DNA of 64,000 nt. Origin: Pelagimonas phthalicica. Its GTDB lineage: Bacteria > Pseudomonadota > Alphaproteobacteria > Rhodobacterales > Rhodobacteraceae. The stretch lies in assembly GCF_004364805.1 (NCBI RefSeq), contig NZ_SOAP01000001.1, positions 62,001 to 126,000 on the forward strand, in the 5' to 3' direction. Positions 1 to 64,000 of the stretch are shown here, piece after piece. How positions within the stretch are numbered: the first letter of the stretch is position 1; each line of letters begins with the position of its first letter. The position numbers were made by a program, and so were the translations under genes. The notes beneath the pieces were generated by a model, which saw nothing but the letters and a program-made list of their open reading frames with translations, did not search any database and was not told the origin of the DNA.

Positions 1-53
1 GCGCCTTGATGATCGACGCCAAGGTGGAAATCACCGTCATCGCCGAGGCCTGA
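1..53 (+). CDS. RidA/YjgF-family protein, C-terminal end only
   Basis: The window opens inside a reading frame (codons from position 3) that ends with DAKVEITVIAEA and a TGA at 51-53. That ending (a short beta strand of the form KVEIxVIA) is typical of RidA/YjgF enamine deaminases, which hydrolyse reactive enamine/imine intermediates released by PLP enzymes and amino-acid oxidases. It lies 4 bp before an FAD amino-acid oxidoreductase gene, a pairing that makes biochemical sense because such enzymes release imines. Only about 16 residues are visible, so the family call rests on the ending and the neighbour. Confidence 0.55.
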   Translation, partial: ALMIDAKVEITVIAEA

Positions 54-57
54 TCAC

Positions 58-1251
58 GTGAGCAGTACCATCGTTCTGGGGGCCGGCATTGTCGGCATCA
101 GCACCGCCCTTGCGCTACAGGCGCGGGGGCTGGACGTCTTGGTTATTGACCGCAAAGCGCCGGGTCAGGAAACCAGTTTTGGCAATGCGGGGGTGATCCA
201 GAACGAGGCGCGCGCGCCCTATGCTTTTCCGCGTGCGCCGCTGACTTTGCTGACCTATGCGCTGGGGCGCAGCAATGACGTTATTTTTGACCTGCCCGCC
301 CTGCCCGGCATGGCCAATGCTTTGGCACAGTATTTCTGGCAATCCGCCCCGCGGCGACACGCCGATATTTCGCGCCACTACGCCGAACTGGTTGCGCAAG
401 CAACGTCAGACCATGCAGCGCTGATCACCGCCTCCGGCGCGGAACACTTGTTGTGCAAATCCGGCTTGGGCGAGATTTTCACAAATCAAAAGGCATTCGA
501 GGCGCGTGCGCTAGAGGCAGAGCAATTTGGCAAAACCCACGAGCTCGCCATGACCACTGTCGATGGCACGCAAATTGCCGCTGAGGAGGGGCTGACCAAG
601 GCACCTGCCGGGGCTGTTCTGTGGCGCGATACATGGCATGTGCGCGATCCCGGTGCCCTGGTTACCGCCTATGCCAAACACTTCATCCGCAATGGCGGGC
701 GCGTGGAGCAGGCGGACATCACTGCGCTGAGCCCCGCCGGGAGCGCGTGGAAAGTAAACACCACATCAATCAGCTATGACGCGAAACACGTTGTAGTCGC
801 GCTAGGCCCCTGGTCGCCAAACCTGCTGGCCCCGCTGGGATATCGCATCCCCATGGTCATGAAGCGCGGCTACCACGCTCACTACAATCACGAAACCGAA
901 TTGTCGCGCCCCTACCTCTTTGCGCAAGAGGGACTTGTGCTGTCTTCCATGAATGCAGGGTTGCGTGTAACAACTGGAGCGCATCTGACAGATTTTGACC
1001 GACCACAAAAACTGCACCAACTCAAAGCAGGGCTCAAGGCCATATCCGGTTATATTTCTCTGACCGACCGAGTACCTGAGCAGCAATGGCATGGTACAAG
1101 ACCCTGTTTGCCCGGAATGCTGCCATTGGTCGGCCCAGCGCCAAAGCATCAGGGCCTTTGGTTTAACTTTGGCCACGGGCACCAAGGCTTGACCCTCGGC
1201 CCCACCACAGGAAAACGCCTTGCCGCGTTGTTTGAACTGGCGGCAGACTAA
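58..1251 (+). CDS. FAD-dependent oxidoreductase, DadA-like (D-amino acid dehydrogenase family)
   Basis: 397 residues, the usual size for the DAO/DadA family. The N-terminus carries the dinucleotide-binding fold (VLGAGIVGIS, residues 6-15) followed by the ribose-binding acidic stretch VLVIDRK. The C-terminus has PLVGPAP and GHGHQGLTLGPTTG, which close the FAD site in this family. It should oxidise an amino acid or N-methylated amine to an imine and pass electrons to a quinone or oxygen; the substrate cannot be read from sequence. The start is a GTG only 4 bp after the RidA-like gene, so the two are probably one operon. A second family possibility is a sarcosine/glycine oxidase-like enzyme. Confidence 0.85.
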   Translation: MSSTIVLGAGIVGISTALALQARGLDVLVIDRKAPGQETSFGNAGVIQNEARAPYAFPRAPLTLLTYALGRSNDVIFDLPALPGMANALAQYFWQSAPRRHADISRHYAELVAQATSDHAALITASGAEHLLCKSGLGEIFTNQKAFEARALEAEQFGKTHELAMTTVDGTQIAAEEGLTKAPAGAVLWRDTWHVRDPGALVTAYAKHFIRNGGRVEQADITALSPAGSAWKVNTTSISYDAKHVVVALGPWSPNLLAPLGYRIPMVMKRGYHAHYNHETELSRPYLFAQEGLVLSSMNAGLRVTTGAHLTDFDRPQKLHQLKAGLKAISGYISLTDRVPEQQWHGTRPCLPGMLPLVGPAPKHQGLWFNFGHGHQGLTLGPTTGKRLAALFELAAD

Positions 1252-1356
1252 AGAAGGCAGATAAGGGCTGCGTTCTTGGCAAACGCCCACTCATGAAGCG
1301 ACCGCTCAACTTGGCCAGCGACATTTCTGGTCAAGAAAACATGATGCAATTAGAAG

Positions 1357-1446
1357 TGGCGGAGGCTCAGGGATTCGAACCCTGGGAGGACTTTCACCCT
1401 CGCCGGTTTTCAAGACCGGTGCATTCGACCACTCTGCCAAACCTCC
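1357..1446 (-). tRNA. tRNA-Ser (anticodon UGA)
   Basis: On the minus strand the 90-nt sequence folds as a class II tRNA. The acceptor stem GGAGGTT/AGCCTCC pairs with one G-U, the discriminator is G and CCA is encoded (complement of 1357-1359). The anticodon stem CCGGT/ACCGG encloses loop CTTGAAA, giving anticodon TGA. The T arm reads CAGGG-TTCGAAT-CCCTG, and a long variable arm lies between anticodon and T arms, as expected for serine. It stands alone between two plus-strand genes. Confidence 0.96.
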
Positions 1447-1648
1447 GCGTTCGACCTCTTTAGACAGGCCTTTGCGATTCTAAAAGTACCAATGCGGGAA
1501 AATCTGCCGATTGATAAACTGCAGGCTTTTCATATGAGCCTCAACAGGTTAATGTGAAGCCAAATATGGGCCGAAAGAGCCCGTTTGAGGCAGTAAAAGA
1601 CCGGAAAATCCGGCTAAACAGTGCGGCAACGCCCGCGCGAACACAGGC

Positions 1649-2536
1649 ATGAGGCACGGCATGAGCGGGAAAATTTCGCCCAAGTACAACCGGATTCTGC
1701 GCGCGACTGTTGCGCTAACAAGCTTTTTGCTGCTTTCGGCCTGCGCCGACGGCCAAATGCCCGGTTTCCTGCAACCCAAGGCGGGCGGCAGCGAGGATCT
1801 GGTGGCGCGTGCCGCGACATCCGGCGCGACGACGGAACGCGATGTCGAAGCCCCGGACATATTCCAAGCCACAGAAGCCGGTCTTTGGGATGGTCGCCCG
1901 TCATTGGGTGGTGTCTGGGTGGCGCATCCAGATGTAACAGACCCGGAACGTGCCATTATTCGTAACGAAGCCAATGGGAAATTCGTGATCGGAGCGCTGT
2001 TCCGCCGCGAGCGTCAATCCCCTGGCCCGCGCTTGCAAGTCTCGTCTGACGCCGCAGCGGCTTTGGGGATCTTGGCCGGTCAGCCGACAAACTTGAACGT
2101 TGTCGCCCTGCGCCGCGAAGAAGTCTCTATTGACGCCCCCCTGCCCCAGGCTGAAAGCGCAGCAGCGGCCATGCCCGCCGCGCCGGAAATCAGCGAGGGC
2201 ACGCTTGATCCGGTCCTTGATGGTGCCAGCAAAGCGATTGAAACCGCCTCTTTGGCACCAACCGCAGCTCCGGCAGCGCCAGCAGCCAAACCTGTGTCTT
2301 CCCTGTCGAAACCATTCATTCAGATCGGTATCTTCAGCGTTGAGCAAAACGCGCGCAACACGGCCACGGCAATGCGCCAAGAAGGCATGGTTCCAACCGT
2401 GAAAGAGCAAAGCTCGAACGGTAAGAAATTCTGGCGTGTCGTCGTCGGCCCAGCTCAGGACAAACCTGAACTGCAAGCCCTGCTGAAAAAGATCAAAGGC
2501 ACCGGGTTTACCGACGCCTATGCGGTGACGCATTAA
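1649..2536 (+). CDS. SPOR-domain lipoprotein
   Basis: 295 residues. A basic N-terminus and hydrophobic stretch end in LLLSAC, a lipobox, so the mature protein should be lipidated on that cysteine. The middle (about residues 125-220) is rich in Ala and Pro and looks disordered. The C-terminal 75 residues, beginning near KPFIQIGIFSVEQNA, match the SPOR fold, which binds glycan strands stripped of stem peptides at the division septum. Next to a D,D-carboxypeptidase gene, a role in septal peptidoglycan is a reasonable inference. An alternative start is the ATG at 1661, which has a GAGG just upstream; both leave the signal intact. It could be classed as a divergent RlpA-like or DedD-like protein. 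Confidence 0.8.
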   Translation: MRHGMSGKISPKYNRILRATVALTSFLLLSACADGQMPGFLQPKAGGSEDLVARAATSGATTERDVEAPDIFQATEAGLWDGRPSLGGVWVAHPDVTDPERAIIRNEANGKFVIGALFRRERQSPGPRLQVSSDAAAALGILAGQPTNLNVVALRREEVSIDAPLPQAESAAAAMPAAPEISEGTLDPVLDGASKAIETASLAPTAAPAAPAAKPVSSLSKPFIQIGIFSVEQNARNTATAMRQEGMVPTVKEQSSNGKKFWRVVVGPAQDKPELQALLKKIKGTGFTDAYAVTH

Positions 2537-2588
2537 TCCCAAAGCGGCGCAGCTTTTCTTTGTATCGGCAAAAAAACGCAGAAGAGCA

Positions 2589-2613
2589 TGGGCGGGCGGG
2601 TGACACCCCGCCC
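2589..2613. terminator. GC-rich hairpin after the SPOR gene
   Basis: GGGCGGG and CCCGCCC pair around a short loop 55 bp after the SPOR stop codon. There is no U-run, so it may be only an mRNA 3'-stabilising hairpin. The rest of 2537-2766 shows nothing else beyond the leader of the next gene. Confidence 0.3.
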
Positions 2614-2766
2614 CATTCGCGCAATAAACAAAGTGACAAAGCGCAAGCGATTGGCTGAATCACACGCCCATGGCACCGGAGCCATCCGGATTTCAACGGG
2701 CTTTACGTTCATCCTGATTGCCCGTGCTGTCTTTGGACCCATTTGTTTGGACAGGAGCTGCCTTTC

Positions 2767-3936
2767 ATGAGCTTTTTGCCCCGTCGCCTGTTGGCCAGCG
2801 CCGCTGTTTTTGCGCTTCTTGCTGTGCCTGCCTCGGCTTTTGACACGCGCGCCAAGGCGGCATTTGTTCTTGATCAGACCACAGGCACCGTTTTGCTGGC
2901 CAAACGCGCCGACGAAGCCCTGCCCCCCGCATCGATGTCCAAATTGATGACGCTCTACCTTGCGTTTGAAGCTATTCGTGATGGCCGTCTGCGGATGGAA
3001 GAGAAACTGCCCGTTTCTAGTCACGCCATGTCTTATGGTGGCTCGACCATGTTTCTGGACACCACCGACCGCGTCAAAGTCGAAGACCTGCTGCGCGGCA
3101 TTATCGTGTTGTCGGGCAATGATGCCTGCGCGGTGATTGCCGAAACCCTGAGCCCTAACGGGACTGAGCGTGGCTTTGCGCAGTTGATGACGCAGCGGGC
3201 GCAGCAATTGGGCATGACCAGCTCCAGTTTCCGCAATGCGTCGGGCTGGCCTGCTGATGGCCATGTCATGTCGATGCGCGATCTTGTGCTTTTGGCCACG
3301 CGGCTGATCGAGGATTTCCCTGAGCATTACGGGATGTTTTCGGAAAAGACTTTTGCCTTTGACGGGCGCGCGCCAGGCAATGTCAAAAACCGCAACCCCT
3401 TGTTGGCGCTTGGGATTGGCGCGGACGGGTTGAAAACCGGCCATACACGTGAGGCAGGTTACGGGTTGGTTGGCTCGGCTAAAAATGGCGACCGCCGCGT
3501 GATCTTTGCCATCACCGGCCTGGACAGCGAACGCGCCCGAGCCGAGGAATCCGAGGCGATCGTCAACTGGGCCTTTCGCCAGTTTGCCGAACAAACCATT
3601 GTGACCAAGGACAAGGCCGTCGCCGATGCAGATATCTGGCTTGGGGCTGAGGATAAGGTCGGTTTGGTTTCAACCAAAGACATCACCTTGCTTTTGCCGG
3701 TGAACCCATTGGGCGGCGTCAAGGCCGAGGTTGTGTATACCGGCCCGATCGAAGCGCCTGTCGAGCAAGGCCAAAAACTGGCCGAACTAATCATCAGCCC
3801 CGAAGGACTGCCAGAAACCCGCGTGCCTCTGGTCGCCGAAAAGGCGGTTGCCGGGGGTGGTTTCATGGATCGGATGCTGACTGTGTCCCAGGTTCTGTTG
3901 AAACGTTTGCAGGACGGTCCAAAGGAGCAGATGTGA
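2767..3936 (+). CDS. D-alanyl-D-alanine carboxypeptidase (PBP5/6 type)
   Basis: 389 residues. A signal peptide (RRLLASAAVFALLAVPASA) exports it, and the serine-peptidase S11 signature is complete: the SxxK at Ser56-Lys59 (ASMSK), SGN at 116-118 and KTG at 223-225. It removes the terminal D-alanine from peptidoglycan stem peptides and so limits cross-linking. A PBP5 C-terminal beta domain follows, and an amphipathic tail (MDRMLTVSQVLLKRL) is the usual membrane anchor. The ATG at 2767 is chosen because AGGAG lies 10 bp upstream; an upstream TTG (2743) would only add a tail before the signal. The stop overlaps the start of tmk, making this the first gene of dac-tmk-holB. Confidence 0.95.
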   Translation: MSFLPRRLLASAAVFALLAVPASAFDTRAKAAFVLDQTTGTVLLAKRADEALPPASMSKLMTLYLAFEAIRDGRLRMEEKLPVSSHAMSYGGSTMFLDTTDRVKVEDLLRGIIVLSGNDACAVIAETLSPNGTERGFAQLMTQRAQQLGMTSSSFRNASGWPADGHVMSMRDLVLLATRLIEDFPEHYGMFSEKTFAFDGRAPGNVKNRNPLLALGIGADGLKTGHTREAGYGLVGSAKNGDRRVIFAITGLDSERARAEESEAIVNWAFRQFAEQTIVTKDKAVADADIWLGAEDKVGLVSTKDITLLLPVNPLGGVKAEVVYTGPIEAPVEQGQKLAELIISPEGLPETRVPLVAEKAVAGGGFMDRMLTVSQVLLKRLQDGPKEQM

Positions 3937-4571
3937 CGACTTCAAACGGCTCATCGGGGCTGTTCATCAGCTTTGAAGGCATTGACGGATCAGGAAAATC
4001 CACCCAAGCGCGCATGTTGGCGCAGGCGTTGGAACAAGACGGGCGCGATGTTGTGTTGACCCGCGAACCGGGTGGCAGCCCGGGGGCTGAGGAAATTCGC
4101 GCACTTGTTTTGCAGGGCGATCCTGACCGCTGGTCTGCCGAGACGGAATTGCTGCTGTTCACAGCTGCGCGCCGCGATCATCTGGAACGGACAATCCGCC
4201 CAGCTTTGGCTGCGGGCAAGGTGGTGATTTGCGACCGTTTTGCCGACAGCACCCGCATGTATCAGGGCCTGTCGCGGGGTGATCTGCGGGCCAAGGTTGA
4301 CGCTTTGCATGAGTTGATGATCGGGCAAGAACCGGATGTGACCTTGCTCTTTGATATGGACCCGGCGGCGGGTCTTGCGCGGGCCAAGTCGCGCGCGACG
4401 GTCGAAGAACGGTTTGAGGATTTCGGCGTTGGCTTGCAGGAAAAGATGCGGGCCGGGTTCCTTGCCTTGTCACAGGAATTTGCCGCCCGCTTTGAGGTGA
4501 TCAATGCCGCGCGCGGGATCGAAGACATTGCGGCTGACGTTCTCGCCCGGATCAAGGCGCGCCTGCCATGA
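3933..4571 (+). CDS. tmk: Thymidylate kinase
   Basis: 212 residues, the standard size for bacterial dTMP kinase, which phosphorylates dTMP to dTDP for DNA synthesis. The P-loop GIDGSGKST is at residues 16-24, the substrate motif TREPGGSPGAEEIR follows, and the DRFADSTRMYQG segment carries the conserved DR(Y/F) residues of the active site. The start is a GTG that overlaps the TGA of the carboxypeptidase gene, and its own stop overlaps holB, so translation of the three genes is probably coupled. Confidence 0.97.
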   Translation: MTTSNGSSGLFISFEGIDGSGKSTQARMLAQALEQDGRDVVLTREPGGSPGAEEIRALVLQGDPDRWSAETELLLFTAARRDHLERTIRPALAAGKVVICDRFADSTRMYQGLSRGDLRAKVDALHELMIGQEPDVTLLFDMDPAAGLARAKSRATVEERFEDFGVGLQEKMRAGFLALSQEFAARFEVINAARGIEDIAADVLARIKARLP

Positions 4572-5707
4572 GCGACGCGCCACTTCCCGAACCGGATCGC
4601 ATCGCAGGGGCTCCGCATCCGCGCGAAACCCTGCGCCTGATTGGACAACAGGCCGCCGAAGAGGACTTTCTGACTGCCTTCAACTCGGACCGCTTGCATC
4701 ATGGTTGGCTGCTGACCGGCCCGCGCGGGGTGGGCAAGGCAACCTTGGCCTGGCGGATTGCGCGGTTCCTGTTGGCCACGCCGCCGGCGGCGGATGACAT
4801 GTTCGGGGCCCCTCCCCCGCCAGACAACCTAGATATTTCACCGGATCACCCCGTATCGCACCGCATTTTGGCCCTGTCTGAACCGGGCCTGTTCCTTTTG
4901 CGGCGCGGCGGTGCGGGCAGTTCCGAAAGCGATCAGGCCAAAGCCTTGGCCGAGGGACGGTTCGCCGCCGAAATCCGCGTAAACGAAGTGCGCAAGCTCG
5001 GCCATTTCTTTTCGCTGTCGGCGGCGGATGGTGGGCGACGCGTGGTGATTGTCGATAGCGCGGATGAGCTGAACGTACAGGCCGCCAACGCCATTCTCAA
5101 AATGCTCGAAGAGCCGCCTGCGAACACCACGCTTATTCTGATCAGTCACCAACCCGCGCGCTTATTGCCGACGATCCGGTCGCGCTGTCGCGTGCTGCGC
5201 CTCGGGCCTTTATCGCCCGAGGACATGTCCGAAGCATTGGCGCAGGCCGATGCCCATGTCGAACCACAAGACGCTGCTGCGCTCACCGAGCTTTCACAGG
5301 GGTCGGTTGGCGAAGCCCTGCGCCTGATCAATCTCGATGGCCTGCCATTATATAATGAGATCCTGTCGGTTCTTGGCAGCCTTCCCAATTTCGACCGGCC
5401 ACGACTCTTGGCGTTGTCTGAAAGCTGCGCGGGCAAAGGCAAAGAAGCGCGACTGGATCTGTTGTTGACGCTTGTCGATCAGGCAACCGCGCGACTGGCC
5501 CGCACAGGCGTTACAGGCCAGCCCCCTCTGAACGAAGCCGCTCCGAAGGAAGCAGGCATTCTGGCGCGCCTGTCGCCGGATGCGCATACAGGGCGTCACT
5601 GGGCGACCATCGCCGGACAAGCCAGCGACCGGGCGCGCCATGCACGCGCGGTCAATGTCGATCCGGCCGCTTTGGTAACGGATCTGTTTTTGCAGTTAAA
5701 AAGCTGA
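4568..5707 (+). CDS. holB: DNA polymerase III subunit delta'
   Basis: 379 residues. The AAA+ fold opens with a P-loop (TGPRGVGKAT, residues 50-59). The sensor region LNVQAANAILKMLEEPPANT and the SRCRVLRL segment, containing the SRC motif of clamp-loader subunits, follow. As delta' it is part of the clamp loader that opens the beta clamp. The start overlaps the tmk stop by 4 bp (ATGA), the common alphaproteobacterial tmk-holB arrangement. Many relatives continue this operon into metG or tatD; here it is followed instead by an unrelated secreted/membrane gene. Confidence 0.95.
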   Translation: MSDAPLPEPDRIAGAPHPRETLRLIGQQAAEEDFLTAFNSDRLHHGWLLTGPRGVGKATLAWRIARFLLATPPAADDMFGAPPPPDNLDISPDHPVSHRILALSEPGLFLLRRGGAGSSESDQAKALAEGRFAAEIRVNEVRKLGHFFSLSAADGGRRVVIVDSADELNVQAANAILKMLEEPPANTTLILISHQPARLLPTIRSRCRVLRLGPLSPEDMSEALAQADAHVEPQDAAALTELSQGSVGEALRLINLDGLPLYNEILSVLGSLPNFDRPRLLALSESCAGKGKEARLDLLLTLVDQATARLARTGVTGQPPLNEAAPKEAGILARLSPDAHTGRHWATIAGQASDRARHARAVNVDPAALVTDLFLQLKS

Positions 5708-5785
5708 AAAGCACAGTCACGCCTTCTTTTCGCCAAAGACGTGCGCAATTGCTCAACATATTGAGTTTAAGTTGGTTTCCCGTCG

Positions 5786-7660
5786 ATGCTTCGCACCCTG
5801 TTTTTCAGCCTTCTACTTTCCATCACCTGCTTAGCCTCTTTTGCGCAGGTCGCTGGCAAGAGTAGCGAACCCGCTTATCAGGTCATCTTCCTTGCCTGGG
5901 AAAATGACTTTGACGCACTTGATCAATATCTTGACGATTTGCGCGTGAATCAGCGCCTGCATGAAAATGGCGCGTGGTTGCTGACACACGCGTACTTTCC
6001 ATTTTATGAAAATCCTCAAATCTTGACCGAAGAGTCAGTGCCTACAATTGTTAATAGTGTCGACTCCTGGCGCGCGGCCCGTCCCAATTCGGTAAGCGCC
6101 CTAAATGCAAAGGCGATTTTACTAACGAGGCATGCGAAATCCCTGCCCGAAGACTCATCAAACCGGCAGGATGCGGTTACTAAGGCTTTGGAGTTTATGG
6201 CGAACCATGCGGAGATCGGCGATCAAGATCCACATTGGCGCGCAACCCAGCTAGAGCTACTGGCCCTGCAAACAGTCCCAATCCCCAACTTTGAGGCTAG
6301 GTTTGCTGAGGAGCTATCTCAGAATCCCGGTTTTGCTCCCCTTCAACGCAGCGCCGCGTCCTATTTGGCGCGCCATGAACCGAAGAAGCTTTCTGAGTTT
6401 GTTCTGACCGCCGATGAACGCTTTACGGGCATGACCTCGCGCCTGTTCAGCCACATCTTACATGACCTCCCTCGACCCAGCGAAGCAGACTGGTCAAAAA
6501 TTCGGACGTCCTACTTGTCGGTAATGGACGAGTTCCCAAACGCTTGGAACCAGCAAGCGTTGGCGAAGGCGGCTTGTACCGTCGGTGATTTCGAATTGGC
6601 GGCTAAGCACATTGAAAAATTGCCGTGGCTGGATGTGCTTTGGGTATGGGGGACCCCAGATGTACCACAAACCTGCCGGGATGAGATCATCGCGCGCGAG
6701 ATCTGGACCTGCGAGGAATCGCGCTCTTCACAGTGCCTTGCACAACCGGAGTCGTTCAGTTGGTTCGAAAGTTTTCTTGTCATGGCGGTTGGATGTTTTG
6801 CAGCGACTTACGTTAGCGTTTCGCTTTGGTCTTGGTACAAGCTTCGAAATGCCCCCCGTATTACACAAGATGAAATCGACGCGCTAAAACAAGCGCAAGA
6901 CCAAAGCCGTTTGCCGCGTGTCAGAATAGAGAACACAGCATTGCCACCTGCCGATAATGTCCAAAGCCGTCTGGGCGGAGCACCTACTGCCGACGAAACC
7001 CATCGCCATTGGCCCGTCACCGAGGAAACGGGAATGCCAATGTTGTTTCTCGCGCAGATCAATTTTTCCGAAACCCAGCCCCTGCCTGATTTTCCGGATA
7101 GTGGCATTTTGCAGCTGTTTGCTGGCATCGAAACGGATGGGCGTTTGGTGTTTACAGAAGACCCCGGCAGTTTCGAGTTGAGATACCTGCCTAATCCCGA
7201 AGCAGACGACACCATGGCCTTACCTTTCCAGCTTGAGAATGTCCCCAAACACTCAGCGCTGAGCAAAGAGGCTCTTCTTGAAGGGCGGGCACTGCGCTTT
7301 GAGGCCGATACCGCTATTGCCTCAATCCATCACAGCTCTCTCGATCGGTTTCGTCAGGATTGGCACAATAGGTTGCCCGAAAGCGACGATATTGGTGCAC
7401 AACTTGAAGCCTTCGAAAAGGCCGAAGAGCTGGAATCAGCCGCTGCCCCTACCCATTGGGTCGGCGGGCATCCTGACTTTGTTCAAGAGGATGTGCGTTT
7501 TGATCCAGACTGGCAGGAGATGGATCGGGTACTGCTCCATCTTGGCTTTGACGATGATCTATGTCTGGGCGACGCGGGCATGCTCAACGTCATGATTACG
7601 CAAGAGGATCTGCGCAACAGGGCGTTTGACAAGGCTATTTGCACTTGGGATTGCAGTTAA
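5786..7660 (+). CDS. Large membrane-anchored protein with DUF1963-like C-terminal domain
   Basis: 624 residues, not recognised as a whole. It begins with a signal-peptide-like segment (LRTLFFSLLLSITCLASFAQ). Residues about 30-270 look helical and TPR-like and resemble DUF4034 (FDALDQYLDDLRV, then RPNSVSALNAKAILL). One hydrophobic segment near residues 328-350 (FLVMAVGCFAATYVSVSLW) should span the inner membrane, leaving an N-terminal periplasmic half and a C-terminal cytoplasmic half. The C-terminal part carries MLFLAQINFSE, LPDFPDSGILQLFAG and the ending DAGMLNVMITQEDLRNRAFD, which is how DUF1963 (YwqG-like) domains look. Codon use and base composition seem more A/T-rich than in tmk-holB, suggesting a separate acquisition. 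It ends at a strong terminator shared with mrp. Function unknown; DUF1963 proteins often sit beside polymorphic-toxin immunity genes. Confidence 0.7.
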   Translation: MLRTLFFSLLLSITCLASFAQVAGKSSEPAYQVIFLAWENDFDALDQYLDDLRVNQRLHENGAWLLTHAYFPFYENPQILTEESVPTIVNSVDSWRAARPNSVSALNAKAILLTRHAKSLPEDSSNRQDAVTKALEFMANHAEIGDQDPHWRATQLELLALQTVPIPNFEARFAEELSQNPGFAPLQRSAASYLARHEPKKLSEFVLTADERFTGMTSRLFSHILHDLPRPSEADWSKIRTSYLSVMDEFPNAWNQQALAKAACTVGDFELAAKHIEKLPWLDVLWVWGTPDVPQTCRDEIIAREIWTCEESRSSQCLAQPESFSWFESFLVMAVGCFAATYVSVSLWSWYKLRNAPRITQDEIDALKQAQDQSRLPRVRIENTALPPADNVQSRLGGAPTADETHRHWPVTEETGMPMLFLAQINFSETQPLPDFPDSGILQLFAGIETDGRLVFTEDPGSFELRYLPNPEADDTMALPFQLENVPKHSALSKEALLEGRALRFEADTAIASIHHSSLDRFRQDWHNRLPESDDIGAQLEAFEKAEELESAAAPTHWVGGHPDFVQEDVRFDPDWQEMDRVLLHLGFDDDLCLGDAGMLNVMITQEDLRNRAFDKAICTWDCS

Positions 7661-7690
7661 AAAAATGGGCGCGAAACCGCGCCCGTTTTT
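7661..7690. terminator. Bidirectional terminator
   Basis: A/T-flanked hairpin: GGGCGCG pairs with CGCGCCC over an AAAC loop, preceded by five A and followed by five T, so it works on both strands. It separates the DUF1963-like gene from the convergent mrp gene. Confidence 0.9.
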
Positions 7691-7714
7691 AACCCCAGAT
7701 CGTTCTTAGAGGAA

Positions 7715-8776
7715 TTACACAATCCCGCCTTGGATCAGACGATCCGCAAGCTGGCCATAGGCTTTGGCCATATCGCTTTCCCCCGTGGCGATGGGCGTGC
7801 CGCCATCTCCGCCCAAGCGGGTGTCGAGATCGATGGGCAATTGCGCCAGCAGCGGAACACCCAGCTTATCTGCCTCTTGCGAAACACCGTTATGGCCAAA
7901 GATATGGCTCTCGCCGCCGCAATGGGGGCAAACAAAGACCGCCATGTTTTCGATCAGGCCCAGGACCGGCGTTTTGAGCGTTGCGAATGCATCCAGCGCT
8001 TTGCGTGCATCAATCAGGGCGACATCCTGCGGGGTGCTGACCACAATGGCCCCAGCGACCTCGGATTTTTGGCAGAGCGACAGTTGCACGTCACCGGTGC
8101 CGGGCGGCAAATCGACGATCAGCACGTCCAATTCGCCCCATTCGACCTGCATCAACATCTGCTGCAGCGCCCCCATCAACATCGGACCACGCCACACCAC
8201 AGCCTTTTCCTCGGCCAGCATAGAGCCAATCGACATAACGGTGACGCCATGAGCCTTAAGCGGGATGATGGTTTTGCCATCCGGGCTGGCGGGTTTGTCG
8301 GTCAGGCCAAACATGCGCGGCTGCGATGGGCCATGAATATCCGCATCCAGCAGCCCGACCTTTTTACCAGCCCGAGCGAGGGCCACGGCGAGGTTCGAGG
8401 ACACGGTAGACTTGCCAACACCACCTTTGCCGGACCCAATCGCCAGCAGCGTTTTCACACCGGCAGGCTTCATCACCCCCTCTTGCGGTTTGGGATGCCC
8501 GCCCATTTTCAACTGTGGTGGCGGAGATTTCGCCTCGGCCGTCAAAACCGCGCTGACCGAACTGACCCCCTGAACCTGAGCAACCGCCGCCTCTGCCGCT
8601 TTGCGCAGTGGCTCCATATGGCGGGCGATTTCCGGATTCGGTGCTTCGATAACAAAGCGCACATTGCTGCCCTCTACCGTCAAAGCACGAATCATATCTC
8701 TGGAATATAGGTTTCCGCCATCAGGCAATTCGAGCCGGGCCAGGGCCTCTCGAATCGCGGATTTCATGTCACTCAT
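7715..8776 (-). CDS. Mrp/ApbC-type iron-sulfur cluster carrier ATPase
   Basis: 353 residues. An N-terminal MIP18/DUF59-like domain (residues 1-80) is followed by a linker and a deviant Walker A P-loop NTPase domain (GSGKGGVGKST near 115-124) with VGLLDADIHGPSQPRM. The CPHC pair in FVCPHCGGESHIFG is the bridging [4Fe-4S] ligand of the ApbC/Nbp35 dimer. It carries a labile cluster to apo-proteins in the cytoplasm. The ATG at 8776 is chosen because a GGAG lies 8 bp upstream; an 8-residue longer form is possible but has no better site. Confidence 0.95.
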   Translation of the reverse strand: MSDMKSAIREALARLELPDGGNLYSRDMIRALTVEGSNVRFVIEAPNPEIARHMEPLRKAAEAAVAQVQGVSSVSAVLTAEAKSPPPQLKMGGHPKPQEGVMKPAGVKTLLAIGSGKGGVGKSTVSSNLAVALARAGKKVGLLDADIHGPSQPRMFGLTDKPASPDGKTIIPLKAHGVTVMSIGSMLAEEKAVVWRGPMLMGALQQMLMQVEWGELDVLIVDLPPGTGDVQLSLCQKSEVAGAIVVSTPQDVALIDARKALDAFATLKTPVLGLIENMAVFVCPHCGGESHIFGHNGVSQEADKLGVPLLAQLPIDLDTRLGGDGGTPIATGESDMAKAYGQLADRLIQGGIV

Positions 8777-8918
8777 GCGAATTCTCCGTTTCTGATGCAC
8801 CTTTAACTGGCGTCACCCCCAACTGTGTGCAACCCAGAACATCACTTAGCTCAAAGCTAAGGCGTTTTGTGAAGGTTACCCAACGTTTCTCATGCATTTT
8901 CTGCATAGCAGCAATGCT

Positions 8919-8947
8919 TTGACAGCCATTGTGCAGTCGCAGCATTT
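8919..8947 (+). promoter_or_regulatory. Candidate promoter of the DUF1127/CcsR transcript
   Basis: TTGACA at 8919-8924, 17 bp, then GCATTT at 8942-8947. The -35 is consensus but the -10 is poor. In Rhodobacter sphaeroides the equivalent operon is driven by RpoHI/RpoHII, whose elements are degenerate, so the sigma factor cannot be assigned from sequence. A start site near 8954 would leave the ATG at 8953 outside the message and favours the ATG at 8992 or 8998. Confidence 0.35.
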
Positions 8948-8997
8948 CCCCCATGTTTAACGCAACCAAGCACTACAGCCACAAAGGCACGATGAAA

Positions 8998-9216
8998 ATG
9001 GCATACGCAACGCACACTGATACAGCAGCCCAAAGCGGTTTGGGTGCACGTGTTTCGACGCTTCTGATCGACATCCGTGCGCGTCTGGCGCGTCGCAAAG
9101 TGTATCGCCAGACCCTGACCGAGCTGCAGACCCTCAGCAACCGCGAGTTGGCGGATCTGGGTCTGAACCGCTCGATCATTCGCCGCGTGGCTTATCAGGC
9201 CGCTTACGAGGTCTAA
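8998..9216 (+). CDS. DUF1127 protein (CcaF1-like small RNA-binding protein)
   Basis: 72 residues from the ATG at 8998 (an ATG at 8992 would add two). The C-terminal half carries the DUF1127 core: an Arg-rich helix (RARLARRKVYRQ) and LSNRELADLGLNRS ending RRVAYQAAYEV. AAAGG lies 5-11 bp before the two ATGs. The R. sphaeroides counterpart, CcaF1 (RSP_6037), is a small RNA-binding protein co-transcribed with, and affecting, the CcsR1-4 sRNAs. The same arrangement is seen here: the first sRNA hairpin begins 18 bp after the stop codon. By inference this protein is the first cistron of the sRNA precursor and may bind the array it heads. Confidence 0.9.
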   Translation: MAYATHTDTAAQSGLGARVSTLLIDIRARLARRKVYRQTLTELQTLSNRELADLGLNRSIIRRVAYQAAYEV

Positions 9217-9233
9217 GACATAGAACACCGCCT

Positions 9234-9327
9234 GACGCTCTCCTCCTCCCTGCGTCTTGCGGCTTCGGCGACGGTATCTCTCCTCCTCCCTGATACCGCC
9301 GCCGCCTAATTCGAGCCAGAACGGCTC
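9234..9327 (+). ncRNA. CcsR-type (CCR family) sRNA, unit 1
   Basis: Two hairpins with the same 13-nt loop TCTCCTCCTCCCT: stem GACGC/GCGTC (9234-9256) and a 12-bp stem with one mismatch (9267-9278 with 9292-9303). A third, short hairpin, GAGCC/GGCTC with a 5-nt loop (9313-9327), closes the unit. The CUCCUCC loop is complementary to Shine-Dalgarno sequences. It matches the conserved CCUCCUCCC motif of CcsR1-4 in R. sphaeroides. Confidence 0.9.
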
Positions 9328-9338
9328 AACGACATGAC

Positions 9339-9431
9339 AGACCCTCTCCTCCTCCCTGGGTCTTTCATAGATGCGGTGGCCCCTCTCCTCCTCCCTGGGG
9401 TCACCGCAACCAGTTTCGGACCAAGCGGTCC
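9339..9431 (+). ncRNA. CcsR-type (CCR family) sRNA, unit 2
   Basis: Hairpin AGACCC/GGGTCT (9339-9363), then TTTCATA-like spacer, then an 11-bp stem GCGGTGGCCCC/GGGGTCACCGC (9373-9407), both with loop TCTCCTCCTCCCT. The closing short hairpin is GGACC/GGTCC (9418-9431). The stems differ completely from unit 1 while pairing is kept. Confidence 0.9.
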
Positions 9432-9444
9432 ACATGACATGTCT

Positions 9445-9537
9445 GGCCCACTCCTCCTCCCGGGCCTTTCATAGTCGCGGCGGCTCCTCTCCTCCTCCCT
9501 GGAGCCGCCGCAAACCAAATTCGGACCTGAACGGTCC
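9445..9537 (+). ncRNA. CcsR-type (CCR family) sRNA, unit 3
   Basis: Hairpin GGCCC/GGGCC with a 12-nt variant loop ACTCCTCCTCCC (9445-9466). Second hairpin is a perfect 11-bp stem (9477-9487 with 9501-9511) with the standard 13-nt loop. Short closing hairpin GGACC/GGTCC at 9523-9537. Confidence 0.9.
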
Positions 9538-9548
9538 AACGCCTTGCT

Positions 9549-9640
9549 GGGTCCTCTCCTCCTCCCTGGACCCTTCAAAGCGGCGGTGATGCCACTCCTC
9601 CTCCCGGCCTCACCGCCACGCTCTTCGGGTCAAACGACCC
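9549..9640 (+). ncRNA. CcsR-type (CCR family) sRNA, unit 4
   Basis: Hairpin GGGTCC/GGACCC (9549-9573) with the 13-nt loop. The second stem (9582-9593 with 9606-9617, one mismatch) has the 12-nt loop ACTCCTCCTCCC. Closing hairpin GGGTC/GACCC at 9627-9640, a base-pair-swapped version of that in units 2 and 3. Confidence 0.9.
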
Positions 9641-9652
9641 AACGATATGTCT

Positions 9653-9746
9653 GGCCCTCTCCTCCTCCCTGGGCCTTTCATAATTGCGGTGGCCTCTCTC
9701 CTCCTCCCTGAGGTCACCGCACAAAAATTCAGAGCCTCAATGGCTC
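9653..9746 (+). ncRNA. CcsR-type (CCR family) sRNA, unit 5
   Basis: Hairpin GGCCC/GGGCC (9653-9675), spacer TTTCATAATT, then 11-bp stem GCGGTGGCCTC/GAGGTCACCGC (9686-9720), both with the 13-nt loop. Closing hairpin GAGCC/GGCTC at 9732-9746. Confidence 0.9.
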
Positions 9747-9758
9747 ATCTGCTTTGGA

Positions 9759-9837
9759 GCCCCATCTCCTCCTCCCTTGGGGTTTTCAAAAACTGGAAAC
9801 GGCGGTCGCTCTCTCCTCCTCCCTGAGCGCCGCCGTT
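9759..9837 (+). ncRNA. CcsR-type (CCR family) sRNA, unit 6 (terminal)
   Basis: Hairpin GCCCCA/TGGGGT (9759-9783) with the 13-nt loop, then a long stem (9798-9811 with 9825-9837, one bulged T) with the same loop. There is no third short hairpin; the second hairpin itself ends in a T-run and acts as the terminator of the whole array. Confidence 0.88.
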
Positions 9838-9840
9838 TTT
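9798..9840 (+). terminator. Rho-independent terminator of the sRNA array
   Basis: AACGGCGG and CGCTC pair with GAGCG and CCGCCGTT around the conserved CUCCUCC loop, and the 3' side runs into TTTTT. The regulatory loop and the terminator are the same hairpin. Confidence 0.9.
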
Positions 9841-9861
9841 CCGTTTTCAAAGGAGGGGGAT

Positions 9862-10293
9862 TCAGCCGATCCAGGACAAGGTCGCGGCAGCCAGGACGAG
9901 ATACCGCCCGGCCTTGGCAATCGTCACCAAGAGCAAAAACATCCAAAGAGGTTCGCGCAATATCCCGGCCATCACCGTCAGGGGATCCCCTACAATCGGC
10001 AGCCAACTGCCCAGAAGGGACCAACGCCCGTAGCGGCGATACCACGCTTCTGCGCGGAGCAGTTGATCCTCGGATGCAGGAAACCAGCGCCGTTTTTGAA
10101 ACCGCAGGGCAAAACGCCCCAGCAGCCAATTCACCAGCGACCCCAGCACATTTCCCGTTGTGGCAAAGACCAACAACCAGACAACGGAATGTGCCTCGCC
10201 CAGCAGCAACCCGACAAGTACGGCTTCGGATTGCATCGGCAAGACGGTCGCAGCAATCAATGCGGAGGCAAAAAGGCTGAGATAGGCGATCAT
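9862..10293 (-). CDS. YqaA-family (SNARE-associated/VTT-like) membrane protein
   Basis: 143 residues with about four hydrophobic segments (IAYLSLFASALIAATVLPM, WLLVFATTGNVLGSLVNWL, LLGSWLPIVGDPLTVMAGI, WMFLLLVTIAKAGRYLVLA). GNVLGSLVNWLLGR and the P-hairpin GDPLTVMAG are typical of the small YqaA branch of the DedA/VTT superfamily, linked to lipid scrambling or envelope maintenance. AGGGA upstream supports the ATG at 10293; the reading frame continues upstream without a better start. It is convergent with the sRNA array. Confidence 0.85.
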   Translation of the reverse strand: MIAYLSLFASALIAATVLPMQSEAVLVGLLLGEAHSVVWLLVFATTGNVLGSLVNWLLGRFALRFQKRRWFPASEDQLLRAEAWYRRYGRWSLLGSWLPIVGDPLTVMAGILREPLWMFLLLVTIAKAGRYLVLAAATLSWIG

Positions 10294-10416
10294 AGGCTTT
10301 CCCTGTCGCACAGATTTGCAAAGGTAAAGCCTTGAAAAGCGATTTCGTCCCGCGCCACCTTCCACTTCCTCGCCACATTCGCTAGATGCTTCTCAACCAA
10401 AGACGAGGAATTTCCG

Positions 10417-13400
10417 ATGCCCATGGAAAAGACGTTCAACGCCGCCGAGGCGGAGCCGCGGATCAGCAAGCAGTGGCAGGACCAAAAGGCCTTTGCCGCC
10501 GGTGCCAATAAAAGCCGGGATGAGAGCTTTTGCGTGATGATCCCCCCCCCGAACGTCACGGGTGCTTTGCATGTGGGCCATGCGTTCAACAACACCTTGC
10601 AGGATATCCTAACGCGCTGGCACCGGATGCGCGGCTTTGACACGCTGTGGCAGCCAGGACAGGACCATGCGGGCATCGCCACCCAGTTGATGGTGGAAAA
10701 GGAACTGGCCAAGACCCAGCAGCCCAGCCGGGCAGAACTGGGGCGTGAGAAGTTCCTTGAAAAGGTTTGGGAATGGAAAGGCCAATATGGCGGCACCATC
10801 GTCGAGCAGCTCAAACGTTTGGGCTGTTCCTGCGACTGGGATCGCAACGCCTTTACCATGGCAGGCGCGCCGGGCGACCCGCGCACCGGGCACGAAAACT
10901 CGCCCAATTTCCACGATGCGGTGATCAAGGTCTTTGTTGATATGTACAACAAGGGGCTGATCTATCGCGGCAAGCGTCTGGTCAACTGGGACCCGCATTT
11001 CGAAACTGCAATTTCTGACCTTGAGGTCGAGAACATCGAAGTGGCGGGCCATATGTGGCACTTCAAATACCCGCTCGCGGGTGGGGCCACCTATACCTAT
11101 GTGGAAAAGGACGAAGACGGGAATATCACGCTTGAGGAAGAGCGCGATTATATCTCCATCGCCACCACCCGCCCCGAAACCATGCTGGGCGACGGCGCGG
11201 TGGCTGTTCACCCATCCGATGAACGTTACGCCCCTATCGTTGGCAAGCTCTGCGAGATCCCGGTTGGTCCGAAAGAGCATCGCCGCCTGATCCCGATCAT
11301 TACCGACGAATACCCTGACAAAGATTTCGGCTCGGGCGCGGTGAAGATCACCGGCGCGCATGATTTCAACGACTACCAAGTCGCCAAACGTGGCGGCATC
11401 CCGATGTATCGCCTGATGGACACGCGCGGTGCGATGCGTGCCGATGGTGGATCCTATGACGAAGCTGCGACTCTGGCTGGTGCCGTAGCTCGTGGCGAAC
11501 GCACGTTGAGCGAAGCCGAAGCGGATGCCGTCAACCTCGTCCCAGACCACCTGCGCGGGCTGGATCGGTTCGAGGCGCGCGAAAAAGTCGTGGCCGAGAT
11601 CACCGCCGAGGGGCTGGCGGTCATGACCACCTCAGACGATCCACGCCTGGGCGGCAAGAAAAAGAAGAAGGGCGAAGAAGACAGCGACCCGATCCAGGTA
11701 CCGCTGGTCGAGGCCAAGCCGATCATGCAACCCTTTGGCGACCGCTCCAAGGTTGTCATCGAACCGATGCTGACCGATCAATGGTATGTGGACGCCGAAA
11801 AGGTCGTCGGCCCCGCTCTGGATGCGGTGCGCAACGGCGACATCAAGATCATGCCGGAATCGGGCGAAAAAACCTACTACCACTGGCTGGAAAACATCGA
11901 ACCTTGGTGCATCTCACGCCAGCTCTGGTGGGGCCACCAGATCCCGGTTTGGTATGTGCCTCATGGACAATGCACCAACGGAATCTGGGAAGTAACCGGG
12001 TTCGAGGCGGTCTGTGCCGCGACCGAAGCAGATGCATGGAAAAGAATGCAGATTCCCGGTGATGCACGGATCGCTAGCTACGAAGAGGCTGTGGCTAAGA
12101 ATTTCTTTGACGAGGAAACGGATGAGTTGCTGGTCTATCGCGACCCCGACGTGCTCGACACCTGGTTCTCCTCCGGCCTCTGGCCCATTGGCACGCTGGG
12201 CTGGCCCGAAAACACTGAGGAGATGCAGAAATACTTCCCCACCGATGTGCTGATCACCGGCTTTGACATCCTGTTCTTCTGGGTCGCCCGGATGATCATG
12301 ATGCAGCTCGCCGTGGTGGATGAAAAGCCGTTCCACACCGTCTATCTGCACCAACTCGTCCGCGACGAGAAGGGCAAGAAGATGTCGAAAACCACCGGCA
12401 ATGTCATCGACCCGCTGGAAATCATCGACGAATACGGTGCCGACGCCCTGCGCTTTACCAACACCGCCATGGCCTCCATCGGTGGCGTGCTGAAACTGTC
12501 CAAAGACCGCATCGCCGGCTACCGCAACTTTGGCACCAAGCTCTGGAACGCCACCCGCTTTGCCGAGATGAACGGCGCGGTGGGAGCAGACATGGAGCCG
12601 CGCGCCCTGCCCGCCAACCCGCAGGCCACGTTGAACAAATGGATCATCGGTGAAACCGCCAAAGTGCGCGAAACCGTTGATTTGGCCCTGGCCGAATACC
12701 GCTTCAACGACGCGGCGCTTTCGCTTTATGCCTTTGTCTGGGGCAAGGTCTGCGACTGGTATGTGGAATTCTCCAAACCCCTCTTCAGCAGTGATGACGA
12801 GGCTGTCGCGCAGGAAACCCGCGACACCATGGCCTGGGTGCTGGATCAATGCATGATCCTGCTGCACCCGATCATGCCCTTCATCACCGAAGAGCTCTGG
12901 GACAACACCGCCAAACGCTCCAAGATGTTGGTTCACGCCGATTGGCCGACTTATGGCGCGGATCTTGTGGATGCCGAGGCCGAAGCCGAAATGTCCTGGG
13001 TGATCGCCCTGATCGAAGGCGTACGCTCGGCCCGCGCCCAGATGAACGTGCCCGCCGGTCTCTATGTGCCAATGCTGGGTCTTGGCATGGGCGACAATGC
13101 CAAAGGCGCGTGGGAACGCAACGAAACGCTGATCAAACGCATGGCACGGATCGAGTCTCTCGACCTCGTCGATGCCTTCCCCAAGGGCTGCATCACCATC
13201 CCACTAGGTGACGCCAGCTATGGCTTGCCACTTGCCGACATCATTGATGTGGACAAGGAAAAGGCGCGCCTGGAAAAGGCTCTCGCCAAGCTGCAAAAAG
13301 AAATCGCCGGGTTGCGCGGTCGCCTCAACAACCCCAAATTCGCCGCCTCCGCCCCGCCAGAGGTCGTCGAAGAGGCCCAGGCCAACCTGGCTGCACGCGA

Positions 13401-13455
13401 AGAGGATGAGGCCAAGCTCGAAGAAGCCCTCGCCCGCCTCGCCGAAATCGGCTGA
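10417..13455 (+). CDS. valS: Valine--tRNA ligase
   Basis: 1012 residues, class I synthetase charging tRNA-Val. The HIGH-type motif is HVGHAFNNT and the KMSKS-type motif is [18 protein letters not shown] and [13 protein letters not shown] mark the catalytic core. The editing domain includes [15 protein letters not shown], and a coiled coil ends the protein ([21 protein letters not shown]). An insertion near residues 385-435 with a run of lysines ([12 protein letters not shown]) is a lineage feature of alphaproteobacterial ValS. GAGGAA 8 bp upstream supports the ATG at 10417. Confidence 0.98.
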
Positions 13456-13464
13456 TCAAAACAT

Positions 13465-13494
13465 AACCCGGAGCCTTAAAACGCTCCGGGTTTT
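13465..13494 (+). terminator. valS terminator
   Basis: AACCCGGAGC pairs with GCTCCGGGTT over an 8-nt loop and is followed by TTTT, 9 bp after the valS stop. Confidence 0.9.
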
Positions 13495-13500
13495 CGTTTC

Positions 13501-13590
13501 TTCTTGGCCAAAATACTCAAGCGAGTGCGCCTTTTGCCACCCGCTCTCGTTCAACCCGAGTTGGGGAGCGCGAGGGGCATCGCCCCTCGC
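13501..13590 (-). repeat. 3'-end intergenic repeat, copy 1
   Basis: Read on the minus strand this holds a perfect hairpin GCGAGGGGC/GCCCCTCGC (13570-13590) and ends with GAGTATTTTGGCCAAGAA. The same layout (hairpin with GGGGC, then GATATTTTTGGCCCAGAGAAG) occurs at 47331-47391. Each copy follows the stop codon of the gene on its own strand. Confidence 0.5.
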
Positions 13591-13619
13591 ACCCGCCCGC
13601 CGCAGGCGATGGCCGAAGG

Positions 13620-15206
13620 TCATTCAATATCAGGCGTCACGCGAATAACCGTCGGCCCCGGCGCAGCAAACGCCGCGACAACCGCCGCTTGCATCTCTGC
13701 CAGGCTCGCAGGCTCCACAGCCCCGGCCCCATAAGCTTTAGCCAAAGCAAGAAAATCCGGATTGCGCGCCACAACCGCGTTAGGTGCGATTTGGCTGCGC
13801 ACCATGCTTTCCTCAATCTCGGCCAGTTTGCCATTGTCCCAAATCAGGATCGGCAGGCTCAGCCCCAGCTCAACCGCTGTCCCCAACTCTTGTACCGTGT
13901 ATTGAAACCCGTAATCCCCAAGGATCGCCAAAGTCGGCAAGCCTCGGCGCGCCACCGCACCGCCAATCGCCGCGGGCAAAGCATATCCCAAGGTCCCAAA
14001 CCCCGTCGGGTGATGCCAATGCCCGGCACGCGGCATGTCCCAGACTTCCTTGGCCGCATAGGCAAATTGGGTCATGTCGGAATAGATCATGCAGTCATCA
14101 GGCAGAGCGGCCCTCAACGCTTCTGCCACCTCGACAATCCCAGGACGTTCCGCCATAACTTCAGCCCGCCAACGCGCCTTTGTCGCTGCAACCGCCTTGG
14201 CATCCCAACAAGGTTTTCGATCTTCAACGCGCGCTGGAATAGCCACCGCCATCGCGCGCAGCAACGCCTCGGCATCCGCCAGCACCGGCAGATCCCCGGC
14301 CTTTCCTTTCGCCAAAATGACCGGATCAATATCCACGCGGATCATTGGGGCTTGGTGCCCCAACTCATCGCGCCACAGATCCCCTTCGGACAGTTCCGTC
14401 CCCAATGCGATCACCAGATCCGCTTCGCCCAAAACAGAGGCACTCTCGGGGCGCGCCAGGTAGGACCCAAAGAACAAGGGATAATCCGCCGCCACAATCC
14501 CGCGCCCGGCATAGGTTGTGAAGGCTGCGGCACCGGTCATGCGCAAGACGTCTGTTGCCACATCCGCCGCCGCGACAGAACCGCCGCCAAAGATAAACAC
14601 TGGCTTTTCCGCCGCCAACACCCGGTCAACCACCGCGCGCAGTGTGGCCGTGTCCGCCTTGGGCAATCCCGGTGGCATGGCAGCGGGTTTGGCAGGCTCG
14701 GCCAATTTCCCCAAGGTGCCAATTGGAACCTGAATGTGACAGCTGCGTTTTCGCTTGCTCGCAAACCCGACCAATGCCCGGTCAACCAGTTCATAGGCCG
14801 TGCCCGCATCCCGCGCCTCTTCGGACCAGTCGCATACCGTGTCCGCCGCCGCGCGCTGATCCAGCATCTGGTGCAACTGCCCACGCTTGCCCGTCACGTC
14901 ATCCAAACAGGACGTCACCGCCAGAACCGACACGCTGTCGCTATAGGCCTGGCCAAGCGCCGTCATGGCATTGCACAGCCCCGGCCCGGTGATCAGGTAA
15001 CACACCCCGGCCTTGCCGGTTGCACGGGCATAGCCATCCGCCATAAAGCCCGCGCCCTGCTCATGGCGTGCCAGCACATGAGTGATCCCGGCCTCTTCGA
15101 TGCCGCGATACATTTCCACATTGTGAACACCGGGAATGCCAAAAATCACCTCAACCCCGCGCGATTTCAGCATGTGTGAAATCTGCGCCCCCAATGGTCT
15201 TTGCAT
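13620..15206 (-). CDS. Thiamine-diphosphate-dependent enzyme (acetolactate synthase family; possible 5-guanidino-2-oxopentanoate decarboxylase)
   Basis: 528 residues. The N-terminal pyrimidine-binding domain has FGIPGVHNVEMYRG and the catalytic glutamate region RHEQGAGFMADGYAR. The C-terminal diphosphate-binding domain has GDYGFQYTVQELGTAVE and the downstream asparagine (WDN). GxPG(V)H..E.YRG and the GQLHQMLDQR region resemble AruI, which decarboxylates 2-ketoarginine in arginine transamination, more than biosynthetic IlvB, and no IlvH subunit is nearby. The start ATG overlaps the trkH stop (TAATG), so it is translationally coupled to a potassium transporter. Substrate assignment is inference. 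Confidence 0.8.
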   Translation of the reverse strand: MQRPLGAQISHMLKSRGVEVIFGIPGVHNVEMYRGIEEAGITHVLARHEQGAGFMADGYARATGKAGVCYLITGPGLCNAMTALGQAYSDSVSVLAVTSCLDDVTGKRGQLHQMLDQRAAADTVCDWSEEARDAGTAYELVDRALVGFASKRKRSCHIQVPIGTLGKLAEPAKPAAMPPGLPKADTATLRAVVDRVLAAEKPVFIFGGGSVAAADVATDVLRMTGAAAFTTYAGRGIVAADYPLFFGSYLARPESASVLGEADLVIALGTELSEGDLWRDELGHQAPMIRVDIDPVILAKGKAGDLPVLADAEALLRAMAVAIPARVEDRKPCWDAKAVAATKARWRAEVMAERPGIVEVAEALRAALPDDCMIYSDMTQFAYAAKEVWDMPRAGHWHHPTGFGTLGYALPAAIGGAVARRGLPTLAILGDYGFQYTVQELGTAVELGLSLPILIWDNGKLAEIEESMVRSQIAPNAVVARNPDFLALAKAYGAGAVEPASLAEMQAAVVAAFAAPGPTVIRVTPDIE

Positions 15207-16657
15207 TACGCCCTCCAGAACCGGATTGTGAAAATGGCGTAAACCGCCAAGAGTTCCAGCCGTCCCGCCAACATGGCAAAGCTGAGCATCCATTTCGCCG
15301 GATCGCCGATATCGGCGAAATTACCTGCCGGACCGATCTGATCCCCCAATCCCGGCCCGACATTGGCCAAGGCCGTCGCTGCGCCGGACACTGAGGTGAT
15401 AAAGTCGAGACCGGTCAAGCTGAGCGCGACGGATAAAACTCCAAGCGACACCACGAAGAACACAAAGAACGACATGACCGAAGACATAACCTCGGCCCCG
15501 ACCGGAACTCCGGCATAACGCGTCGTGAAAACGCCAGAAGGCGAACGGATACGACGCAGCTGCGTGCTGATCGAGGCAAAGAGCAGTTGATAGCGGAAGA
15601 TTTTTACCGAACAGGCCGTCGAGCCCGCGCAACCGCCGATCAAGCCGACAAAGAAAAACAAAGCGACAGCAAACCCGCCCCAAAGCCCGTAATCCTGGCT
15701 GGCATAACCGGTGCCGGTCAGGATGGAGACAACGTTGAAGAGCACTTTGCGATAGGCCTCTTCGCCATTGGCATCGCCGATGGAATAGCGCCAGAACGCA
15801 ACCAAGGCGACAATCACAATGGCCGTGACAAAGAACCCCCTGACCTGGCTGTCCTGAAACAGCGGGCGCACATCGCGAAGGGCGGTCATCTGAACAAAGC
15901 GCACAAATGGCAGCGCCGCCAGCATCATGAACACAACACAGACATATTCCGCACTGGCCGAAAACGCGCCAAAGCTGGCGTCATAATTGGCAAAGCCACC
16001 GGTTGCGACCGTGGTCATGGCGTGCACCGTCGCGTCAAACGGATCCATGCCCGAAAGCAGGTACCCCCCGGCGCAGATCAGGGTCAGAGACACATAGATT
16101 GTCGAGATCGATGAGGAAATCTGTGTGGCGCGGGGCAGGATTTTCCCCATCGTATCAAACCCTTCCGAGCGGAAGATTTGCATACCACCAACCCGCAACT
16201 CGGGCAAAAACACCATCGCAACAACAATGATCCCGATCCCGCCGATCCATTGCAGCAATCCGCGCCACAGCAGCAAACCTTTGGGCAAGTCATCCAGACC
16301 AGACAGCACCGTCGACCCGGTTGTTGTCAGGCCTGACATTGCCTCAAAAAACGCGTCCGTATAGCTGCTATGGGTTTCGCCGATCATAAACGGCAAGGCA
16401 CCGAAGACCGGCAGGGCCAGCCAGACGCCAGTCGTCAGCAAAAAGGTCTGTTGGATGCTCAGCCCTTTCTTGACGGCATTGGAACAAGCCAAAGCCGTCA
16501 AGCCACCGCTCATGATAGTAATCAGCGCGCTTTCCAGAAAAACCGGCCAATGCCCACGCCCTTCAGCAATGTCCACCAACATGGGCAGAAACATCGTGGC
16601 ACCAAGGATTGTGACAAGCAGGCCAATGACATAGGCGACGGGGCGAATATCAAACAT
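15206..16657 (-). CDS. trkH: Trk potassium uptake protein TrkH
   Basis: 483 residues with 10-12 hydrophobic segments, the K+-translocating subunit of the Trk system. The pore-loop regions are visible as EAMSGLTTTGSTVL, TVATGGFANYDASFG, ILTGTGYASQDYGLWG and SVSGAATALANVGPGLG, the four repeats that line the filter. It needs a TrkA-type NAD/ATP-binding partner, which is not in this window. The stop codon overlaps the start of the thiamine enzyme gene by one base. Confidence 0.95.
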   Translation of the reverse strand: MFDIRPVAYVIGLLVTILGATMFLPMLVDIAEGRGHWPVFLESALITIMSGGLTALACSNAVKKGLSIQQTFLLTTGVWLALPVFGALPFMIGETHSSYTDAFFEAMSGLTTTGSTVLSGLDDLPKGLLLWRGLLQWIGGIGIIVVAMVFLPELRVGGMQIFRSEGFDTMGKILPRATQISSSISTIYVSLTLICAGGYLLSGMDPFDATVHAMTTVATGGFANYDASFGAFSASAEYVCVVFMMLAALPFVRFVQMTALRDVRPLFQDSQVRGFFVTAIVIVALVAFWRYSIGDANGEEAYRKVLFNVVSILTGTGYASQDYGLWGGFAVALFFFVGLIGGCAGSTACSVKIFRYQLLFASISTQLRRIRSPSGVFTTRYAGVPVGAEVMSSVMSFFVFFVVSLGVLSVALSLTGLDFITSVSGAATALANVGPGLGDQIGPAGNFADIGDPAKWMLSFAMLAGRLELLAVYAIFTIRFWRA

Positions 16658-16714
16658 ACCCGCAGGGTTGGAGCCTTGCAGGGCTTATGTCAAGCCAAGC
16701 CTGTGATCAGATCA

Positions 16715-16942
16715 TCAGCTGTAAAGAATGTCGCGAAACACATGCGGCAGGATATCATCGCGATGTAGGCCCTGACGGGCCAATTCGCGGTCGCTCTGCG
16801 ATTCCAGTTGGATAATTTGGCGCAGCCTAGACCGGCGCAGCCCAGCCGGGTTCATACCGAATCCGCGATCGGCAAAGAACTGGTCAATTTTGAGCGCCAA
16901 TGAGCTGTGCCCCATGGCAATTTGTACGTTATCGCGTGGCAT
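16715..16942 (-). CDS. Small DUF1127-like protein
   Basis: 75 residues. The segment ESQSDRELARQGLHRDDILPHVF corresponds to the DUF1127 core (S/D-D-REL-x-x-x-GL-R-x-D-I), preceded by an Arg-rich helix (LRRSRLRQ). AAAGG 8 bp upstream supports the ATG at 16942. It is the second DUF1127-type gene of the window, but no CUCCUCC hairpins follow it. It precedes trkH on the same strand with a 57-bp gap. Role unknown; RNA binding by analogy only. Confidence 0.65.
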   Translation of the reverse strand: MPRDNVQIAMGHSSLALKIDQFFADRGFGMNPAGLRRSRLRQIIQLESQSDRELARQGLHRDDILPHVFRDILYS

Positions 16943-17100
16943 TTCGGAAACCTTTCTTGCGTTCGGGTTTCCTCCCTAAAGACAAGGTGCCACGAAAAAG
17001 ATGTGTTTTCAGTGAAGGCCGCGCGCTTTGTTCTCAGAAATGCGCAACATGCCGCTAATTTCCGCGAAAAGTGAGTTTTCGCTGCACCTTCTTGCGTGTC

Positions 17101-18156
17101 TCAGCCGACATGAAAGAGCGTAGAAAACAGTTTTGGATCCAGGCTATCATTCGAAAACAGCTCGCCTTCGGTCAAAACCGAAACAGCGTCATGGCTGTGC
17201 AGGCTTTCCTGATGGCTGGCCACAACACGGAAATCCCCAATACGCGGATCATCCTCCAGACCTTGCGCAAACAGGCGCGCGGCGTCTTCGACAAAGATCG
17301 GGTTGGCCGCGTTCAACTCGGCAAAGGCCTGTTCATCTTCGCGTTTCACCATGACTTGAGTTTCGGTCGGCACGGCACGGCGGCATAGGTCAATCAGATC
17401 TTCGAACCACAGACATTCCCCCGGCAGAACCTCGACCGATATCCGGGCGACAGAGCGCTGGGAATGCGGTGTCGCCAATTGCCCACGTTCGCGCCGGGCA
17501 TGTTCGCTCAACTCCAGAGAACAGGGGCATGTGGAGCTGTAAACATAGTCGAGATGCAGGATTTTGCGCCGCAAACCCGCGACCTCAACCAATTCCAAAG
17601 CGATGTCGTAATACTGAAACCCAGACAAGCCCGAGCGCAGGCTGTCCACCTTCATTGGGAAGCTGAACCGCATCTGAATGCGCGCATCAAAACTTTCAAG
17701 GTCGCTCTTGTAATCATCAAGAGCGGCTTCCATCACCTCAAAACTAAACGTTTTTTCGGAATGCGCATAAAAGGACCGCATGATGCGGCTCATATTGATG
17801 CCCTTTTTATCCGCTTCGAGGCTGACTGTGCCAGTAACCGAAGTTTCCAGCGTCAAATCGCCATTGTCACGGGTGTGATAGCCGATCGGTAAGCGAAAGT
17901 TTGAGATCCCCACATGCTGAATGATCCGCTTTGCCCCACGGATCAGCGAGGCCGGGCCGTTTTGAAGGTCAGGCAGGGTTTCCTTATAGGCCGCGTCCAC
18001 GACGAAATTGTCAGGATAAACATTGTGCAACTCCGGGTACGCGCCGGTCAGCTCAGCCAATGCCGCAGGGTTGCCCGCATAGCGCCGCAGCAAAGCCAGC
18101 GCTTGTTCGGCCTCTTCCCGGCTGGGCTTTTCGCCGATATCCGATTGGATATTCAT
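17101..18156 (-). CDS. folE2: GTP cyclohydrolase I type IB
   Basis: 351 residues, the usual length of FolE2/MptA. It converts GTP to 7,8-dihydroneopterin triphosphate for folate (and queuosine) synthesis. STCPCSLELSEHAR supplies the active-site metal cysteine and EHARRERGQLATPHSQRS the conserved active-site residues. No type IA folE is in the window, so this metal-flexible enzyme could be the main one. GGAAGGGG 7 bp before the ATG is a strong ribosome site. The 110 bp between it and metZ hold no gene. Confidence 0.95.
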   Translation of the reverse strand: MNIQSDIGEKPSREEAEQALALLRRYAGNPAALAELTGAYPELHNVYPDNFVVDAAYKETLPDLQNGPASLIRGAKRIIQHVGISNFRLPIGYHTRDNGDLTLETSVTGTVSLEADKKGINMSRIMRSFYAHSEKTFSFEVMEAALDDYKSDLESFDARIQMRFSFPMKVDSLRSGLSGFQYYDIALELVEVAGLRRKILHLDYVYSSTCPCSLELSEHARRERGQLATPHSQRSVARISVEVLPGECLWFEDLIDLCRRAVPTETQVMVKREDEQAFAELNAANPIFVEDAARLFAQGLEDDPRIGDFRVVASHQESLHSHDAVSVLTEGELFSNDSLDPKLFSTLFHVG

Positions 18157-18267
18157 GGGGTTGCCCCTTCCTCTTCGTCCTGTCGCATCCTACAGATAGG
18201 CGCGCGCTGCGCAAAGTCCATCTGCGCAGCATAGCTTTTCAAATGCGACATGGCGAGTTGGTCGAGC

Positions 18268-19446
18268 TTAGGCGGCATCCAACGCTTGCAAAACATCCGC
18301 CACGAGGTCGGCAGGATCTTCAATGCCAACAGAAAAACGTACCAACCCGTCGCTGATCCCCAGTTCCGCGCGCTGTTCCACGCTCAGACGCTGGTGAGTC
18401 GTCGTCGCGGGATGCGTCACGATGGATTTCGCATCGCCCAGATTGTTAGAGATCACCGCGATTTGCATGGCATTCAAAAAGCGGAACGCCGCCTCCTTCC
18501 CGCCTTTGAGTTCCAAAGACAGCATGGTGCCCCCCGACCCCAACTGACGCTGCGCCAGATCATATTGCGCATGACTCGGCAGACCGGGATAGATCAGGCG
18601 GTTGAGCTTTTCATGCCCTTCTGTCGCTTTCGCAATCGCCAGCGCGCCCTCGGTCTGGGCCCGCACACGCAGGGCAATGGTTTCCAAACCCTTGAGCATG
18701 ACCCAAGCGTTGAATGGGCTCAGCGAACCACCGGTATGTTTCATGTAAGGCTCAACGACACCGCGGATATGTTCCTTGGTGCCAAGGATCACACCGCCCA
18801 GACAGCGCCCCTGCCCGTCCACATGCTTGGTTGTGGAATAGACAACAACATCGGCGCCTTGCTCGATGGCCTTCGAGTAGACCGGCGTGGAAAACACATT
18901 GTCCACTACAACCTTGGCACCAACCGAATGGGCGATCTCGGCCACACCGGCAATGTCGATGACTTCCAGCGTCGGGTTGGACATGGATTCAAAGAAAACA
19001 GCCTTCGTATCTGGGCGCACGGCTGCGCGCCATTCATCCAAATTAGCCCCATCGACAAAGGTGACCTCAACGCCGTAGCGGGTCAGCACCTCTTCGACGA
19101 TATAGAGACAAGAACCAAACAGCGCCTTGGCCGATACGATATGGTCGCCTGCGCGGAGCAAAGACGTCAATGCACCATTCACAGCCGCCATGCCCGAGGC
19201 ACAGGCAAACCCGTCTTCGGCCCCTTCCAACAGCGCCATGCGCTCTTCGAACATGGCCACGGTTGGGTTGCCATAGCGCGCATAAATGAATTCGTCCGGG
19301 CCGGTTTCCAAGAACCGCGCCTCAGCCTGCTCTGCGTTTTCGTAAACAAAGCCTTGGGTCAGGAAAATCGCTTCGCTGACCTCGTTCCATTGGCTGCGCT
19401 TGGTTCCGCCATGCACCAGATTGGTACGTGTTCTTTTGTCTGTCAT
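18268..19446 (-). CDS. metZ: O-succinylhomoserine sulfhydrylase
   Basis: 392 residues, PLP-dependent Cys/Met-metabolism family. YARYGNPTVAMFEERMALLEG opens the fold, and the lysine in YSTTKHVDGQGR forms the Schiff base. MetZ makes homocysteine directly from O-succinylhomoserine and sulfide. The ATG at 19446 has GGAGAG 5-10 bp upstream. The assignment to MetZ rather than MetB or MetY is backed by the SAM-II riboswitch in the leader, common for alphaproteobacterial metZ. Confidence 0.93.
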   Translation of the reverse strand: MTDKRTRTNLVHGGTKRSQWNEVSEAIFLTQGFVYENAEQAEARFLETGPDEFIYARYGNPTVAMFEERMALLEGAEDGFACASGMAAVNGALTSLLRAGDHIVSAKALFGSCLYIVEEVLTRYGVEVTFVDGANLDEWRAAVRPDTKAVFFESMSNPTLEVIDIAGVAEIAHSVGAKVVVDNVFSTPVYSKAIEQGADVVVYSTTKHVDGQGRCLGGVILGTKEHIRGVVEPYMKHTGGSLSPFNAWVMLKGLETIALRVRAQTEGALAIAKATEGHEKLNRLIYPGLPSHAQYDLAQRQLGSGGTMLSLELKGGKEAAFRFLNAMQIAVISNNLGDAKSIVTHPATTTHQRLSVEQRAELGISDGLVRFSVGIEDPADLVADVLQALDAA

Positions 19447-19461
19447 CTTGCTCTCCGCAAC

Positions 19462-19495
19462 AAAAAAGCCCCGTTCGCGGTCAAGCGAAAGGAGC
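19462..19495 (-). terminator. Attenuator terminator in the metZ leader
   Basis: On the minus strand GCTCC-TTTCGC pairs with GCGAAC-GGGGC (one U-G, one mismatch) over a 5-nt loop, followed by TTTTTT. It sits between the SAM-II aptamer and the metZ ribosome site, where it can stop transcription before the gene. Confidence 0.8.
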
Positions 19496-19504
19496 CCTTC
19501 GTCT

Positions 19505-19562
19505 GACCTCTTTAGCGGGATGTTTAACGTGGCCCGCAATCCGGTGAACAAATCGCCACGAT
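19505..19562 (-). promoter_or_regulatory. SAM-II riboswitch
   Basis: The minus strand shows the SAM-II H-type pseudoknot. P1 is CGTGGC (19555-19560) with GCCACG (19528-19533), and P2 is GCGGG with CCCGC (19515-19519). The conserved stretches GATTTG, ACCGGATTGC, CACGTTAAAC and GCTAAAGAGG are all present in order. SAM-II senses S-adenosylmethionine and turns off methionine genes; here it controls metZ. Confidence 0.88.
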
Positions 19563-19683
19563 GGCGGTGGCATACGCCTGTTGCGCGCCCCGGTCAAGAC
19601 CGTCACGCAGCTGTAATAATCTGTTCACGAATCCGGCGCAGCCTTGGCCTTGCCACCATCAAACCCGTTCATGGATTGCCACT

Positions 19684-20622
19684 ATGCCAATGCTGCGCAT
19701 CTCGGATGTCGACAATCAGCCCTGCCTGCACGGGGCAAGCTCGCCGCTGCTGCCGACATTGCGCCATGCCCTCAGCCTGGATGATGGACCTGTTACAATC
19801 ATGATTCACGGGTTCAAGTACCAACCCGGCGCACCCGGTTTTTGCCCGCATGACGGAATTTTTTCGCGCACGCCGCTGACCAAGACCGCGCGCACGGTCA
19901 GTTGGCCGCGCCATTTGGGCCTGCGCGGGCAAAAGGGCGAAGGGTTAGGCATTTCTTTCGGCTGGTCCGCGCGCAGCAATATATGGGCGGCCTATGATCG
20001 GGCGGCCTTGGCGGGCCAATCCCTGGCGCAACTTGTTGGGCACATTCATCAGCTTTCCCCAAGTCGCAAAGTACGCCTTGTTGCGCATTCACTAGGCGCA
20101 CGCGTGGCGTTGCACACGATCAGAAACAGCCACACGAAAACCATTACTCACGCTGTGCTGTTGGCCGCCGCTGAGTTTGGTGGCCCCGCCAGAGATGCAT
20201 TGAGTTGCGAAAACGGGCGGGCAACCCAAGTGCTGAATGTCAGCAGCCGCGAAAACGACCTTTATGATTTCCTGCTGGAACGGCTGGTCAAACGATCCAC
20301 CAGCACCGAAAAAGCCTTGGGCCATGGCTGCACCCGCTTGCCCAACATGGCGACCCTGCAACTGGACGACCCCAACAGCCTCAGCGCGCTCAAGGCAGCC
20401 GGATATCCCATCGCGAAACCGCAAAAACGGATCTGCCATTGGTCACCTTACCTACGCCCCGGCGTTTTCCCGCTTTATCGCGCCTTTCTGACCGGTCGCC
20501 TTCCTTTGGCACGGTTGCAGGCTATTTTGCCCTCGGCCTGCGAGCCGCGATGGTCTCGGCTCCTGCCTCGGCAATCAAACGCCCAAATTCGATTTTCTAA
20601 TAGGCAACAAGCCTCTTTTTGA
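19684..20622 (+). CDS. Alpha/beta hydrolase (serine hydrolase)
   Basis: 312 residues from the ATG at 19684; MLRISD at 19690 is an alternative. MIHGFKYQPG forms the oxyanion-side His-Gly turn, and VAHSLGARVAL is the nucleophile elbow (GHSLG-type, Ser followed by Leu-Gly). The central LAAAEFGGPA and VLNVSSREND strands complete the fold. It has no signal peptide. It is divergent from metZ, with the SAM-II leader between them. Substrate unknown; the elbow and size suggest an esterase or lipase-like enzyme. Confidence 0.75.
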   Translation: MPMLRISDVDNQPCLHGASSPLLPTLRHALSLDDGPVTIMIHGFKYQPGAPGFCPHDGIFSRTPLTKTARTVSWPRHLGLRGQKGEGLGISFGWSARSNIWAAYDRAALAGQSLAQLVGHIHQLSPSRKVRLVAHSLGARVALHTIRNSHTKTITHAVLLAAAEFGGPARDALSCENGRATQVLNVSSRENDLYDFLLERLVKRSTSTEKALGHGCTRLPNMATLQLDDPNSLSALKAAGYPIAKPQKRICHWSPYLRPGVFPLYRAFLTGRLPLARLQAILPSACEPRWSRLLPRQSNAQIRFSNRQQASF

Positions 20623-20726
20623 CGGTCTTCATCTAGAGTTTACAGCCCATGGGTCTAACTAGATGTTGCGTATTGATGTGTTATGAACGCATCATGAAAC
20701 CAAGCAACCGAAGGTAGACCAAAAGC

Positions 20727-22607
20727 ATGGAATCCCTGCTGTTTCAGGCATCTGTTTTTCTGATAGCAGCTGTTATCGCTGTCCCCTTGGCCTCCCGTAT
20801 GGGCTTGGGATCGGTGTTGGGGTACCTCTTGGCTGGCCTGGCAATTGGCCCGGGCTTGGGCCTTGTTGTTGATACCGAGGACATCCGCCATTTTGCCGAG
20901 TTCGGCGTTGTGATGATGCTCTTCATCATTGGTCTGGAGCTGGAACCGCGCGCTCTTTGGGATATGCGGCATCGGCTTTTGGGCCTGGGCGGGTTGCAAA
21001 TCGCTGGCACGGTTGCCGCGATCACCCTTGGCGCGATGGCGCTTGGCCTGTCCTGGAACACCGCCTTGGCCATTGGTTTGATTCTGTCGCTGTCATCAAC
21101 AGCGATCGTTTTGCAAACCTTGTCTGAAAAGGGGTTGATGCGCACATCTGGTGGGCGCGCGACCTTTTCAGTTCTATTGACGCAGGACATCGCCGTCATC
21201 CCCATGTTGGTCATCATGCCGCTTTTGGCCTTTGCCCCCGCCGTTACCCTGTCGGCGGATGGCTCCATCCAGCGCACCGCCATTGCCCATGCCGAAGACG
21301 CCCATCACAGCATGTCTTTGGTCGAAGGCCTGCCCGGTTGGGGTGCGGCCCTAGTGACGCTTGCGGTCATCTCTGGTCTGATCCTCGCCGGGATTTATGG
21401 GGCCCGCCCGCTTTTCCGCTACATCCACTCTGCCCGCCTGCCCGAGATGTTCACCGCCATCGCCCTGCTGATCGTGATCGGCATCGGCTTCTTGATGATG
21501 CTGCTGGGCGTATCCCCGGCCTTGGGGACCTTTCTGGCCGGTGTCGTTCTCGCCAACTCTGAGTTCCGCCATGAGTTGGAATCTGACATTGCCCCCTTCA
21601 AGGGCCTGCTATTGGGCCTGTTCTTTATCACCGTCGGGGCCGGGATTGATGTCGACCGCCTGCTGATGGAACCGCTCACCATTCTGGGGTTGGCGGCAGG
21701 CGTGATCCTGATCAAAGGAATGATCCTCTACGGCATCGGGCGGTTGTTTCAGCTCAGCAATCGGGGTCAGTGGTTGTTTACGCTTGGCCTGGCGCAGGCA
21801 GGTGAGTTTGGCTTTGTGTTGATCTCCTATGCCAGTCAGCAAAGGGTGCTGACGGACACTTTGAACGACCGGCTTCTATTGGTTGTTGCCCTCTCTATGC
21901 TGATCACCCCGCTGTTGTTCCTCACCTATGAATGGGTGATTTCGCGGGTTGACGAGGGCAAGGACTCCATCGAAGCGGATCAGGTCGAGGCAGAAGGTCC
22001 GGTCATTATCGCTGGGATTGGCCGTTTCGGGCAGATCGTAAACCGCTTGGTGCGCAATTCCGGCTACAAAACTGTGGTTCTGGACCACGACATGCAAACC
22101 ATCCAGTTGATGCGGCGCTTTGGCTACAAAGGCTTTTTTGGTGATCCTACCCGTCCCGAACTGTTACACGCGGCAGGTCTGGAAAGCGCCCGTGTGCTGG
22201 TTGCCGCTTTGGATGACCCAAAGGCCACGGTCAAGCTCGTCGCTTATGCACGCCGCTTGCGGCCAGATCTCCATATCGTGGCCCGCGCACGTGATCGGAC
22301 CCATGTCTTCGCGCTCTATCAGGCAGGCGCAAACGACATCGTGCGCGAAATGTTCGACAGTTCCTTGCGGGCCGGGCGCTATGTGCTCGAAAATGTCGGG
22401 ATGAGCGAATATGAGGCCGCGATTGCCGAAGAGACATTCTACCATCACGACCGGCACACGATCCGCGAATTGGCCTTGCTGTGGGACCCGTCCATCGCGC
22501 CGGCAGACAACCACGCCTATATCGAGCGCGCGCAAGAGTTAGAGAGAGAGCTGGAAACCGCCCTTTTCACTGCCCTTGAGGAGCGTGGCAAGAAAGAGAT
22601 GGCCTGA
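20727..22607 (+). CDS. Kef-type monovalent cation:proton antiporter (CPA2) with RCK domain
   Basis: 626 residues. About 12 transmembrane segments (residues 5-410) are followed by a Rossmann RCK_N/TrkA-N domain starting at GPVIIAGIGRFGQIVNRL (residues about 425-445). This is the architecture of KefB/KefC, which let K+ out in exchange for H+ when glutathione adducts or alkaline pH are sensed. The C-terminal tail after the RCK_N domain is helical. No KefF/KefG ancillary gene is adjacent. A 104-bp gap precedes it. Confidence 0.92.
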   Translation: MESLLFQASVFLIAAVIAVPLASRMGLGSVLGYLLAGLAIGPGLGLVVDTEDIRHFAEFGVVMMLFIIGLELEPRALWDMRHRLLGLGGLQIAGTVAAITLGAMALGLSWNTALAIGLILSLSSTAIVLQTLSEKGLMRTSGGRATFSVLLTQDIAVIPMLVIMPLLAFAPAVTLSADGSIQRTAIAHAEDAHHSMSLVEGLPGWGAALVTLAVISGLILAGIYGARPLFRYIHSARLPEMFTAIALLIVIGIGFLMMLLGVSPALGTFLAGVVLANSEFRHELESDIAPFKGLLLGLFFITVGAGIDVDRLLMEPLTILGLAAGVILIKGMILYGIGRLFQLSNRGQWLFTLGLAQAGEFGFVLISYASQQRVLTDTLNDRLLLVVALSMLITPLLFLTYEWVISRVDEGKDSIEADQVEAEGPVIIAGIGRFGQIVNRLVRNSGYKTVVLDHDMQTIQLMRRFGYKGFFGDPTRPELLHAAGLESARVLVAALDDPKATVKLVAYARRLRPDLHIVARARDRTHVFALYQAGANDIVREMFDSSLRAGRYVLENVGMSEYEAAIAEETFYHHDRHTIRELALLWDPSIAPADNHAYIERAQELERELETALFTALEERGKKEMA

Positions 22608-22628
22608 TCGCACCAGGCTTGCTCGACC

Positions 22629-22672
22629 AAAACTTTTTCAAAAGTTTTGCAAATTCCGTCGACGGAATTTGT
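22629..22672. repeat. Double-palindrome element, copy 1
   Basis: Two adjacent palindromes: AAAACTTTT/AAAAGTTTT (22629-22648) and the perfect 20-bp AAATTCCGTCGACGGAATTT (22651-22670), joined by GC. The second palindrome with its GC/GT flanks recurs exactly at 59971-59994. It lies between the convergent antiporter and carD genes. Confidence 0.75.
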
Positions 22673-22685
22673 CACCGCCAGACAC

Positions 22686-22720
22686 AAAAACGCAGCCCTG
22701 ATGACTCAGGGCTGCGTTTT
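22686..22720. terminator. Bidirectional terminator between the antiporter and carD
   Basis: AACGCAGCCCTGA pairs perfectly with TCAGGGCTGCGTT over a 4-nt loop. Runs of T follow on both strands (TTTT on plus, TTTTT on minus). Confidence 0.92.
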
Positions 22721-22736
22721 CAAAACAGGGAAAAGA

Positions 22737-23246
22737 TCAAGCGGCGCGCAGGCCGAGAACTTCGTCCACTTGCTTGGCGGCCGCGACCTCGTCACCACCT
22801 GCAACGGCAGCAACTTCGCGGGTCAGGCGCTCCAGCGCAGCCTCATAAAGCTGACGCTCAGAATAGCTTTGCTCGCGCTGATCATCCGCACGGTGCAGAT
22901 CGCGCACCACTTCGGCAATGGCAATCAGATCACCGGAGTTGATCTTTTGCTCGTACTCTTGGGCACGGCGCGACCACATGGCGCGTTTGACCTTGGCCTT
23001 GCCACGCAGGGTTTTCATCGCTGCGTCAATCACATCCGGCGAGCTCAGCGAACGCATGCCAATCTCTGTGGCTTTGTGCGTAGGCACCCGCAGGGTCATC
23101 TTGTCCTTTTCAAAGGAGATCACAAAAAGTTCCAGCTCAATGCCAGCGATTTCCTGTTCCTCAATCGACACGATTTGCCCGACTCCGTGTGCCGGATAGA
23201 CAACGTAGTCATTGGGACGGAATTCGGATTTCTTCGCTTTGGTCAT
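22737..23246 (-). CDS. carD: CarD-family transcription regulator
   Basis: 169 residues. The N-terminal RNAP-interacting Tudor-like domain starts FRPNDYVVYPAHGVGQI and VSIEEQEIAGIELELFVI. The C-terminal helical DNA-binding part (LYEAALERLTREVAAVAGGD) follows. CarD stabilises the open complex at rRNA and housekeeping promoters; alphaproteobacterial versions act broadly at promoters lacking the conserved T at -7. Same strand as the fdxA-S4-helicase group but separated from it by a terminator and 260 bp. Confidence 0.95.
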   Translation of the reverse strand: MTKAKKSEFRPNDYVVYPAHGVGQIVSIEEQEIAGIELELFVISFEKDKMTLRVPTHKATEIGMRSLSSPDVIDAAMKTLRGKAKVKRAMWSRRAQEYEQKINSGDLIAIAEVVRDLHRADDQREQSYSERQLYEAALERLTREVAAVAGGDEVAAAKQVDEVLGLRAA

Positions 23247-23402
23247 ATAAGTCTCATTCCTTACTGCGCATCTCGTGCGGGCGACAAAAAAGACGAACGG
23301 GGATCCCTTTGATTCCCGGTCATCTGTTTTTCCATTTTGGGCGACTAAATCAGCGCCTGCTCCCCCGACGAAATACCGTCATGTGAACAGACAAGATAAC
23401 AT

Positions 23403-23446
23403 AAAAAAGCGCCCATTCCCATAGGGGCAGGAAAACGGCGCTTTTT
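23403..23446. terminator. Terminator downstream of fdxA
   Basis: AAAAAGCGCC (23404-23413) pairs with GGCGCTTTTT (23437-23446) around a 23-nt loop, T-runs on both strands. It ends the fdxA transcript on the minus strand. The remaining part of 23247-23508 should hold the carD promoter, but no clear -35/-10 pair was identified. Confidence 0.85.
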
Positions 23447-23508
23447 CGTTTGATTTCAACAGGTCAGGCAGCGTATCGCACGTCGTTTCCAATCGGGAAA
23501 CGAATCAA

Positions 23509-23847
23509 TTAGCTGCCTTCACCCGGGGCTTCGGAGAAGTATTTGGTCATCTTATCCGCTTCGCCGTCACGCTCTTCGTAACCCGGCAGCGGATCTTTCT
23601 TTTCGATGATCACAGGCCATTTTTCCGAGTATTTGCGGTTGAACTCAACCCACTTCTCCATATCCGGCTCGGTATCCGGGCGGATCGCGTCTGCTGGGCA
23701 TTCCGGTTCGCAAACGCCGCAATCGATACATTCATCCGGATGGATCACCAGCATGTTCTCACCCTCATAGAAACAGTCTACGGGGCATACTTCGACACAG
23801 TCGGTATATTTGCAGGCGATGCAGTTTTCGATAACCACATAAGTCAT
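23509..23847 (-). CDS. fdxA: 7Fe ferredoxin FdxA
   Basis: 112 residues. [18 protein letters not shown] carries the ligands of a [3Fe-4S] cluster plus one ligand of the other, and [12 protein letters not shown] those of a [4Fe-4S] cluster, the pattern of Azotobacter FdI/alphaproteobacterial FdxA. The tail ([13 protein letters not shown]) is the conserved FdxA extension. It is a soluble one-electron carrier. It follows the S4 protein gene by 51 bp on the same strand. Confidence 0.96.
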
Positions 23848-23898
23848 GAGTCTCGATCCTTCAAAGAGCTTGCAGCGTCCCTAGACCAGAGCGCCAGA

Positions 23899-24279
23899 TC
23901 ATTCAAGCACATCCCGACGCAACTTCTCCAGCTCGCGGCGATCCCGTTTGCCCGGTCTGCCACCGCCATCAAACCTTGGCGCGGCAACTGATTTCTCTTT
24001 GGGTTTCGGAGGATCGAGATCGCTATAAAGCGCCTGAGCCTCGGGCGCTGATCCGCGCCGCGTGCCCAAAGCCACAAGTTTGATCACGCGAATGTCATCG
24101 TTTTGCGGAAAGGTCAGCACATCGCCTGCGCTGACCCCATAGGCCGGTTTCGAAACTGGCATGCCGTTCACGCGGCATTTTCCAGCCGAGACCACCTTGG
24201 CCGACAGGCTGCGCGTCTTAAAGAAACGCGCATGCCAGAGCCATTTATCAATGCGGATTTTCTCGGCGGTTTCGGCCAC
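23899..24279 (-). CDS. S4-domain RNA-binding protein (Hsp15-like)
   Basis: 126 residues. The S4 motif is complete: IRIDKWLWHARFFKTRSLS then VSAGKCRVNGMPVSKPAYGVSAGD, as in Hsp15, which binds 50S subunits carrying stalled nascent chains. The C-terminal 50 residues are charged (KREKR-like, GGGRPGKRDRRELEKLRRD). Its start directly abuts the helicase stop, so the two are surely co-transcribed. RNA-binding pair with the helicase is an inference from this. Confidence 0.9.
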   Translation of the reverse strand: MAETAEKIRIDKWLWHARFFKTRSLSAKVVSAGKCRVNGMPVSKPAYGVSAGDVLTFPQNDDIRVIKLVALGTRRGSAPEAQALYSDLDPPKPKEKSVAAPRFDGGGRPGKRDRRELEKLRRDVLE

Positions 24280-27096
24280 TTAGCCCTTGTCCTTCAACCC
24301 CATCAGAGCCGCTGCAAACGGGTTATCTGGATCAATGGCCTTTTCCTTTTTCGGCGGACGCGACTGGAAGGATTTGGCCCCCCGATCACCGCCGCCTTTC
24401 GGACCTTTGCCACGAGGTTTGCCTTTGCCGCCCTTGCGCTCGCCACGATTGTCACCGCGGTTGCCGCCACCGGGTCGCGCATCGCGACGTGGCTTGCCAC
24501 CACCGCGACGCTGGCCGCCACGATTGCCACCCCAAGTGAAGGTATAGAACACTTCCATTTCGGGCTCGCCGGCCTCAGCAGCATCCGCTTCGACAACCTC
24601 AGCCTCGGCCGGCTCGGCTTTGGCCTCTGCGACCAAAGTCTCACCATCCTCGGAAGGCTCTGCAGCTGTTTCAGGCGTGGTTTCGTCTTCGGCAGCACCT
24701 TCGGCGATGGGCGCAGGCTTCACCTTGGCACGTTCGCCTTTCTCAGCTTTGTAGCCCAGCCCTTCCATCAGGTCGGAGAACTGCTCAAGCGTCATGCCTG
24801 TGATCGAGAGCATATCCGCCTTGGCTTCAAAGCCTCCACGGCTGTCCTCGGTGCGCAGCATATCGGCAAGCCGTTCCAGCATATCGATGCGGATCGCGCG
24901 GGCCCCTGCCTTGCGGTAACCAGCCAAGGCGTAGTGACGCGCAGGCACGTCCTCGACATTTGGCACGGTAACCAAACCGGGAGGCGGCGCCTCGGGGAAC
25001 TCTTGCAGATCGTTGGCCAGGCTCCACAACACCAAACGCAGGCGCGTCGGGGCGGGTTTTAGCAGCAGCGGCATAAAGATGGTGTACTGACCAAAGCGCA
25101 CACCATGCTTGCGCAGGGTTCCACGTGCATCCTGATCCAACGCTTTGACGTCGTCGGCCACATCCGAACGCTGCACAATGCCCATGGCCTCGACCAGTTG
25201 AAAGGCAAAGCCACGCGCCAGACCGGCCAGGGTCTCGTCATCACGCATCTTGATCAGCGGCTCAAACAGAGCGGCGATCTTGCGATCCATAAAGTGCTGC
25301 AAACGGCGTTCCACCTTTTGCGCCACATCGGCCCCGGCCTCGTCATCGACAAAGACAACGACGCGTGGCTTCAAAGGGTCGTCGCCCTTGGCCAATTTGC
25401 CGACCGCCTGGTCGCCCCACATAAGGCCGCCCTGCTCAGTAAAATCGATTTCGCTATCAGGCGCGTTGTAAAAACGGTCTGCGCGCAAATGGAAATGCGG
25501 GGTCAATGCCTGCAGCGACGCTTGTCGCAGCGTCTTGGCCTCTTGCCCGGTTGCGTCCTTATCCTGACGGAACCGGAACCCTTCGAGTTTCCCGACGAAT
25601 TCACCTTCGACGGTCACTTCACCCTGATCATTCACTTCGGCCAAAAGGGCCTCCTTCTGCTTCAACCGGCGCAAAAGAACGGATGTGCGCCGATCAACAA
25701 ATCTTTGTGTCAGGCGCTGATGCAGCGCATCTGACAGGCTGTCTTCTACCTTGCGAGTTGCCCCGCGCCAATGGTCTTCGTCACGCAACCAACCTTTTCG
25801 CTGCGCGACATATGTCCACGTGCGAATATAGGCCAGACGTTTCGACAATGTGTCAATGTCGCCATCCGTCCGGTCAATACGGTTGATTTGACGTGCGACA
25901 AATTCATCCGGAACGTGTCCTGCTTCGTGCAGATGTTGATATATCAACTGCAAAAGACCCGCATGTTCATTGGGCGAAATGCCGCGGAAGTCTGGAATTC
26001 GGCACACATCCCACAAGAGTTGCACCGATTTTCCGTCCGAAGCGCGTGCGCGGATTTCCGCCTCTGAAGCAAGGTTACGTAGCGCTCTGAGGTCATCAGC
26101 CTCGCGCGCTTTGATCAAAATTTCATCATTTGGTGCCTGATCGAGACTCGCCTCAAGCGCATCGATAGACCCGAAGCGCAGATTTGGATTGCGCCAATTC
26201 AGCTTTTTCAGCGGTGTGAACTGGTGATTGCAGATCGCTTCGGCCCAGTCTTCGGGGATCGGCCCCGCCTCGCCGGTGACACCAAACGTACCATCCGACA
26301 TGCCGCGCCCGGCCCGTCCGGCAATCTGGGCCAGTTCATTAGGTTGCAAGGGGCGCATGCGCCGCCCGTCAAACTTGGTCAGCGCGCTAAAGGCCACATG
26401 GTCGATATCCAAGTTCAACCCCATGCCAATCGCATCGGTCGCAACCAGAAAATCGACCTCGCGATTCTGATAGAGCGCCACCTGTGCATTTCGGGTGCGC
26501 GGGCTGAGTGCCCCCATGACAACCGCCGCCCCGCCCTTTTGGCGCTTGAGTAGCTCGGCAATGGCATAGACGTTGTCGACCGAAAAACCGACAATCGCAG
26601 TGCGAGGCTGCAAGCGACTGATCTTTTTCGATCCGGTATAGACGAGCTGGCTCATCCGTTCGCGGCGCACGAATTCCACATCGGGAATCAGCGCCTTGAT
26701 CGGGTCGCGCATGGTATCAGCCCCCAAAAGCAACGTTTCATGGGTGCCCCGCATCCGCATCAAACGGTCGGTAAAGACATGGCCGCGCTCGGGGTCGGCG
26801 CAAAGCTGGATTTCGTCCACCGCTACGAAATCTGCGCCCATGCCCTCGGGCATGGCCTCAACCGTGCAGATCCAGTATTTGGCCCGCGGCGGCACGATCC
26901 GCTCTTCGCCGGTCACCAAAGCAACAACGGAAGGGCCGCGCAGATCCACGATCTTGTCATAGACCTCGCGTGCCAGCAGACGCAGCGGCAGGCCGATCAC
27001 CCCGGTGCGATACCCCAGCATACGTTCAATAGCGTAGGTGGTTTTGCCTGTATTGGTCGGGCCGAGAACGGCCGCGATCCTTGTGTTCATGCCCAT
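24280..27096 (-). CDS. Suv3-like DExH RNA helicase
   Basis: 938 residues. GPTNTGKTTYAIERM is the P-loop, AVDEIQLCADPERGHVFTDR the DExH-type motif (DEIQ, as in mitochondrial Suv3), and QIAGRAGRG motif VI. A Suv3 C-terminal domain comes next (IPDFRGIS, LLQLIYQHL). The last 130 residues are first acidic (AEDETTPETAAEPSEDGE) and then Arg/Gly/Lys-rich (RGGQRRGGGKPRRD), a low-complexity RNA-binding tail. Suv3 relatives unwind RNA ahead of exonucleases. The start may be the second Met at 27090. Partner gene: the S4 protein immediately downstream. Confidence 0.93.
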   Translation of the reverse strand: MGMNTRIAAVLGPTNTGKTTYAIERMLGYRTGVIGLPLRLLAREVYDKIVDLRGPSVVALVTGEERIVPPRAKYWICTVEAMPEGMGADFVAVDEIQLCADPERGHVFTDRLMRMRGTHETLLLGADTMRDPIKALIPDVEFVRRERMSQLVYTGSKKISRLQPRTAIVGFSVDNVYAIAELLKRQKGGAAVVMGALSPRTRNAQVALYQNREVDFLVATDAIGMGLNLDIDHVAFSALTKFDGRRMRPLQPNELAQIAGRAGRGMSDGTFGVTGEAGPIPEDWAEAICNHQFTPLKKLNWRNPNLRFGSIDALEASLDQAPNDEILIKAREADDLRALRNLASEAEIRARASDGKSVQLLWDVCRIPDFRGISPNEHAGLLQLIYQHLHEAGHVPDEFVARQINRIDRTDGDIDTLSKRLAYIRTWTYVAQRKGWLRDEDHWRGATRKVEDSLSDALHQRLTQRFVDRRTSVLLRRLKQKEALLAEVNDQGEVTVEGEFVGKLEGFRFRQDKDATGQEAKTLRQASLQALTPHFHLRADRFYNAPDSEIDFTEQGGLMWGDQAVGKLAKGDDPLKPRVVVFVDDEAGADVAQKVERRLQHFMDRKIAALFEPLIKMRDDETLAGLARGFAFQLVEAMGIVQRSDVADDVKALDQDARGTLRKHGVRFGQYTIFMPLLLKPAPTRLRLVLWSLANDLQEFPEAPPPGLVTVPNVEDVPARHYALAGYRKAGARAIRIDMLERLADMLRTEDSRGGFEAKADMLSITGMTLEQFSDLMEGLGYKAEKGERAKVKPAPIAEGAAEDETTPETAAEPSEDGETLVAEAKAEPAEAEVVEADAAEAGEPEMEVFYTFTWGGNRGGQRRGGGKPRRDARPGGGNRGDNRGERKGGKGKPRGKGPKGGGDRGAKSFQSRPPKKEKAIDPDNPFAAALMGLKDKG

Positions 27097-27139
27097 TTGG
27101 TACCTTGGCCCGTGGTCTGATCTGGGGCCGCCTTTGTTT

Positions 27140-27691
27140 TCAGAGCTTGGTGCCCTTCACGTCTCGTTCCAACCGCGCCATGGCGTTGATCACATCCTGA
27201 TCATGCGGTCGCAGCTCAAGTACACGCGCATAGGCATCATAGGCAAGAGCCCCCTCGCCAATCTGTTCCTGAATCGCTCCGACGCCGCGTAACGCCCCAA
27301 AATGATTGGGGTTTAGGGCCAAGGTGCGCTCCAAGGCATCCATGGCAACGCCAAACCGATCCGCATGAAAATAGGCCAAACCCAGCCCGTGCCAACCTTC
27401 GGCAAAATCCGGCGCATGGTCGGTCAGCGCACGAAAATGTTCAATCGCCGCCTCGGTCTTTTCAATCTCCAAAGCGTCATGCCCGCGCTTGAGCAGCAAA
27501 TCCATTGCAGGCGATCCAGATTTGGACCATTCTGCTATTAGTTGATTTTCCAACCTCTGGGCTGACAGCGAATCTTCCGCAACGGAAAGCTCTTGCAAAA
27601 GCTCCGACGCGCGGGTTTCCGCCCTTAAACCGGAAGGTAGGGAAATCATGACTACGGTGCAAACTGCCGCGAGGATAGATTTGAAAACCAT
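27140..27691 (-). CDS. Exported TPR-repeat protein
   Basis: 183 residues. A signal peptide (FKSILAAVCTVVMISLPSGLRA) is followed by three or so tetratricopeptide repeats: AIEHFRALTDHAPDFAEGWHGLGLAYF, GVAMDALERTLALNPNHFGALRG and GALAYDAYARVLELRPHDQD. TPR arrays are protein-protein scaffolds, here in the periplasm. It lies just upstream of the helicase on the same strand (43 bp gap). Partners unknown. Confidence 0.85.
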   Translation of the reverse strand: MVFKSILAAVCTVVMISLPSGLRAETRASELLQELSVAEDSLSAQRLENQLIAEWSKSGSPAMDLLLKRGHDALEIEKTEAAIEHFRALTDHAPDFAEGWHGLGLAYFHADRFGVAMDALERTLALNPNHFGALRGVGAIQEQIGEGALAYDAYARVLELRPHDQDVINAMARLERDVKGTKL

Positions 27692-27775
27692 GGTAACCCG
27701 TGCTCTTAACTTACGCCAAGTGTAGCGCCGGAGCGCAAGATTTCCAGCGCCACTTGGATGTAGAGAGGAAAATAC

Positions 27776-28066
27776 ATGAGCGACATTATCTCCACCGCCG
27801 TTTCGGCCCTGACCGAAAAACTTGGCGGCGAAGGATTCGATGCCACCGCAAAATTTGTTCTGGGCGACGAAGGCAGCCTGATCGTTGACGAAAACGGCGT
27901 GCGCGCCGGCGACGATGATGCCGACGTGACCCTGACAGCGGATGTCGACACGTTTGAGCAGATCCTGACTGGTGATCTAAACCCGACCGGTGCTTTCATG
28001 TCCGGTAAACTGACCATTGACGGTGACATGTCCGCCGCCATGCGTCTTGCTTCGGTACTTGCATAA
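27776..28066 (+). CDS. SCP2 sterol-binding domain protein
   Basis: 96 residues, a stand-alone SCP2 fold. KFVLGDEGSLIVDENGV, DVTLTADVDTFEQILTGDLNPTGAFMSG and KLTIDGDMSAAMRLASVL are the conserved strands and helix. SCP2 domains hold lipids in a hydrophobic tunnel. The stop overlaps the lysophospholipase start (TAATG), which points to a shared lipid role. Confidence 0.92.
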   Translation: MSDIISTAVSALTEKLGGEGFDATAKFVLGDEGSLIVDENGVRAGDDDADVTLTADVDTFEQILTGDLNPTGAFMSGKLTIDGDMSAAMRLASVLA

Positions 28067-29028
28067 TGAATTTAGTTCCCGCGCCTTTTCACGCTGATCT
28101 GTCCGAAGGTCCCGTTGGCAGTTGTGCCTGGTGGATCGAAACAGTTGACGGTTTGCGCCTTCGTATCGCGCATTTCCCGGCAGAACAGGCGCGGGGCACC
28201 GTGCTGCTTTTCCCCGGTCGCACGGAATATGTTGAGAAATACGGCCGCACTGCCGCCGATCTGGCCGCTGGTGGTTACCACGTGCTGGCGATTGACTGGC
28301 GGGGTCAGGGCCTTGCGGATCGTATGCTGGATGAACCCATGGCGGGCCATGTCGCCGTGTTCGAGGATTACCAGCACGATGTCGCGGCCGTCATGGAATG
28401 CGTTGAGGCGTTGAACCTACCAAAACCGCTGCACCTGATCGGCCATTCCATGGGCGGATGTATCGGATTGCGGGCCGTGATGGATGGGCTCCCGGTTGAC
28501 TCCTGCGTCTTTACCGGCCCGATGTGGGGCATTCGTATGGCTGACCCTCTGCGCCCTGCCGCCTGGGCCTTGTCCTGGTGGGGCAAACAAATCGGGCTTG
28601 GCCATGTATTCACACCCGGCACCAAACCCGAAAGCTATGTGGCGTCGGAGCCTTTCGAGGACAATTTGCTGACCCGCGACCGCGATATGTGGGATTATAT
28701 GCAGCGTCAGGTTTTGGCCGTTCCCGAATTACAGCTTGGCGGGCCATCCTTGAACTGGCTGCACGAGGCCTTGGCCGAAACGCGTGAATTGTCGCGCCGC
28801 CCATCGCCTGCCCAACCCTGTCTGACCTTCTTGGGCACAAATGAACGCATTGTTGATCCGACACGCATCACCTCGCGCATGGAAAAATGGCCCGGTGGAC
28901 AATTGGTTCAGATCACCGATGGTGAGCATGAAATCCTGATGGAAGATGAAACCACCCGCCGTCGTGTCACCGACCAAATCTGCGCTTTTTTTGACCGTGC
29001 AGGGTCGAGCAACGCGATGACTGCTTAA
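28066..29028 (+). CDS. Lysophospholipase-like alpha/beta hydrolase (serine aminopeptidase S33 family)
   Basis: 320 residues. LLFPGRTEYVEKYGRTAADL is the family entry, LAIDWRGQGLADR the following strand, GHSMGGCIGL the nucleophile elbow, and TDGEHEILMEDE holds the histidine. This pattern is typical of PldB-type lysophospholipases, which cleave the remaining acyl chain from lysophospholipid. It is translationally coupled to the SCP2 gene. Confidence 0.88.
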   Translation: MNLVPAPFHADLSEGPVGSCAWWIETVDGLRLRIAHFPAEQARGTVLLFPGRTEYVEKYGRTAADLAAGGYHVLAIDWRGQGLADRMLDEPMAGHVAVFEDYQHDVAAVMECVEALNLPKPLHLIGHSMGGCIGLRAVMDGLPVDSCVFTGPMWGIRMADPLRPAAWALSWWGKQIGLGHVFTPGTKPESYVASEPFEDNLLTRDRDMWDYMQRQVLAVPELQLGGPSLNWLHEALAETRELSRRPSPAQPCLTFLGTNERIVDPTRITSRMEKWPGGQLVQITDGEHEILMEDETTRRRVTDQICAFFDRAGSSNAMTA

Positions 29029-29142
29029 ATTGTAGCGGGTCGGCTCTGCGCAGAATTTGTGAAACTTGTATTTGCCTGTGACTGTTTGCTTGTTGAAAGC
29101 AACTAGAATTGCAAGATGCAGATTTTAAGCGGAAGAGCCGCC

Positions 29143-30009
29143 ATGATACGTTTTGCCCTTATTTTCGCGATCTCCCTCCTTGGCGCCCTGCCCTCAAAGG
29201 CGGCGGATTGGGACGGCTTTGTCTGGGCCGGGTTTCAAGCCACAGATGACGCGTCGGGCTTTGGATTTCTGGATGTTACGGCCGCCTTTGACCTATCGCG
29301 CTCTTATCCACTGTCGCTTGAAGTCGGCGTTTACGAATTTGTGCTCCCTGAAAAGCGCCCACATGAGACCTATGTGGCCCTGACATGGGATGATCGGCTC
29401 CGATTGGGGGTGGTCAGACCGGCCTATGATTCCGTTCTGCCCTCAAAATTCGAACGTATCGCCCCCTATCTCAGCTATGAGCGCGCAGAATATTCCCGCG
29501 CCCGAACCACGACCCTAGCCTTGCGCGATGGGGCGGTGCCATTCGGGCTGAGCTACCAGTCGCGCCCCGGAGACTGGAGCTGGGCCGTATCCGCCCATTC
29601 GGCGCGTGGTGGCGATTTTCACAGTGCCAGTGCCGCCGTAAGCTATGAAAAAGGCCCGTGGACCCTCGCGGCTGCGGTTGAGGGGCTTTGGCCCGATCAC
29701 AGCGACGGGGCGGAATTGAATGCCAAGGCCGGAGTCACCTATACCAAAGATAAGTGGGCAGTCGGCCTTAGCTTTTTCCACCCTTCAGCCCATGACGACC
29801 CTGACATCTTAGCGTTGGACCTTTCCTATCAGGCGACACGCGACCTAACGCTCTATCTGGTTTCCGAACTGGCTGAAAACAGCGATTTCAACGCCCATGG
29901 CTTTGGCCTGAGCTACTCGGTTTCAGACCGGGCCGCCCTGACCGCGGCCATCACCCAAACCGGCAATCAAGAGACAGCCGGACATTTTGGTCTATCCTGG
30001 CGTTTCTAG
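29143..30009 (+). CDS. Predicted outer-membrane beta-barrel protein
   Basis: 288 residues. Signal peptide RFALIFAISLLGALPSKA, then alternating hydrophobic/polar strands rich in aromatic residues (YVALTWDDRLRLGVV, FGLSYQSRPGDWSWAVSA, WAVGLSFFHPS, FGLSYSVSDRAALTAAI), ending in a C-terminal phenylalanine (GLSWRF), the OmpA/porin-style assembly signal. It resembles the small porin-like barrels of Rhodobacteraceae. GGAAG 7 bp upstream supports the ATG at 29143. Substrate unknown. Confidence 0.7.
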   Translation: MIRFALIFAISLLGALPSKAADWDGFVWAGFQATDDASGFGFLDVTAAFDLSRSYPLSLEVGVYEFVLPEKRPHETYVALTWDDRLRLGVVRPAYDSVLPSKFERIAPYLSYERAEYSRARTTTLALRDGAVPFGLSYQSRPGDWSWAVSAHSARGGDFHSASAAVSYEKGPWTLAAAVEGLWPDHSDGAELNAKAGVTYTKDKWAVGLSFFHPSAHDDPDILALDLSYQATRDLTLYLVSELAENSDFNAHGFGLSYSVSDRAALTAAITQTGNQETAGHFGLSWRF

Positions 30010-30076
30010 CCACCTGCCCCTTGAACCTTGGGCCAGAGAAGGCTTAGCTCTCTCACAGATAACCAAGGAGTTCCCC

Positions 30077-31891
30077 ATGAAAATCCAACCGCTTTATGAC
30101 ACCAATGCTATGTCAGGGGGGGGAGAGCTTGGGCCACTGCCGGAATGGGATCTGAGCGACCTCTACCCGTCAGACGACTCACCCGAATTGAAACGCGATC
30201 TGGACTGGCTGGAATCGGCCTGTGCAAAATTCGCGGATGATTACGAAGGCAAGCTTGCCACGCTGGACGCAACCGGCATGCTTGAGGCGATCAAGCGTCA
30301 GGAACGCATCGACAGCGTCGCCGGGCGGATCATGTCTTATGCGGGCTTGCGTTACTACCAGCTGACCACTGACGCGGATCGGGCGAAATTCCTGTCTGAC
30401 AATCAGGAACGCATCACCAATTTCTCGACCCCTCTGGTGTTTTTCACCCTGGAATTGAACCGGTTGGACGATGATTTTCTCACCGGGCTGTTCGCAGAAA
30501 GCGATGAGCTGAAACGCTACAAACCGGTCTTTGACAAGATCCGCAAGATGAAGCCCTATCAACTCTCTGATGAGATGGAGAAATTCCTGCATGACCTTGG
30601 TGTTGTTGGCGATGCCTGGGAGCGGCTTTTTGACGAAACCATTGCCGGTCTGACCTTTGATATCGACGGCGAAGAGCTGAACATCGAAGCCACACTGAAC
30701 TTCCTCACCGATCAAAACCGTGACAAGCGTGAAGCGGCAGCGCGGGAATTGGCCAGCGTGTTTGCGGAGAATATCAAAACCTTTGCTCGTGTTCACAACA
30801 CTCAGGCCAAGGAAAAGGAAATTCTGGATCGTTGGCGCGGCATGCCGACGGCGCAGACCGGGCGGCACCTGTCAAACGATGTGGAACCCGAAGTGGTTGA
30901 GGCGCTGCGCAACGCTGTTGTCGCCGCTTATCCCCGCCTAAGCCACCGTTATTACGAGTTGAAACGCAAGTGGTTGGGCTTGGACGTGATGCAGGTCTGG
31001 GACCGCAACGCGCCGCTGCCGATGGAAAGCGACCGGATCGTTGGTTGGGACGAGGCCACCAAAACCGTGATGGATGCCTATAACGGCTTTGATGCCCGCA
31101 TGGGTGAGATCGCCGATCCGTTCTTTACCAAAGGTTGGATTGATGCCGGGGTGAAACCGGGCAAAGCCCCCGGTGCCTTTGCCCATCCCACAGTCACCGA
31201 TGTGCACCCCTATGTGATGCTGAACTATCTCGGCAAACCGCGCGATGTGATGACCCTCGCGCACGAGCTGGGTCACGGTGTGCATCAGGTTCTGGCCGCC
31301 GGTCAGGGCGAGATGTTGAGTTCAACTCCGCTGACTTTGGCAGAAACCGCCTCGGTCTTTGGTGAGATGCTGACCTTCCGTGCGATGCTGGATCAGGCCA
31401 AGGATCAGGCAGAACGCAAAGTGCTGCTGGCCGGTAAGGTCGAAGATATGATCAACACGGTTGTGCGTCAGATTGCATTTTATGACTTTGAATGCAAACT
31501 GCATGACGCACGTCGCAGTGGTGAGCTGACCCCGGATGACATCAACGCACTATGGATGAGCGTGCAGGCCCAAAGCCTTGGCCCGGCTTTTGAATTCATG
31601 CCGGGATACGAAACCTTCTGGGCCTACATCCCGCATTTCGTGCATTCGCCGTTTTACGTCTATGCCTACGCCTTTGGCGACGGGTTGGTGAACGCGCTTT
31701 ACGCGGCCTATCAGGAACAGCCCGAAGGCTTCCAGGACAAGTATTTTGACCTGCTCAAAGCCGGTGGGTCCAAGCATCATTCAGAACTGCTGGCCCCGTT
31801 CGGTCTGGATGCCTCGGACCCAAGTTTCTGGGACAAGGGCCTGTCGATGATCGAAGGCTTCATCGACGAATTGGAAGCCATGGAAGACTAA
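30077..31891 (+). CDS. pepF: M3-family oligoendopeptidase F
   Basis: 604 residues. HELGH at about residues 396-400 (LAHELGHGVHQ) binds zinc with a downstream glutamate in SVFGEML. N-terminal helices include the M3 pepF/M3 domain (PEWDLSDLYPSDD start). It cuts oligopeptides in the cytoplasm. The ATG at 30077 has AAGGAG 6 bp upstream. Followed by a strong terminator shared with flagellin. Confidence 0.95.
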   Translation: MKIQPLYDTNAMSGGGELGPLPEWDLSDLYPSDDSPELKRDLDWLESACAKFADDYEGKLATLDATGMLEAIKRQERIDSVAGRIMSYAGLRYYQLTTDADRAKFLSDNQERITNFSTPLVFFTLELNRLDDDFLTGLFAESDELKRYKPVFDKIRKMKPYQLSDEMEKFLHDLGVVGDAWERLFDETIAGLTFDIDGEELNIEATLNFLTDQNRDKREAAARELASVFAENIKTFARVHNTQAKEKEILDRWRGMPTAQTGRHLSNDVEPEVVEALRNAVVAAYPRLSHRYYELKRKWLGLDVMQVWDRNAPLPMESDRIVGWDEATKTVMDAYNGFDARMGEIADPFFTKGWIDAGVKPGKAPGAFAHPTVTDVHPYVMLNYLGKPRDVMTLAHELGHGVHQVLAAGQGEMLSSTPLTLAETASVFGEMLTFRAMLDQAKDQAERKVLLAGKVEDMINTVVRQIAFYDFECKLHDARRSGELTPDDINALWMSVQAQSLGPAFEFMPGYETFWAYIPHFVHSPFYVYAYAFGDGLVNALYAAYQEQPEGFQDKYFDLLKAGGSKHHSELLAPFGLDASDPSFWDKGLSMIEGFIDELEAMED

Positions 31892-31894
31892 GAC

Positions 31895-31920
31895 AAAAAG
31901 GCCGCAAAAGCGGCCTTTTT
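31895..31920. terminator. Bidirectional terminator between pepF and flagellin
   Basis: AAAAAGGCCGC pairs perfectly with GCGGCCTTTTT over a 4-nt loop. Confidence 0.95.
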
Positions 31921-33219
31921 CTATCTGAACAGAGATAGCAAAGTTTGCGGCTGCTGATTGGCAATCGACAGGGCCTGCACCGCCAATTGTTGCTGAACCT
32001 GCAAAGCCTGCTGACGTGCTGAGGTCTCAACCAGATCGGAATCCACCAAGGCACCGATCCCGGTTTTGAAACTGTCGATCAACTGGGATGTAAACTTCTC
32101 TTGCGTGGTCAATCGCCCCTGGACCGAGCCAATCTCAGCCGCGGCGTCCACGGCCGCTTCGATCATCACGTCGACCCGTCCCAGGGCGTCACGTGCCCCG
32201 GCCTCGGTCGTGACGTCGATCGAGGCCAGATCGCCTAGGTCGCCACCGGTCACATTGCCCGCATCCGCCCCAAGACGGCTGAGAGTCACCTGCAAGGTAT
32301 CGCTCCCCGAGCTGACATCCGAACTGGCCGTAATGGTACTGCCAGCGAATTCCAAGCTCAGAACGTCCGAAGAGAGCGAGTTTGCATTGGCATAGGCCTC
32401 CCAGCGGCGGCCAAGCCCGGTGACCACGTCAGCCATGGTGTCCCCTTCTCGGGCGACATAGGCCAAAGTTCCCCCGGCAATCTCGGCCTGAGTTGGCGCG
32501 CCGGCGGCGGTGGTGCGGTAATCACTTTGCGCAAAGGCTGACCCGTCCGCATCGATGCCAAAGACCGAAATCGCAAAGGCTGTTCCGACGCTGACCGATT
32601 GCCCGCTCAGATCCATGGCCGCGCTTTGCGTGGCGTTCAGCGTCACCTGGTCCGCAGCCGCGGTGTATGTGCCACCACTGGCCGCGACGACAGCGGCCAG
32701 CCCCCGCAAGTCTTGCCGTTTCAGCGTTATATCAGTTGTGGTCACCGAGCTTTCAGTGCGGCTGAGCGAGGCTAAAATCTGAATATGGCCAGACCCGGCA
32801 TCGGTGCTGGTATGTTTGATCAGGTTCTGCCCGTTGAACTGAGTGGCATTCACAACCGCATTGATCTGATTGCGCAGGGCATCAACGTCTGCCTGCACTT
32901 TCTGACGGTCAATATTGTCCTGTTGGCCAACCACGATCTTACCCTTGAGATCGGTCAGCAAATCCGCCAGGCTTTCCGCCCCTTGCCGCGCTACAGAAAG
33001 CGTCGCCTGGGCAAGGCCAAGCCCATCGGAGATCTGTTGAAACCCTTTGACATCGGATTCCATGGTCTTGGACACCGCCCAGACCGACGCGTTCACACCC
33101 GCATTCGAGACACGCTTACCCGTGCCCACTTGCTGCATGGTATCATCCAGATCAGACCCGACTTTTCTCAGGGTCTTCAGGGCGTTCAACGCACCCATAT
33201 TGGTCAAAATGCTCGACAT
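31921..33219 (-). CDS. Flagellin
   Basis: 432 residues. The conserved N-terminal D0/D1 helix is SSILTNMGALNALKTLRKV with SDLDDTMQQVGTGKRVSNA, and the C-terminal D0/D1 helix is QQLAVQALSIANQQPQTLLSLFR. The middle (about 180-340) is a variable, Ala/Ser/Gly-rich D2/D3 region that would be exposed on the filament. No flagellar basal-body or chemotaxis gene lies nearby in this window, so this flagellin stands apart from its assembly genes, or is one of several. Confidence 0.96.
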   Translation of the reverse strand: MSSILTNMGALNALKTLRKVGSDLDDTMQQVGTGKRVSNAGVNASVWAVSKTMESDVKGFQQISDGLGLAQATLSVARQGAESLADLLTDLKGKIVVGQQDNIDRQKVQADVDALRNQINAVVNATQFNGQNLIKHTSTDAGSGHIQILASLSRTESSVTTTDITLKRQDLRGLAAVVAASGGTYTAAADQVTLNATQSAAMDLSGQSVSVGTAFAISVFGIDADGSAFAQSDYRTTAAGAPTQAEIAGGTLAYVAREGDTMADVVTGLGRRWEAYANANSLSSDVLSLEFAGSTITASSDVSSGSDTLQVTLSRLGADAGNVTGGDLGDLASIDVTTEAGARDALGRVDVMIEAAVDAAAEIGSVQGRLTTQEKFTSQLIDSFKTGIGALVDSDLVETSARQQALQVQQQLAVQALSIANQQPQTLLSLFR

Positions 33220-33527
33220 GTTTCACGCCTCTGCATCACGGCGGCGCTTCTGCGCAGAACACCGATCAGAAAGTGTTTGCAGGCGACATTCTGCCCCGGC
33301 AGATCGGCCTTTCTCCCGGATCTGCATCACTCGCTTGGTTGGTTATCAAACTGGCGTGAGTTCCTTAAAACCCTCCTAAATCGACGTCGCGAGATATTGA
33401 AATTTGTGGCTAAATTGTGGCGTGATTGTGGCGACCCTGCCATCTTGTTGAAAACCCGGAATTATCCAAAAAACAAAAACCGGCCAGGCAGGACCTGACC
33501 GGTTTCACCAGAAAACTTTTGACCAAT
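33220..33527. other. Intergenic region upstream of flagellin
   Basis: 308 bp. It contains the flagellin leader at its left end and the ydcH-like terminator at its right end. No gene and no convincing sigma28 promoter (GC-rich sequence, ambiguous) were recognised between them. Confidence 0.5.
33475..33505 (-). terminator. Terminator of the YdcH-like gene
   Basis: On the minus strand AAACCGGTCAGG pairs with CCTGGCCGGTTT over a 5-nt loop (one G-U) and runs into TTTTTGTTTTTT. The G-U is a mismatch on the plus strand, so the signal belongs to the minus strand. Confidence 0.85.
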
Positions 33528-33764
33528 TCAGGCCGAAAGAAGCCCGTAAATCTCATCTTTCAGCGCCGCGCGTTTCTTGCGCAACTCACCTTCGGCCAAC
33601 TCGCTCATCGGTTCCACATTGGTTTCAGCGCGATGCACTTGGCGATTGAGATCATGATACTCGTCAGCCAGCTTGGCAAAATGCGCATCAGACTGCTTGA
33701 GCGTACTCATTTTCTCGACAAATTCCGGGAATTCTTCGGCAAGCTCATGTGGGGTGTGGGACAT
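33528..33764 (-). CDS. YdcH/DUF465-family small coiled-coil protein
   Basis: 78 residues. HELAEEFPEFVEKMSTLK and DAHFAKLADEYHDLNRQVHR, followed by LRKKRAALKDEIYGLL, match DUF465, a short helical hairpin. AGGAGAGAG upstream supports the ATG at 33764. Role unknown; these proteins are conserved and short throughout Proteobacteria. Confidence 0.88.
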   Translation of the reverse strand: MSHTPHELAEEFPEFVEKMSTLKQSDAHFAKLADEYHDLNRQVHRAETNVEPMSELAEGELRKKRAALKDEIYGLLSA

Positions 33765-33861
33765 CTGCGTCTCTCTCCTGATCGTTTCGCAAATAGTGTC
33801 GCACAGGGCACCAAAGGTGACTTTGACCCGGATCAATTCAACCGATTGAACCTCTCTTTTT

Positions 33862-34539
33862 TCAGTCCCGTGCCATCCGCCAACCAGCTTTACGCGCCTC
33901 TTCCAAGGAACAAAACCAACGTTCCCCCTGCTCCGGCCTGATACGCGTTTCATCATACCACTTTTGGCCCGGCACGTGAAAAATCCGCGCGCCCTTACGC
34001 GAGATATTGCCCTTGATCAAACATCCTACTGGCGCACCCGCCAATGCCCACTTGGCGCGCGCCTGTCGCGCATGGGCACGAAACTGTTCGGGCGCAACAA
34101 TCTGCGTGGCATGAAGCCCACGGTCCGCAATCGCGGCGGCTTTTTCATCCAGATCGTAATCCAAGCCATATTTGCGATAGGCAAAGGCCAGTCCGTTTTG
34201 CACTAGAACGCGGCCCATATCCTGCCCGTCCACAAAACACCGGGCAACGACGCGATAATACTTGTCGATATCAACTTCTTCGCAGCGCGCAACACGGCCC
34301 TGAAACATGACTTGCGCTTCGGATTTGCTCCAAAGCCCACATTGCCATTGGGGTTGGTTTGCGCCGCCGCAACGCTGATCGCTTTCCGGTGCATCTATTG
34401 CATGCAGGCGGATCGGGATTCCGTTAATCCGGATGGTATCTGCATCAGAAACGTGAACCGTGCCCGTAATATCGCTGGCAGCAATTTGCGCCCCAAAGAC
34501 CGCACTCAATAGAACAATGCAAAAACGAAACCTTAACAT
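33862..34539 (-). CDS. Secreted thermonuclease-family protein
   Basis: 225 residues. Signal peptide (RFRFCIVLLSAVFGAQIAAS), then the SNase fold: GTVHVSDADTIRINGIPIRLHAIDAPE and GRVLVQNGLAFAYRKYG contain the Ca2+/catalytic Asp, Arg and Glu-like positions. The C-terminal 55 residues (CLIKGNISRKGARIFHVPG, then ERWFCSLEEARKAGWR) form a second small Cys-containing domain that in Rhodobacteraceae accompanies many SNase proteins. It is a likely periplasmic or secreted Ca2+-dependent nuclease. Confidence 0.88.
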   Translation of the reverse strand: MLRFRFCIVLLSAVFGAQIAASDITGTVHVSDADTIRINGIPIRLHAIDAPESDQRCGGANQPQWQCGLWSKSEAQVMFQGRVARCEEVDIDKYYRVVARCFVDGQDMGRVLVQNGLAFAYRKYGLDYDLDEKAAAIADRGLHATQIVAPEQFRAHARQARAKWALAGAPVGCLIKGNISRKGARIFHVPGQKWYDETRIRPEQGERWFCSLEEARKAGWRMARD

Positions 34540-34593
34540 GTGGCTAAAATCGGGGCTGCAAACCCCGATTTCAACCGTTTCCGTTAAGAATAG

Positions 34594-36246
34594 TTAACGC
34601 TGCTGCGCCTCCCAATTTGGATGGATCCAAGGCGCGGCATTATCTGCTGGCAATCTGCGCCCCAGAACATGGTCCGAGACCTTTTCACCAACCATGATCG
34701 AGGGCGCATTCAGATTACCATTGGTGATTTGCGGAAAGATCGAGCTATCCGCGACTCGCAACCCATCCACGCCGATCACCCGCGCTTCTGGATCAACCAC
34801 AGCCATCGGATCATCCGCATCCCCCATCTTACAGGTCCCGCAAGGGTGATAGGCGCTTTCCACATGCTCTTTGATAAAGCCATCCAGCTCTTCATCGCTT
34901 TGCAAGGCATCACCCGGCTGGATCTCATGACCGCGATAAGGCGCAAAGGCCTCCTGACCAAAAATCTCGCGCGTCAAACGAATGCAGGTACGGAAATCCT
35001 GCCAGTCCTTTTCATGGCTCATATAGTTGAACAAGATGCTGGGCGCAGCTTCGGGATCGCCCGATTTCAGCGTAATCGCCCCGCGCGAAGGGGACCGCAT
35101 CGGGCCCACATGGGCCTGGAAACCATGCCCTTCCGGGGCCACCTGCCCGTCATAGCGCACGGCAATGGGCAGGAAATGATACTGAATATCCGGGTACTGC
35201 ACCCCGGCCCCAGACCGGATGAAACCACAGCTTTCAAACTGGTTCGAGGCCCCAGGCCCAGACCGCCCAAACAGCCAGCGCGCGCCAACATAGGCCTTAC
35301 CCAAAAGGTTCCAATACTTGGCCAAAGTGATCGGCTGGGTCGCCGCCTGCTGGATATAGAGCTCAAGATGGTCCTGCAGATTCTGCCCAACGCCGGGTCG
35401 ATCCGCCACAACGGCGATCCCGTGCTCTGCCAAATGCGCCGCCGGGCCAATCCCCGAATGCATGAGCAGTTTCGGTGAGTTGATCGCGCTGGCGGCGATG
35501 ATCACTTCGCGGCTGGCCTCAATGGTCTCGACACGGCCCTTGCGTCGTAACTCAACGCCGACCGCCTTCCCATCCTTGATCACAACCTTACGCGCCAGAC
35601 CACGCACCACCTGCGCCCCAAGCTTTTCCGCAGGCCGCAAATAGGCCGAAGCCGCAGACCAGCGCGCGCCTTTCCAGACGGTCATGTCAAAGGGGCCAAA
35701 CCCCTCTTGCTGCTCCCCGTTGTAATCCTCAGTCACCGGGTACCCGGCCTGACGCCCCGCCTCGACAAAGGCCGGCACCAGCGGGTTCACCCGACTGCCC
35801 CGCGTCACATGCAGCGGACCACCCTGCCCCCGCCAGGACGGGTTGCCGCCATGGCCGCCATCATGCCAATCCTCTTGGCGTTTGAAATAGGGCAACACAT
35901 CCGCATAACCCCAGCCCGAGGCCCCCATCTCCCGCCAAGTGTCAAAGTCCAAGGCGTGACCGCGCACATAGATCATCCCGTTGATCGAGGAGGATCCGCC
36001 AATCACCTTACCCCTTGGACAAGCCAAGCGGCGCCCGCCCAGATGCGGCTCCGGCTCGCTTTCAAAGCCCCAATCATAGGTCTTCATGCTCATAGGATAG
36101 CTCAACGCCCCCGGCATGTTGATGAACGGCCCCCAATCGCTACCGCCATGTTCGATCACGATGACCGATTTGCCTGCCTCCGCCAATCGATAGGCCATGG
36201 CACATCCGGCGCTTCCCGCGCCCACAATCACATATTCCGCTTGCAT
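34594..36246 (-). CDS. betA: Choline dehydrogenase (GMC oxidoreductase)
   Basis: 550 residues. The N-terminal FAD motif is [20 protein letters not shown] and the GMC signature [21 protein letters not shown] follows. The C-terminal catalytic His region is [10 protein letters not shown] and [14 protein letters not shown]. It oxidises choline to betaine aldehyde at the inner membrane. Last gene of betI-betC-GST-betB-betA. Start at 36246 is preferred over the upstream Met at 36270. Confidence 0.95.
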
Positions 36247-36275
36247 CTCAACAACCCTCGGTGATTCCACGAAGG

Positions 36276-36326
36276 GTCAAGGATCGCCCTTAGGCGAGCG
36301 CGCCCTAGGGGCGCCCTGTCCTTGAC
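36276..36326. repeat. Imperfect palindrome between betB and betA
   Basis: GTCAAGGA (36276-36283) and TCCTTGAC (36319-36326) bracket an inner hairpin (GCGCCC/GGGGCGC). It may be a processing or attenuation hairpin inside the bet transcript. Confidence 0.45.
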
Positions 36327-36448
36327 GCTTCGGGGAATCGCCCCCTTACACTTGACTTGGCGCGTTCAGGGCAGACCTGCCCCTGAACCGCTTCTCAGCA
36401 AATTCTCAATTCAGCCAAACACATGCCCCAGCCAGATCCGCATCCCCT

Positions 36449-36495
36449 CCGCCCCGGCGAGACGGGGTGGGTGGGCGGGAGACTCGCCGGGGCGG
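36449..36495. repeat. G-rich-loop hairpin, copy A
   Basis: A perfect 13-bp stem (CCGCCCCGGCGAG with CTCGCCGGGGCGG) encloses a 21-nt loop starting ACGGGGTGGGTGGGCGGG. The loop alone satisfies the canonical four-run G-quadruplex pattern with single-base linkers (plus strand). A second copy with an unrelated stem and the same loop start is at 38601-38655. It lies 9 bp after the betB stop codon. Confidence 0.8.
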
Positions 36496-36504
36496 TGTCC
36501 GACC

Positions 36505-37962
36505 TCAGAACGGAGATTCAACATCTCCCATGCGCACATAGACCGACTTCACCTGCGAATAATGCTCAATCGCGCCCTTGGCATTCTCGCGCCCGACACC
36601 GGACATTTTCGAACCACCAAAGGGCAATTCCACAGGCGCATCATTATAGGAGTTCAGGAAACAGCTCCCCGCCTCCATCTTGCCAATCACCCGGTGGCCG
36701 CGGGTCAGATCGCTGGTAAACACACCGGCTGACAGGCCAAATTCCGTATCATTGGCACGCGCCACAACCTCGTCCTCATCCTCGAAATCCAGCACCGCCA
36801 TCACCGGGCCAAAGATCTCTTCGCGCGCGATGGTCATGTCATCATCCACATCGGCAAACACCGTCGGCTCGATATAAAACCCATTGCCCTCAATCTCTTG
36901 GCCGCCGCAAACCAGCCTTGCTCCCTCATCCTTGCCCTTGGCGATATAGCCCTTCACGATCTCGCGCTGTGCCTTGCTCACCATTGGACCAAAATTCACG
37001 CTTTCATCCATCGGATCGCCGATCTTGGCCGTCGCCAATCGCTCCGCCAGACGCGTCAGGAACGCCTCTTTGATGCCCTTTTGAACAAAGACACGTGTCC
37101 CGTTGGAACAGACCTGCCCGGAGGAATAGAAATTCCCCAAAATCGCGCCGCCCACAGCATTTTCCAGATCCGCGTCATCAAAAATGATCAGCGGGCTTTT
37201 CCCCCCGAGTTCCATGGTAACATGTTTCATGCCCTCGGCCGCGGCCGCGTAAACCTTGCGTCCTGTCGGGACAGAGCCTGTCAAAGACACTTTGGCCACG
37301 CGCGGATCACTGACCAGAGCAGCCCCCACCGCCCCCAGGCCTTGAACCACGTTGAACACACCGGCAGGCAAGCCGGCTTCGATCAGGATCTCGGCGACTT
37401 TCAACGCACAAAGCGGCGTGGTCTCCGAGGGTTTAAAGATCATCGCATTGCCACAAGCCAGCGCCGGCGCGCCCTTCCAGCAAGAGATTTGCGTCGGATA
37501 ATTCCAGGCCCCAATGCCTACACAAACGCCCAACGCCTCGCGCACCGTATAGCCCCAATCGCCACCCAATTGCACATGCTCACCAGTCAGGCTGCCCGCC
37601 AGACCACCAAAGTACTCCAGCGCATCCGCCGCACTTGTCGCATCCACATAGAGCGTTTCCGACATCGGCTTGCCGGTGTCATAGGTCTCCAGCTCCGACA
37701 GCGCGCGGTTGCGTTCGCGCATGATGTCAGCAGCCCGGCGCAACACCCGACCACGTTCAGTGCCAGACAGAGCCTCCCATTCCTTTTGTGCCGCATGGGC
37801 CGAAGAAACCGCCGCCTCGATCACCGCAGGCGTTCCCGCATGCACACGCGCGATCACCTCGCCCGTGGCCGGATAAACCACCTCGATCAGCTCGCCCTCT
37901 GTGTCTTCCAGATAGGCCCCATTCACAAAATGGCTGGCGGTGGGTTGCGTCTCATATCTCAT
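36505..37962 (-). CDS. betB: Betaine-aldehyde dehydrogenase
   Basis: 485 residues. [20 protein letters not shown] gives the catalytic Glu and [15 protein letters not shown] the catalytic Cys. It oxidises betaine aldehyde to glycine betaine with NAD(P)+. The start overlaps the GST stop by 4 bp. Central enzyme of the bet operon. Confidence 0.96.
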
Positions 37963-38675
37963 ATCGTGTCTCGCAAACTTTCATAAGAAAGCATCACCGT
38001 CGCCTGATAGGCAGGCCGCCCGGTGAGCCGGTCATAATAGGCACGCAAAGCAGGCAAGTCCTTGCGCGTGATTTCGATGTCGAAATAGCGGTACAGCACA
38101 TGGCCCAGGTGAATATCCCCCGGTGTCATATGATCCCCCGCCAGCCAATCTTGTTGGCTTACCTGTTGCTCCGCCACGCTCAGCGCGGCTTCAAGCCGAT
38201 CAACCGCCGCCTCAATCGCAGGCTTATCCCACCGCGCCCGAGCTGTGCGCACCACACGCCAAAAAACCGGCCCGGTAAAACGGTTGGCGACCATCTGCTT
38301 GGCCCACTCGGCCCATTGGTCCACCTTGGCCAGCGCCCGACTGTCTCGCGGCCAAAACCTATCGTCACCAAAGCTCCGGGCCAGATGGCGGATAATGGCG
38401 GCGCTTTCAAACAAGGTCAGCTCCCCCTGTTGCAAGACCGGGATCAAGCCATTGGGGTTCATCTCCAGGAACTCTAGCCGATCCAAACCGCCAAAACCCT
38501 CGCCGACATCGCGACGATCCACGACCAGCCCCAGCTCAGCAGCGCACCACATCACAGCTTGCACATTCGAAGAGGTCTCACGCCCCCAAACCACAATCGT
38601 TTCGCCGGATTGGCGCGACGGGGTGGGTGGGAGGCCGGCGCGCCAATCCGGTGAAACCGACATCGCCACGGTCAC
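37959..38675 (-). CDS. Glutathione S-transferase family protein in the bet operon
   Basis: 238 residues (GTG at 38675, in GTGA overlap with betC; an ATG at 38663 has GAGGGGGGAG about 11 bp upstream). A thioredoxin-like N-terminal domain ([40 protein letters not shown]) and helical C-terminal domain ([19 protein letters not shown]) define the GST fold. Residues 5-25 ([16 protein letters not shown]) are encoded by a hairpin repeat also present between betB and betA, so the true start of the folded domain is near residue 26. Role in betaine metabolism unknown; perhaps detoxification of aldehyde or an accessory to choline-sulfate use. Confidence 0.85.
38601..38655. repeat. G-rich-loop hairpin, copy B (inside the GST 5' coding region)
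   Basis: A 17-bp stem (38601-38617 with 38639-38655, one G-T) encloses a 21-nt loop starting ACGGGGTGGGTGGGAGG. The first 14 loop bases equal those of copy A and the loop length is identical, while the stems differ. The hairpin lies within the annotated GST coding region. Confidence 0.8.
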
Positions 38676-40177
38676 TCCCCCCTCGGAAAGCGTTGGCTTT
38701 CCTCAAGATCGTTCAAATCCATATGGTTGCGCATATAGCGCTCTGATGCCTTTTGCAGCGGCTGGTAATCCCACGGGTAATAGCCGCCCTGCCGCAAGGC
38801 CTCGTAAACCACCAATCGCCGCGCCTGGGATTGCCGGACCTCCGCATCAAACTGCGCCAGATCCCAGCGCACCTCCGCCTTGGCCCGCATCGCCTCCAAG
38901 GTGCCCGCATGGGACGGATGATCCGCCAGGTTGGTCAATTCATGCGGATCCGCCTCAAGGTCAAACAACTGCTCGGGATCCAGCGTACACGCGGTGTATT
39001 TCCACTTGCCATACCGCAAACAGATCAGCGGCGCATAAGAGGCCTCTGCCGCATATTCCATCGCCACAGGCGTGCTGCGCTCACTGCCATTCATCAAAGG
39101 CACCAGACTTTCACCGCTGGTCCAAGGCGCAATCTCGCCCATATCGGCCCCGGCCAGCTCGGCCAGCGTCGGGCACAGATCAATGGTCGACACGGGCGCA
39201 TCTACCCGCTGCCCCTGCCCATCCGGCAGGGCAATCATCATCGGAACCCGTGACGAACCCTCGAAAAAGGACATCTTGTACCAAAGCCCGCGCTCACCCA
39301 GCATATCACCGTGATCCGAGACAAAAACCACCACCGCCTCTTGCCGTGTGTCTTCCAACACCGCCAAAAGCTCGCCAATCTTGTCGTCCAAATACGAAAT
39401 ATTGGCGAAATATGCGCGACGAGAGCGACGGATATTTTCCTGCGTCACCTCATAACTACGCCAGTCATTGGCATCGAATATGCGCTTGGAATGCGGATCG
39501 TGATCCTCATACCCCATGGCGGGCACTTCGGGATCAAGATGTTCGCAATCCTCATAAAGGTCCCAATATTTGCGCCGCGCCACATAAGGATCGTGCGGAT
39601 GGGTAAAACTGGCGGTCACGCACCAGGGTCGCCCGTCCTTACCACGCGCCAAATCGTACAGCTTCATTTTGGCGTGATGGGCGACTTCGTCGTCATATTC
39701 CATCTGATTGGAGATTTCCGCCACGCCAGCCCCGGTGACCGAGCCCATATTGTGGTACCACCAATCAATCCGCTCCCCAGGTTTGCGGTAATCCGGTGTC
39801 CAACCAAAATCCGCCGGGTAGATATCAGTGGTCAGGCGTTCTTCGAACCCGTGCAACTGGTCGGGGCCGACAAAATGCATCTTGCCGCTCAGGCAGGTGT
39901 AATACCCGGCCCGGCGCAGATGGTGCGCATAGGTCGGGATGTCCGAGGCAAACGCAGCCGCATTGTCGTAAACCCGCGTTTGGCTGGGCAACAGGCCAGA
40001 CATGAAACTCGCCCGTCCAGGCGCGCAAAGCGGGCTGGCGGTGTAGCTGTTGACAAACCGTGTTGAACGCTTGGCCAAAGCCTTGAGATTGGGGGCATGC
40101 AGCCAATCTGCCGGACCGTCGGGAAACAAGGTTCCGTTCAGCTGATCCACCATGATGATGAGGATGTTAGGCGTCAT
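38672..40177 (-). CDS. betC: Choline-sulfatase
   Basis: 501 residues. The sulfatase signature PLCAPGRASF places the formylglycine-forming cysteine at residue 51. NILIIMVDQLNG supplies the metal-binding Asp pair. VFVSDHGDMLGERGLWYKMSFFEGS is the second metal/sulfate region. It cleaves choline-O-sulfate to choline and sulfate, feeding betA and betB. Starts 10 codons inside the betI end (overlap). Confidence 0.95.
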   Translation of the reverse strand: MTPNILIIMVDQLNGTLFPDGPADWLHAPNLKALAKRSTRFVNSYTASPLCAPGRASFMSGLLPSQTRVYDNAAAFASDIPTYAHHLRRAGYYTCLSGKMHFVGPDQLHGFEERLTTDIYPADFGWTPDYRKPGERIDWWYHNMGSVTGAGVAEISNQMEYDDEVAHHAKMKLYDLARGKDGRPWCVTASFTHPHDPYVARRKYWDLYEDCEHLDPEVPAMGYEDHDPHSKRIFDANDWRSYEVTQENIRRSRRAYFANISYLDDKIGELLAVLEDTRQEAVVVFVSDHGDMLGERGLWYKMSFFEGSSRVPMMIALPDGQGQRVDAPVSTIDLCPTLAELAGADMGEIAPWTSGESLVPLMNGSERSTPVAMEYAAEASYAPLICLRYGKWKYTACTLDPEQLFDLEADPHELTNLADHPSHAGTLEAMRAKAEVRWDLAQFDAEVRQSQARRLVVYEALRQGGYYPWDYQPLQKASERYMRNHMDLNDLEESQRFPRGE

Positions 40178-40745
40178 AGGTTTTGACCTCTAACAAAGCC
40201 TGCGCCACCGCCTTAACCTGATCGGCCGCCCCGCTCATGTCGCCCTTGTTCAAGGCTGCACGCAGATAGACGCCGTCGATCTGCGCCGCGATGATCTGCG
40301 CGGCTTCCTGCGGTTTGTCGCAACGGGGACGCAAGGCATGGACCAGGTTGCTGTGCAGGCGCTTTTGATAGATGCGCAACAACCGCCCAGCCTCTTGGTC
40401 GCGTTGTGCGAAACTGTAAAAATTCAGCCAGGCCGACGTGGCCGCTGGGTCAAAACAATTGGGGTCAAAACTGCCATCGATAATGGCCTCGAGCCGCCGA
40501 TCCGGCTGCGCCTTGGTCAGCGCGTCACGAACGTCGCGCGAATATTGGTTCAGGATATGGCGCATGGCCGCGAGAAAAATCTGGGTCTTCCCGCCGAAAT
40601 AGTGATGGGCCAGCGCACTGGACATGCCGGCGCGTTTGGCAATTTGTCCAACAGTCACCTCAAGTGATCCCGCCGCCCCGATCTCTTCGACCGTGGCTGC
40701 GACCAATGCGGCGCGTCTTTTGGGTTCTTGTCCGATCTTAGGCAT
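40167..40745 (-). CDS. betI: TetR-family repressor BetI
   Basis: 192 residues. The HTH is LEVTVGQIAKRAGMSSALAHHYFGGK, the sequence pattern of BetI, and AALNKGDMS near the end fits. It represses the bet operon and is relieved by choline. The start at 40745 lies 21 bp downstream of a palindrome (TTGACT/AGTCAA, 40766-40781) that should be its operator. Overlaps betC by 11 bp. Confidence 0.92.
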   Translation of the reverse strand: MPKIGQEPKRRAALVAATVEEIGAAGSLEVTVGQIAKRAGMSSALAHHYFGGKTQIFLAAMRHILNQYSRDVRDALTKAQPDRRLEAIIDGSFDPNCFDPAATSAWLNFYSFAQRDQEAGRLLRIYQKRLHSNLVHALRPRCDKPQEAAQIIAAQIDGVYLRAALNKGDMSGAADQVKAVAQALLEVKTYDA

Positions 40746-40765
40746 ACTGAATTTGCTGCCGGTTA

Positions 40766-40781
40766 TTGACTGACAAGTCAA
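40766..40781. promoter_or_regulatory. Candidate BetI operator
   Basis: Perfect inverted repeat TTGACT-GACA-AGTCAA, 21 bp before the betI start codon. E. coli BetI sites also have a TTGA..TCAA form. TTGACT on either strand could overlap the -35. No other operator-like element was seen in 40782-41006, which otherwise holds no gene. Confidence 0.6.
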
Positions 40782-41006
40782 TCAAAAACAAACAAGGCGG
40801 ACAAACCAACAAAGTCGAGGTGCAACAGTCCTGGACAAAACTGTTGTGTTTTCTTCGATTTAGGTCGCCAACCGGACGCATCCCTCACAGTCCGGGGCTC
40901 CATCGTCAGCCCTCGCGGGCTGCCTCTGAACATGGCCAATCCGGCCAAATTCATCTTTCGCGCGGCTTAGAAAGCAGCGATTCCCTTGGGCATCAGCCCG
41001 ACGGGA

Positions 41007-41204
41007 TTACATTTCGAATGTGCCCAGAACCTTGTTTTGTGGCAGGCGCGCAACCTCGATACCGCCATCGGTCCGACGCAGGTTGTAGCCATAGCCACGC
41101 ATCCGAAACCGCCATTCCGCATCCGACAGAACCTTGTCCCGCTCTTTCAGCAGAAAGGCCTGAATTTCTTCCATATTCTCAGTCAATTTATTCTCCGCAA
41201 ACAT
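41007..41204 (-). CDS. Small conserved hypothetical protein
   Basis: 65 residues, not recognised. DKVLSDAEWRFRMRGYGYNLRRTDGG then EVARLPQNKVLGTFEM has a charged N-terminus and a beta-rich C-terminus, without signal peptide or membrane segment. GGAG sits 7 bp before the ATG at 41204. The GYGYxxRxTxDG motif is seen in short Rhodobacteraceae proteins of unknown role. No operon partner. Confidence 0.55.
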   Translation of the reverse strand: MFAENKLTENMEEIQAFLLKERDKVLSDAEWRFRMRGYGYNLRRTDGGIEVARLPQNKVLGTFEM

Positions 41205-41317
41205 TTGTCACTCCATCCTCACGTTACGGGTCGATGGTTGACAAACTGCTTAAGGATTGCGGCGCGATTGCGACGATTGCGGGGAGTTTTAACGAATTGG
41301 CGACAATGGCCGCAGGA

Positions 41318-42211
41318 TCAGTGTTTCGTTTCCACAACACCAGGTGTGACGCGCCGATTCAACACAGCTTCGCGCCAGGTGATGAACACAACCGCCCCCA
41401 TAATCAGCCCGCCGCCAGCAATAACCCAAGGGTCGACCGCCTCGTCAAACAGCAACGCTCCAAGGCTGACCGACCACAGCAATTGCAGAAAGGTCACCGG
41501 CTGCGTCACGGTCAATGGGGCCGCTTTGAAGGCCAGTGTCATCGCGTAATGGCCGCCGGTGGCAAAACAGGCAACCAGGAACAAAACAAACAGGTCCTGC
41601 CAACTGGGCCAAACCCAAACCGGGATCGCCAAGGGCGCAAGGCAGATGGTGACCGTCACAGACATGGTGGCGACAACCATGGCCGGGCTGACCTCGGATG
41701 ACAGGATTTTGGCCACCAGGTAAGACGCGGCAAAACAGCTGGCGGTGACCAGCATGGCAAAATGCCCCGGATCCAACTCGCGAAAACCCGGGCGCAAAAT
41801 GATCACCGCCCCGATCATCGCCACAATGATCGCCATGACGCGCCGAAAGGCCAGCCGCTCCCCCAACAGAACCACCGCCAGAAGGGTGACAAAAATCGGG
41901 TTCAGGTAATTCATCGAGGTGACTTCGGCCAGGGGGATACGTGTCATGGCAAAGAACCAGAACACAACCCCCAAGGCTTGGAAAACACCGCGAATGACAA
42001 ACAAACGCCATTGTCGCCGACTGGGGCGAAAAGCGGTCAATTCGCGCCAGAATGGTAGGATAAAAACCAGCCCCATGACATAGCGCAGAAACGCCGCCTC
42101 AGCCGCGGGGACGCGACCATGCACGGTTTTGACCAAGGCCGTCACTGCGACAAAGCAAAGCCCGGTGACAACCATCCAGAATATTCCGACAGCGGGGCGT
42201 GATTGTTCCAT
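41318..42211 (-). CDS. EamA/DMT-family transporter
   Basis: 297 residues with ten hydrophobic segments in two EamA halves, e.g. GIFWMVVTGLCFVAVTALV and PLAEVTSMNYLNPIFVTLLAVVLLGE (first half) and YLVAKILSSEVSPAMVVAT and FLQLLWSVSLGALLFDEA (second half). Members export amino acids, nucleobases or drugs, but the substrate cannot be read. It precedes argP/lysE-like genes on the chromosome. Confidence 0.88.
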   Translation of the reverse strand: MEQSRPAVGIFWMVVTGLCFVAVTALVKTVHGRVPAAEAAFLRYVMGLVFILPFWRELTAFRPSRRQWRLFVIRGVFQALGVVFWFFAMTRIPLAEVTSMNYLNPIFVTLLAVVLLGERLAFRRVMAIIVAMIGAVIILRPGFRELDPGHFAMLVTASCFAASYLVAKILSSEVSPAMVVATMSVTVTICLAPLAIPVWVWPSWQDLFVLFLVACFATGGHYAMTLAFKAAPLTVTQPVTFLQLLWSVSLGALLFDEAVDPWVIAGGGLIMGAVVFITWREAVLNRRVTPGVVETKH

Positions 42212-42276
42212 GGCAAAACACTTAACGCATTCACAAAGTCGCGCAAGCCTTGGGTCGCAGGAAAATCAACAGGATG

Positions 42277-42870
42277 TCAGCCGCGCAGCAAAGCCCAGGC
42301 AATCAACAACATCGTGACACCTATGCACAGGTCCAGGATCCGCCAAGCCTGTGGCTTTTCAAAAACCGGTGCCAAGAGCCGCGCGCCAAACCCAAGCGAA
42401 AAGAAAAAAACAAGGCTTGCACAGGCCGCCCCCGCGCCGAACAAAAACTTGTCGCTGTACTGAGACGACACCGCTCCAAGCAAAACGACCGTGTCCAGAT
42501 AGACATGCGGGTTGAGCCAGGTCAGCGCCAGACAGGTCAAAACCGCCATTTGCAAACTGCCCGCTTGCTCCCCAGCTTGCATCGCCTGCCCGCCTTGCCA
42601 AGCGCCCCATAGGGTGCGCAGCCCGTACCAGACCAGGAACGCCGCCCCGAATAGGCGCATGCCCCATTCCAGCCCCGGAACGGCCGTCGCCAAGGCCCCA
42701 AACCCCGCCACGCCGGCAGCGATCAACACCGCATCTGACAACGCGCAGACCAAAACGACCGGCAACACATGCGCCCGCATCAACCCTTGGCGCAGCACAA
42801 AGGCGTTTTGCGCGCCAATGGCCAGGATCAGGCTGAAGCCAAGGAAAAAGCCTGCAAAATAAGTGGTCAC
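42277..42870 (-). CDS. LysE/ArgO-type amino-acid exporter
   Basis: 197 residues from a GTG with AGGAG upstream (the longer frame begins at an ATG at 42921). Six transmembrane segments; GFSLILAIGAQNAFVLRQGL is the family's N-terminal signature and LALTWLNPHVYLDTVVLLG the conserved second motif. It exports basic amino acids (lysine or arginine). It is divergent from argP, its known activator in E. coli (argO/argP), so the pair is functional context. Confidence 0.9.
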   Translation of the reverse strand: MTTYFAGFFLGFSLILAIGAQNAFVLRQGLMRAHVLPVVLVCALSDAVLIAAGVAGFGALATAVPGLEWGMRLFGAAFLVWYGLRTLWGAWQGGQAMQAGEQAGSLQMAVLTCLALTWLNPHVYLDTVVLLGAVSSQYSDKFLFGAGAACASLVFFFSLGFGARLLAPVFEKPQAWRILDLCIGVTMLLIAWALLRG

Positions 42871-42958
42871 TGTCTGGTCTCCTGTTGTGTCGCTCTTGAC
42901 TAATTCAGGAATTCTCAGCAATCAAATTAAAGAAGCTACACCAAAATAAGAGGCGCTA

Positions 42959-43873
42959 ATGCAGTTCGATCCCAATCACCTTGCCGCTCTCGCCTCGGTT
43001 TTGCGCCATGGCAGCTTTGATGCCGCCGCCAACGCGCTGCATGTCACCCCCTCGGCGATTTCACAGCGCATCAAGGCGCTGGAAGAGCGGGTTGGCACGA
43101 CGCTGGTCAATCGTGCCACGCCCTGCACGGGTACACCGCATGGCCTTCGGATCGCGAAACATGCTGAGGATATAGGGTTGCTGGAAACGGCTCTGACCCG
43201 CGACCTCAAGCTCGATGGCTCAGACGTGCAACGCCATCTGCGCATCGCCATCAATGCCGACAGTTTGGCCACCTGGTTTGTCCCGGCTATGGCCAACCTG
43301 CCCGAGATGCTTTTCGACCTAGAGATCGACGATCAGGACCACAGCGCCGATTGGTTGAAACGCGGGGCGGTAAGCGCTGCGATCACCACTACGCCCAGCA
43401 TTCCGGGCTGCGACGCCTTCCCGCTTGGTTCCTTGCGCTATGTCGCCACCTGCTCGCCCGAGTTTCACGCGCAATGGTTTACCAAAGGAACCGATCCCGC
43501 TGCGCTCAACGCGGCCCCCTGTCTGGTTTTTAACGCCAAGGACGGGTTGCAGCGCAATTGGATGGCAGCCCAAGGTGCCCCTCGCGCCGCGCCGCCCAGC
43601 CATTACCTGCCGTCAACCCAAGCCTTTGTAGATGCCGCGATTGCCGGACTTGGCTGGGGGATGAACCCGGAACTGCTGGTTTGGCGGGCTTTGCGTCGGC
43701 AAAGGCTTGTCACTCTGAACGAAACCGCGACATGGGACGTTCCTCTTATCTGGCAGGTCAGCCGTATCCTTGCCCCGGCGCTGAAGCCGGTCACCGATGC
43801 GGTGATCAAAACCGCCAAAGCGACGCTGGTTCAATCTGACTCGCCCGAACGTGACCCGGTGCCAAACAGGTAA
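42959..43873 (+). CDS. argP: LysR-family regulator ArgP
   Basis: 304 residues. N-terminal HTH HLAALASVLRHGSFDAAANA with TPSAISQRIKALEERVGTTL; C-terminal co-inducer domain with substrate-binding features (ADSLATWFVPAMANLPEM). ArgP senses Lys/Arg and activates the exporter gene, here divergently transcribed across an 88-bp gap. Its 3' end overlaps the next minus-strand gene by 43 bp. Confidence 0.92.
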   Translation: MQFDPNHLAALASVLRHGSFDAAANALHVTPSAISQRIKALEERVGTTLVNRATPCTGTPHGLRIAKHAEDIGLLETALTRDLKLDGSDVQRHLRIAINADSLATWFVPAMANLPEMLFDLEIDDQDHSADWLKRGAVSAAITTTPSIPGCDAFPLGSLRYVATCSPEFHAQWFTKGTDPAALNAAPCLVFNAKDGLQRNWMAAQGAPRAAPPSHYLPSTQAFVDAAIAGLGWGMNPELLVWRALRRQRLVTLNETATWDVPLIWQVSRILAPALKPVTDAVIKTAKATLVQSDSPERDPVPNR

Positions 43874-44604
43874 TCCACCATCAGGCCCATGCGAAATGGC
43901 AGGCTGTCCTTGCGATCCGCCAATTGGCGCACCGTCATGCGACGTCGGCGGATCACGGCGCGGGCGACGCGGTAGTCGAACGCGCGTTTTCGTTTCAGCA
44001 ACCCCTCTGGCAGCAGTTTCTGAAGCCCTTTCCACAACAGCCCCAGCTGCAAAAAAGCAATCGCCTTGAACGTCGATTTTTGCAGCGTGACCCAGATCAT
44101 CCGCCCTGCCGCCGTCGCCCCGGCGACAATCCACAGAGGCACCTGAACCGAAAACAGCACCAGCCACAGCCCGATCGAACTGACCGACAGGGCCAATGTG
44201 GCAAAAATCAGGATCAGCGCAGACACGGCTTTTTCCAGGCCGCTAAGCCCGCGATACCAGCCCAACATGCGTTCATAGCGCGCTTTGACCGCTTCGATAT
44301 AGCCCGAAAACAACCCGGCCAGGCGGCGCAGCAACGCCTTGCCCAAGACCAGCGGCATCAACGTGGACATGATCCATTTCTTGATCAACTCGATCTTGAA
44401 AAATGCCGAGGCTTGGGTTTTCAGCCAAAGGATAAAGACCGGCAGTTCAAGCGTTGCAACTTTCTTTAAGATGATTTTGGCCTGCACAAGGATCAGTCCC
44501 AGCGCGATCAACACCTCATTCCCAAAATAGACCGTGGCCGCCACGGAAAGGCCCACCACAAGGGTCAAAAGGAAAATTGCGCGCAATAACATGGCGATAT
44601 GCAT
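43831..44604 (-). CDS. Multi-pass membrane protein of unknown function
   Basis: 257 residues; not recognised. It has several hydrophobic segments (MLLRAIFLLTLVVGLSVAAT, LIALGLILVQAKIIL, STLMPLVLGKALLRRLAG, VSALILIFATLALSVSSIG, LFSVQVPLWIVAGATAAGR) and a basic C-terminus (KRKRAFDYRVARAVIRRRR). The ATG at 44604 is preferred; 44592 is possible. Its end overlaps argP convergently, so both genes must share 43 bp of coding DNA. Confidence 0.6.
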   Translation of the reverse strand: MHIAMLLRAIFLLTLVVGLSVAATVYFGNEVLIALGLILVQAKIILKKVATLELPVFILWLKTQASAFFKIELIKKWIMSTLMPLVLGKALLRRLAGLFSGYIEAVKARYERMLGWYRGLSGLEKAVSALILIFATLALSVSSIGLWLVLFSVQVPLWIVAGATAAGRMIWVTLQKSTFKAIAFLQLGLLWKGLQKLLPEGLLKRKRAFDYRVARAVIRRRRMTVRQLADRKDSLPFRMGLMVDYLFGTGSRSGESD

Positions 44605-44745
44605 AAGGCAGGGCCTGAGATTGGGCAAGTCTCAGGCGCGACTGACATATATCAAGGAAAGAATGTCAGGCCCGCGTTACACTTAGCTTGTTGGGGAACG
44701 GTCCCTGACCTCTCCGACACATGGATTAAAGGGGAGTATCTCGTA

Positions 44746-45090
44746 ATGAAACAAATGGTCAGACTTCTCGTTGCGGCGCTGGTCGCCAGTTTTGCCACAA
44801 CGGCAACGGCTGGAGATTGCACAGGCTATGTGATTGGGGTGCGCCCGATCAGCCAGTACAACCACAGCGCAGGCAAAGGATTTCTGGCAGTGCGCACCGG
44901 TCCGGGATCCAACTACCAGCAGATCGGCGAGCTTTATCGGGGTGATGAGATCGCCGTTTGGGATCGCGCCGGGGGATGGTACCGCATCCAATGCATGTCA
45001 GGCACATGCCTCAACCCGCTTTGGGGGCAACCCGACCCCAATGGATGGGTTTACGGCAAATACCTTGATATTGGCGGTGTTTGCCCTTGA
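44746..45090 (+). CDS. Exported SH3-domain protein
   Basis: 114 residues. Signal peptide MKQMVRLLVAALVASFATTA, then a bacterial SH3b-like domain (FLAVRTGPGSNYQQIGELYRGDEIAVWDRAGGWYRI) that typically binds peptidoglycan or other surface ligands. Cysteines (DCTGY, CMSGTCLNP, GGVCP) suggest disulfides in the periplasm. GGGGAG 10 bp upstream supports the ATG at 44746. No neighbour hints at the target. Confidence 0.8.
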   Translation: MKQMVRLLVAALVASFATTATAGDCTGYVIGVRPISQYNHSAGKGFLAVRTGPGSNYQQIGELYRGDEIAVWDRAGGWYRIQCMSGTCLNPLWGQPDPNGWVYGKYLDIGGVCP

Positions 45091-45256
45091 TTTAGGGTGG
45101 TCCAACCCGACTGGTTGGGCCAGCCATTGCTTTCTTCTTAGTTCATCGGTTCTGTTTCAGATTTTGAGTATCCAGCGCGACATCGTTTTTCCCACGCGCA
45201 CCGTCTCGCTTTAGAACTGCGCGGCGACTTTGAAATGCGTCAATTCATGAGGTCAT

Positions 45257-45703
45257 ATGCCGGTTCAAACGTCGATTCAGCCAGAGGATAACTTTATCTA
45301 TTCGCGGTATTTGGGTCAGGTAACGTTGGCCCAAATCCGAAATTCGATGATACAGACATATACCAGCTGCACCTATCGCCCCGGCATGGTGGAAATTGAC
45401 GATTTGCGCGAGATCTCGAAACTGGATCTGCGATTTGCCGGTGTCCTGCACATCACCCGCAGTCTCGTGCGACATCACAAAGCCCAGGGCACCCAGCCAA
45501 AAGTGGCGCTTATCCGCGGGTCTGACATGACCTATGGCGTGGCACGCATGTTTCAGAACCTCATGACCGCTGAGATGCCCGAGGCCGAAATCGATATCGT
45601 AAGGTCTGAGGAAGATGCCCAAGCAACTTTGGGATTGCGCAAAGGGGCTTTGGGCGGGCTGACACAGGCAGCAAAGGCTCACCGGCGCAGTGCGCACCGA
45701 TGA
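45257..45703 (+). CDS. Conserved hypothetical protein (STAS-like)
   Basis: 148 residues; not recognised with certainty. It has the look of a SpoIIAA/STAS-type fold: strand GQVTLAQI, helix TSCTYRPGMVEIDDLREISK with a conserved Asp, then helix LHITRSLVRHHKAQG and strand KVALIRGS. No signal or membrane segment. The basic tail AAKAHRRSAHR is odd. Its 3' end meets the YebC gene; a hairpin (AGGCTCA/TGAGCCT, 45675-45707) ends both transcripts. STAS proteins of this size are common single genes in Rhodobacteraceae. Confidence 0.55.
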   Translation: MPVQTSIQPEDNFIYSRYLGQVTLAQIRNSMIQTYTSCTYRPGMVEIDDLREISKLDLRFAGVLHITRSLVRHHKAQGTQPKVALIRGSDMTYGVARMFQNLMTAEMPEAEIDIVRSEEDAQATLGLRKGALGGLTQAAKAHRRSAHR

Positions 45704-45712
45704 GCCTACATG

Positions 45713-46453
45713 TCAGAGTTGGGCCATAACCTCGTCGGAGGCCTCAAAATTGGTGGTGACTCGCTGCACGTCATCATCGTCTTCCAATGCATCCACCAGA
45801 CGCATTAGCGATTGCATCCCGTCCAAATCCAGCTCGGTCGTGGTGGTGGGCTTCCAGATCAGCTTGGTCGATTCAGATTCGCCCAGCGCGGCCTCCATGG
45901 CAGTGGAGACATCGTTCAGATCGGTATCCGCGCAATAGATGACATGCCCATCTTCCGAGCTTTCGACATCTTCGGCACCCGCTTCAATCGCGGCTTCCAT
46001 GACGGTGTCATTGTCACCAACGGAGGCCGGATAGATGATCTCGCCCACACGGTCAAACATGAACCCAACCGAGCCTGTCTCGCCCAGATTGCCGCCATTC
46101 TTGGTAAAGGTCGAACGCACGGTCGAGGCGGTGCGGTTGCGGTTGTCTGTCATGGTTTCGACGATCACCGCCACACCATTCGGGCCATAGCCCTCATAGC
46201 GGATTTCTTCGTAATCATCGCCCTCGCCCGCAACGGATTTCTTGATCGCGCGTTCGATATTGTCCTTGGGCATGGACTGGCTCTTGGCCTCTTTTACGGC
46301 CAGGCGCAGACGCGGGTTCTTTTCCGGATCGGGATCACCCATCTTGGCAGCAATGGTGATTTCCTTGGAAAGTTTCGAAAACAGCTTGGCCCGCAATTTG
46401 TCCTGACGGCCTTTGCGGTGCTGGATATTTGCCCATTTGGAATGGCCGGCCAT
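45713..46453 (-). CDS. yebC: YebC/PmpR-family regulator
   Basis: 246 residues. Starts [24 protein letters not shown], the YebC signature, with [20 protein letters not shown] and the acidic C-terminal domain ([22 protein letters not shown]). YebC proteins act as transcription factors or, as recently shown for related paralogs, as ribosome-associated factors at proline stretches; the target here is not known. Confidence 0.96.
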
Positions 46454-46587
46454 GGTCTCGCCTCGTCTCTATTCGTCCAGTTTGGCGCATTCTATAGGGT
46501 ATTGAGCGGCAAGTTCCAAGGCGGCTTTGCCCTCATGTGACCCCGTGCAGGCTTGGCTTTGTCCTGGGGCTGCGTTAGGCGGGGAAC

Positions 46588-47322
46588 ATGGCTAAATTTC
46601 TCTTGCTGCAACTGCGCCCTGAACCTGAAACCAGCGATAGCGAATATCACGCAATCCTGGACAAAAGCGGGTTGGACGCAGATCGCGTGCACCGCATTTG
46701 TTTGGACCGCGAAGACCTGCCGGATAACCTGAACGTTGAGGATTTCGCGGGTGTGATTGTCGGTGGCGGGCCGGGCTGTGTCTCTGATGCGCCGGAGCAA
46801 AAGACGCCGGTAGAGGCCCGGATCGAGCAATCCTGCCTGTCACTGATGCCGCAAATCACCGCGAACGATCTGCCCTTTATGGGTTGTTGCTACGGGATCG
46901 GGATTTTGGGGCACCATTTGGGGGCAGATGTCTCCAAGGCGCAATATGGCGAACCGGTTGGCCCGACGACCTGCATGGTGACCGAGGCCGGGCGCGCGGA
47001 CGCGTTGCTGCGCGACATGCCCGCACAATTCGACGCCTTTGTCGGGCATAAAGAAGCCTTGCAGGAACTGCCCACGGGGGCAGTGCATCTTCTGTCATCC
47101 GCGCCCTGCCCGTTTCAGATGATCCGCTATGGTGACAACGTTTATGCCACGCAGTTCCACCCGGAAGCTGACGGGGCCGAGTTTGAAACCCGCATCCGAT
47201 TTTACCGCCACAAAGGCTATTTCGCGCCAGAGGACGCAGACCGGCTTATCGACATGTGCCATTCGGCAGATGTGACCTGGCCGGAAAAGATCCTTGCGGC
47301 TTTTGTCGCGCGTTACAGCTAA
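46588..47322 (+). CDS. Class I glutamine amidotransferase-like protein
   Basis: 244 residues. The triad is visible: GCCYGIGILGHHLG (nucleophile Cys), TQFHPE (His and Glu). It resembles GuaA-type N-terminal domains (GMP synthase-like GATase1). The partner synthase is not adjacent, so a stand-alone role in amine transfer or gamma-glutamyl hydrolysis is likely. A 3'-end repeat follows. Confidence 0.85.
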   Translation: MAKFLLLQLRPEPETSDSEYHAILDKSGLDADRVHRICLDREDLPDNLNVEDFAGVIVGGGPGCVSDAPEQKTPVEARIEQSCLSLMPQITANDLPFMGCCYGIGILGHHLGADVSKAQYGEPVGPTTCMVTEAGRADALLRDMPAQFDAFVGHKEALQELPTGAVHLLSSAPCPFQMIRYGDNVYATQFHPEADGAEFETRIRFYRHKGYFAPEDADRLIDMCHSADVTWPEKILAAFVARYS

Positions 47323-47330
47323 ACCGGTAT

Positions 47331-47391
47331 GGGGCGCTGCCCCGCCCCGAGCAAGCTCGGGACTCCCCGGGATATTTTTGGCCCAGAGAAG
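47331..47391 (+). repeat. 3'-end intergenic repeat, copy 2
   Basis: GGGGCGCTGCCCC hairpin, CCGAGC/GCTCGG hairpin, then CCCCGGGATATTTTTGGCCCAGAGAAG. It shares the last motif and the G/C hairpin with 13501-13590 (which is on the other strand). 47323-47502 hold nothing else. Confidence 0.5.
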
Positions 47392-47502
47392 CCTAAAGCG
47401 CCCGACTATAAACTTGAGACACGAGTACTCTGCCGTGCCTTTGGCACCCTCGGGACATTGGTGCCTCACGGGGTTTCAGTTCAAAAGTCGGACGCATTAG
47501 GA

Positions 47503-49281
47503 TCAGAGCGGCCAGAAGAGCGGAATGAACAGGGACGCGATCAAGCCGATGCTGATATTGAGCGGCAGGCCAACTTTGACAAAATCGGTGAACTTATAGC
47601 CGCCAGGACCGTAGACCAATGTGTTGGTTTGATAGCCAATCGGCGTGGCAAAGCTGCAAGAGGCGGCAACCATGACGGCAACCACCAGCGGGCGCGGATC
47701 GACACCGATGGCGCTGGCAAGGCTGATGGCAATCGGTGTCACCACCACGGCGACAGCATTGTTGCTGACCGCTTCGGTCAGGACAGACGTCAACAGATAG
47801 ACCGCCCAGATCAATAGGAAGGGCGGCAACCCCATGAGATGCGGCGCGACCGCTTCGACGATCATCTGGACCGCGCCAGAGGATTGCAGCGCCGCCCCAA
47901 TCGCCAGCATGGCAAAGATCAGCGCCAATAAGCGCCCTTCGATAAAGGAAAACGCCTCTTCGGCATCGATACAGCGAGCCAGAAGCACCACTGCCACTGC
48001 GACGATTGTCAAAGGCAGGATCTTAGCGACGCCCAGCGCTGACAGGATGACAATGCTCGCCAAAGCCAACAGGGCGATGGGCGCATGACCGCGGCGAAAC
48101 GCCTTGGCCGAGGGGCGCGAGACATCGACCAGGGCCATATCTTCGGCGAGGCGTTGAATGTCTTCTGGGTTGCCTTCGAGTAACAGCGTATCACCAACGC
48201 GCACCACCAATTGATCCAACTGGCGGCCAATATTCTGGTTCCGCCGATGCACCGCCAGCGGATAGACACCATAGCGGCGGCGCAGACGCAGCGCGCCCAG
48301 GCTGCGGCCAATCATCTTGCAACCCGGAGAAATCAGCACCTCGACCGTGGTGGTTTCCTTGGCCGAAACCTGATCCACGCGTTTCAGCGATTTATTGCGC
48401 TGGAGCGAGAGCAATTCGGTCATCTGGGTGCGCAAAACGACCCGGTCGCCAACCTCAAGCATGACACCTTGCAGGTTGCGGCGCAGGGATTCATCCCCTC
48501 GGATCACGTCAATCAACCGCACCCCATCGCGCTTGAACAGTTGAACACCCAGCACTTCGCGCCCAATCAGGTTGGATTCCGGCGGAATCACCGCCTCGGT
48601 AAAGAATTTCATCCGCGAGCGGTCAGACAGCATCCCGGCCATCGACGTGCGATCTGGCAGCAAAAATCGCCCGACCAGCAGCAGATAGAGCATGCCAAAA
48701 GCAATCAGGACCACCGCCAGCGGCGTGACCTCAAAAATCGTGAAAGGCTGCATGCCTTGGGTGCGTGCCACCCCGTCCACCAGCAGGTTGGTCGAGGTCC
48801 CGATCAGGGTCAGGGTCCCGCCCAGAATGGCGGCATAGCTCAGCGGGATCAGCAATTTCGACGGGGCAACCCCCAAAGATTTGGCCAATTGCACAAAGAC
48901 CGGCAGCATGACCACCACCACAGGCGTGTTATTCATAAAGGCCGAGGCCACAACCACAACCGCCAGAATGGCCGCCATAGCCGCCTTGGGATGGACCATG
49001 ACCTGCGCTTGGGCATAGTTGGTAAAGGCATCCAGGGCCCCGGTGCGCACCAAAGCCCCCATCACGATGAACATGCCTGCAATCGTCCAGGGTGCCGGGT
49101 TTGACAGAACCGCCAAGGCCGCCTCGTAAGGCAGAACGCCGGTGACCAGCAGCAGTGCCACGCCCCCTAGGGCAGTGACTTCTGTCGGATAAATGTCGCG
49201 CAGAAACAGCGCGAACATCAAAACGACCACCGCAATTGCAACACCCGCCTGCCCGGTTTGGCTCAGTTCGATAAACTGCAT
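47503..49281 (-). CDS. SLC13-family permease with two RCK_C/TrkA-C domains
   Basis: 592 residues. Eleven or so transmembrane segments; MNNTPVVVVMLPVFVQLAKSLG carries the SNNT-like loop of anion/cation permeases and GTSTNLLVDGVA the second one. Two TrkA-C domains in the centre (about 220-370; ESNLIGREVLGVQLFKRDG, SPGCKMIGRSLGALRLRR) sense ligands. The family carries anions such as sulfate or dicarboxylates. Confidence 0.9.
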   Translation of the reverse strand: MQFIELSQTGQAGVAIAVVVLMFALFLRDIYPTEVTALGGVALLLVTGVLPYEAALAVLSNPAPWTIAGMFIVMGALVRTGALDAFTNYAQAQVMVHPKAAMAAILAVVVVASAFMNNTPVVVVMLPVFVQLAKSLGVAPSKLLIPLSYAAILGGTLTLIGTSTNLLVDGVARTQGMQPFTIFEVTPLAVVLIAFGMLYLLLVGRFLLPDRTSMAGMLSDRSRMKFFTEAVIPPESNLIGREVLGVQLFKRDGVRLIDVIRGDESLRRNLQGVMLEVGDRVVLRTQMTELLSLQRNKSLKRVDQVSAKETTTVEVLISPGCKMIGRSLGALRLRRRYGVYPLAVHRRNQNIGRQLDQLVVRVGDTLLLEGNPEDIQRLAEDMALVDVSRPSAKAFRRGHAPIALLALASIVILSALGVAKILPLTIVAVAVVLLARCIDAEEAFSFIEGRLLALIFAMLAIGAALQSSGAVQMIVEAVAPHLMGLPPFLLIWAVYLLTSVLTEAVSNNAVAVVVTPIAISLASAIGVDPRPLVVAVMVAASCSFATPIGYQTNTLVYGPGGYKFTDFVKVGLPLNISIGLIASLFIPLFWPL

Positions 49282-49366
49282 CAGCTGCTCTTTTGTCTTT
49301 CAACCAAAGGCATTGTGACGCGTTGTTCGCACGGGAACAAGGCAGAGAATGCGCGAAAGCCTGGTG

Positions 49367-50179
49367 TTACAGCCCGGATTGCTGCAAGCGTCCGCCATGA
49401 CGGATGGGCGTGATGCTGGTCGCTTTGCCGGAGCGATCATCTGTTTCCACGACAATGCCGGACAGGGTCGCCTCTCCGGTGGCAGGGGTAAAACGCCCTT
49501 TGACCATACCGGTCACAAAGCGGCGCATCGGCTCAGCTTTTTCCATGCCGATGACGGAATTGTAATCCCCGCACATGCCGGCATCTGTCAGATAAGCGGT
49601 GCCACCGGGCAGGATCTGCGCATCCCCCGTCGGCACATGGGTGTGAGTGCCGACAACCAGACTGGCACGACCATCGCAGAAATGCCCCATGCCCATCTTT
49701 TCCGAGGTTGCCTCGCAATGCATGTCGACCAGAATGGCCTGCGCCTGCCCGCCCATTGGATGGCGACGCAGCACCTCATCCATGGCTGAAAACGGATCAT
49801 CATAGGCGCGCTTCATAAAGACCTGCCCCAGCACCTGGCTGACCAAAACCTTGCGCCCTCGGCGATCATTGAACAGCCCGACCCCGCGCCCCGGTGCCTG
49901 TTTGGCAAAGTTGATCGGGCGCAGCACGCGCGGCTCGCTTTCGATAAAGCTCAGCATGTCCTTTTGGTCAAAGGCATGATCGCCCAGCGTCACCACATCC
50001 GCCCCGGCATTCAGGATCAGCTTGGCATGTTCCCCGGAGAGCCCCATCCCGTTCGAGGCGTTTTCGCCGTTGACCACAACAAAATCGAGCCGCCAGTCGT
50101 CGCGCAGCTTGGGAAGGTGTTCGGTGATGGCAGCGCGCCCCGCGCGGCCCATCACATCGCCGAGAAAGAGAAGTCGCAT
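49367..50179 (-). CDS. YmdB-family metallophosphoesterase
   Basis: 270 residues (TIGR00282 family). Metal-binding motifs at RLLFLGDVMGRAGRAAI, VVNGENASNG, TLGDHAFDQKD and GTHTHVPTGDAQ. In Bacillus YmdB is a cyclic-nucleotide (2',3'-cNMP) phosphodiesterase. This is a single gene between permease and ferredoxin regions. Confidence 0.9.
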   Translation of the reverse strand: MRLLFLGDVMGRAGRAAITEHLPKLRDDWRLDFVVVNGENASNGMGLSGEHAKLILNAGADVVTLGDHAFDQKDMLSFIESEPRVLRPINFAKQAPGRGVGLFNDRRGRKVLVSQVLGQVFMKRAYDDPFSAMDEVLRRHPMGGQAQAILVDMHCEATSEKMGMGHFCDGRASLVVGTHTHVPTGDAQILPGGTAYLTDAGMCGDYNSVIGMEKAEPMRRFVTGMVKGRFTPATGEATLSGIVVETDDRSGKATSITPIRHGGRLQQSGL

Positions 50180-50304
50180 GGCGCTGCCCTAACGCCAAAA
50201 TTCATGAAAGCAAAGGGGGCCAGGCGATTCTTATCAAGTTTGGTCAGACAGTGACGGGATGGTGGGTGGGGCGACAAGCTTTGCTTGAGCGCCAGCCCCG
50301 TCCC

Positions 50305-51072
50305 TTATTTCAATCGACACTCCATGGCGCGCTTGATTGCATCTGCGCTATAACGACCCAAAGCGCGGCTTCTCAGCCCTTTGCCATCAAAAGTAACAGC
50401 CAAGACACGCCGCCAATCCCCAGTGGCCACAATCATCTCGGGCCCCTGCCCGCAATCGCGAATCCCACCTTCGATGTAGTCCCAGCCAATCCGGTGATTG
50501 CTCAGGCCTTTGCCCGCCGCCACCTCGACCAGCTTGCCATCGACAAACCGCCAGATCCGCAATGTCTTGGCCAGATGTGGACGGTCGATATAGGCTACTT
50601 CCACATAGCCATCCCCATCCAGATCCGCCGCTCCTATTGGGGCCAGCCAGCGATTGCGCTGACCAATATGGGGCGTCTCTGCAAGCTTGTGACCAAGGGC
50701 GTTGTAGATCGCCAATTGCGCCCCAAGCTGCATGTCGCTTTCCACAACCATGACAGCTTGCATGCCATCACCCAAATCCACCAGGCGCGGGGCAATATCC
50801 TCAAAGACATGATCCTGTGGCAATCGCACCGTCACGCGATGCCGATCAGTAGAGGCTTTGGTGCCCTCGCGATCCTGATCACTGACGATGACAAGCCCAC
50901 CGTATTCCACATCATCGCCCAATACCCCATGGGCGTAACGCGTTGTTGGCGCGTCATAATAGGCGTCGGTTATATCACCCGCGGCAGCCCCCGGCAGCCA
51001 CAGGCTCAACGCCAGACACGCGCCGCGCATGAGGCGGCGCAAAGGGCGCAACGGATGACGCGGCGCCCCCAT
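50305..51072 (-). CDS. Exported FG-GAP/VCBS-like repeat protein
   Basis: 255 residues. Signal-peptide-like region LMRGACLALSLWLPGAAAG, then a beta-propeller-like body with DLDGDGYVEVAYID, an Asp-rich Ca2+-binding motif of FG-GAP repeats. It overlaps no gene but begins just after the ferredoxin stop (51077), so they form a pair on the minus strand. Function unknown. Confidence 0.65.
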   Translation of the reverse strand: MGAPRHPLRPLRRLMRGACLALSLWLPGAAAGDITDAYYDAPTTRYAHGVLGDDVEYGGLVIVSDQDREGTKASTDRHRVTVRLPQDHVFEDIAPRLVDLGDGMQAVMVVESDMQLGAQLAIYNALGHKLAETPHIGQRNRWLAPIGAADLDGDGYVEVAYIDRPHLAKTLRIWRFVDGKLVEVAAGKGLSNHRIGWDYIEGGIRDCGQGPEMIVATGDWRRVLAVTFDGKGLRSRALGRYSADAIKRAMECRLK

Positions 51073-51076
51073 CCTG

Positions 51077-51523
<447 letters not shown>

Positions 51524-51537
51524 CTATCTTTGTTCCC

Positions 51538-51918
51538 ATGCAAATTGCCGCCCCCCATAGGCGTGACTGGCCCAGGCCACCCTCCGCCCTGCCCGCCGAG
51601 CGTTTGGTGGAACCGCCAAATGGCGCGCGCGTGACCGTGGCCGGGTTGGTGATACTGCGCCAGCGCCCCGGCACCGCCAATGGGGTGATCTTTCTGACGC
51701 TCGAGGATGAAACTGGCATCGTCAATATTATCGTCTGGCGCAAAATGTATGAACGATTTCGCCGCGCGGTGATTGCCGGGCGCATGTTGCGCGTCACCGG
51801 CCAGATCCAGCGCGATAATGGCGTCACCCATGTCATTGCGGACACAATCGAAGATATTTCGCACATGCTGGACCGGCTTTTGGACACAGAGCTTTGCACA
51901 ATGCGCGATAATCGCTAG
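51538..51918 (+). CDS. Orphan OB-fold domain homologous to the DnaE2 C-terminus
   Basis: 126 residues. ARVTVAGLVILRQRPGTANG, GVIFLTLEDETGIVNIIVW and VIADTIEDISHMLDRLL match, in order, the C-terminal nucleic-acid-binding OB-fold of error-prone polymerase DnaE2 (a protein of about 1000 residues). No PHP, palm or finger region is in the 5' flank, where only the divergent ferredoxin gene lies. It could be a dnaE2 remnant or a kept small single-strand-binding protein. The start codon 51538 is the first ATG; the homology begins about 25 codons later. Confidence 0.75.
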   Translation: MQIAAPHRRDWPRPPSALPAERLVEPPNGARVTVAGLVILRQRPGTANGVIFLTLEDETGIVNIIVWRKMYERFRRAVIAGRMLRVTGQIQRDNGVTHVIADTIEDISHMLDRLLDTELCTMRDNR

Positions 51919-51965
51919 GGTCAGCCCAAGATAAGTACGCAGGCACGATAAGAGGCCCGAGCAGA

Positions 51966-52481
51966 ATGACCCGTTTTTTCGCCCCGCTTTCCGCGTTGGC
52001 GCTATTGGCTGCATGTAGCACATCGCAGCCCGTAACCCGTGCCGCAACCCCCATGGGCCCGCCGCCCATGCCCGAAGCCGACGCCTCGGGCAATTGCTGG
52101 GCACGCGAAACAACGCCTGCGGTTTATGAACAGGTCATGGGCGAAGTGCAGGTCGTCCAGGCTGAAATCGCCGAGGATGGAACGGTCATCCGCCCCCCCA
52201 TCTATCGCAAAGCCCCGGTTGCCCGAGTTGTCATACCACGCGGTGAGATGAAGTTCGAGGCCCCCTGCCCGCCCTATTTCACGCCAGAGTTCATCGCCTC
52301 CCTGCAACGCGCCCTTGCCGTGCGCGGCTATTTCCATGGCAATGTCACCGGCGCACTCGACGCGCCGACAACAGCCGCGGTCAAGAAATACCAATCCGAA
52401 CGCGGCCTTATCAGCGGCCAACTCTCACTGGAAACCGCCCGTAGCCTCGGTCTTATCGCGGTTGAGCGCAGCAGTTTGTGA
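51966..52481 (+). CDS. Lipoprotein with peptidoglycan-binding domain
   Basis: 171 residues. Lipobox ALLAAC after a short signal, then a Pro-rich spacer and a C-terminal peptidoglycan-binding domain (FIASLQRALAVRGYFHGN, AVKKYQSERGL). Anchored in the outer membrane, it should bind cell wall. The next gene starts inside its stop codon (GTGA), so it is probably co-transcribed with it. Confidence 0.85.
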   Translation: MTRFFAPLSALALLAACSTSQPVTRAATPMGPPPMPEADASGNCWARETTPAVYEQVMGEVQVVQAEIAEDGTVIRPPIYRKAPVARVVIPRGEMKFEAPCPPYFTPEFIASLQRALAVRGYFHGNVTGALDAPTTAAVKKYQSERGLISGQLSLETARSLGLIAVERSSL

Positions 52482-53209
52482 ACGTTATGACCACCAAGAA
52501 AATCGCGGCCTGGAAAGACTGCCTTGACGCTCAGATCGACGTATTGAACCAAGCGGGCTATGCGTTTGCGAGTGAAGTTCAATACAAACAACCTCCGCTT
52601 TGCCCAGCCAGCTCGCAAGCCAAACGCGCCTGGGATAAGCTAGCGAAACTGAGCCGCCTTCCCGAATTCTGTCTGGAGATGGTCCATCACTTGGGACAAG
52701 TCGACCTGCGTCACGCATATCCCCATGACGATGCCAAACCTTTACAAGAGCTCGCCCATTTCGACCCATTCGTCTTTGATCCAGAATATCTGAGCGAAGG
52801 TTTTTCGGAAATGTTCTTGAAGCCCGGGCAAAAGTACTTTGTCGAATTTGCACCCGATATAAATCACAAGGCAGATGTGTCAGGCGGTGACGGTTACGGA
52901 TTTTGGATGGAGATCGAACGCGCCTCCACTTCGCGCCGCCTCGACCCTCAGCAACTCGCCTTTGACGGTGCCGATTGGCAAGAACAACAAGCACCAACGC
53001 CTCCCTCTGTCACAGACGTAACAATAGAACCTGTGCAAATGCCACTCCTGGACTATGTCGACGCGACATTGGTAAACGGCGGTTTCTTTGGGTTATACCT
53101 TGATGGCGGGTTTAGTGACGTGACTCGCAAGAACATTGAAACCCGAGATCTGGGCACACACCCGATCCTGGATGAACTGCGTGGCATCGCCGCGAAAACC
53201 CTCAGCTAA
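52478..53209 (+). CDS. Unrecognised cytoplasmic protein
   Basis: 243 residues (GTG at 52478, or ATG at 52487). Sequence DVLNQAGYAFASEVQYK, LSRLPEFCLEMVHHLGQVDLR, FDPFVFDPEYL and VEFAPDINHKADVSGGDGYGFWM, without signal peptide or membrane segment. The fold may be of the SMI1/SUKH type, though I cannot show it. It forms a convergent pair with the next gene, and both are next to a MITE-like element. Base composition is lower in G+C than neighbours. Confidence 0.5.
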   Translation: MNVMTTKKIAAWKDCLDAQIDVLNQAGYAFASEVQYKQPPLCPASSQAKRAWDKLAKLSRLPEFCLEMVHHLGQVDLRHAYPHDDAKPLQELAHFDPFVFDPEYLSEGFSEMFLKPGQKYFVEFAPDINHKADVSGGDGYGFWMEIERASTSRRLDPQQLAFDGADWQEQQAPTPPSVTDVTIEPVQMPLLDYVDATLVNGGFFGLYLDGGFSDVTRKNIETRDLGTHPILDELRGIAAKTLS

Positions 53210-53227
53210 CACTCTCAGAAGCCCCTA

Positions 53228-54001
53228 CTAAGACCGCGTCCGCCACTTGTCCAAGGCCTCTTGCGCCTCTTTGGCCAGCGGATCGATATAGAGCTTTTCA
53301 AGTTTGGGCATCAAACCGGCTCCGGCAAACCCTTGGGGCAAGGAATAATCTTCCTCCAGATCTTCCTCCTCAAGCTCCAATTCCAAGCTTTCCAAAGACG
53401 CGAATTCCGACAGAAGCAGGTTGGTTACCGTCTGTTGATCCACAGGACCACCGGACACGCCGATACTATCGGCAGCCGCGTAGAGCGTTTTCAGGGCCGG
53501 ATGTCGCACCGGTGCCCGCAGCGCAAATTGCCCAAATAAGTCCAGCTTTTCCAAAGCTGGGCATTGTTCAAGAAACGGCCCGATCTCGCCGAGCTTTCCG
53601 TAATACTGCCCGCCATTGAACAATTGCGACATATCGCCGAGAACAGCTTTGCGCAAGGACGGCAAAGGTTGATCCAAACGCACAATGGCGGCGCGCATGT
53701 CGTAATCACCCAACCGGTGCTGAGCATAGTAATGCGAGGTTCCGACCGCCAGAATCTCAACCTTTTGGGCCAAGGGATCGCTCATAAAACTGCCGATGAG
53801 GTCCACCTGAACAGGCGCGGCTAGAAAAGCCACAGCCTTCAGACCCTCCGGTAAGTTATCAATCGGGTCCAAACCGTCCATCGCCGGAACACCAATCAAC
53901 AGCTTGCCCTGCCGTTGCGAGCAATTTTTGAACCCATAAGATGCCAGAGCCTTTGCAAAGGGCGATTTGGAATTGCCAAAGGGGTTAAGAGAAAATCGCA
54001 T
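53228..54001 (-). CDS. Unrecognised leucine-rich-repeat-like protein
   Basis: 257 residues. Repeated segments with L-x-x-L-x-L spacing (ALEKLDLFGQFAL, HPALKTLYAAADS, FASLESLELELEEEDLEED, MPKLEKLYIDP) suggest LRR-type repeats, as in the STM4015/WGR-associated proteins. No signal peptide. The acidic ELELEEEDLEED is notable. It faces the previous gene with an 18-bp gap. Confidence 0.5.
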   Translation of the reverse strand: MRFSLNPFGNSKSPFAKALASYGFKNCSQRQGKLLIGVPAMDGLDPIDNLPEGLKAVAFLAAPVQVDLIGSFMSDPLAQKVEILAVGTSHYYAQHRLGDYDMRAAIVRLDQPLPSLRKAVLGDMSQLFNGGQYYGKLGEIGPFLEQCPALEKLDLFGQFALRAPVRHPALKTLYAAADSIGVSGGPVDQQTVTNLLLSEFASLESLELELEEEDLEEDYSLPQGFAGAGLMPKLEKLYIDPLAKEAQEALDKWRTRS

Positions 54002-54039
54002 GTCCCACGCCTGAAAAAGTTGCGTCTGCCCCTATGCTA

Positions 54040-54348
54040 GGGTCAGGACCCATTAATTCGCAATGCTCAGCATGGAAAAATACGTGTTATCGGCGGTTTG
54101 AATTTCGCAGACAAGGCTGGTTGCCTTGGCAAGAAAATCGAGTCACTGAGAGCATTTATTTCTCCATGCCCGTCCTCCCGAAGGGAGGCCAATAGATATT
54201 GGCGCGCCTCTGGCGCGACGGGTTCGCCGGATTTTGCCCCAGCCTGCGTTATATACCCTTGAAAGAGAAACACTAATCCTGCGGGCATATGCCTGGTTTG
54301 GAACAAAATCTGGCGAACTGAGCGTCGCGAATTAATGGGTCCTGACCC
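54040..54348. mobile_element. MITE-like element with 22-bp perfect terminal inverted repeats
   Basis: GGGTCAGGACCCATTAATTCGC (given in two parts: GGGTCAGGACCC then ATTAATTCGC) at 54040-54061 is repeated inverted at 54327-54348. An imperfect extension (GCTCAG, 54064-54069 with CTGAGC) continues the repeat. The element is flanked by TA on both sides (54038-54039 and 54349-54350), as produced by IS630/mariner-type or some IS5-group transposases. The 265-bp interior has no transposase reading frame; a 79-codon minus-strand frame is present but without known features. Probably a non-autonomous element mobilised in trans. Confidence 0.8.
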
Positions 54349-54374
54349 TAAGCACGCGCCGGGAAACCGCCAAC

Positions 54375-54403
54375 AAAAAAGGGGCCCAGACGGGGCCCCT
54401 TTT
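54375..54403 (-). terminator. degP terminator
   Basis: AAAAGGGGCCC pairs with GGGCCCCTTTT and on the minus strand runs into TTTTTT. Confidence 0.9.
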
Positions 54404-54424
54404 GAAATGATAGGATTGCTTGCG

Positions 54425-55939
54425 TTACTCAGTCAAGCCAAGCGCAACAAAGCGTGGATCACCACCACGGCGCACCAGCAGCAGGATCGACTTGCGACCC
54501 GCTTCTTTCGCCGCATCAATGCGCTCTTTCAGCGAGTCCAGATCAGCAACCGGGTTTTGCCCCGCTTCGGTGATCAGATCACCCGCGCGCAGACCTTTTT
54601 CAAAGGCGGTCGAGGTCTCGTCAACCGCAACCACCGCAAGACCTGTGGCTTTTTCATCCAGGCCAAGCTCGCCACGGATCTCATCCGTCAGTGGGCTCAG
54701 GGTCAGGCCCATCAGTTCGAGCTTCGAAGGCTCTTCTGGTGTGTCATCTTCAACGGCGGCAGGCGCTTTGCCCTCAGCCTCTTCACGGCGGCCCAGAGTC
54801 ACCTTAAGGGTTTGCGTTTCACCGTTACGGTTCACGACAACGCGCACAGTCTTGCCGACCGGAGCATTGGCCACGACGCGCACCAACTGGCGGGTGTCTT
54901 CGACCGCTACACCGTCAAAGTTCACGATCACATCGCCAGCTTCGACACCGCCATCCTTGGCAGGACCATCCGGCACATCAGAGACCAGCGCGCCTTTGGC
55001 TTCTTCCAGACCCAGCGATTCCGCCAGATCTTCGGTCACGTCCTGTATGCGCACACCCAGCCAACCGCGACGGGTTTCACCAAACTCTTTCAGCTGGTCG
55101 ACAACCTTGGTGACAACGTTGGACGCCATCGAGAACCCAATCCCGATCGAGCCGCCATTGGGCGACAGGATCGCGGTGTTTACGCCGATCACGTCGCCAT
55201 CCATGTTGAACAGCGGACCACCCGAGTTACCACGGTTAATAGCGGCATCGGTCTGGATGTAGTCGTCATAGGTCCCGCTCAGCGCACGATTGCGGGCCGA
55301 GATAATACCAGCGGACACGGAAAAGCCCTGCCCCAGCGGATTGCCCATCGCCATGACCCAATCGCCAACGCGGCCCGTGTCACTGTCACCAAAGCTGACG
55401 AATTTCAGCGGCTCTTCGGCTTCAACCTTGAGCAGTGCAATGTCCGTGTTCGGATCGGTGCCGATCAGCTTGGCAGGCAATTCGAACCCTTCGAAGAATT
55501 CGATCAGGATCTCATCCGCGCCCTCGATCACATGGTTGTTGGTTACGACATATCCGTCCTCGGAGATGACGAAACCAGACCCCAGGGCCGAGCTGCGCCG
55601 TGGGCGATCACCTTCACCACCGCGATCCTGGAATTCGCGGAAAAAGTCTTCGAACGGGGATCCTTCGGGCACGATCCCCTGTGGGCCACCACGCCCTTCG
55701 ACAACGGTCGAAGTTGTGATGTTCACAACCGATGGGCTGATGCGTTCAGCCAGGTCAGCAAAGCTTTCGGGCGCGCCGCGGGCATGCGCCATCAGCGATT
55801 GCGACAAGATCAGAACCATCGACAATGTCGTCAGCCAGAACAGGCGCAATGGCGTCACATTGTCCTTGGTCAAAGCGAGGGTTTGGGGTTTCAACTTGGC
55901 ACTCCTTGTCCATTTCGGCGGGTTACACACGTTCTGCAT
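54425..55939 (-). CDS. degP: Do-like periplasmic serine protease (DegP/DegQ type)
   Basis: 504 residues. Signal segment (LFWLTTLSMVLILSQSLMAHA), trypsin-like domain with H in VVTNNHVIEGA, D in NTDIALLKVE and S in NRGNSGGPLF; two PDZ domains (GWLGVRIQDVTEDLAES and LTEITAGQNPVAD-like region). It degrades or holds misfolded envelope proteins. It is not in the usual hflKC operon; it sits upstream, divergent from gor. GAGGCGAG supports the ATG at 55939. Confidence 0.95.
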   Translation of the reverse strand: MQNVCNPPKWTRSAKLKPQTLALTKDNVTPLRLFWLTTLSMVLILSQSLMAHARGAPESFADLAERISPSVVNITTSTVVEGRGGPQGIVPEGSPFEDFFREFQDRGGEGDRPRRSSALGSGFVISEDGYVVTNNHVIEGADEILIEFFEGFELPAKLIGTDPNTDIALLKVEAEEPLKFVSFGDSDTGRVGDWVMAMGNPLGQGFSVSAGIISARNRALSGTYDDYIQTDAAINRGNSGGPLFNMDGDVIGVNTAILSPNGGSIGIGFSMASNVVTKVVDQLKEFGETRRGWLGVRIQDVTEDLAESLGLEEAKGALVSDVPDGPAKDGGVEAGDVIVNFDGVAVEDTRQLVRVVANAPVGKTVRVVVNRNGETQTLKVTLGRREEAEGKAPAAVEDDTPEEPSKLELMGLTLSPLTDEIRGELGLDEKATGLAVVAVDETSTAFEKGLRAGDLITEAGQNPVADLDSLKERIDAAKEAGRKSILLLVRRGGDPRFVALGLTE

Positions 55940-56276
55940 GTTTCTGCTCGCCTCTTGTTAATGTGTCAAAGATAGGTGCGATTGCGCAACACCAAAGGAG
56001 GGAAATCCTCACCTCAAGCAAATGTGAGGTGCTGGTGAGCGAAACTTTGCAAACGCAAGCTGTCTATCTTGGCAGAACTCCTGATCAATTTTGGCGGTAT
56101 TGGGCCAAATCGAAGTTAACGAATTGTAAAAGTCCGCCTTTCAACAAAACCTAATCAAAACCTGTAACGCTTTTGACAAAGACGTGCGATGTCGACCGAT
56201 GACAAGGGGCACTGGCCTTCCTATCTGGGCTGTGAAATATCTTTGCCAAAGCGAACACAACCAGATGAGGCCCGTC
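55940..56276. other. Divergent regulatory region between degP and gor
   Basis: 337 bp with no gene. A/T-rich stretch 56090-56160 and TTGACA at 56175-56180 are the only promoter-like marks; a matching -10 is not clear. Confidence 0.4.
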
Positions 56277-57638
56277 ATGAGCACCTTTGATTTCGATCTT
56301 TTTGTCATTGGCGGAGGCTCTGGCGGCGTTCGGGCCGCACGTGTCGCAGCGGGTGAAACCGGTGCCAAGGTTGGCCTGGCCGAAGAAGACCGCTATGGCG
56401 GCACCTGTGTTATTCGCGGCTGTGTGCCCAAGAAACTGATGGTCTTTGCTTCGGGCTATCCCGAAATGGTCGCCGAAGCCCAGGCCTATGGCTGGGATAT
56501 GAGCGCCGGGGATTTCAACTGGGATCACTTCCACGACAAATTGACGACCGAGTTGGACCGTCTCGAAGGTATCTATCGCAAATTGCTCGCCGGTAGCGGT
56601 GTCGAAAGCTTTGATGCCCGCGCCAAGATTGTCGATGCCCACACGGTCGAGCTGTCGACCGGCGAGCGCAAGACGGCCAAGCATATCCTGCTCGCCATGG
56701 GCGGCCGCCCGGTCATCCCGGATTTCCCCGGTTCGGAACTGGCGATTTCCTCGAACGAGATTTTCCACCTGCCGAAACTGCCCGAAAACATCCTGATCGT
56801 TGGCGGCGGCTATATTGCTTCGGAATTTGCCGGGATCATGAATGGGCTTGGCGTGAAGACCACGCAATTTTACCGCGGCGAACAGATCCTGCGTGGCTTT
56901 GACCAGGAAGCACGCGACCTGATCGCCTCTGAAATGATCCGCAAGGGTGTTGACTTGCAACTCAACACCAATGTCGCGTCATTGGAAAAAGCCGGAGATC
57001 GCATCAAGGTCACCGACACCAATGGAGTCGAAACCCTGTTTGACCACGTGATGTTCGCCACCGGTCGCCGCCCCAATACCGACGATATGGGTCTCGAAGA
57101 GGTGGGCGTTAAAATCGGCAAAAAGGGCGAGGTCATTGTGGATGAGTATTCCCAAACCGCCGTTCCTTCGATCTATGCGATTGGTGACGTAACTGACCGC
57201 GTGAACCTGACTCCGGTTGCCATTCGCGAAGGCATGGCCTTTGTCTCGACCGTGTTCCGCGGCGACCCCATGCCGGTTGATCACGAGCTGATCCCAAGTG
57301 CAGTCTTTACCCAACCGGAATTCGGCACAATTGGTCTCTCCGAAGAAGAGGCCAAGGCGCAGGAACCGATCGAAGTCTACACGACAAATTTCAAGGCCAT
57401 GCAATCCAGCTTTGCCGGGGGCGAGGAAAAAGTGCTGATGAAACTGATCGTCAGCCAGGCCAACCGCAAGGTCTTGGGCTGCCATATCGTCGCACCAGCG
57501 GCGGGCGAAATGATCCAGTTGGCCGGAATCGCCGTAAAAATGGGGGCAACGAAAGAAGATGTCGACCGAGTGGTTGCGGTTCACCCCGTAATGGCCGAAG
57601 AACTTGTCACAATGCGGAACCCCACGCGGACTGGTTGA
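56277..57638 (+). CDS. gor: Glutathione reductase
   Basis: 453 residues. FAD motif FVIGGGSGGVRAARV, the redox-active disulfide GGTCVIRGCVPKK (C44/C49), NAD(P)H motif ILIVGGGYIASEFAG, and C-terminal His-Glu (VAVHPVMAEELV). It keeps glutathione reduced with NADPH. ATG at 56277 has GAGG 6 bp upstream; the frame runs longer upstream but lacks homology. Confidence 0.96.
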   Translation: MSTFDFDLFVIGGGSGGVRAARVAAGETGAKVGLAEEDRYGGTCVIRGCVPKKLMVFASGYPEMVAEAQAYGWDMSAGDFNWDHFHDKLTTELDRLEGIYRKLLAGSGVESFDARAKIVDAHTVELSTGERKTAKHILLAMGGRPVIPDFPGSELAISSNEIFHLPKLPENILIVGGGYIASEFAGIMNGLGVKTTQFYRGEQILRGFDQEARDLIASEMIRKGVDLQLNTNVASLEKAGDRIKVTDTNGVETLFDHVMFATGRRPNTDDMGLEEVGVKIGKKGEVIVDEYSQTAVPSIYAIGDVTDRVNLTPVAIREGMAFVSTVFRGDPMPVDHELIPSAVFTQPEFGTIGLSEEEAKAQEPIEVYTTNFKAMQSSFAGGEEKVLMKLIVSQANRKVLGCHIVAPAAGEMIQLAGIAVKMGATKEDVDRVVAVHPVMAEELVTMRNPTRTG

Positions 57639-57706
57639 ATTTTAACCAAATCACGCACAGGTTACTGTAGATAAGACGCCAGAGGACCAGAGAAGGACAA
57701 CGCTTC

Positions 57707-58852
57707 ATGGCAGGAAACAGTGGCGGCCCCTGGGGGGGCGGCGGAAATAACGGGAATAATGGCAGCGGCAATAATGGTCGCGGCCCGCAAGGTGGCGGGG
57801 GCAAACGCCCCGATGACGGCCAGATTCCCGAAATCGACGAGTTGATGAAAAAAGGTCAGGAGCAGCTGCGCGTGCTCATGGGCGGGCGCAGTGACAATGG
57901 TGGTGGCCGTCGCAATGGCGGCGGTGGCAGCCCGGCGGGCCCTGGCTTTACCCGTGGGACCGTGGCCTTGGGCGTGTTCGGTCTGATCGCTCTGTGGCTT
58001 TTCGCCAGCTTTTACACCGTGCGCCCGGAAGAGCAGTCAGTTGAGCTTTTCCTTGGTGAATATTCCAGCACCGGCAATCCGGGTCTGAACTTTGCACCTT
58101 GGCCGCTGGTAACCGCCGAGGTGGTCAATGTGACCTCGGAACGTTCGGAAACCATCGGGGCTGGCCGGAACGGCAATGGACTGATGCTGACCACGGACGC
58201 CAACATCGTCGACATCGATTTCCAGGTCGTTTGGAACATCACCGATCCGGCGAAATACCTCTTCAACATCCGCGACCCCGAACTGACCGTTCAAGCGGTG
58301 TCTGAGGCGGTCATGCGCGAAATCATCGCGGCGACCAACCTCGCTCCGATCCTGAACCGTGATCGTGGTGTCATCGCCGACACCGCCATGGCCAATATCC
58401 AGACCACTCTTGATGAGTATGAATCGGGTATTTCCATTGTTCGCGTGAACCTGGCCAAGGCTGACCCGCCACGCGAAGTCATCAACGCCTTCCGCGAAGT
58501 TCAAGAAGCCGAGCAAGAGCGAGATCGTTTGGAGCGCCAGGCGGATGCCTATGCCAACAAGGTTGTGGCCGAAGCCCGTGGTTCTGCGGCGCAGGTTCTG
58601 GAACAGGCCGAAGCCTATCGCGCCCGCGTTGTGAACGAAGCCGTCGGTGAGGCCGCGCGCTTTACCTCGGTTCGCGAAGAATACGCCAAGGCACCAGATG
58701 TGACGCGCAAGCGTCTGTATCTGGAAACCATGGAAAACGTGCTGGGCGGGGTCGACAAAATGATCCTCGATCCCAGCCTGACCGGCGAAGGCGGCGTTGT
58801 CCCCTATCTGCCACTGAATGAGCTGACCCGCTCGAGCGGAGGCAAGAACTGA
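57707..58852 (+). CDS. hflK: Membrane protease regulator HflK
   Basis: 381 residues. Gly/Asn-rich N-terminus (NNGNNGSGNNGRG), one TM segment (VALGVFGLIALWLFASFY), and a SPFH/band-7 domain ending in a coiled coil (EAEQERDRLERQADAYAN). HflK and HflC form a cage around FtsH. The stop overlaps the hflC start (TGATG). Confidence 0.96.
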   Translation: MAGNSGGPWGGGGNNGNNGSGNNGRGPQGGGGKRPDDGQIPEIDELMKKGQEQLRVLMGGRSDNGGGRRNGGGGSPAGPGFTRGTVALGVFGLIALWLFASFYTVRPEEQSVELFLGEYSSTGNPGLNFAPWPLVTAEVVNVTSERSETIGAGRNGNGLMLTTDANIVDIDFQVVWNITDPAKYLFNIRDPELTVQAVSEAVMREIIAATNLAPILNRDRGVIADTAMANIQTTLDEYESGISIVRVNLAKADPPREVINAFREVQEAEQERDRLERQADAYANKVVAEARGSAAQVLEQAEAYRARVVNEAVGEAARFTSVREEYAKAPDVTRKRLYLETMENVLGGVDKMILDPSLTGEGGVVPYLPLNELTRSSGGKN

Positions 58853-59739
58853 TGCGCAAGACAACTTATCTCCTTCCCGCTTTTGTGGTGTTGCTGGTGA
58901 TCTTCCTTTCGTCGATCTTTGTGGTTGATGAACGGGAAAAGGCGCTGGTGCTGCAATTTGGTCAGATCAAGGCCGTGAAAGAAGAGCCGGGCCTGGCCTT
59001 CAAGATCCCTCTGATCCAAGAGGTTGTGCGGTACGAAGACCGTATCCTGTCGCTGGATTCCGAAGAGATCGAAGTCACCCCGTCAGACGACCGCCGTCTG
59101 GTTGTGGACGCCTTTGCCCGTTATCGGATTTCCGATGTGGTTCAATATCGCCAAGCGGTGGGTGCCGGTGGCACGCGCGTTGCCGAGGAACGCCTGTCCG
59201 GCATTCTCAACTCGATGATCCGCGAAGTGCTGGGTGCCGATCAGGTGACCTCTGACCGCATCCTGTCCGAAGATCGCCGCGAGCTGACCGACCGTATCCG
59301 TGACCGCGCCCGGCTACAGGCGCAATCGCTGGGGCTTGAGGTTGTGGACGTGCGTCTGAAGCAAACCAACCTGCCGCCCACCAGCCTTGAGGTAACCTTT
59401 GCCCGGATGCGTGCAGAACGTCAGCGTGAAGCCGCAGACGAAATCGCCCGCGGTAACGAAGCTGCTCAGCGTGTCCGCGCCCTGGCGGATCGTACCGTGG
59501 TGGAAACCACCTCGGAAGCTGAGAAAGAAGCGAACATCATTCGCGGTGAAGCGGATGCGGAACGCAACCGTGTCTTTGCCGAGGCCTATGGCGCGGATGA
59601 GGAATTCTTTGCTTTCTATCGCTCGCTGCAAGCTTATGAAAAGGCGCTGCAAGGCGGCAATTCGTCAATCATCATGACGCCGGATAGCCAGTTCTTTGAC
59701 TATTTCGGAAGCGAAACCGCGGCACCTGCTCAGCAATGA
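58852..59739 (+). CDS. hflC: Membrane protease regulator HflC
   Basis: 295 residues. N-terminal TM (LLPAFVVLLVIFLSSIFVV), then SPFH domain (VDEREKALVLQFGQIKAV, SLDSEEIEVTPSDDRRL) and coiled coil. Partner of HflK; its 3' end overlaps the DUF2065 gene by 4 bp. Confidence 0.96.
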   Translation: MRKTTYLLPAFVVLLVIFLSSIFVVDEREKALVLQFGQIKAVKEEPGLAFKIPLIQEVVRYEDRILSLDSEEIEVTPSDDRRLVVDAFARYRISDVVQYRQAVGAGGTRVAEERLSGILNSMIREVLGADQVTSDRILSEDRRELTDRIRDRARLQAQSLGLEVVDVRLKQTNLPPTSLEVTFARMRAERQREAADEIARGNEAAQRVRALADRTVVETTSEAEKEANIIRGEADAERNRVFAEAYGADEEFFAFYRSLQAYEKALQGGNSSIIMTPDSQFFDYFGSETAAPAQQ

Positions 59740-59924
59740 GCTGGACAGATATACTAACGGGGATCGGAATGGTCCTCGTGATCGAGGGGCTGGTCTATGC
59801 ACTAGCCCCTTCGCTTGTGGAGCGCCTGCTGGAAGCGCTGCGCGAGATGCCCTTGGACGCACGACGCAACCTGGGTCTGGCAACCCTAGTGACCGGTATC
59901 ATCTTTTTGTGGATTGCGAATTAA
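59736..59924 (+). CDS. DUF2065 membrane protein
   Basis: 62 residues with two hydrophobic segments (ILTGIGMVLVIEGLVYALAP, LATLVTGIIFLWIA) and RRNLGLATLV in between. DUF2065 typically accompanies hflKC; ATGA overlap with hflC. Confidence 0.9.
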   Translation: MSWTDILTGIGMVLVIEGLVYALAPSLVERLLEALREMPLDARRNLGLATLVTGIIFLWIAN

Positions 59925-59950
59925 CGCCTACGATCCCGGCAAGCGGTAAT

Positions 59951-59994
59951 AAATTTCGTGCACGAAATTTGCAAATTCCGTCGACGGAATTTGT
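59951..59994. repeat. Double-palindrome element, copy 2
   Basis: AAATTTCGTGCACGAAATTT (59951-59970) and AAATTCCGTCGACGGAATTT (59973-59992), joined by GC; both are perfect 20-bp palindromes. The second, with flanks, is identical to copy 1 at 22649-22672, and both are followed by CACCGCC and GACAC. It lies between the convergent DUF2065 and rpiA genes. Confidence 0.75.
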
Positions 59995-60043
59995 TTCGCA
60001 CCGCCTGACACGTCACTCCGACCTGACCGACAGTCCTTGGATC

Positions 60044-60826
60044 TTAAATATCGCGGAACAGATTGTCGGTCTCGACAAAATCCAGGCGATCTTCTGACAC
60101 GGTGCCCTCGTTGATGTCGCGGGTTTCGACCCGACCATCGCCATAGCCGATCACCACCTTGTCGCAAATATCGATAAACAGCCCGTTTTCAACAACGCCG
60201 GGGATCTGATTGATCACCATGGCCAGCTGGCGCGGATTGCCAATTCGCCCAAGATGCAGGTCCAGAATATGGTTCCCCTCATCCGTGACAAAGGGCACGC
60301 TGCCATTCATACGAAGCGAAGCCTGCCGCCCCATCACATCCATGGAAACAAGGGTTTCCTCGATCAGGGCCTGGGTGGTTTGCCAGCCAAAGGGAATAAC
60401 CTCGATCGGCAGGGGAAAGCTGCCGAGGTGCTCGACCTCTTTGGCCGCATCAGCAATAACCACCATCTGGTCAGACGCCGTTGCAACGATCTTTTCCTGC
60501 AACAACGCCCCGCCGCCGCCTTTGATCAGCGACAGATCCGCATCAAATTCATCCGCCCCATCAATGGTCAGATCCAGCCAACGCGCCTCGTCCAGCGAGA
60601 TCACCTTGATCCCGACCTCGCGCGCCAATTGCGCCGTGCGGGTCGAGGTCGGCACGCCCAGGATCTTGAGCCCGTCTTGCTCAACCATTTCCCCAAGGCA
60701 TCGCACCAGCCAAGCGGCCGTAGATCCCGTCCCAAGCCCCACGCGCATGCCGTCTTCGACAAACTCGGCCGCACGTTTGGCCGCAACGAATTTGGCCTTG
60801 TCTATGGGGGACAGCTCTCCGGTCAT
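60044..60826 (-). CDS. rpiA: Ribose-5-phosphate isomerase A
   Basis: 260 residues. GLGTGSTAAWLVRCL and GADEFDADLSLIKGGGGALLQEKIVA hold the substrate-binding loop and catalytic Asp/Lys/Glu. It interconverts ribose-5-P and ribulose-5-P. Somewhat longer than E. coli RpiA (219). Confidence 0.97.
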   Translation of the reverse strand: MTGELSPIDKAKFVAAKRAAEFVEDGMRVGLGTGSTAAWLVRCLGEMVEQDGLKILGVPTSTRTAQLAREVGIKVISLDEARWLDLTIDGADEFDADLSLIKGGGGALLQEKIVATASDQMVVIADAAKEVEHLGSFPLPIEVIPFGWQTTQALIEETLVSMDVMGRQASLRMNGSVPFVTDEGNHILDLHLGRIGNPRQLAMVINQIPGVVENGLFIDICDKVVIGYGDGRVETRDINEGTVSEDRLDFVETDNLFRDI

Positions 60827-60924
60827 GGGGCACCTCGGATTGGGACAGACTCTTTATGCGGGCAAATCCTTATAAACCGGTTTCGCCCGCTTGCGAGAGA
60901 AATTTCCCTATAAAATGGTGCGCA

Positions 60925-61368
60925 TTACCCTCGCACGCGCACCGGATCAAACCCAAGAAGGAAGCGGGATTTCGACGGGACCTTGGCCGCGATAGGTTTA
61001 CAGGTCGCACGCGCGTCCAAGATGTTTGTGCCAGATTTTGCCACAGTAAAGTAACCCAATCCCCGCAACACCTTCTTGCCCTGCACCTTGACGAAACCTT
61101 TGCGCAGAATTGCGCGATTGTGTCTGGACATGGTCGAATGCTTATCCGAGGCAATCGCCCCGCATACCATGATCTGCCCGTTTTGCTCGATGACCCGCCA
61201 TGCCAAATGGGTTTTTCCCAAACCACTTGTCCATTGGCTGGAGCTGATGCTGAAATCTTTGGTTACAGGAATTGTCGGTAGTTTGTCTTGGGAAACCGCA
61301 GGAGAGGCGGAAAGCGAAACTACGGCAAAACAGACAGCCAGCAGATGCGATTTAATAGGTTTGGGCAT
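60925..61368 (-). CDS. Small exported protein of unknown function
   Basis: 147 residues. Signal peptide KSHLLAVCFAVVSLSASPAVS, then a compact domain with two cysteines (IMVCGAIAS, RATCKPI) that may form a disulfide. QNGQIMVCGA and VLRGLGYFTVAKSGTN look like short strands. It is conserved only as a signal-plus-domain protein; no family recognised. Confidence 0.65.
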   Translation of the reverse strand: MPKPIKSHLLAVCFAVVSLSASPAVSQDKLPTIPVTKDFSISSSQWTSGLGKTHLAWRVIEQNGQIMVCGAIASDKHSTMSRHNRAILRKGFVKVQGKKVLRGLGYFTVAKSGTNILDARATCKPIAAKVPSKSRFLLGFDPVRVRG

Positions 61369-61493
61369 AACATTCTCTAGTCAGTTGTGAAACTGCCCCT
61401 ATTTAGCGTCACATCCTCGAACGTTCCAGCTATTTCAGTAGATTACGCCGCTGCATCCCTTCGCAGTTTACCGCCAGTTTGCATCTGCTGCTT

Positions 61494-61850
61494 TCAATGG
61501 CCACCTAATCCAATCATAGTTACCAGCCACGTCAAACCGCCCCCAAAGAACGCACCTATCAAATAAGGCAGGACTTGCCGCCACATGGGTACCTTCGGTT
61601 CCTGTCCAACCCGTATTTCCACTTCACGCCATAAAGCAGGCGGCGGGGTTTGGGGCTGGACCGTCTCAAAATAGGTGCAGAAATAGGCCTGCCAGGCCGC
61701 AACATCCTGTTGCAGGTCACGATCCTTGTTGAGCTTCGTCTCAAAAGGCGTTGCTTCGGCATCGCTCAGCAGACCCAGGACATATTCAGCCGCGGTGGCC
61801 TCGTCCCCTCCGGGCAGATCAGCGGGCATAGCGTCAACGTCAACTGTCAT
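61494..61850 (-). CDS. Anti-sigma factor (RskA/ChrR-type, TM anchored)
   Basis: 118 residues from the ATG at 61850, in ATGA overlap with the sigma gene (a GTG at 61862 is an alternative). The N-terminal helical part (EATAAEYVLGLLSDAEATPFE) is an anti-sigma domain lacking the HxxxCxxC zinc motif; a TM segment (QVLPYLIGAFFGGGLTWLV) ends the protein with only a few residues outside. Short extracellular end suggests a regulated-proteolysis or membrane-proximal sensor. Confidence 0.8.
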   Translation of the reverse strand: MTVDVDAMPADLPGGDEATAAEYVLGLLSDAEATPFETKLNKDRDLQQDVAAWQAYFCTYFETVQPQTPPPALWREVEIRVGQEPKVPMWRQVLPYLIGAFFGGGLTWLVTMIGLGGH

Positions 61851-62398
61851 CGGCTCAGACACTCCCGCAGTTGCAACACGCTGCGTCGCAAGGCCGCGCG
61901 CAGCTCTCCCCCCTGCTTCCCGGTGATCTCAGCCAGGTCCGCATAAGTCATCCCGGCCTTAAAGGCCCGTTCCATCCAGCTTGCCCGATCTGGGGGCAGT
62001 TCCAACAGGCAGGCCTGCAATTGGACCGCCTCGGCACTGCCACCCGCATTGGGGGCGTCGGTTGCGTATAGGCGTTCCGTAATGTCCAGCGCGGCGGGAA
62101 TGCCCGTGTTGCGACGTTGCTGCCGCAAATGCGCCACCGCTGTGTCCCGCGTCAGTGTGAGCAACCAAACATGCGGCGGCACGCCATTGGCGCGCATCAT
62201 CCCCGCCATTTGCCAAACCCGCTCAAACACATCTGTCAGGATATTCGATGCCGCGCTTTCATCTTCGACCAAATAAACCGCCACGCCATACAAATCAGCC
62301 CCGACACAATCATACAGCCCGCGCAGAGCGCGGTGGTCCCCTTTGGCAACCTCGGTCAGCAATGTTTCGATTTCCGATGACTTGGGCTGTAACTGCAT
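61847..62398 (-). CDS. ECF-type RNA polymerase sigma factor
   Basis: 183 residues. Sigma2 region LYDCVGADLYGVAVYLVEDE and DVFERVWQMAG, sigma4 region ACLLELPPDRASWMERAFKAGMTYADLAEITG. The start at 62398 has GGTGGGG upstream. Overlap with the anti-sigma gene indicates a co-regulated pair. The sigma4 helix lacks the very canonical HTH tail, so its DNA-recognition target may be unusual. 62444-62665 upstream hold only the cobS leader and possibly the promoter of this pair. Confidence 0.9.
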   Translation of the reverse strand: MQLQPKSSEIETLLTEVAKGDHRALRGLYDCVGADLYGVAVYLVEDESAASNILTDVFERVWQMAGMMRANGVPPHVWLLTLTRDTAVAHLRQQRRNTGIPAALDITERLYATDAPNAGGSAEAVQLQACLLELPPDRASWMERAFKAGMTYADLAEITGKQGGELRAALRRSVLQLRECLSR

Positions 62399-62665
62399 CA
62401 CGCACCCCACCACATATCCCGCCCCTTGGATGCCACAAACCAACGCGCCGGTCCACGAAACTCTGCCCCTCGCCCACCGGAACGCGCCTTAAGGCCAGTC
62501 CGCATCTTGGCCTCGGCCATCCCTCGTTCCGGCGAATTTCGCGGCATGGCGCGGTCTTATTGCGGCTCGGCCCGCAGAAACGATTGCAGCCCCTTGCCCC
62601 TGCTGGCGAAATGAGGCACGACAAGGCGACGTTAAGACAGCCCGATTGAATAAGGACACCGGAAC

Positions 62666-63652
62666 ATGGCGGACGGCATGATTGATATCAACGCGAAACC
62701 GACTGAAGAGATCTCTGTCCGTGAAACCTTTGGAATCGATAGCGATATGGTTGTTCACGGCTTTCCCGAGAACAGCGACCGCGTTCCCGATATCGACAGC
62801 ACTTACAAGTTTGATCCTGACACGACCCTCGCGATTCTGGCCGGTTTCCGCAACAACCGCCGCGTGATGATTCAGGGCTATCACGGCACCGGTAAGTCCA
62901 CCCATATCGAACAAGTTGCCGCGCGCCTGAACTGGCCTGCGGTTCGTGTGAATCTGGACTCACATATCAGCCGGATCGATTTGATTGGTAAGGATGCGAT
63001 CAAACTGGTGGATGGCAAGCAGACCACCCAGTTCCAAGAAGGCATCCTACCCTGGGCCCTGCGCAACCCGACCGCCATCGTGTTCGACGAATATGATGCA
63101 GGCCGTGCTGACGTTATGTTCGTGATCCAGCGCGTGCTGGAAACCGATGGTAAGCTGACCCTGCTGGATCAGAACGAAGTCATCACCCCGCACCCTTATT
63201 TCCGCATCTTTGCGACCGCCAACACCGTGGGTCTGGGCGACACAACCGGGCTCTATCACGGCACGCAACAAATCAACCAAGGTCAGATGGACCGCTGGTC
63301 GCTGGTTGCCACGCTGAACTATCTCTCGATTGACGCGGAAACGCAGATCATCCTGTCCAAGGCCCCGCATTACAACACCGAGGCCGGTCGCAAGACCATC
63401 AAACAGATGGTCACCGTCGCCGATTTCACCCGCCGCGCCTTTATGAATGGCGAACTGTCGACTGTGATGTCGCCACGGACCGTGATTGCCTGGGCACAGA
63501 ACTCGGAAATCTTCCGCAATGTCGGCTATGCCTTCCGCCTGAGCTTCCTCAACAAATGTGATGAGCTTGAACGCCAGACAGTGGCCGAGTTCTACCAGCG
63601 CTGCTTTGACGAAGAACTGCCTGAAAGCGCAGCGAATGTGAGCTTGGGCTGA
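62666..63652 (+). CDS. cobS: Cobaltochelatase subunit CobS
   Basis: 328 residues, AAA+ ATPase. P-loop GYHGTGKST (71-79), Walker [17 protein letters not shown], sensor [18 protein letters not shown]. With CobT and CobN it inserts cobalt into hydrogenobyrinic acid a,c-diamide in aerobic B12 synthesis. AAGGA 9 bp before the start. Confidence 0.97.
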
Positions 63653-64000
63653 TGATCCGGCTTGGTGCATTTCTGTTGATTTGCACCACCAACGCCGTGA
63701 TTGCCGACCAAAACTCTATTTGGTCGGTGACGCCTCGTAATACGTTAGTAAATTGCGCAGCCCATTTTGAGGCACGAGCTATTTGGCGAGAAACGCTAAC
63801 CGGGGCGCGTGATGCACATGCGATCATGATGCGCGCACGCGCGAACCGCCTAATTGACGAAATGCACAGTGCCGCCAAGCCCATTGCTCCAAGGATGCCT
63901 GGGCAAACGATGCCTTTGAATAGTTTGCCGAAAAACCATGAGTTGAAGGCTCGGGTTGAAAGCTGGCTGGTCGTCTTCGCAAACCACGGCCATCTCCATC
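63652..64000 (+). CDS. Exported protein, 5' part (runs off the window)
   Basis: An open frame of at least 116 codons starting with ATG inside the cobS stop (TGATG at 63650-63654). It begins [18 protein letters not shown], a signal peptide, and continues QNSIWSVTPRNTLVNCAAHF and WLVVFANHGHLH without stop to the window end. Its overlap with cobS argues that it is real and belongs to the cob transcript; in many relatives cobT follows here. Not recognised. Confidence 0.7.
   Translation, partial: MIRLGAFLLICTTNAVIADQNSIWSVTPRNTLVNCAAHFEARAIWRETLTGARDAHAIMMRARANRLIDEMHSAAKPIAPRMPGQTMPLNSLPKNHELKARVESWLVVFANHGHLH

Follow-up and report, generated by a model that had tools for sequence, protein, structure and literature searches.

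A six-unit CcsR-type sRNA array downstream of a DUF1127 gene, with paired promoter palindromes that suggest control by PhaR

Why is a small DUF1127 gene followed by a long run of hairpins that all display an anti-Shine-Dalgarno (anti-SD) loop, and what controls the transcription of such a locus? A first, sequence-only reading of the 64-kb stretch of DNA analysed here (the window) had assigned the hairpins to the CcsR or cuckoo RNAs, the paper on which is reportedly that of Reinkensmeier and Giegerich (2015). We consider it likely that the locus as a whole is explained as an orthologue of the ccaF1-CcsR operon, whose sRNA array masks ribosome-binding sites and whose RpoH-like promoter is repressed by PhaR. 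The array illustrates the wide distribution and elasticity of CcsR/cuckoo loci. More important is the promoter, where two precisely spaced sites, shared across the family, point to a carbon-storage sensor. New here are the hairpins in the linkers between the units, the identity that at least three of the six units share with units of a Pelagimonas relative, and the paired promoter palindromes.

Anatomy and family of the locus

The DUF1127 gene (8998-9216, plus strand) encodes a CcaF1-like protein of 72 aa (PF06568, E 1e-11; 80 related loci), with a further in-frame ATG at 8992. On its 3' side, at 9240-9823, we counted twelve exact CTCCTCCTCCC loops, which start at 9240, 9280, 9346, 9385, 9451, 9489, 9556, 9595, 9659, 9698, 9766 and 9813. 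The loop-to-loop spacing alternates between 38-47 and 64-68, and the loops therefore form six units of ~105 nt, in agreement with the sequence-only reading. Its claim of two variant loops was also borne out: those at 9451 and 9595 have A as first base and lack the last T. The window contains 25 copies of the motif CTCCTCC (two per loop) versus 6.7 expected and a shuffle maximum of 14, and 24 of these copies fall inside the array. Genome-wide (4.89 Mb), 12 of the 14 copies of CTCCTCCTCCC belong to the array, and the reversed-pattern control gave none.

Each unit consists of two hairpins, each with the CCUCCUCCC loop of the CcsR RNAs. All units lie on the plus strand. Units 1 (9228-9304), 2 (9334-9408) and 5 (9653-9721) were delimited by CcsR1 match, loop positions and fold; unit 3 (9445-9511), whose first loop is ACTCCTCCTCCC, and unit 4 (9549-9617), whose second loop is ACTCCTCCTCCC, by CcsR1 match, loop positions and unit comparison; and unit 6 (9756-9840) by CcsR1 match and fold. 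The second hairpin of unit 6 doubles as an intrinsic terminator, since this last hairpin of the array (9797-9840) ends in TTTTT and forms a rho-independent terminator at the 3' end. Folding of 9216-9845 gave -282.5 kcal/mol versus -186.3 +/- 5.2 kcal/mol for 20 dinucleotide shuffles (z = -18.5), and in the predicted structure each of the twelve loops sits on its hairpin, with five further small hairpins in the linkers. When the twelve hairpins were compared in fixed register, the inner five stem positions were paired in 93% of cells with differing sequences, as expected from the earlier claim that the stems differ yet pair. The weakest stem belongs to the hairpin at 9595 (3 bp, a mismatch, then 8 bp).

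A small hairpin is present in all five linkers of the window, on the plus strand: GAGCC/GGCTC at 9313-9327 (fold and linker scan) and, by linker scan, GGACC/GGTCC at 9418-9431, GGACC/GGTCC at 9523-9537, GGGTC/GACCC at 9627-9640 and GAGCC/GGCTC at 9732-9746. Among 81 loci (the window and the relatives introduced below), 119 of the 145 inter-unit linkers contain a hairpin of at least 5 bp, versus 32% of shuffled linkers. These hairpins fall outside the 83-nt Rfam CcsR1 match, and we think that they may punctuate the precursor, guiding or blocking nuclease cuts. Neither they, nor the terminator role of the last hairpin, nor the conserved promoter element at 8901-8958 had been mentioned in the sequence-only reading.

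Several open reading frames run through the array in the list of ORFs, among them one at 8890-9435 on the minus strand with repeated REEER. We rejected them as coding, because they follow from the repeat and because the stems co-vary as RNA.

To which family does the array belong? A covariance-model search with Rfam matched CcsR1 (RF02791) to all six units in a 1001-base scan, with 33.0-53.1 bits and E-values of 5.1e-6 to 5.6e-12, all below the curated gathering score of 65.3. The model ar14 (alpha-r14, RF02344) gave four matches in the array of 41.0-46.0 bits, below its gathering score of 58.8, and at the gathering threshold Rfam gave no match in the array. The curated CcsR1 cutoff seems tight, because 324 of 394 family genomes match at E<=0.001 and only 17 of the 394 exceed it. 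One of 14 control genomes, that of Thermus composti, matches as well, again below the cutoff; the window's own genome has seven CcsR1 matches. The assignment to the CcsR/CCR family thus stands on matches for every unit, though all under the gathering score, and the linkage to DUF1127 on the PF06568 domain at 8998-9216 and a neighbouring array in all 80 named DUF1127 loci.

In R. sphaeroides, a single RpoHI/HII promoter is reported to drive transcription of ccaF1 (DUF1127) together with CcsR1-4, the maturation of the sRNAs is reported to involve both RNase E and CcaF1, and DUF1127 linked to CcsR-like RNAs has been named the CIN1 locus (PMC10253847, PMC8625941, PMC8307010, PMC3320616). The locus studied here is of this known kind, a ccaF1-CcsR (CIN1) locus orthologous to the Rhodobacter ccaF1-CcsR operon. 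Each combines a DUF1127 gene with a downstream series of tandem sRNAs (RF02791; cuckoo RNAs), each sRNA made of two hairpins with CCUCCUCCC loops, and has a terminator at the end and an RpoH-type promoter, which in the window is putative. They differ in the number of units, four being published for R. sphaeroides (PMC10253847) and six present in the window. The 83-nt RF02791 model corresponds to a single two-hairpin unit and covers neither the linker hairpins nor the promoter palindromes. Anti-SD loops in repeated hairpins were described in 2011 for rhizobial sRNAs, where they were compared with R. sphaeroides RS0680a (PMC3927594). The alpha-r14 family (RF02344), with S. meliloti NfeR1, likewise repeats an anti-SD loop in hairpins of divergent stems; NfeR1 is reported to have three hairpins and to be under LsrB/NtrC control (PMC10746234), whereas the window has a protein-sRNA operon.

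Array length and unit identity in relatives

The comparison covered the best 80 of 100 DUF1127 relatives found, which with the window make up the 81 loci. All 80 relatives have a neighbouring array of 2-15 hairpins, 3' of the gene in 77 and 5' of it in three Sulfitobacter loci (L114, L122, L125). Counted as CTCCTCC loops, with no stem demanded, the 81 arrays comprise 2 loops (4 loci), 3 (2), 4 (33), 5 (2), 6 (11), 7 (4), 8 (11), 10 (5), 12 (5), 13 (2) or 15 (2); for L072 the count includes a first loop that falls within the DUF1127 gene. Arrays at loci titled Pelagimonas or Tropicibacter contain 8-15 loops, while L048, the third closest by protein, has 4. One further genome (G165) carries 26 loops after a DUF1127 gene, arranged so that a set of three hairpins recurs every ~140 nt as a higher-order repeat. 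By eye, the same Mrp-type ATPase gene lies upstream of that array. The sequence-only reading had stressed six units as against four and had proposed to count units per genome. Six do exceed the four of R. sphaeroides, but the emphasis was overstated: with 2-15 loops in related arrays and 26 in G165, six units are at the upper end of the range, neither outside it nor exceptional.

The earlier claim that RNA structure and not sequence is selected held across the family. A stem of at least 5 bp closes 466 of the 504 loops in the 81 arrays, versus 119 of 504 with shuffled arms. Among 259 distinct full-loop hairpins, 79% of the inner-five cells are paired versus 54% when the 3' arms were re-dealt (maximum 57% in 200 tries). 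These pairs were counted by script in fixed register, because a MAFFT alignment of the six units placed the second hairpin of unit 6 two columns out of register. A T-run follows the last hairpin in 49 of the 81 arrays versus 9 of 423 other hairpins; many arrays thus use their final anti-SD hairpin as a terminator as well.

With the loops removed, the units of the window array resemble one another at 0.53-0.78. Compared with the Pelagimonas locus L046, however, unit 1 of the window matches unit 1 at 0.88, unit 3 matches unit 4 at 0.97 and unit 4 matches unit 5 at 0.89, and both ACTCCTCCTCCC loop variants are kept in the matching L046 units. Units 2, 5 and 6 reach only 0.78, 0.77 and 0.59 there, none above 0.8, and for units 2 and 5 this does not exceed the likeness among the window's own units; counterparts of units 6 and 2 exist in L047 (0.86) and L058 (0.85), respectively. 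So at least some of the units have remained distinct and were not homogenised, with three or more of the six recognisable in L046. The L047 array contains a duplicated block of two units (0.94 and 1.00), which indicates that arrays can grow by block duplication.

Paired promoter palindromes and the candidate regulator PhaR

Alignment placed an RpoH-like core promoter at 8929-8958 (plus strand), with TTG at 8929-8931 as the -35 element and CCCCCATGTTT at 8948-8958 as the -10 region, which in many relatives reads CCTATCTT. RpoHI/HII promoters are reported to have TTG at -35 and TAT at -12 (PMC10673084). The TTG is present in the window, and at -12 the window has CAT where many relatives have CTAT. 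Two palindromes lie on the plus strand at this promoter. The upstream one, CTGCATAGCAG at 8901-8911, is conserved in relatives and fits the Rhodobacter PhaR operator CTGCNNNGCAG. The second, GTGCAGTCGCAG at 8931-8942, follows 30 nt after the first, is imperfect, overlaps the -35 element and resembles the PhaR site of mmgR.

A CTGCN3-4GCAG palindrome lies within 350 nt upstream in 57 of the 81 loci, versus a mean of 0.97 and a maximum of 4 in 500 mono-nucleotide shuffles. We then defined the operator pair as CTGCATAGCAG plus GTGCN4GCAG, with at most one mismatch per site and the two sites 26-34 nt apart. This pair is present in 70 of the 81 loci versus 1 of 765 background windows, which are flanks of the same loci and are assumed to be mostly coding. 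In all 70 the spacing is either 30 nt (21 loci) or 31 nt (49 loci). The 11 loci without the pair are L093, L100, L105, L106, L114, L116, L119, L121, L122, L123 and L125. Among 29 arrays found through Rfam (L186-L215 except L214, which has no array group; overlap with the 80 named loci is possible), 25 have the pair, 16 of them with a perfect first site.

Taken alone, a PhaR-like motif lacks specificity, and what marks these promoters is the combination of two sites and the distance between them. TGCTGCNNNGCAGCA with at most one mismatch occurs at 47 places in the window's genome (reversed control, 3), and only two of the five DUF1127 genes have CTGCATAGCAG among those 47 places. One DUF1127 gene other than the window's, on contig C3, has CTGCATAGCAG. 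On contig C7 of this genome, a CCR locus of two hairpins that stands alone (L015, L152) has CTGCATTGCAG and GTGCGACTGCAG, 32 nt apart.

Which protein would read these sites? PhaR of R. sphaeroides is reported to bind CTGCNNNGCAG and to repress the phasin genes of that species, and PHB granules are reported to sequester the protein in Cupriavidus. In S. meliloti, the -35 element of phaP1 and of phaP2 has a palindrome on either side, and the sRNA mmgR is repressed by PhaR through an EMSA-tested site, CAATTGTGCACCGCAGCATTA (PMC12542648). The window counterpart of that site is CCATTGTGCAGTCGCAGCATTTC, its middle one base longer. The mmgR promoter, with its PhaR site TTGTGCA..GCAGCATT (PMC12542648), is thus like the second palindrome of the window, and the window locus differs by an additional upstream palindrome and a spacer longer by one base. 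MmgR itself is reported as a 77-nt RNA of a family other than CcsR (PMC9049629).

As a positive control we analysed phasin loci, 23 of 30 of which have a CTGCN3GCAG pair 27-30 nt apart (22 of 29 distinct loci, L181 and L182 being the same contig). The seven phasin loci without the site (L156-L159, L161, L164, L184) may be paralogues. The phasin of the window's genome, recognised with a weak Pfam score of 22.4 bits (cutoff 24.9), has CTGCGTCGCAG and CTGCGCCGCAG, 28 apart. The same genome encodes phaR (PF07879, C1:200826-201008, E 7.6e-27), with a CTGCGATGCAG site just upstream. Among 50 of the 80 named loci, 49 relatives have phaR, so that presence of the gene offers no contrast with presence of the sites; in L048, a metagenome bin, the operator pair is present and no phaR was found.

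On balance, the operator fit, the phasin-like pairs, the likeness to mmgR and the presence of phaR lead us to think that PhaR, a sensor of PHB granules, probably controls the DUF1127-CcsR operon. It is possible, though in our view doubtful, that the palindromes are read by another regulator. The centre of the first site (ATA/ATG) is more conserved than the PhaR consensus CTGCNNNGCAG requires, the second palindrome is imperfect, with GTGC (G for the consensus C) and a 4-nt spacer, and the spacing of the pair, 30-31 versus 27-30 at phasins, is off by ~2 nt. The 11 of 81 loci that lack the pair likewise speak against PhaR control. However, the first palindrome matches the published R. sphaeroides operator, the second is nearly identical to the EMSA-tested mmgR site (PMC12542648), and phasin promoters of the same genomes have a similar dual architecture. 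Among the matches listed in our literature search, which left the core CcsR papers outside, no title or abstract opening linked PhaR to CcsR, DUF1127 or a Rhodobacter sRNA.

Given PhaR as regulator, we lean towards a wider proposal: across Rhodobacteraceae, PhaR may directly repress the DUF1127-CcsR operon as well as CcsR-type loci that stand alone, for example the one on C7, so that the carbon store controls RBS-blocking sRNAs which damp pyruvate dehydrogenase, C1 oxidation and nutrient uptake. RpoH and PhaR would meet at one promoter, and array length would be an evolvable gain setting. If this is true, PhaR control would explain the link between a stress-related sRNA family and both pyruvate dehydrogenase and C1 metabolism, because acetyl-CoA feeds PHB. 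The DUF1127-sRNA operon would then gain a metabolic input that is absent from the literature searched, and would parallel the repression by PhaR of mmgR, an unrelated sRNA, in S. meliloti.

Proposed action in trans and candidate targets

In the mechanism that we propose, one transcript would start at the RpoH-like promoter, give rise to the small DUF1127 protein and six two-hairpin sRNAs, and end in the terminator hairpin. RNase E would cut this transcript into the sRNAs with the participation of the DUF1127 protein, which is described as RNA-binding in R. sphaeroides; such processing is reported for that species and we infer it here. The role of the protein need not be simply helpful, because increased CcaF1 is reported to interfere with CcsR maturation in R. 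sphaeroides (PMC8307010). The near-invariant pyrimidine loop, presented by a stem free to change in sequence, would pair with long purine-rich SD sequences and block the translation of selected mRNAs, and more units would mean more redundant seed copies per transcription event. PhaR would repress the operon through the two palindromes, 30 nt apart and one of them over the -35 element. Carbon surplus, in which PHB removes PhaR, and RpoH stress signals would together raise CcsR and lower the output of pyruvate dehydrogenase, C1 and transporter functions.

The sequence-only reading had instead derived a ribosome-like sponge from the copy number. Our analysis did not support this step; the S. meliloti sRNA NfeR1, which has the same loop motif, is reported to silence particular mRNAs at the translation start by means of three redundant motifs (PMC10746234). 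In its general form, a decoy whose CCUCC loops titrate SD sequences or mimic free 16S tails, with the number of units setting the strength, appears unlikely to us. It would accord with the anti-SD core in the loop, with a loop number that varies from 2 to 15 and reaches 26 in one genome, and with units 2, 5 and 6, for which a mere dosage device allows the lack of an L046 counterpart above 0.8. Yet units 1, 3 and 4 have stayed recognisable in L046, something for which a sponge acting by dosage alone would have no need, 33 of the 81 arrays have only four loops, and NfeR1 hits particular mRNAs through its redundant motifs (PMC10746234). We therefore regard the masking of chosen ribosome-binding sites as likelier than a sponge. 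It is very improbable that the hairpins do nothing in trans and only stabilise and terminate the DUF1127 mRNA as part of its 3'UTR: the array does follow the gene in 77 of 80 loci and its last hairpin is terminator-like, but the loop is near-invariant while the stems vary, the array lies upstream of the gene in three of the 80 loci, a two-hairpin locus with a comparable promoter element stands alone elsewhere in the window's genome, and CcsR1-4 are reported to target the flhR mRNA in R. sphaeroides (PMC8307010).

If ribosome-binding sites are masked, which ones may be chosen? The loop is complementary to AGGGAGGAGGAGA. GGGAGGAG occurs 3-11 nt before an ATG at 30 sites in the window's genome versus 2 for the reversed control; two of the 30 are the antisense of array-type loops. 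The plain pattern AAGGAGGA is likewise enriched (20 versus 2), and the enrichment of GGGAGGAG therefore shows only SD sequences. Since the loop resembles the 16S anti-SD, any strong SD fits it, which keeps the support for individual targets weak. ORFs of at least 60 aa follow 21 of the 30 sites. By eye, seven of these 21 encode solute-binding proteins versus none in the control set, a comparison of raw counts in a small sample. Seven of the 21 ORFs were scanned against NCBIfam, longer ones being cut at 330 aa. Malate-CoA ligase beta, the E1 alpha subunit of pyruvate dehydrogenase (PDH; pdhA) and DddP passed the cutoffs, while a PQQ methanol/ethanol-type dehydrogenase, a PDH E1 beta-like protein and two molybdenum-hydroxylase-type subunits scored below them.

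CcsR1-4 are reported to affect C1 metabolism and pyruvate dehydrogenase (PMC10253847, PMC8625941, PMC8307010), and the candidate targets of NfeR1 are reported to be mostly ABC transporters (PMC10746234). The agreement of our candidates with these pathways is pleasing, though not proof. Across relatives, pdhA starts have a loop complement of at least 7 nt in 16 of 30 genomes, versus 8 of 326 generic ORFs and none of 48 DUF1127 starts. As a sign of targeting this complement is suggestive only, because start calling for pdhA was rough (the start in L285 was not called) and because pdhA simply has a strong SD.

Length and growth of the arrays

The longest among the arrays examined lies in another genome (G165, contig C1, locus L126, about 334949-336121) and comprises 26 loops. 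It is built from higher-order repeats of about 140 nt, each with three hairpins. In the array of a relative (L047), units 3-6 consist of a two-unit block present as a tandem duplicate, with identities of 0.94 and 1.00. This block duplication is recent and illustrates how CcsR-like arrays can lengthen. At three Sulfitobacter loci (L114, L122 and L125), a short two-hairpin array is located upstream, not downstream, of the DUF1127 gene.

Related loci in the P. phthalicica genome

The P. phthalicica genome encodes a second cuckoo RNA (CCR), a stand-alone two-hairpin sRNA (L015/L152, contig C7, about 48440-48520). It has its own terminator, as judged by eye, and its promoter carries two palindromes resembling those of the window array locus. 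Comparison with Rfam gave ar14 and CcsR1 matches, both below the cutoffs.

Five DUF1127 matches were detected in this genome. For a further DUF1127 gene on contig C3 (L151, position 916), CTGCATAGCAG was found about 115 nt upstream of the start, which was placed by eye. Among 47 genome places with at most one mismatch to TGCTGCNNNGCAGCA, CTGCATAGCAG was restricted to two DUF1127 promoters, those of the window and C3.

Additional elements of the window

Immediately 3' of the array terminator, the SD-like sequence AGGAGGGGG (9851-9859) shows partial complementarity to the array loops; no accompanying plus-strand gene start was noticed. The window also contains a SAM-alpha riboswitch on the minus strand (19491-19569, 62.5 bits).
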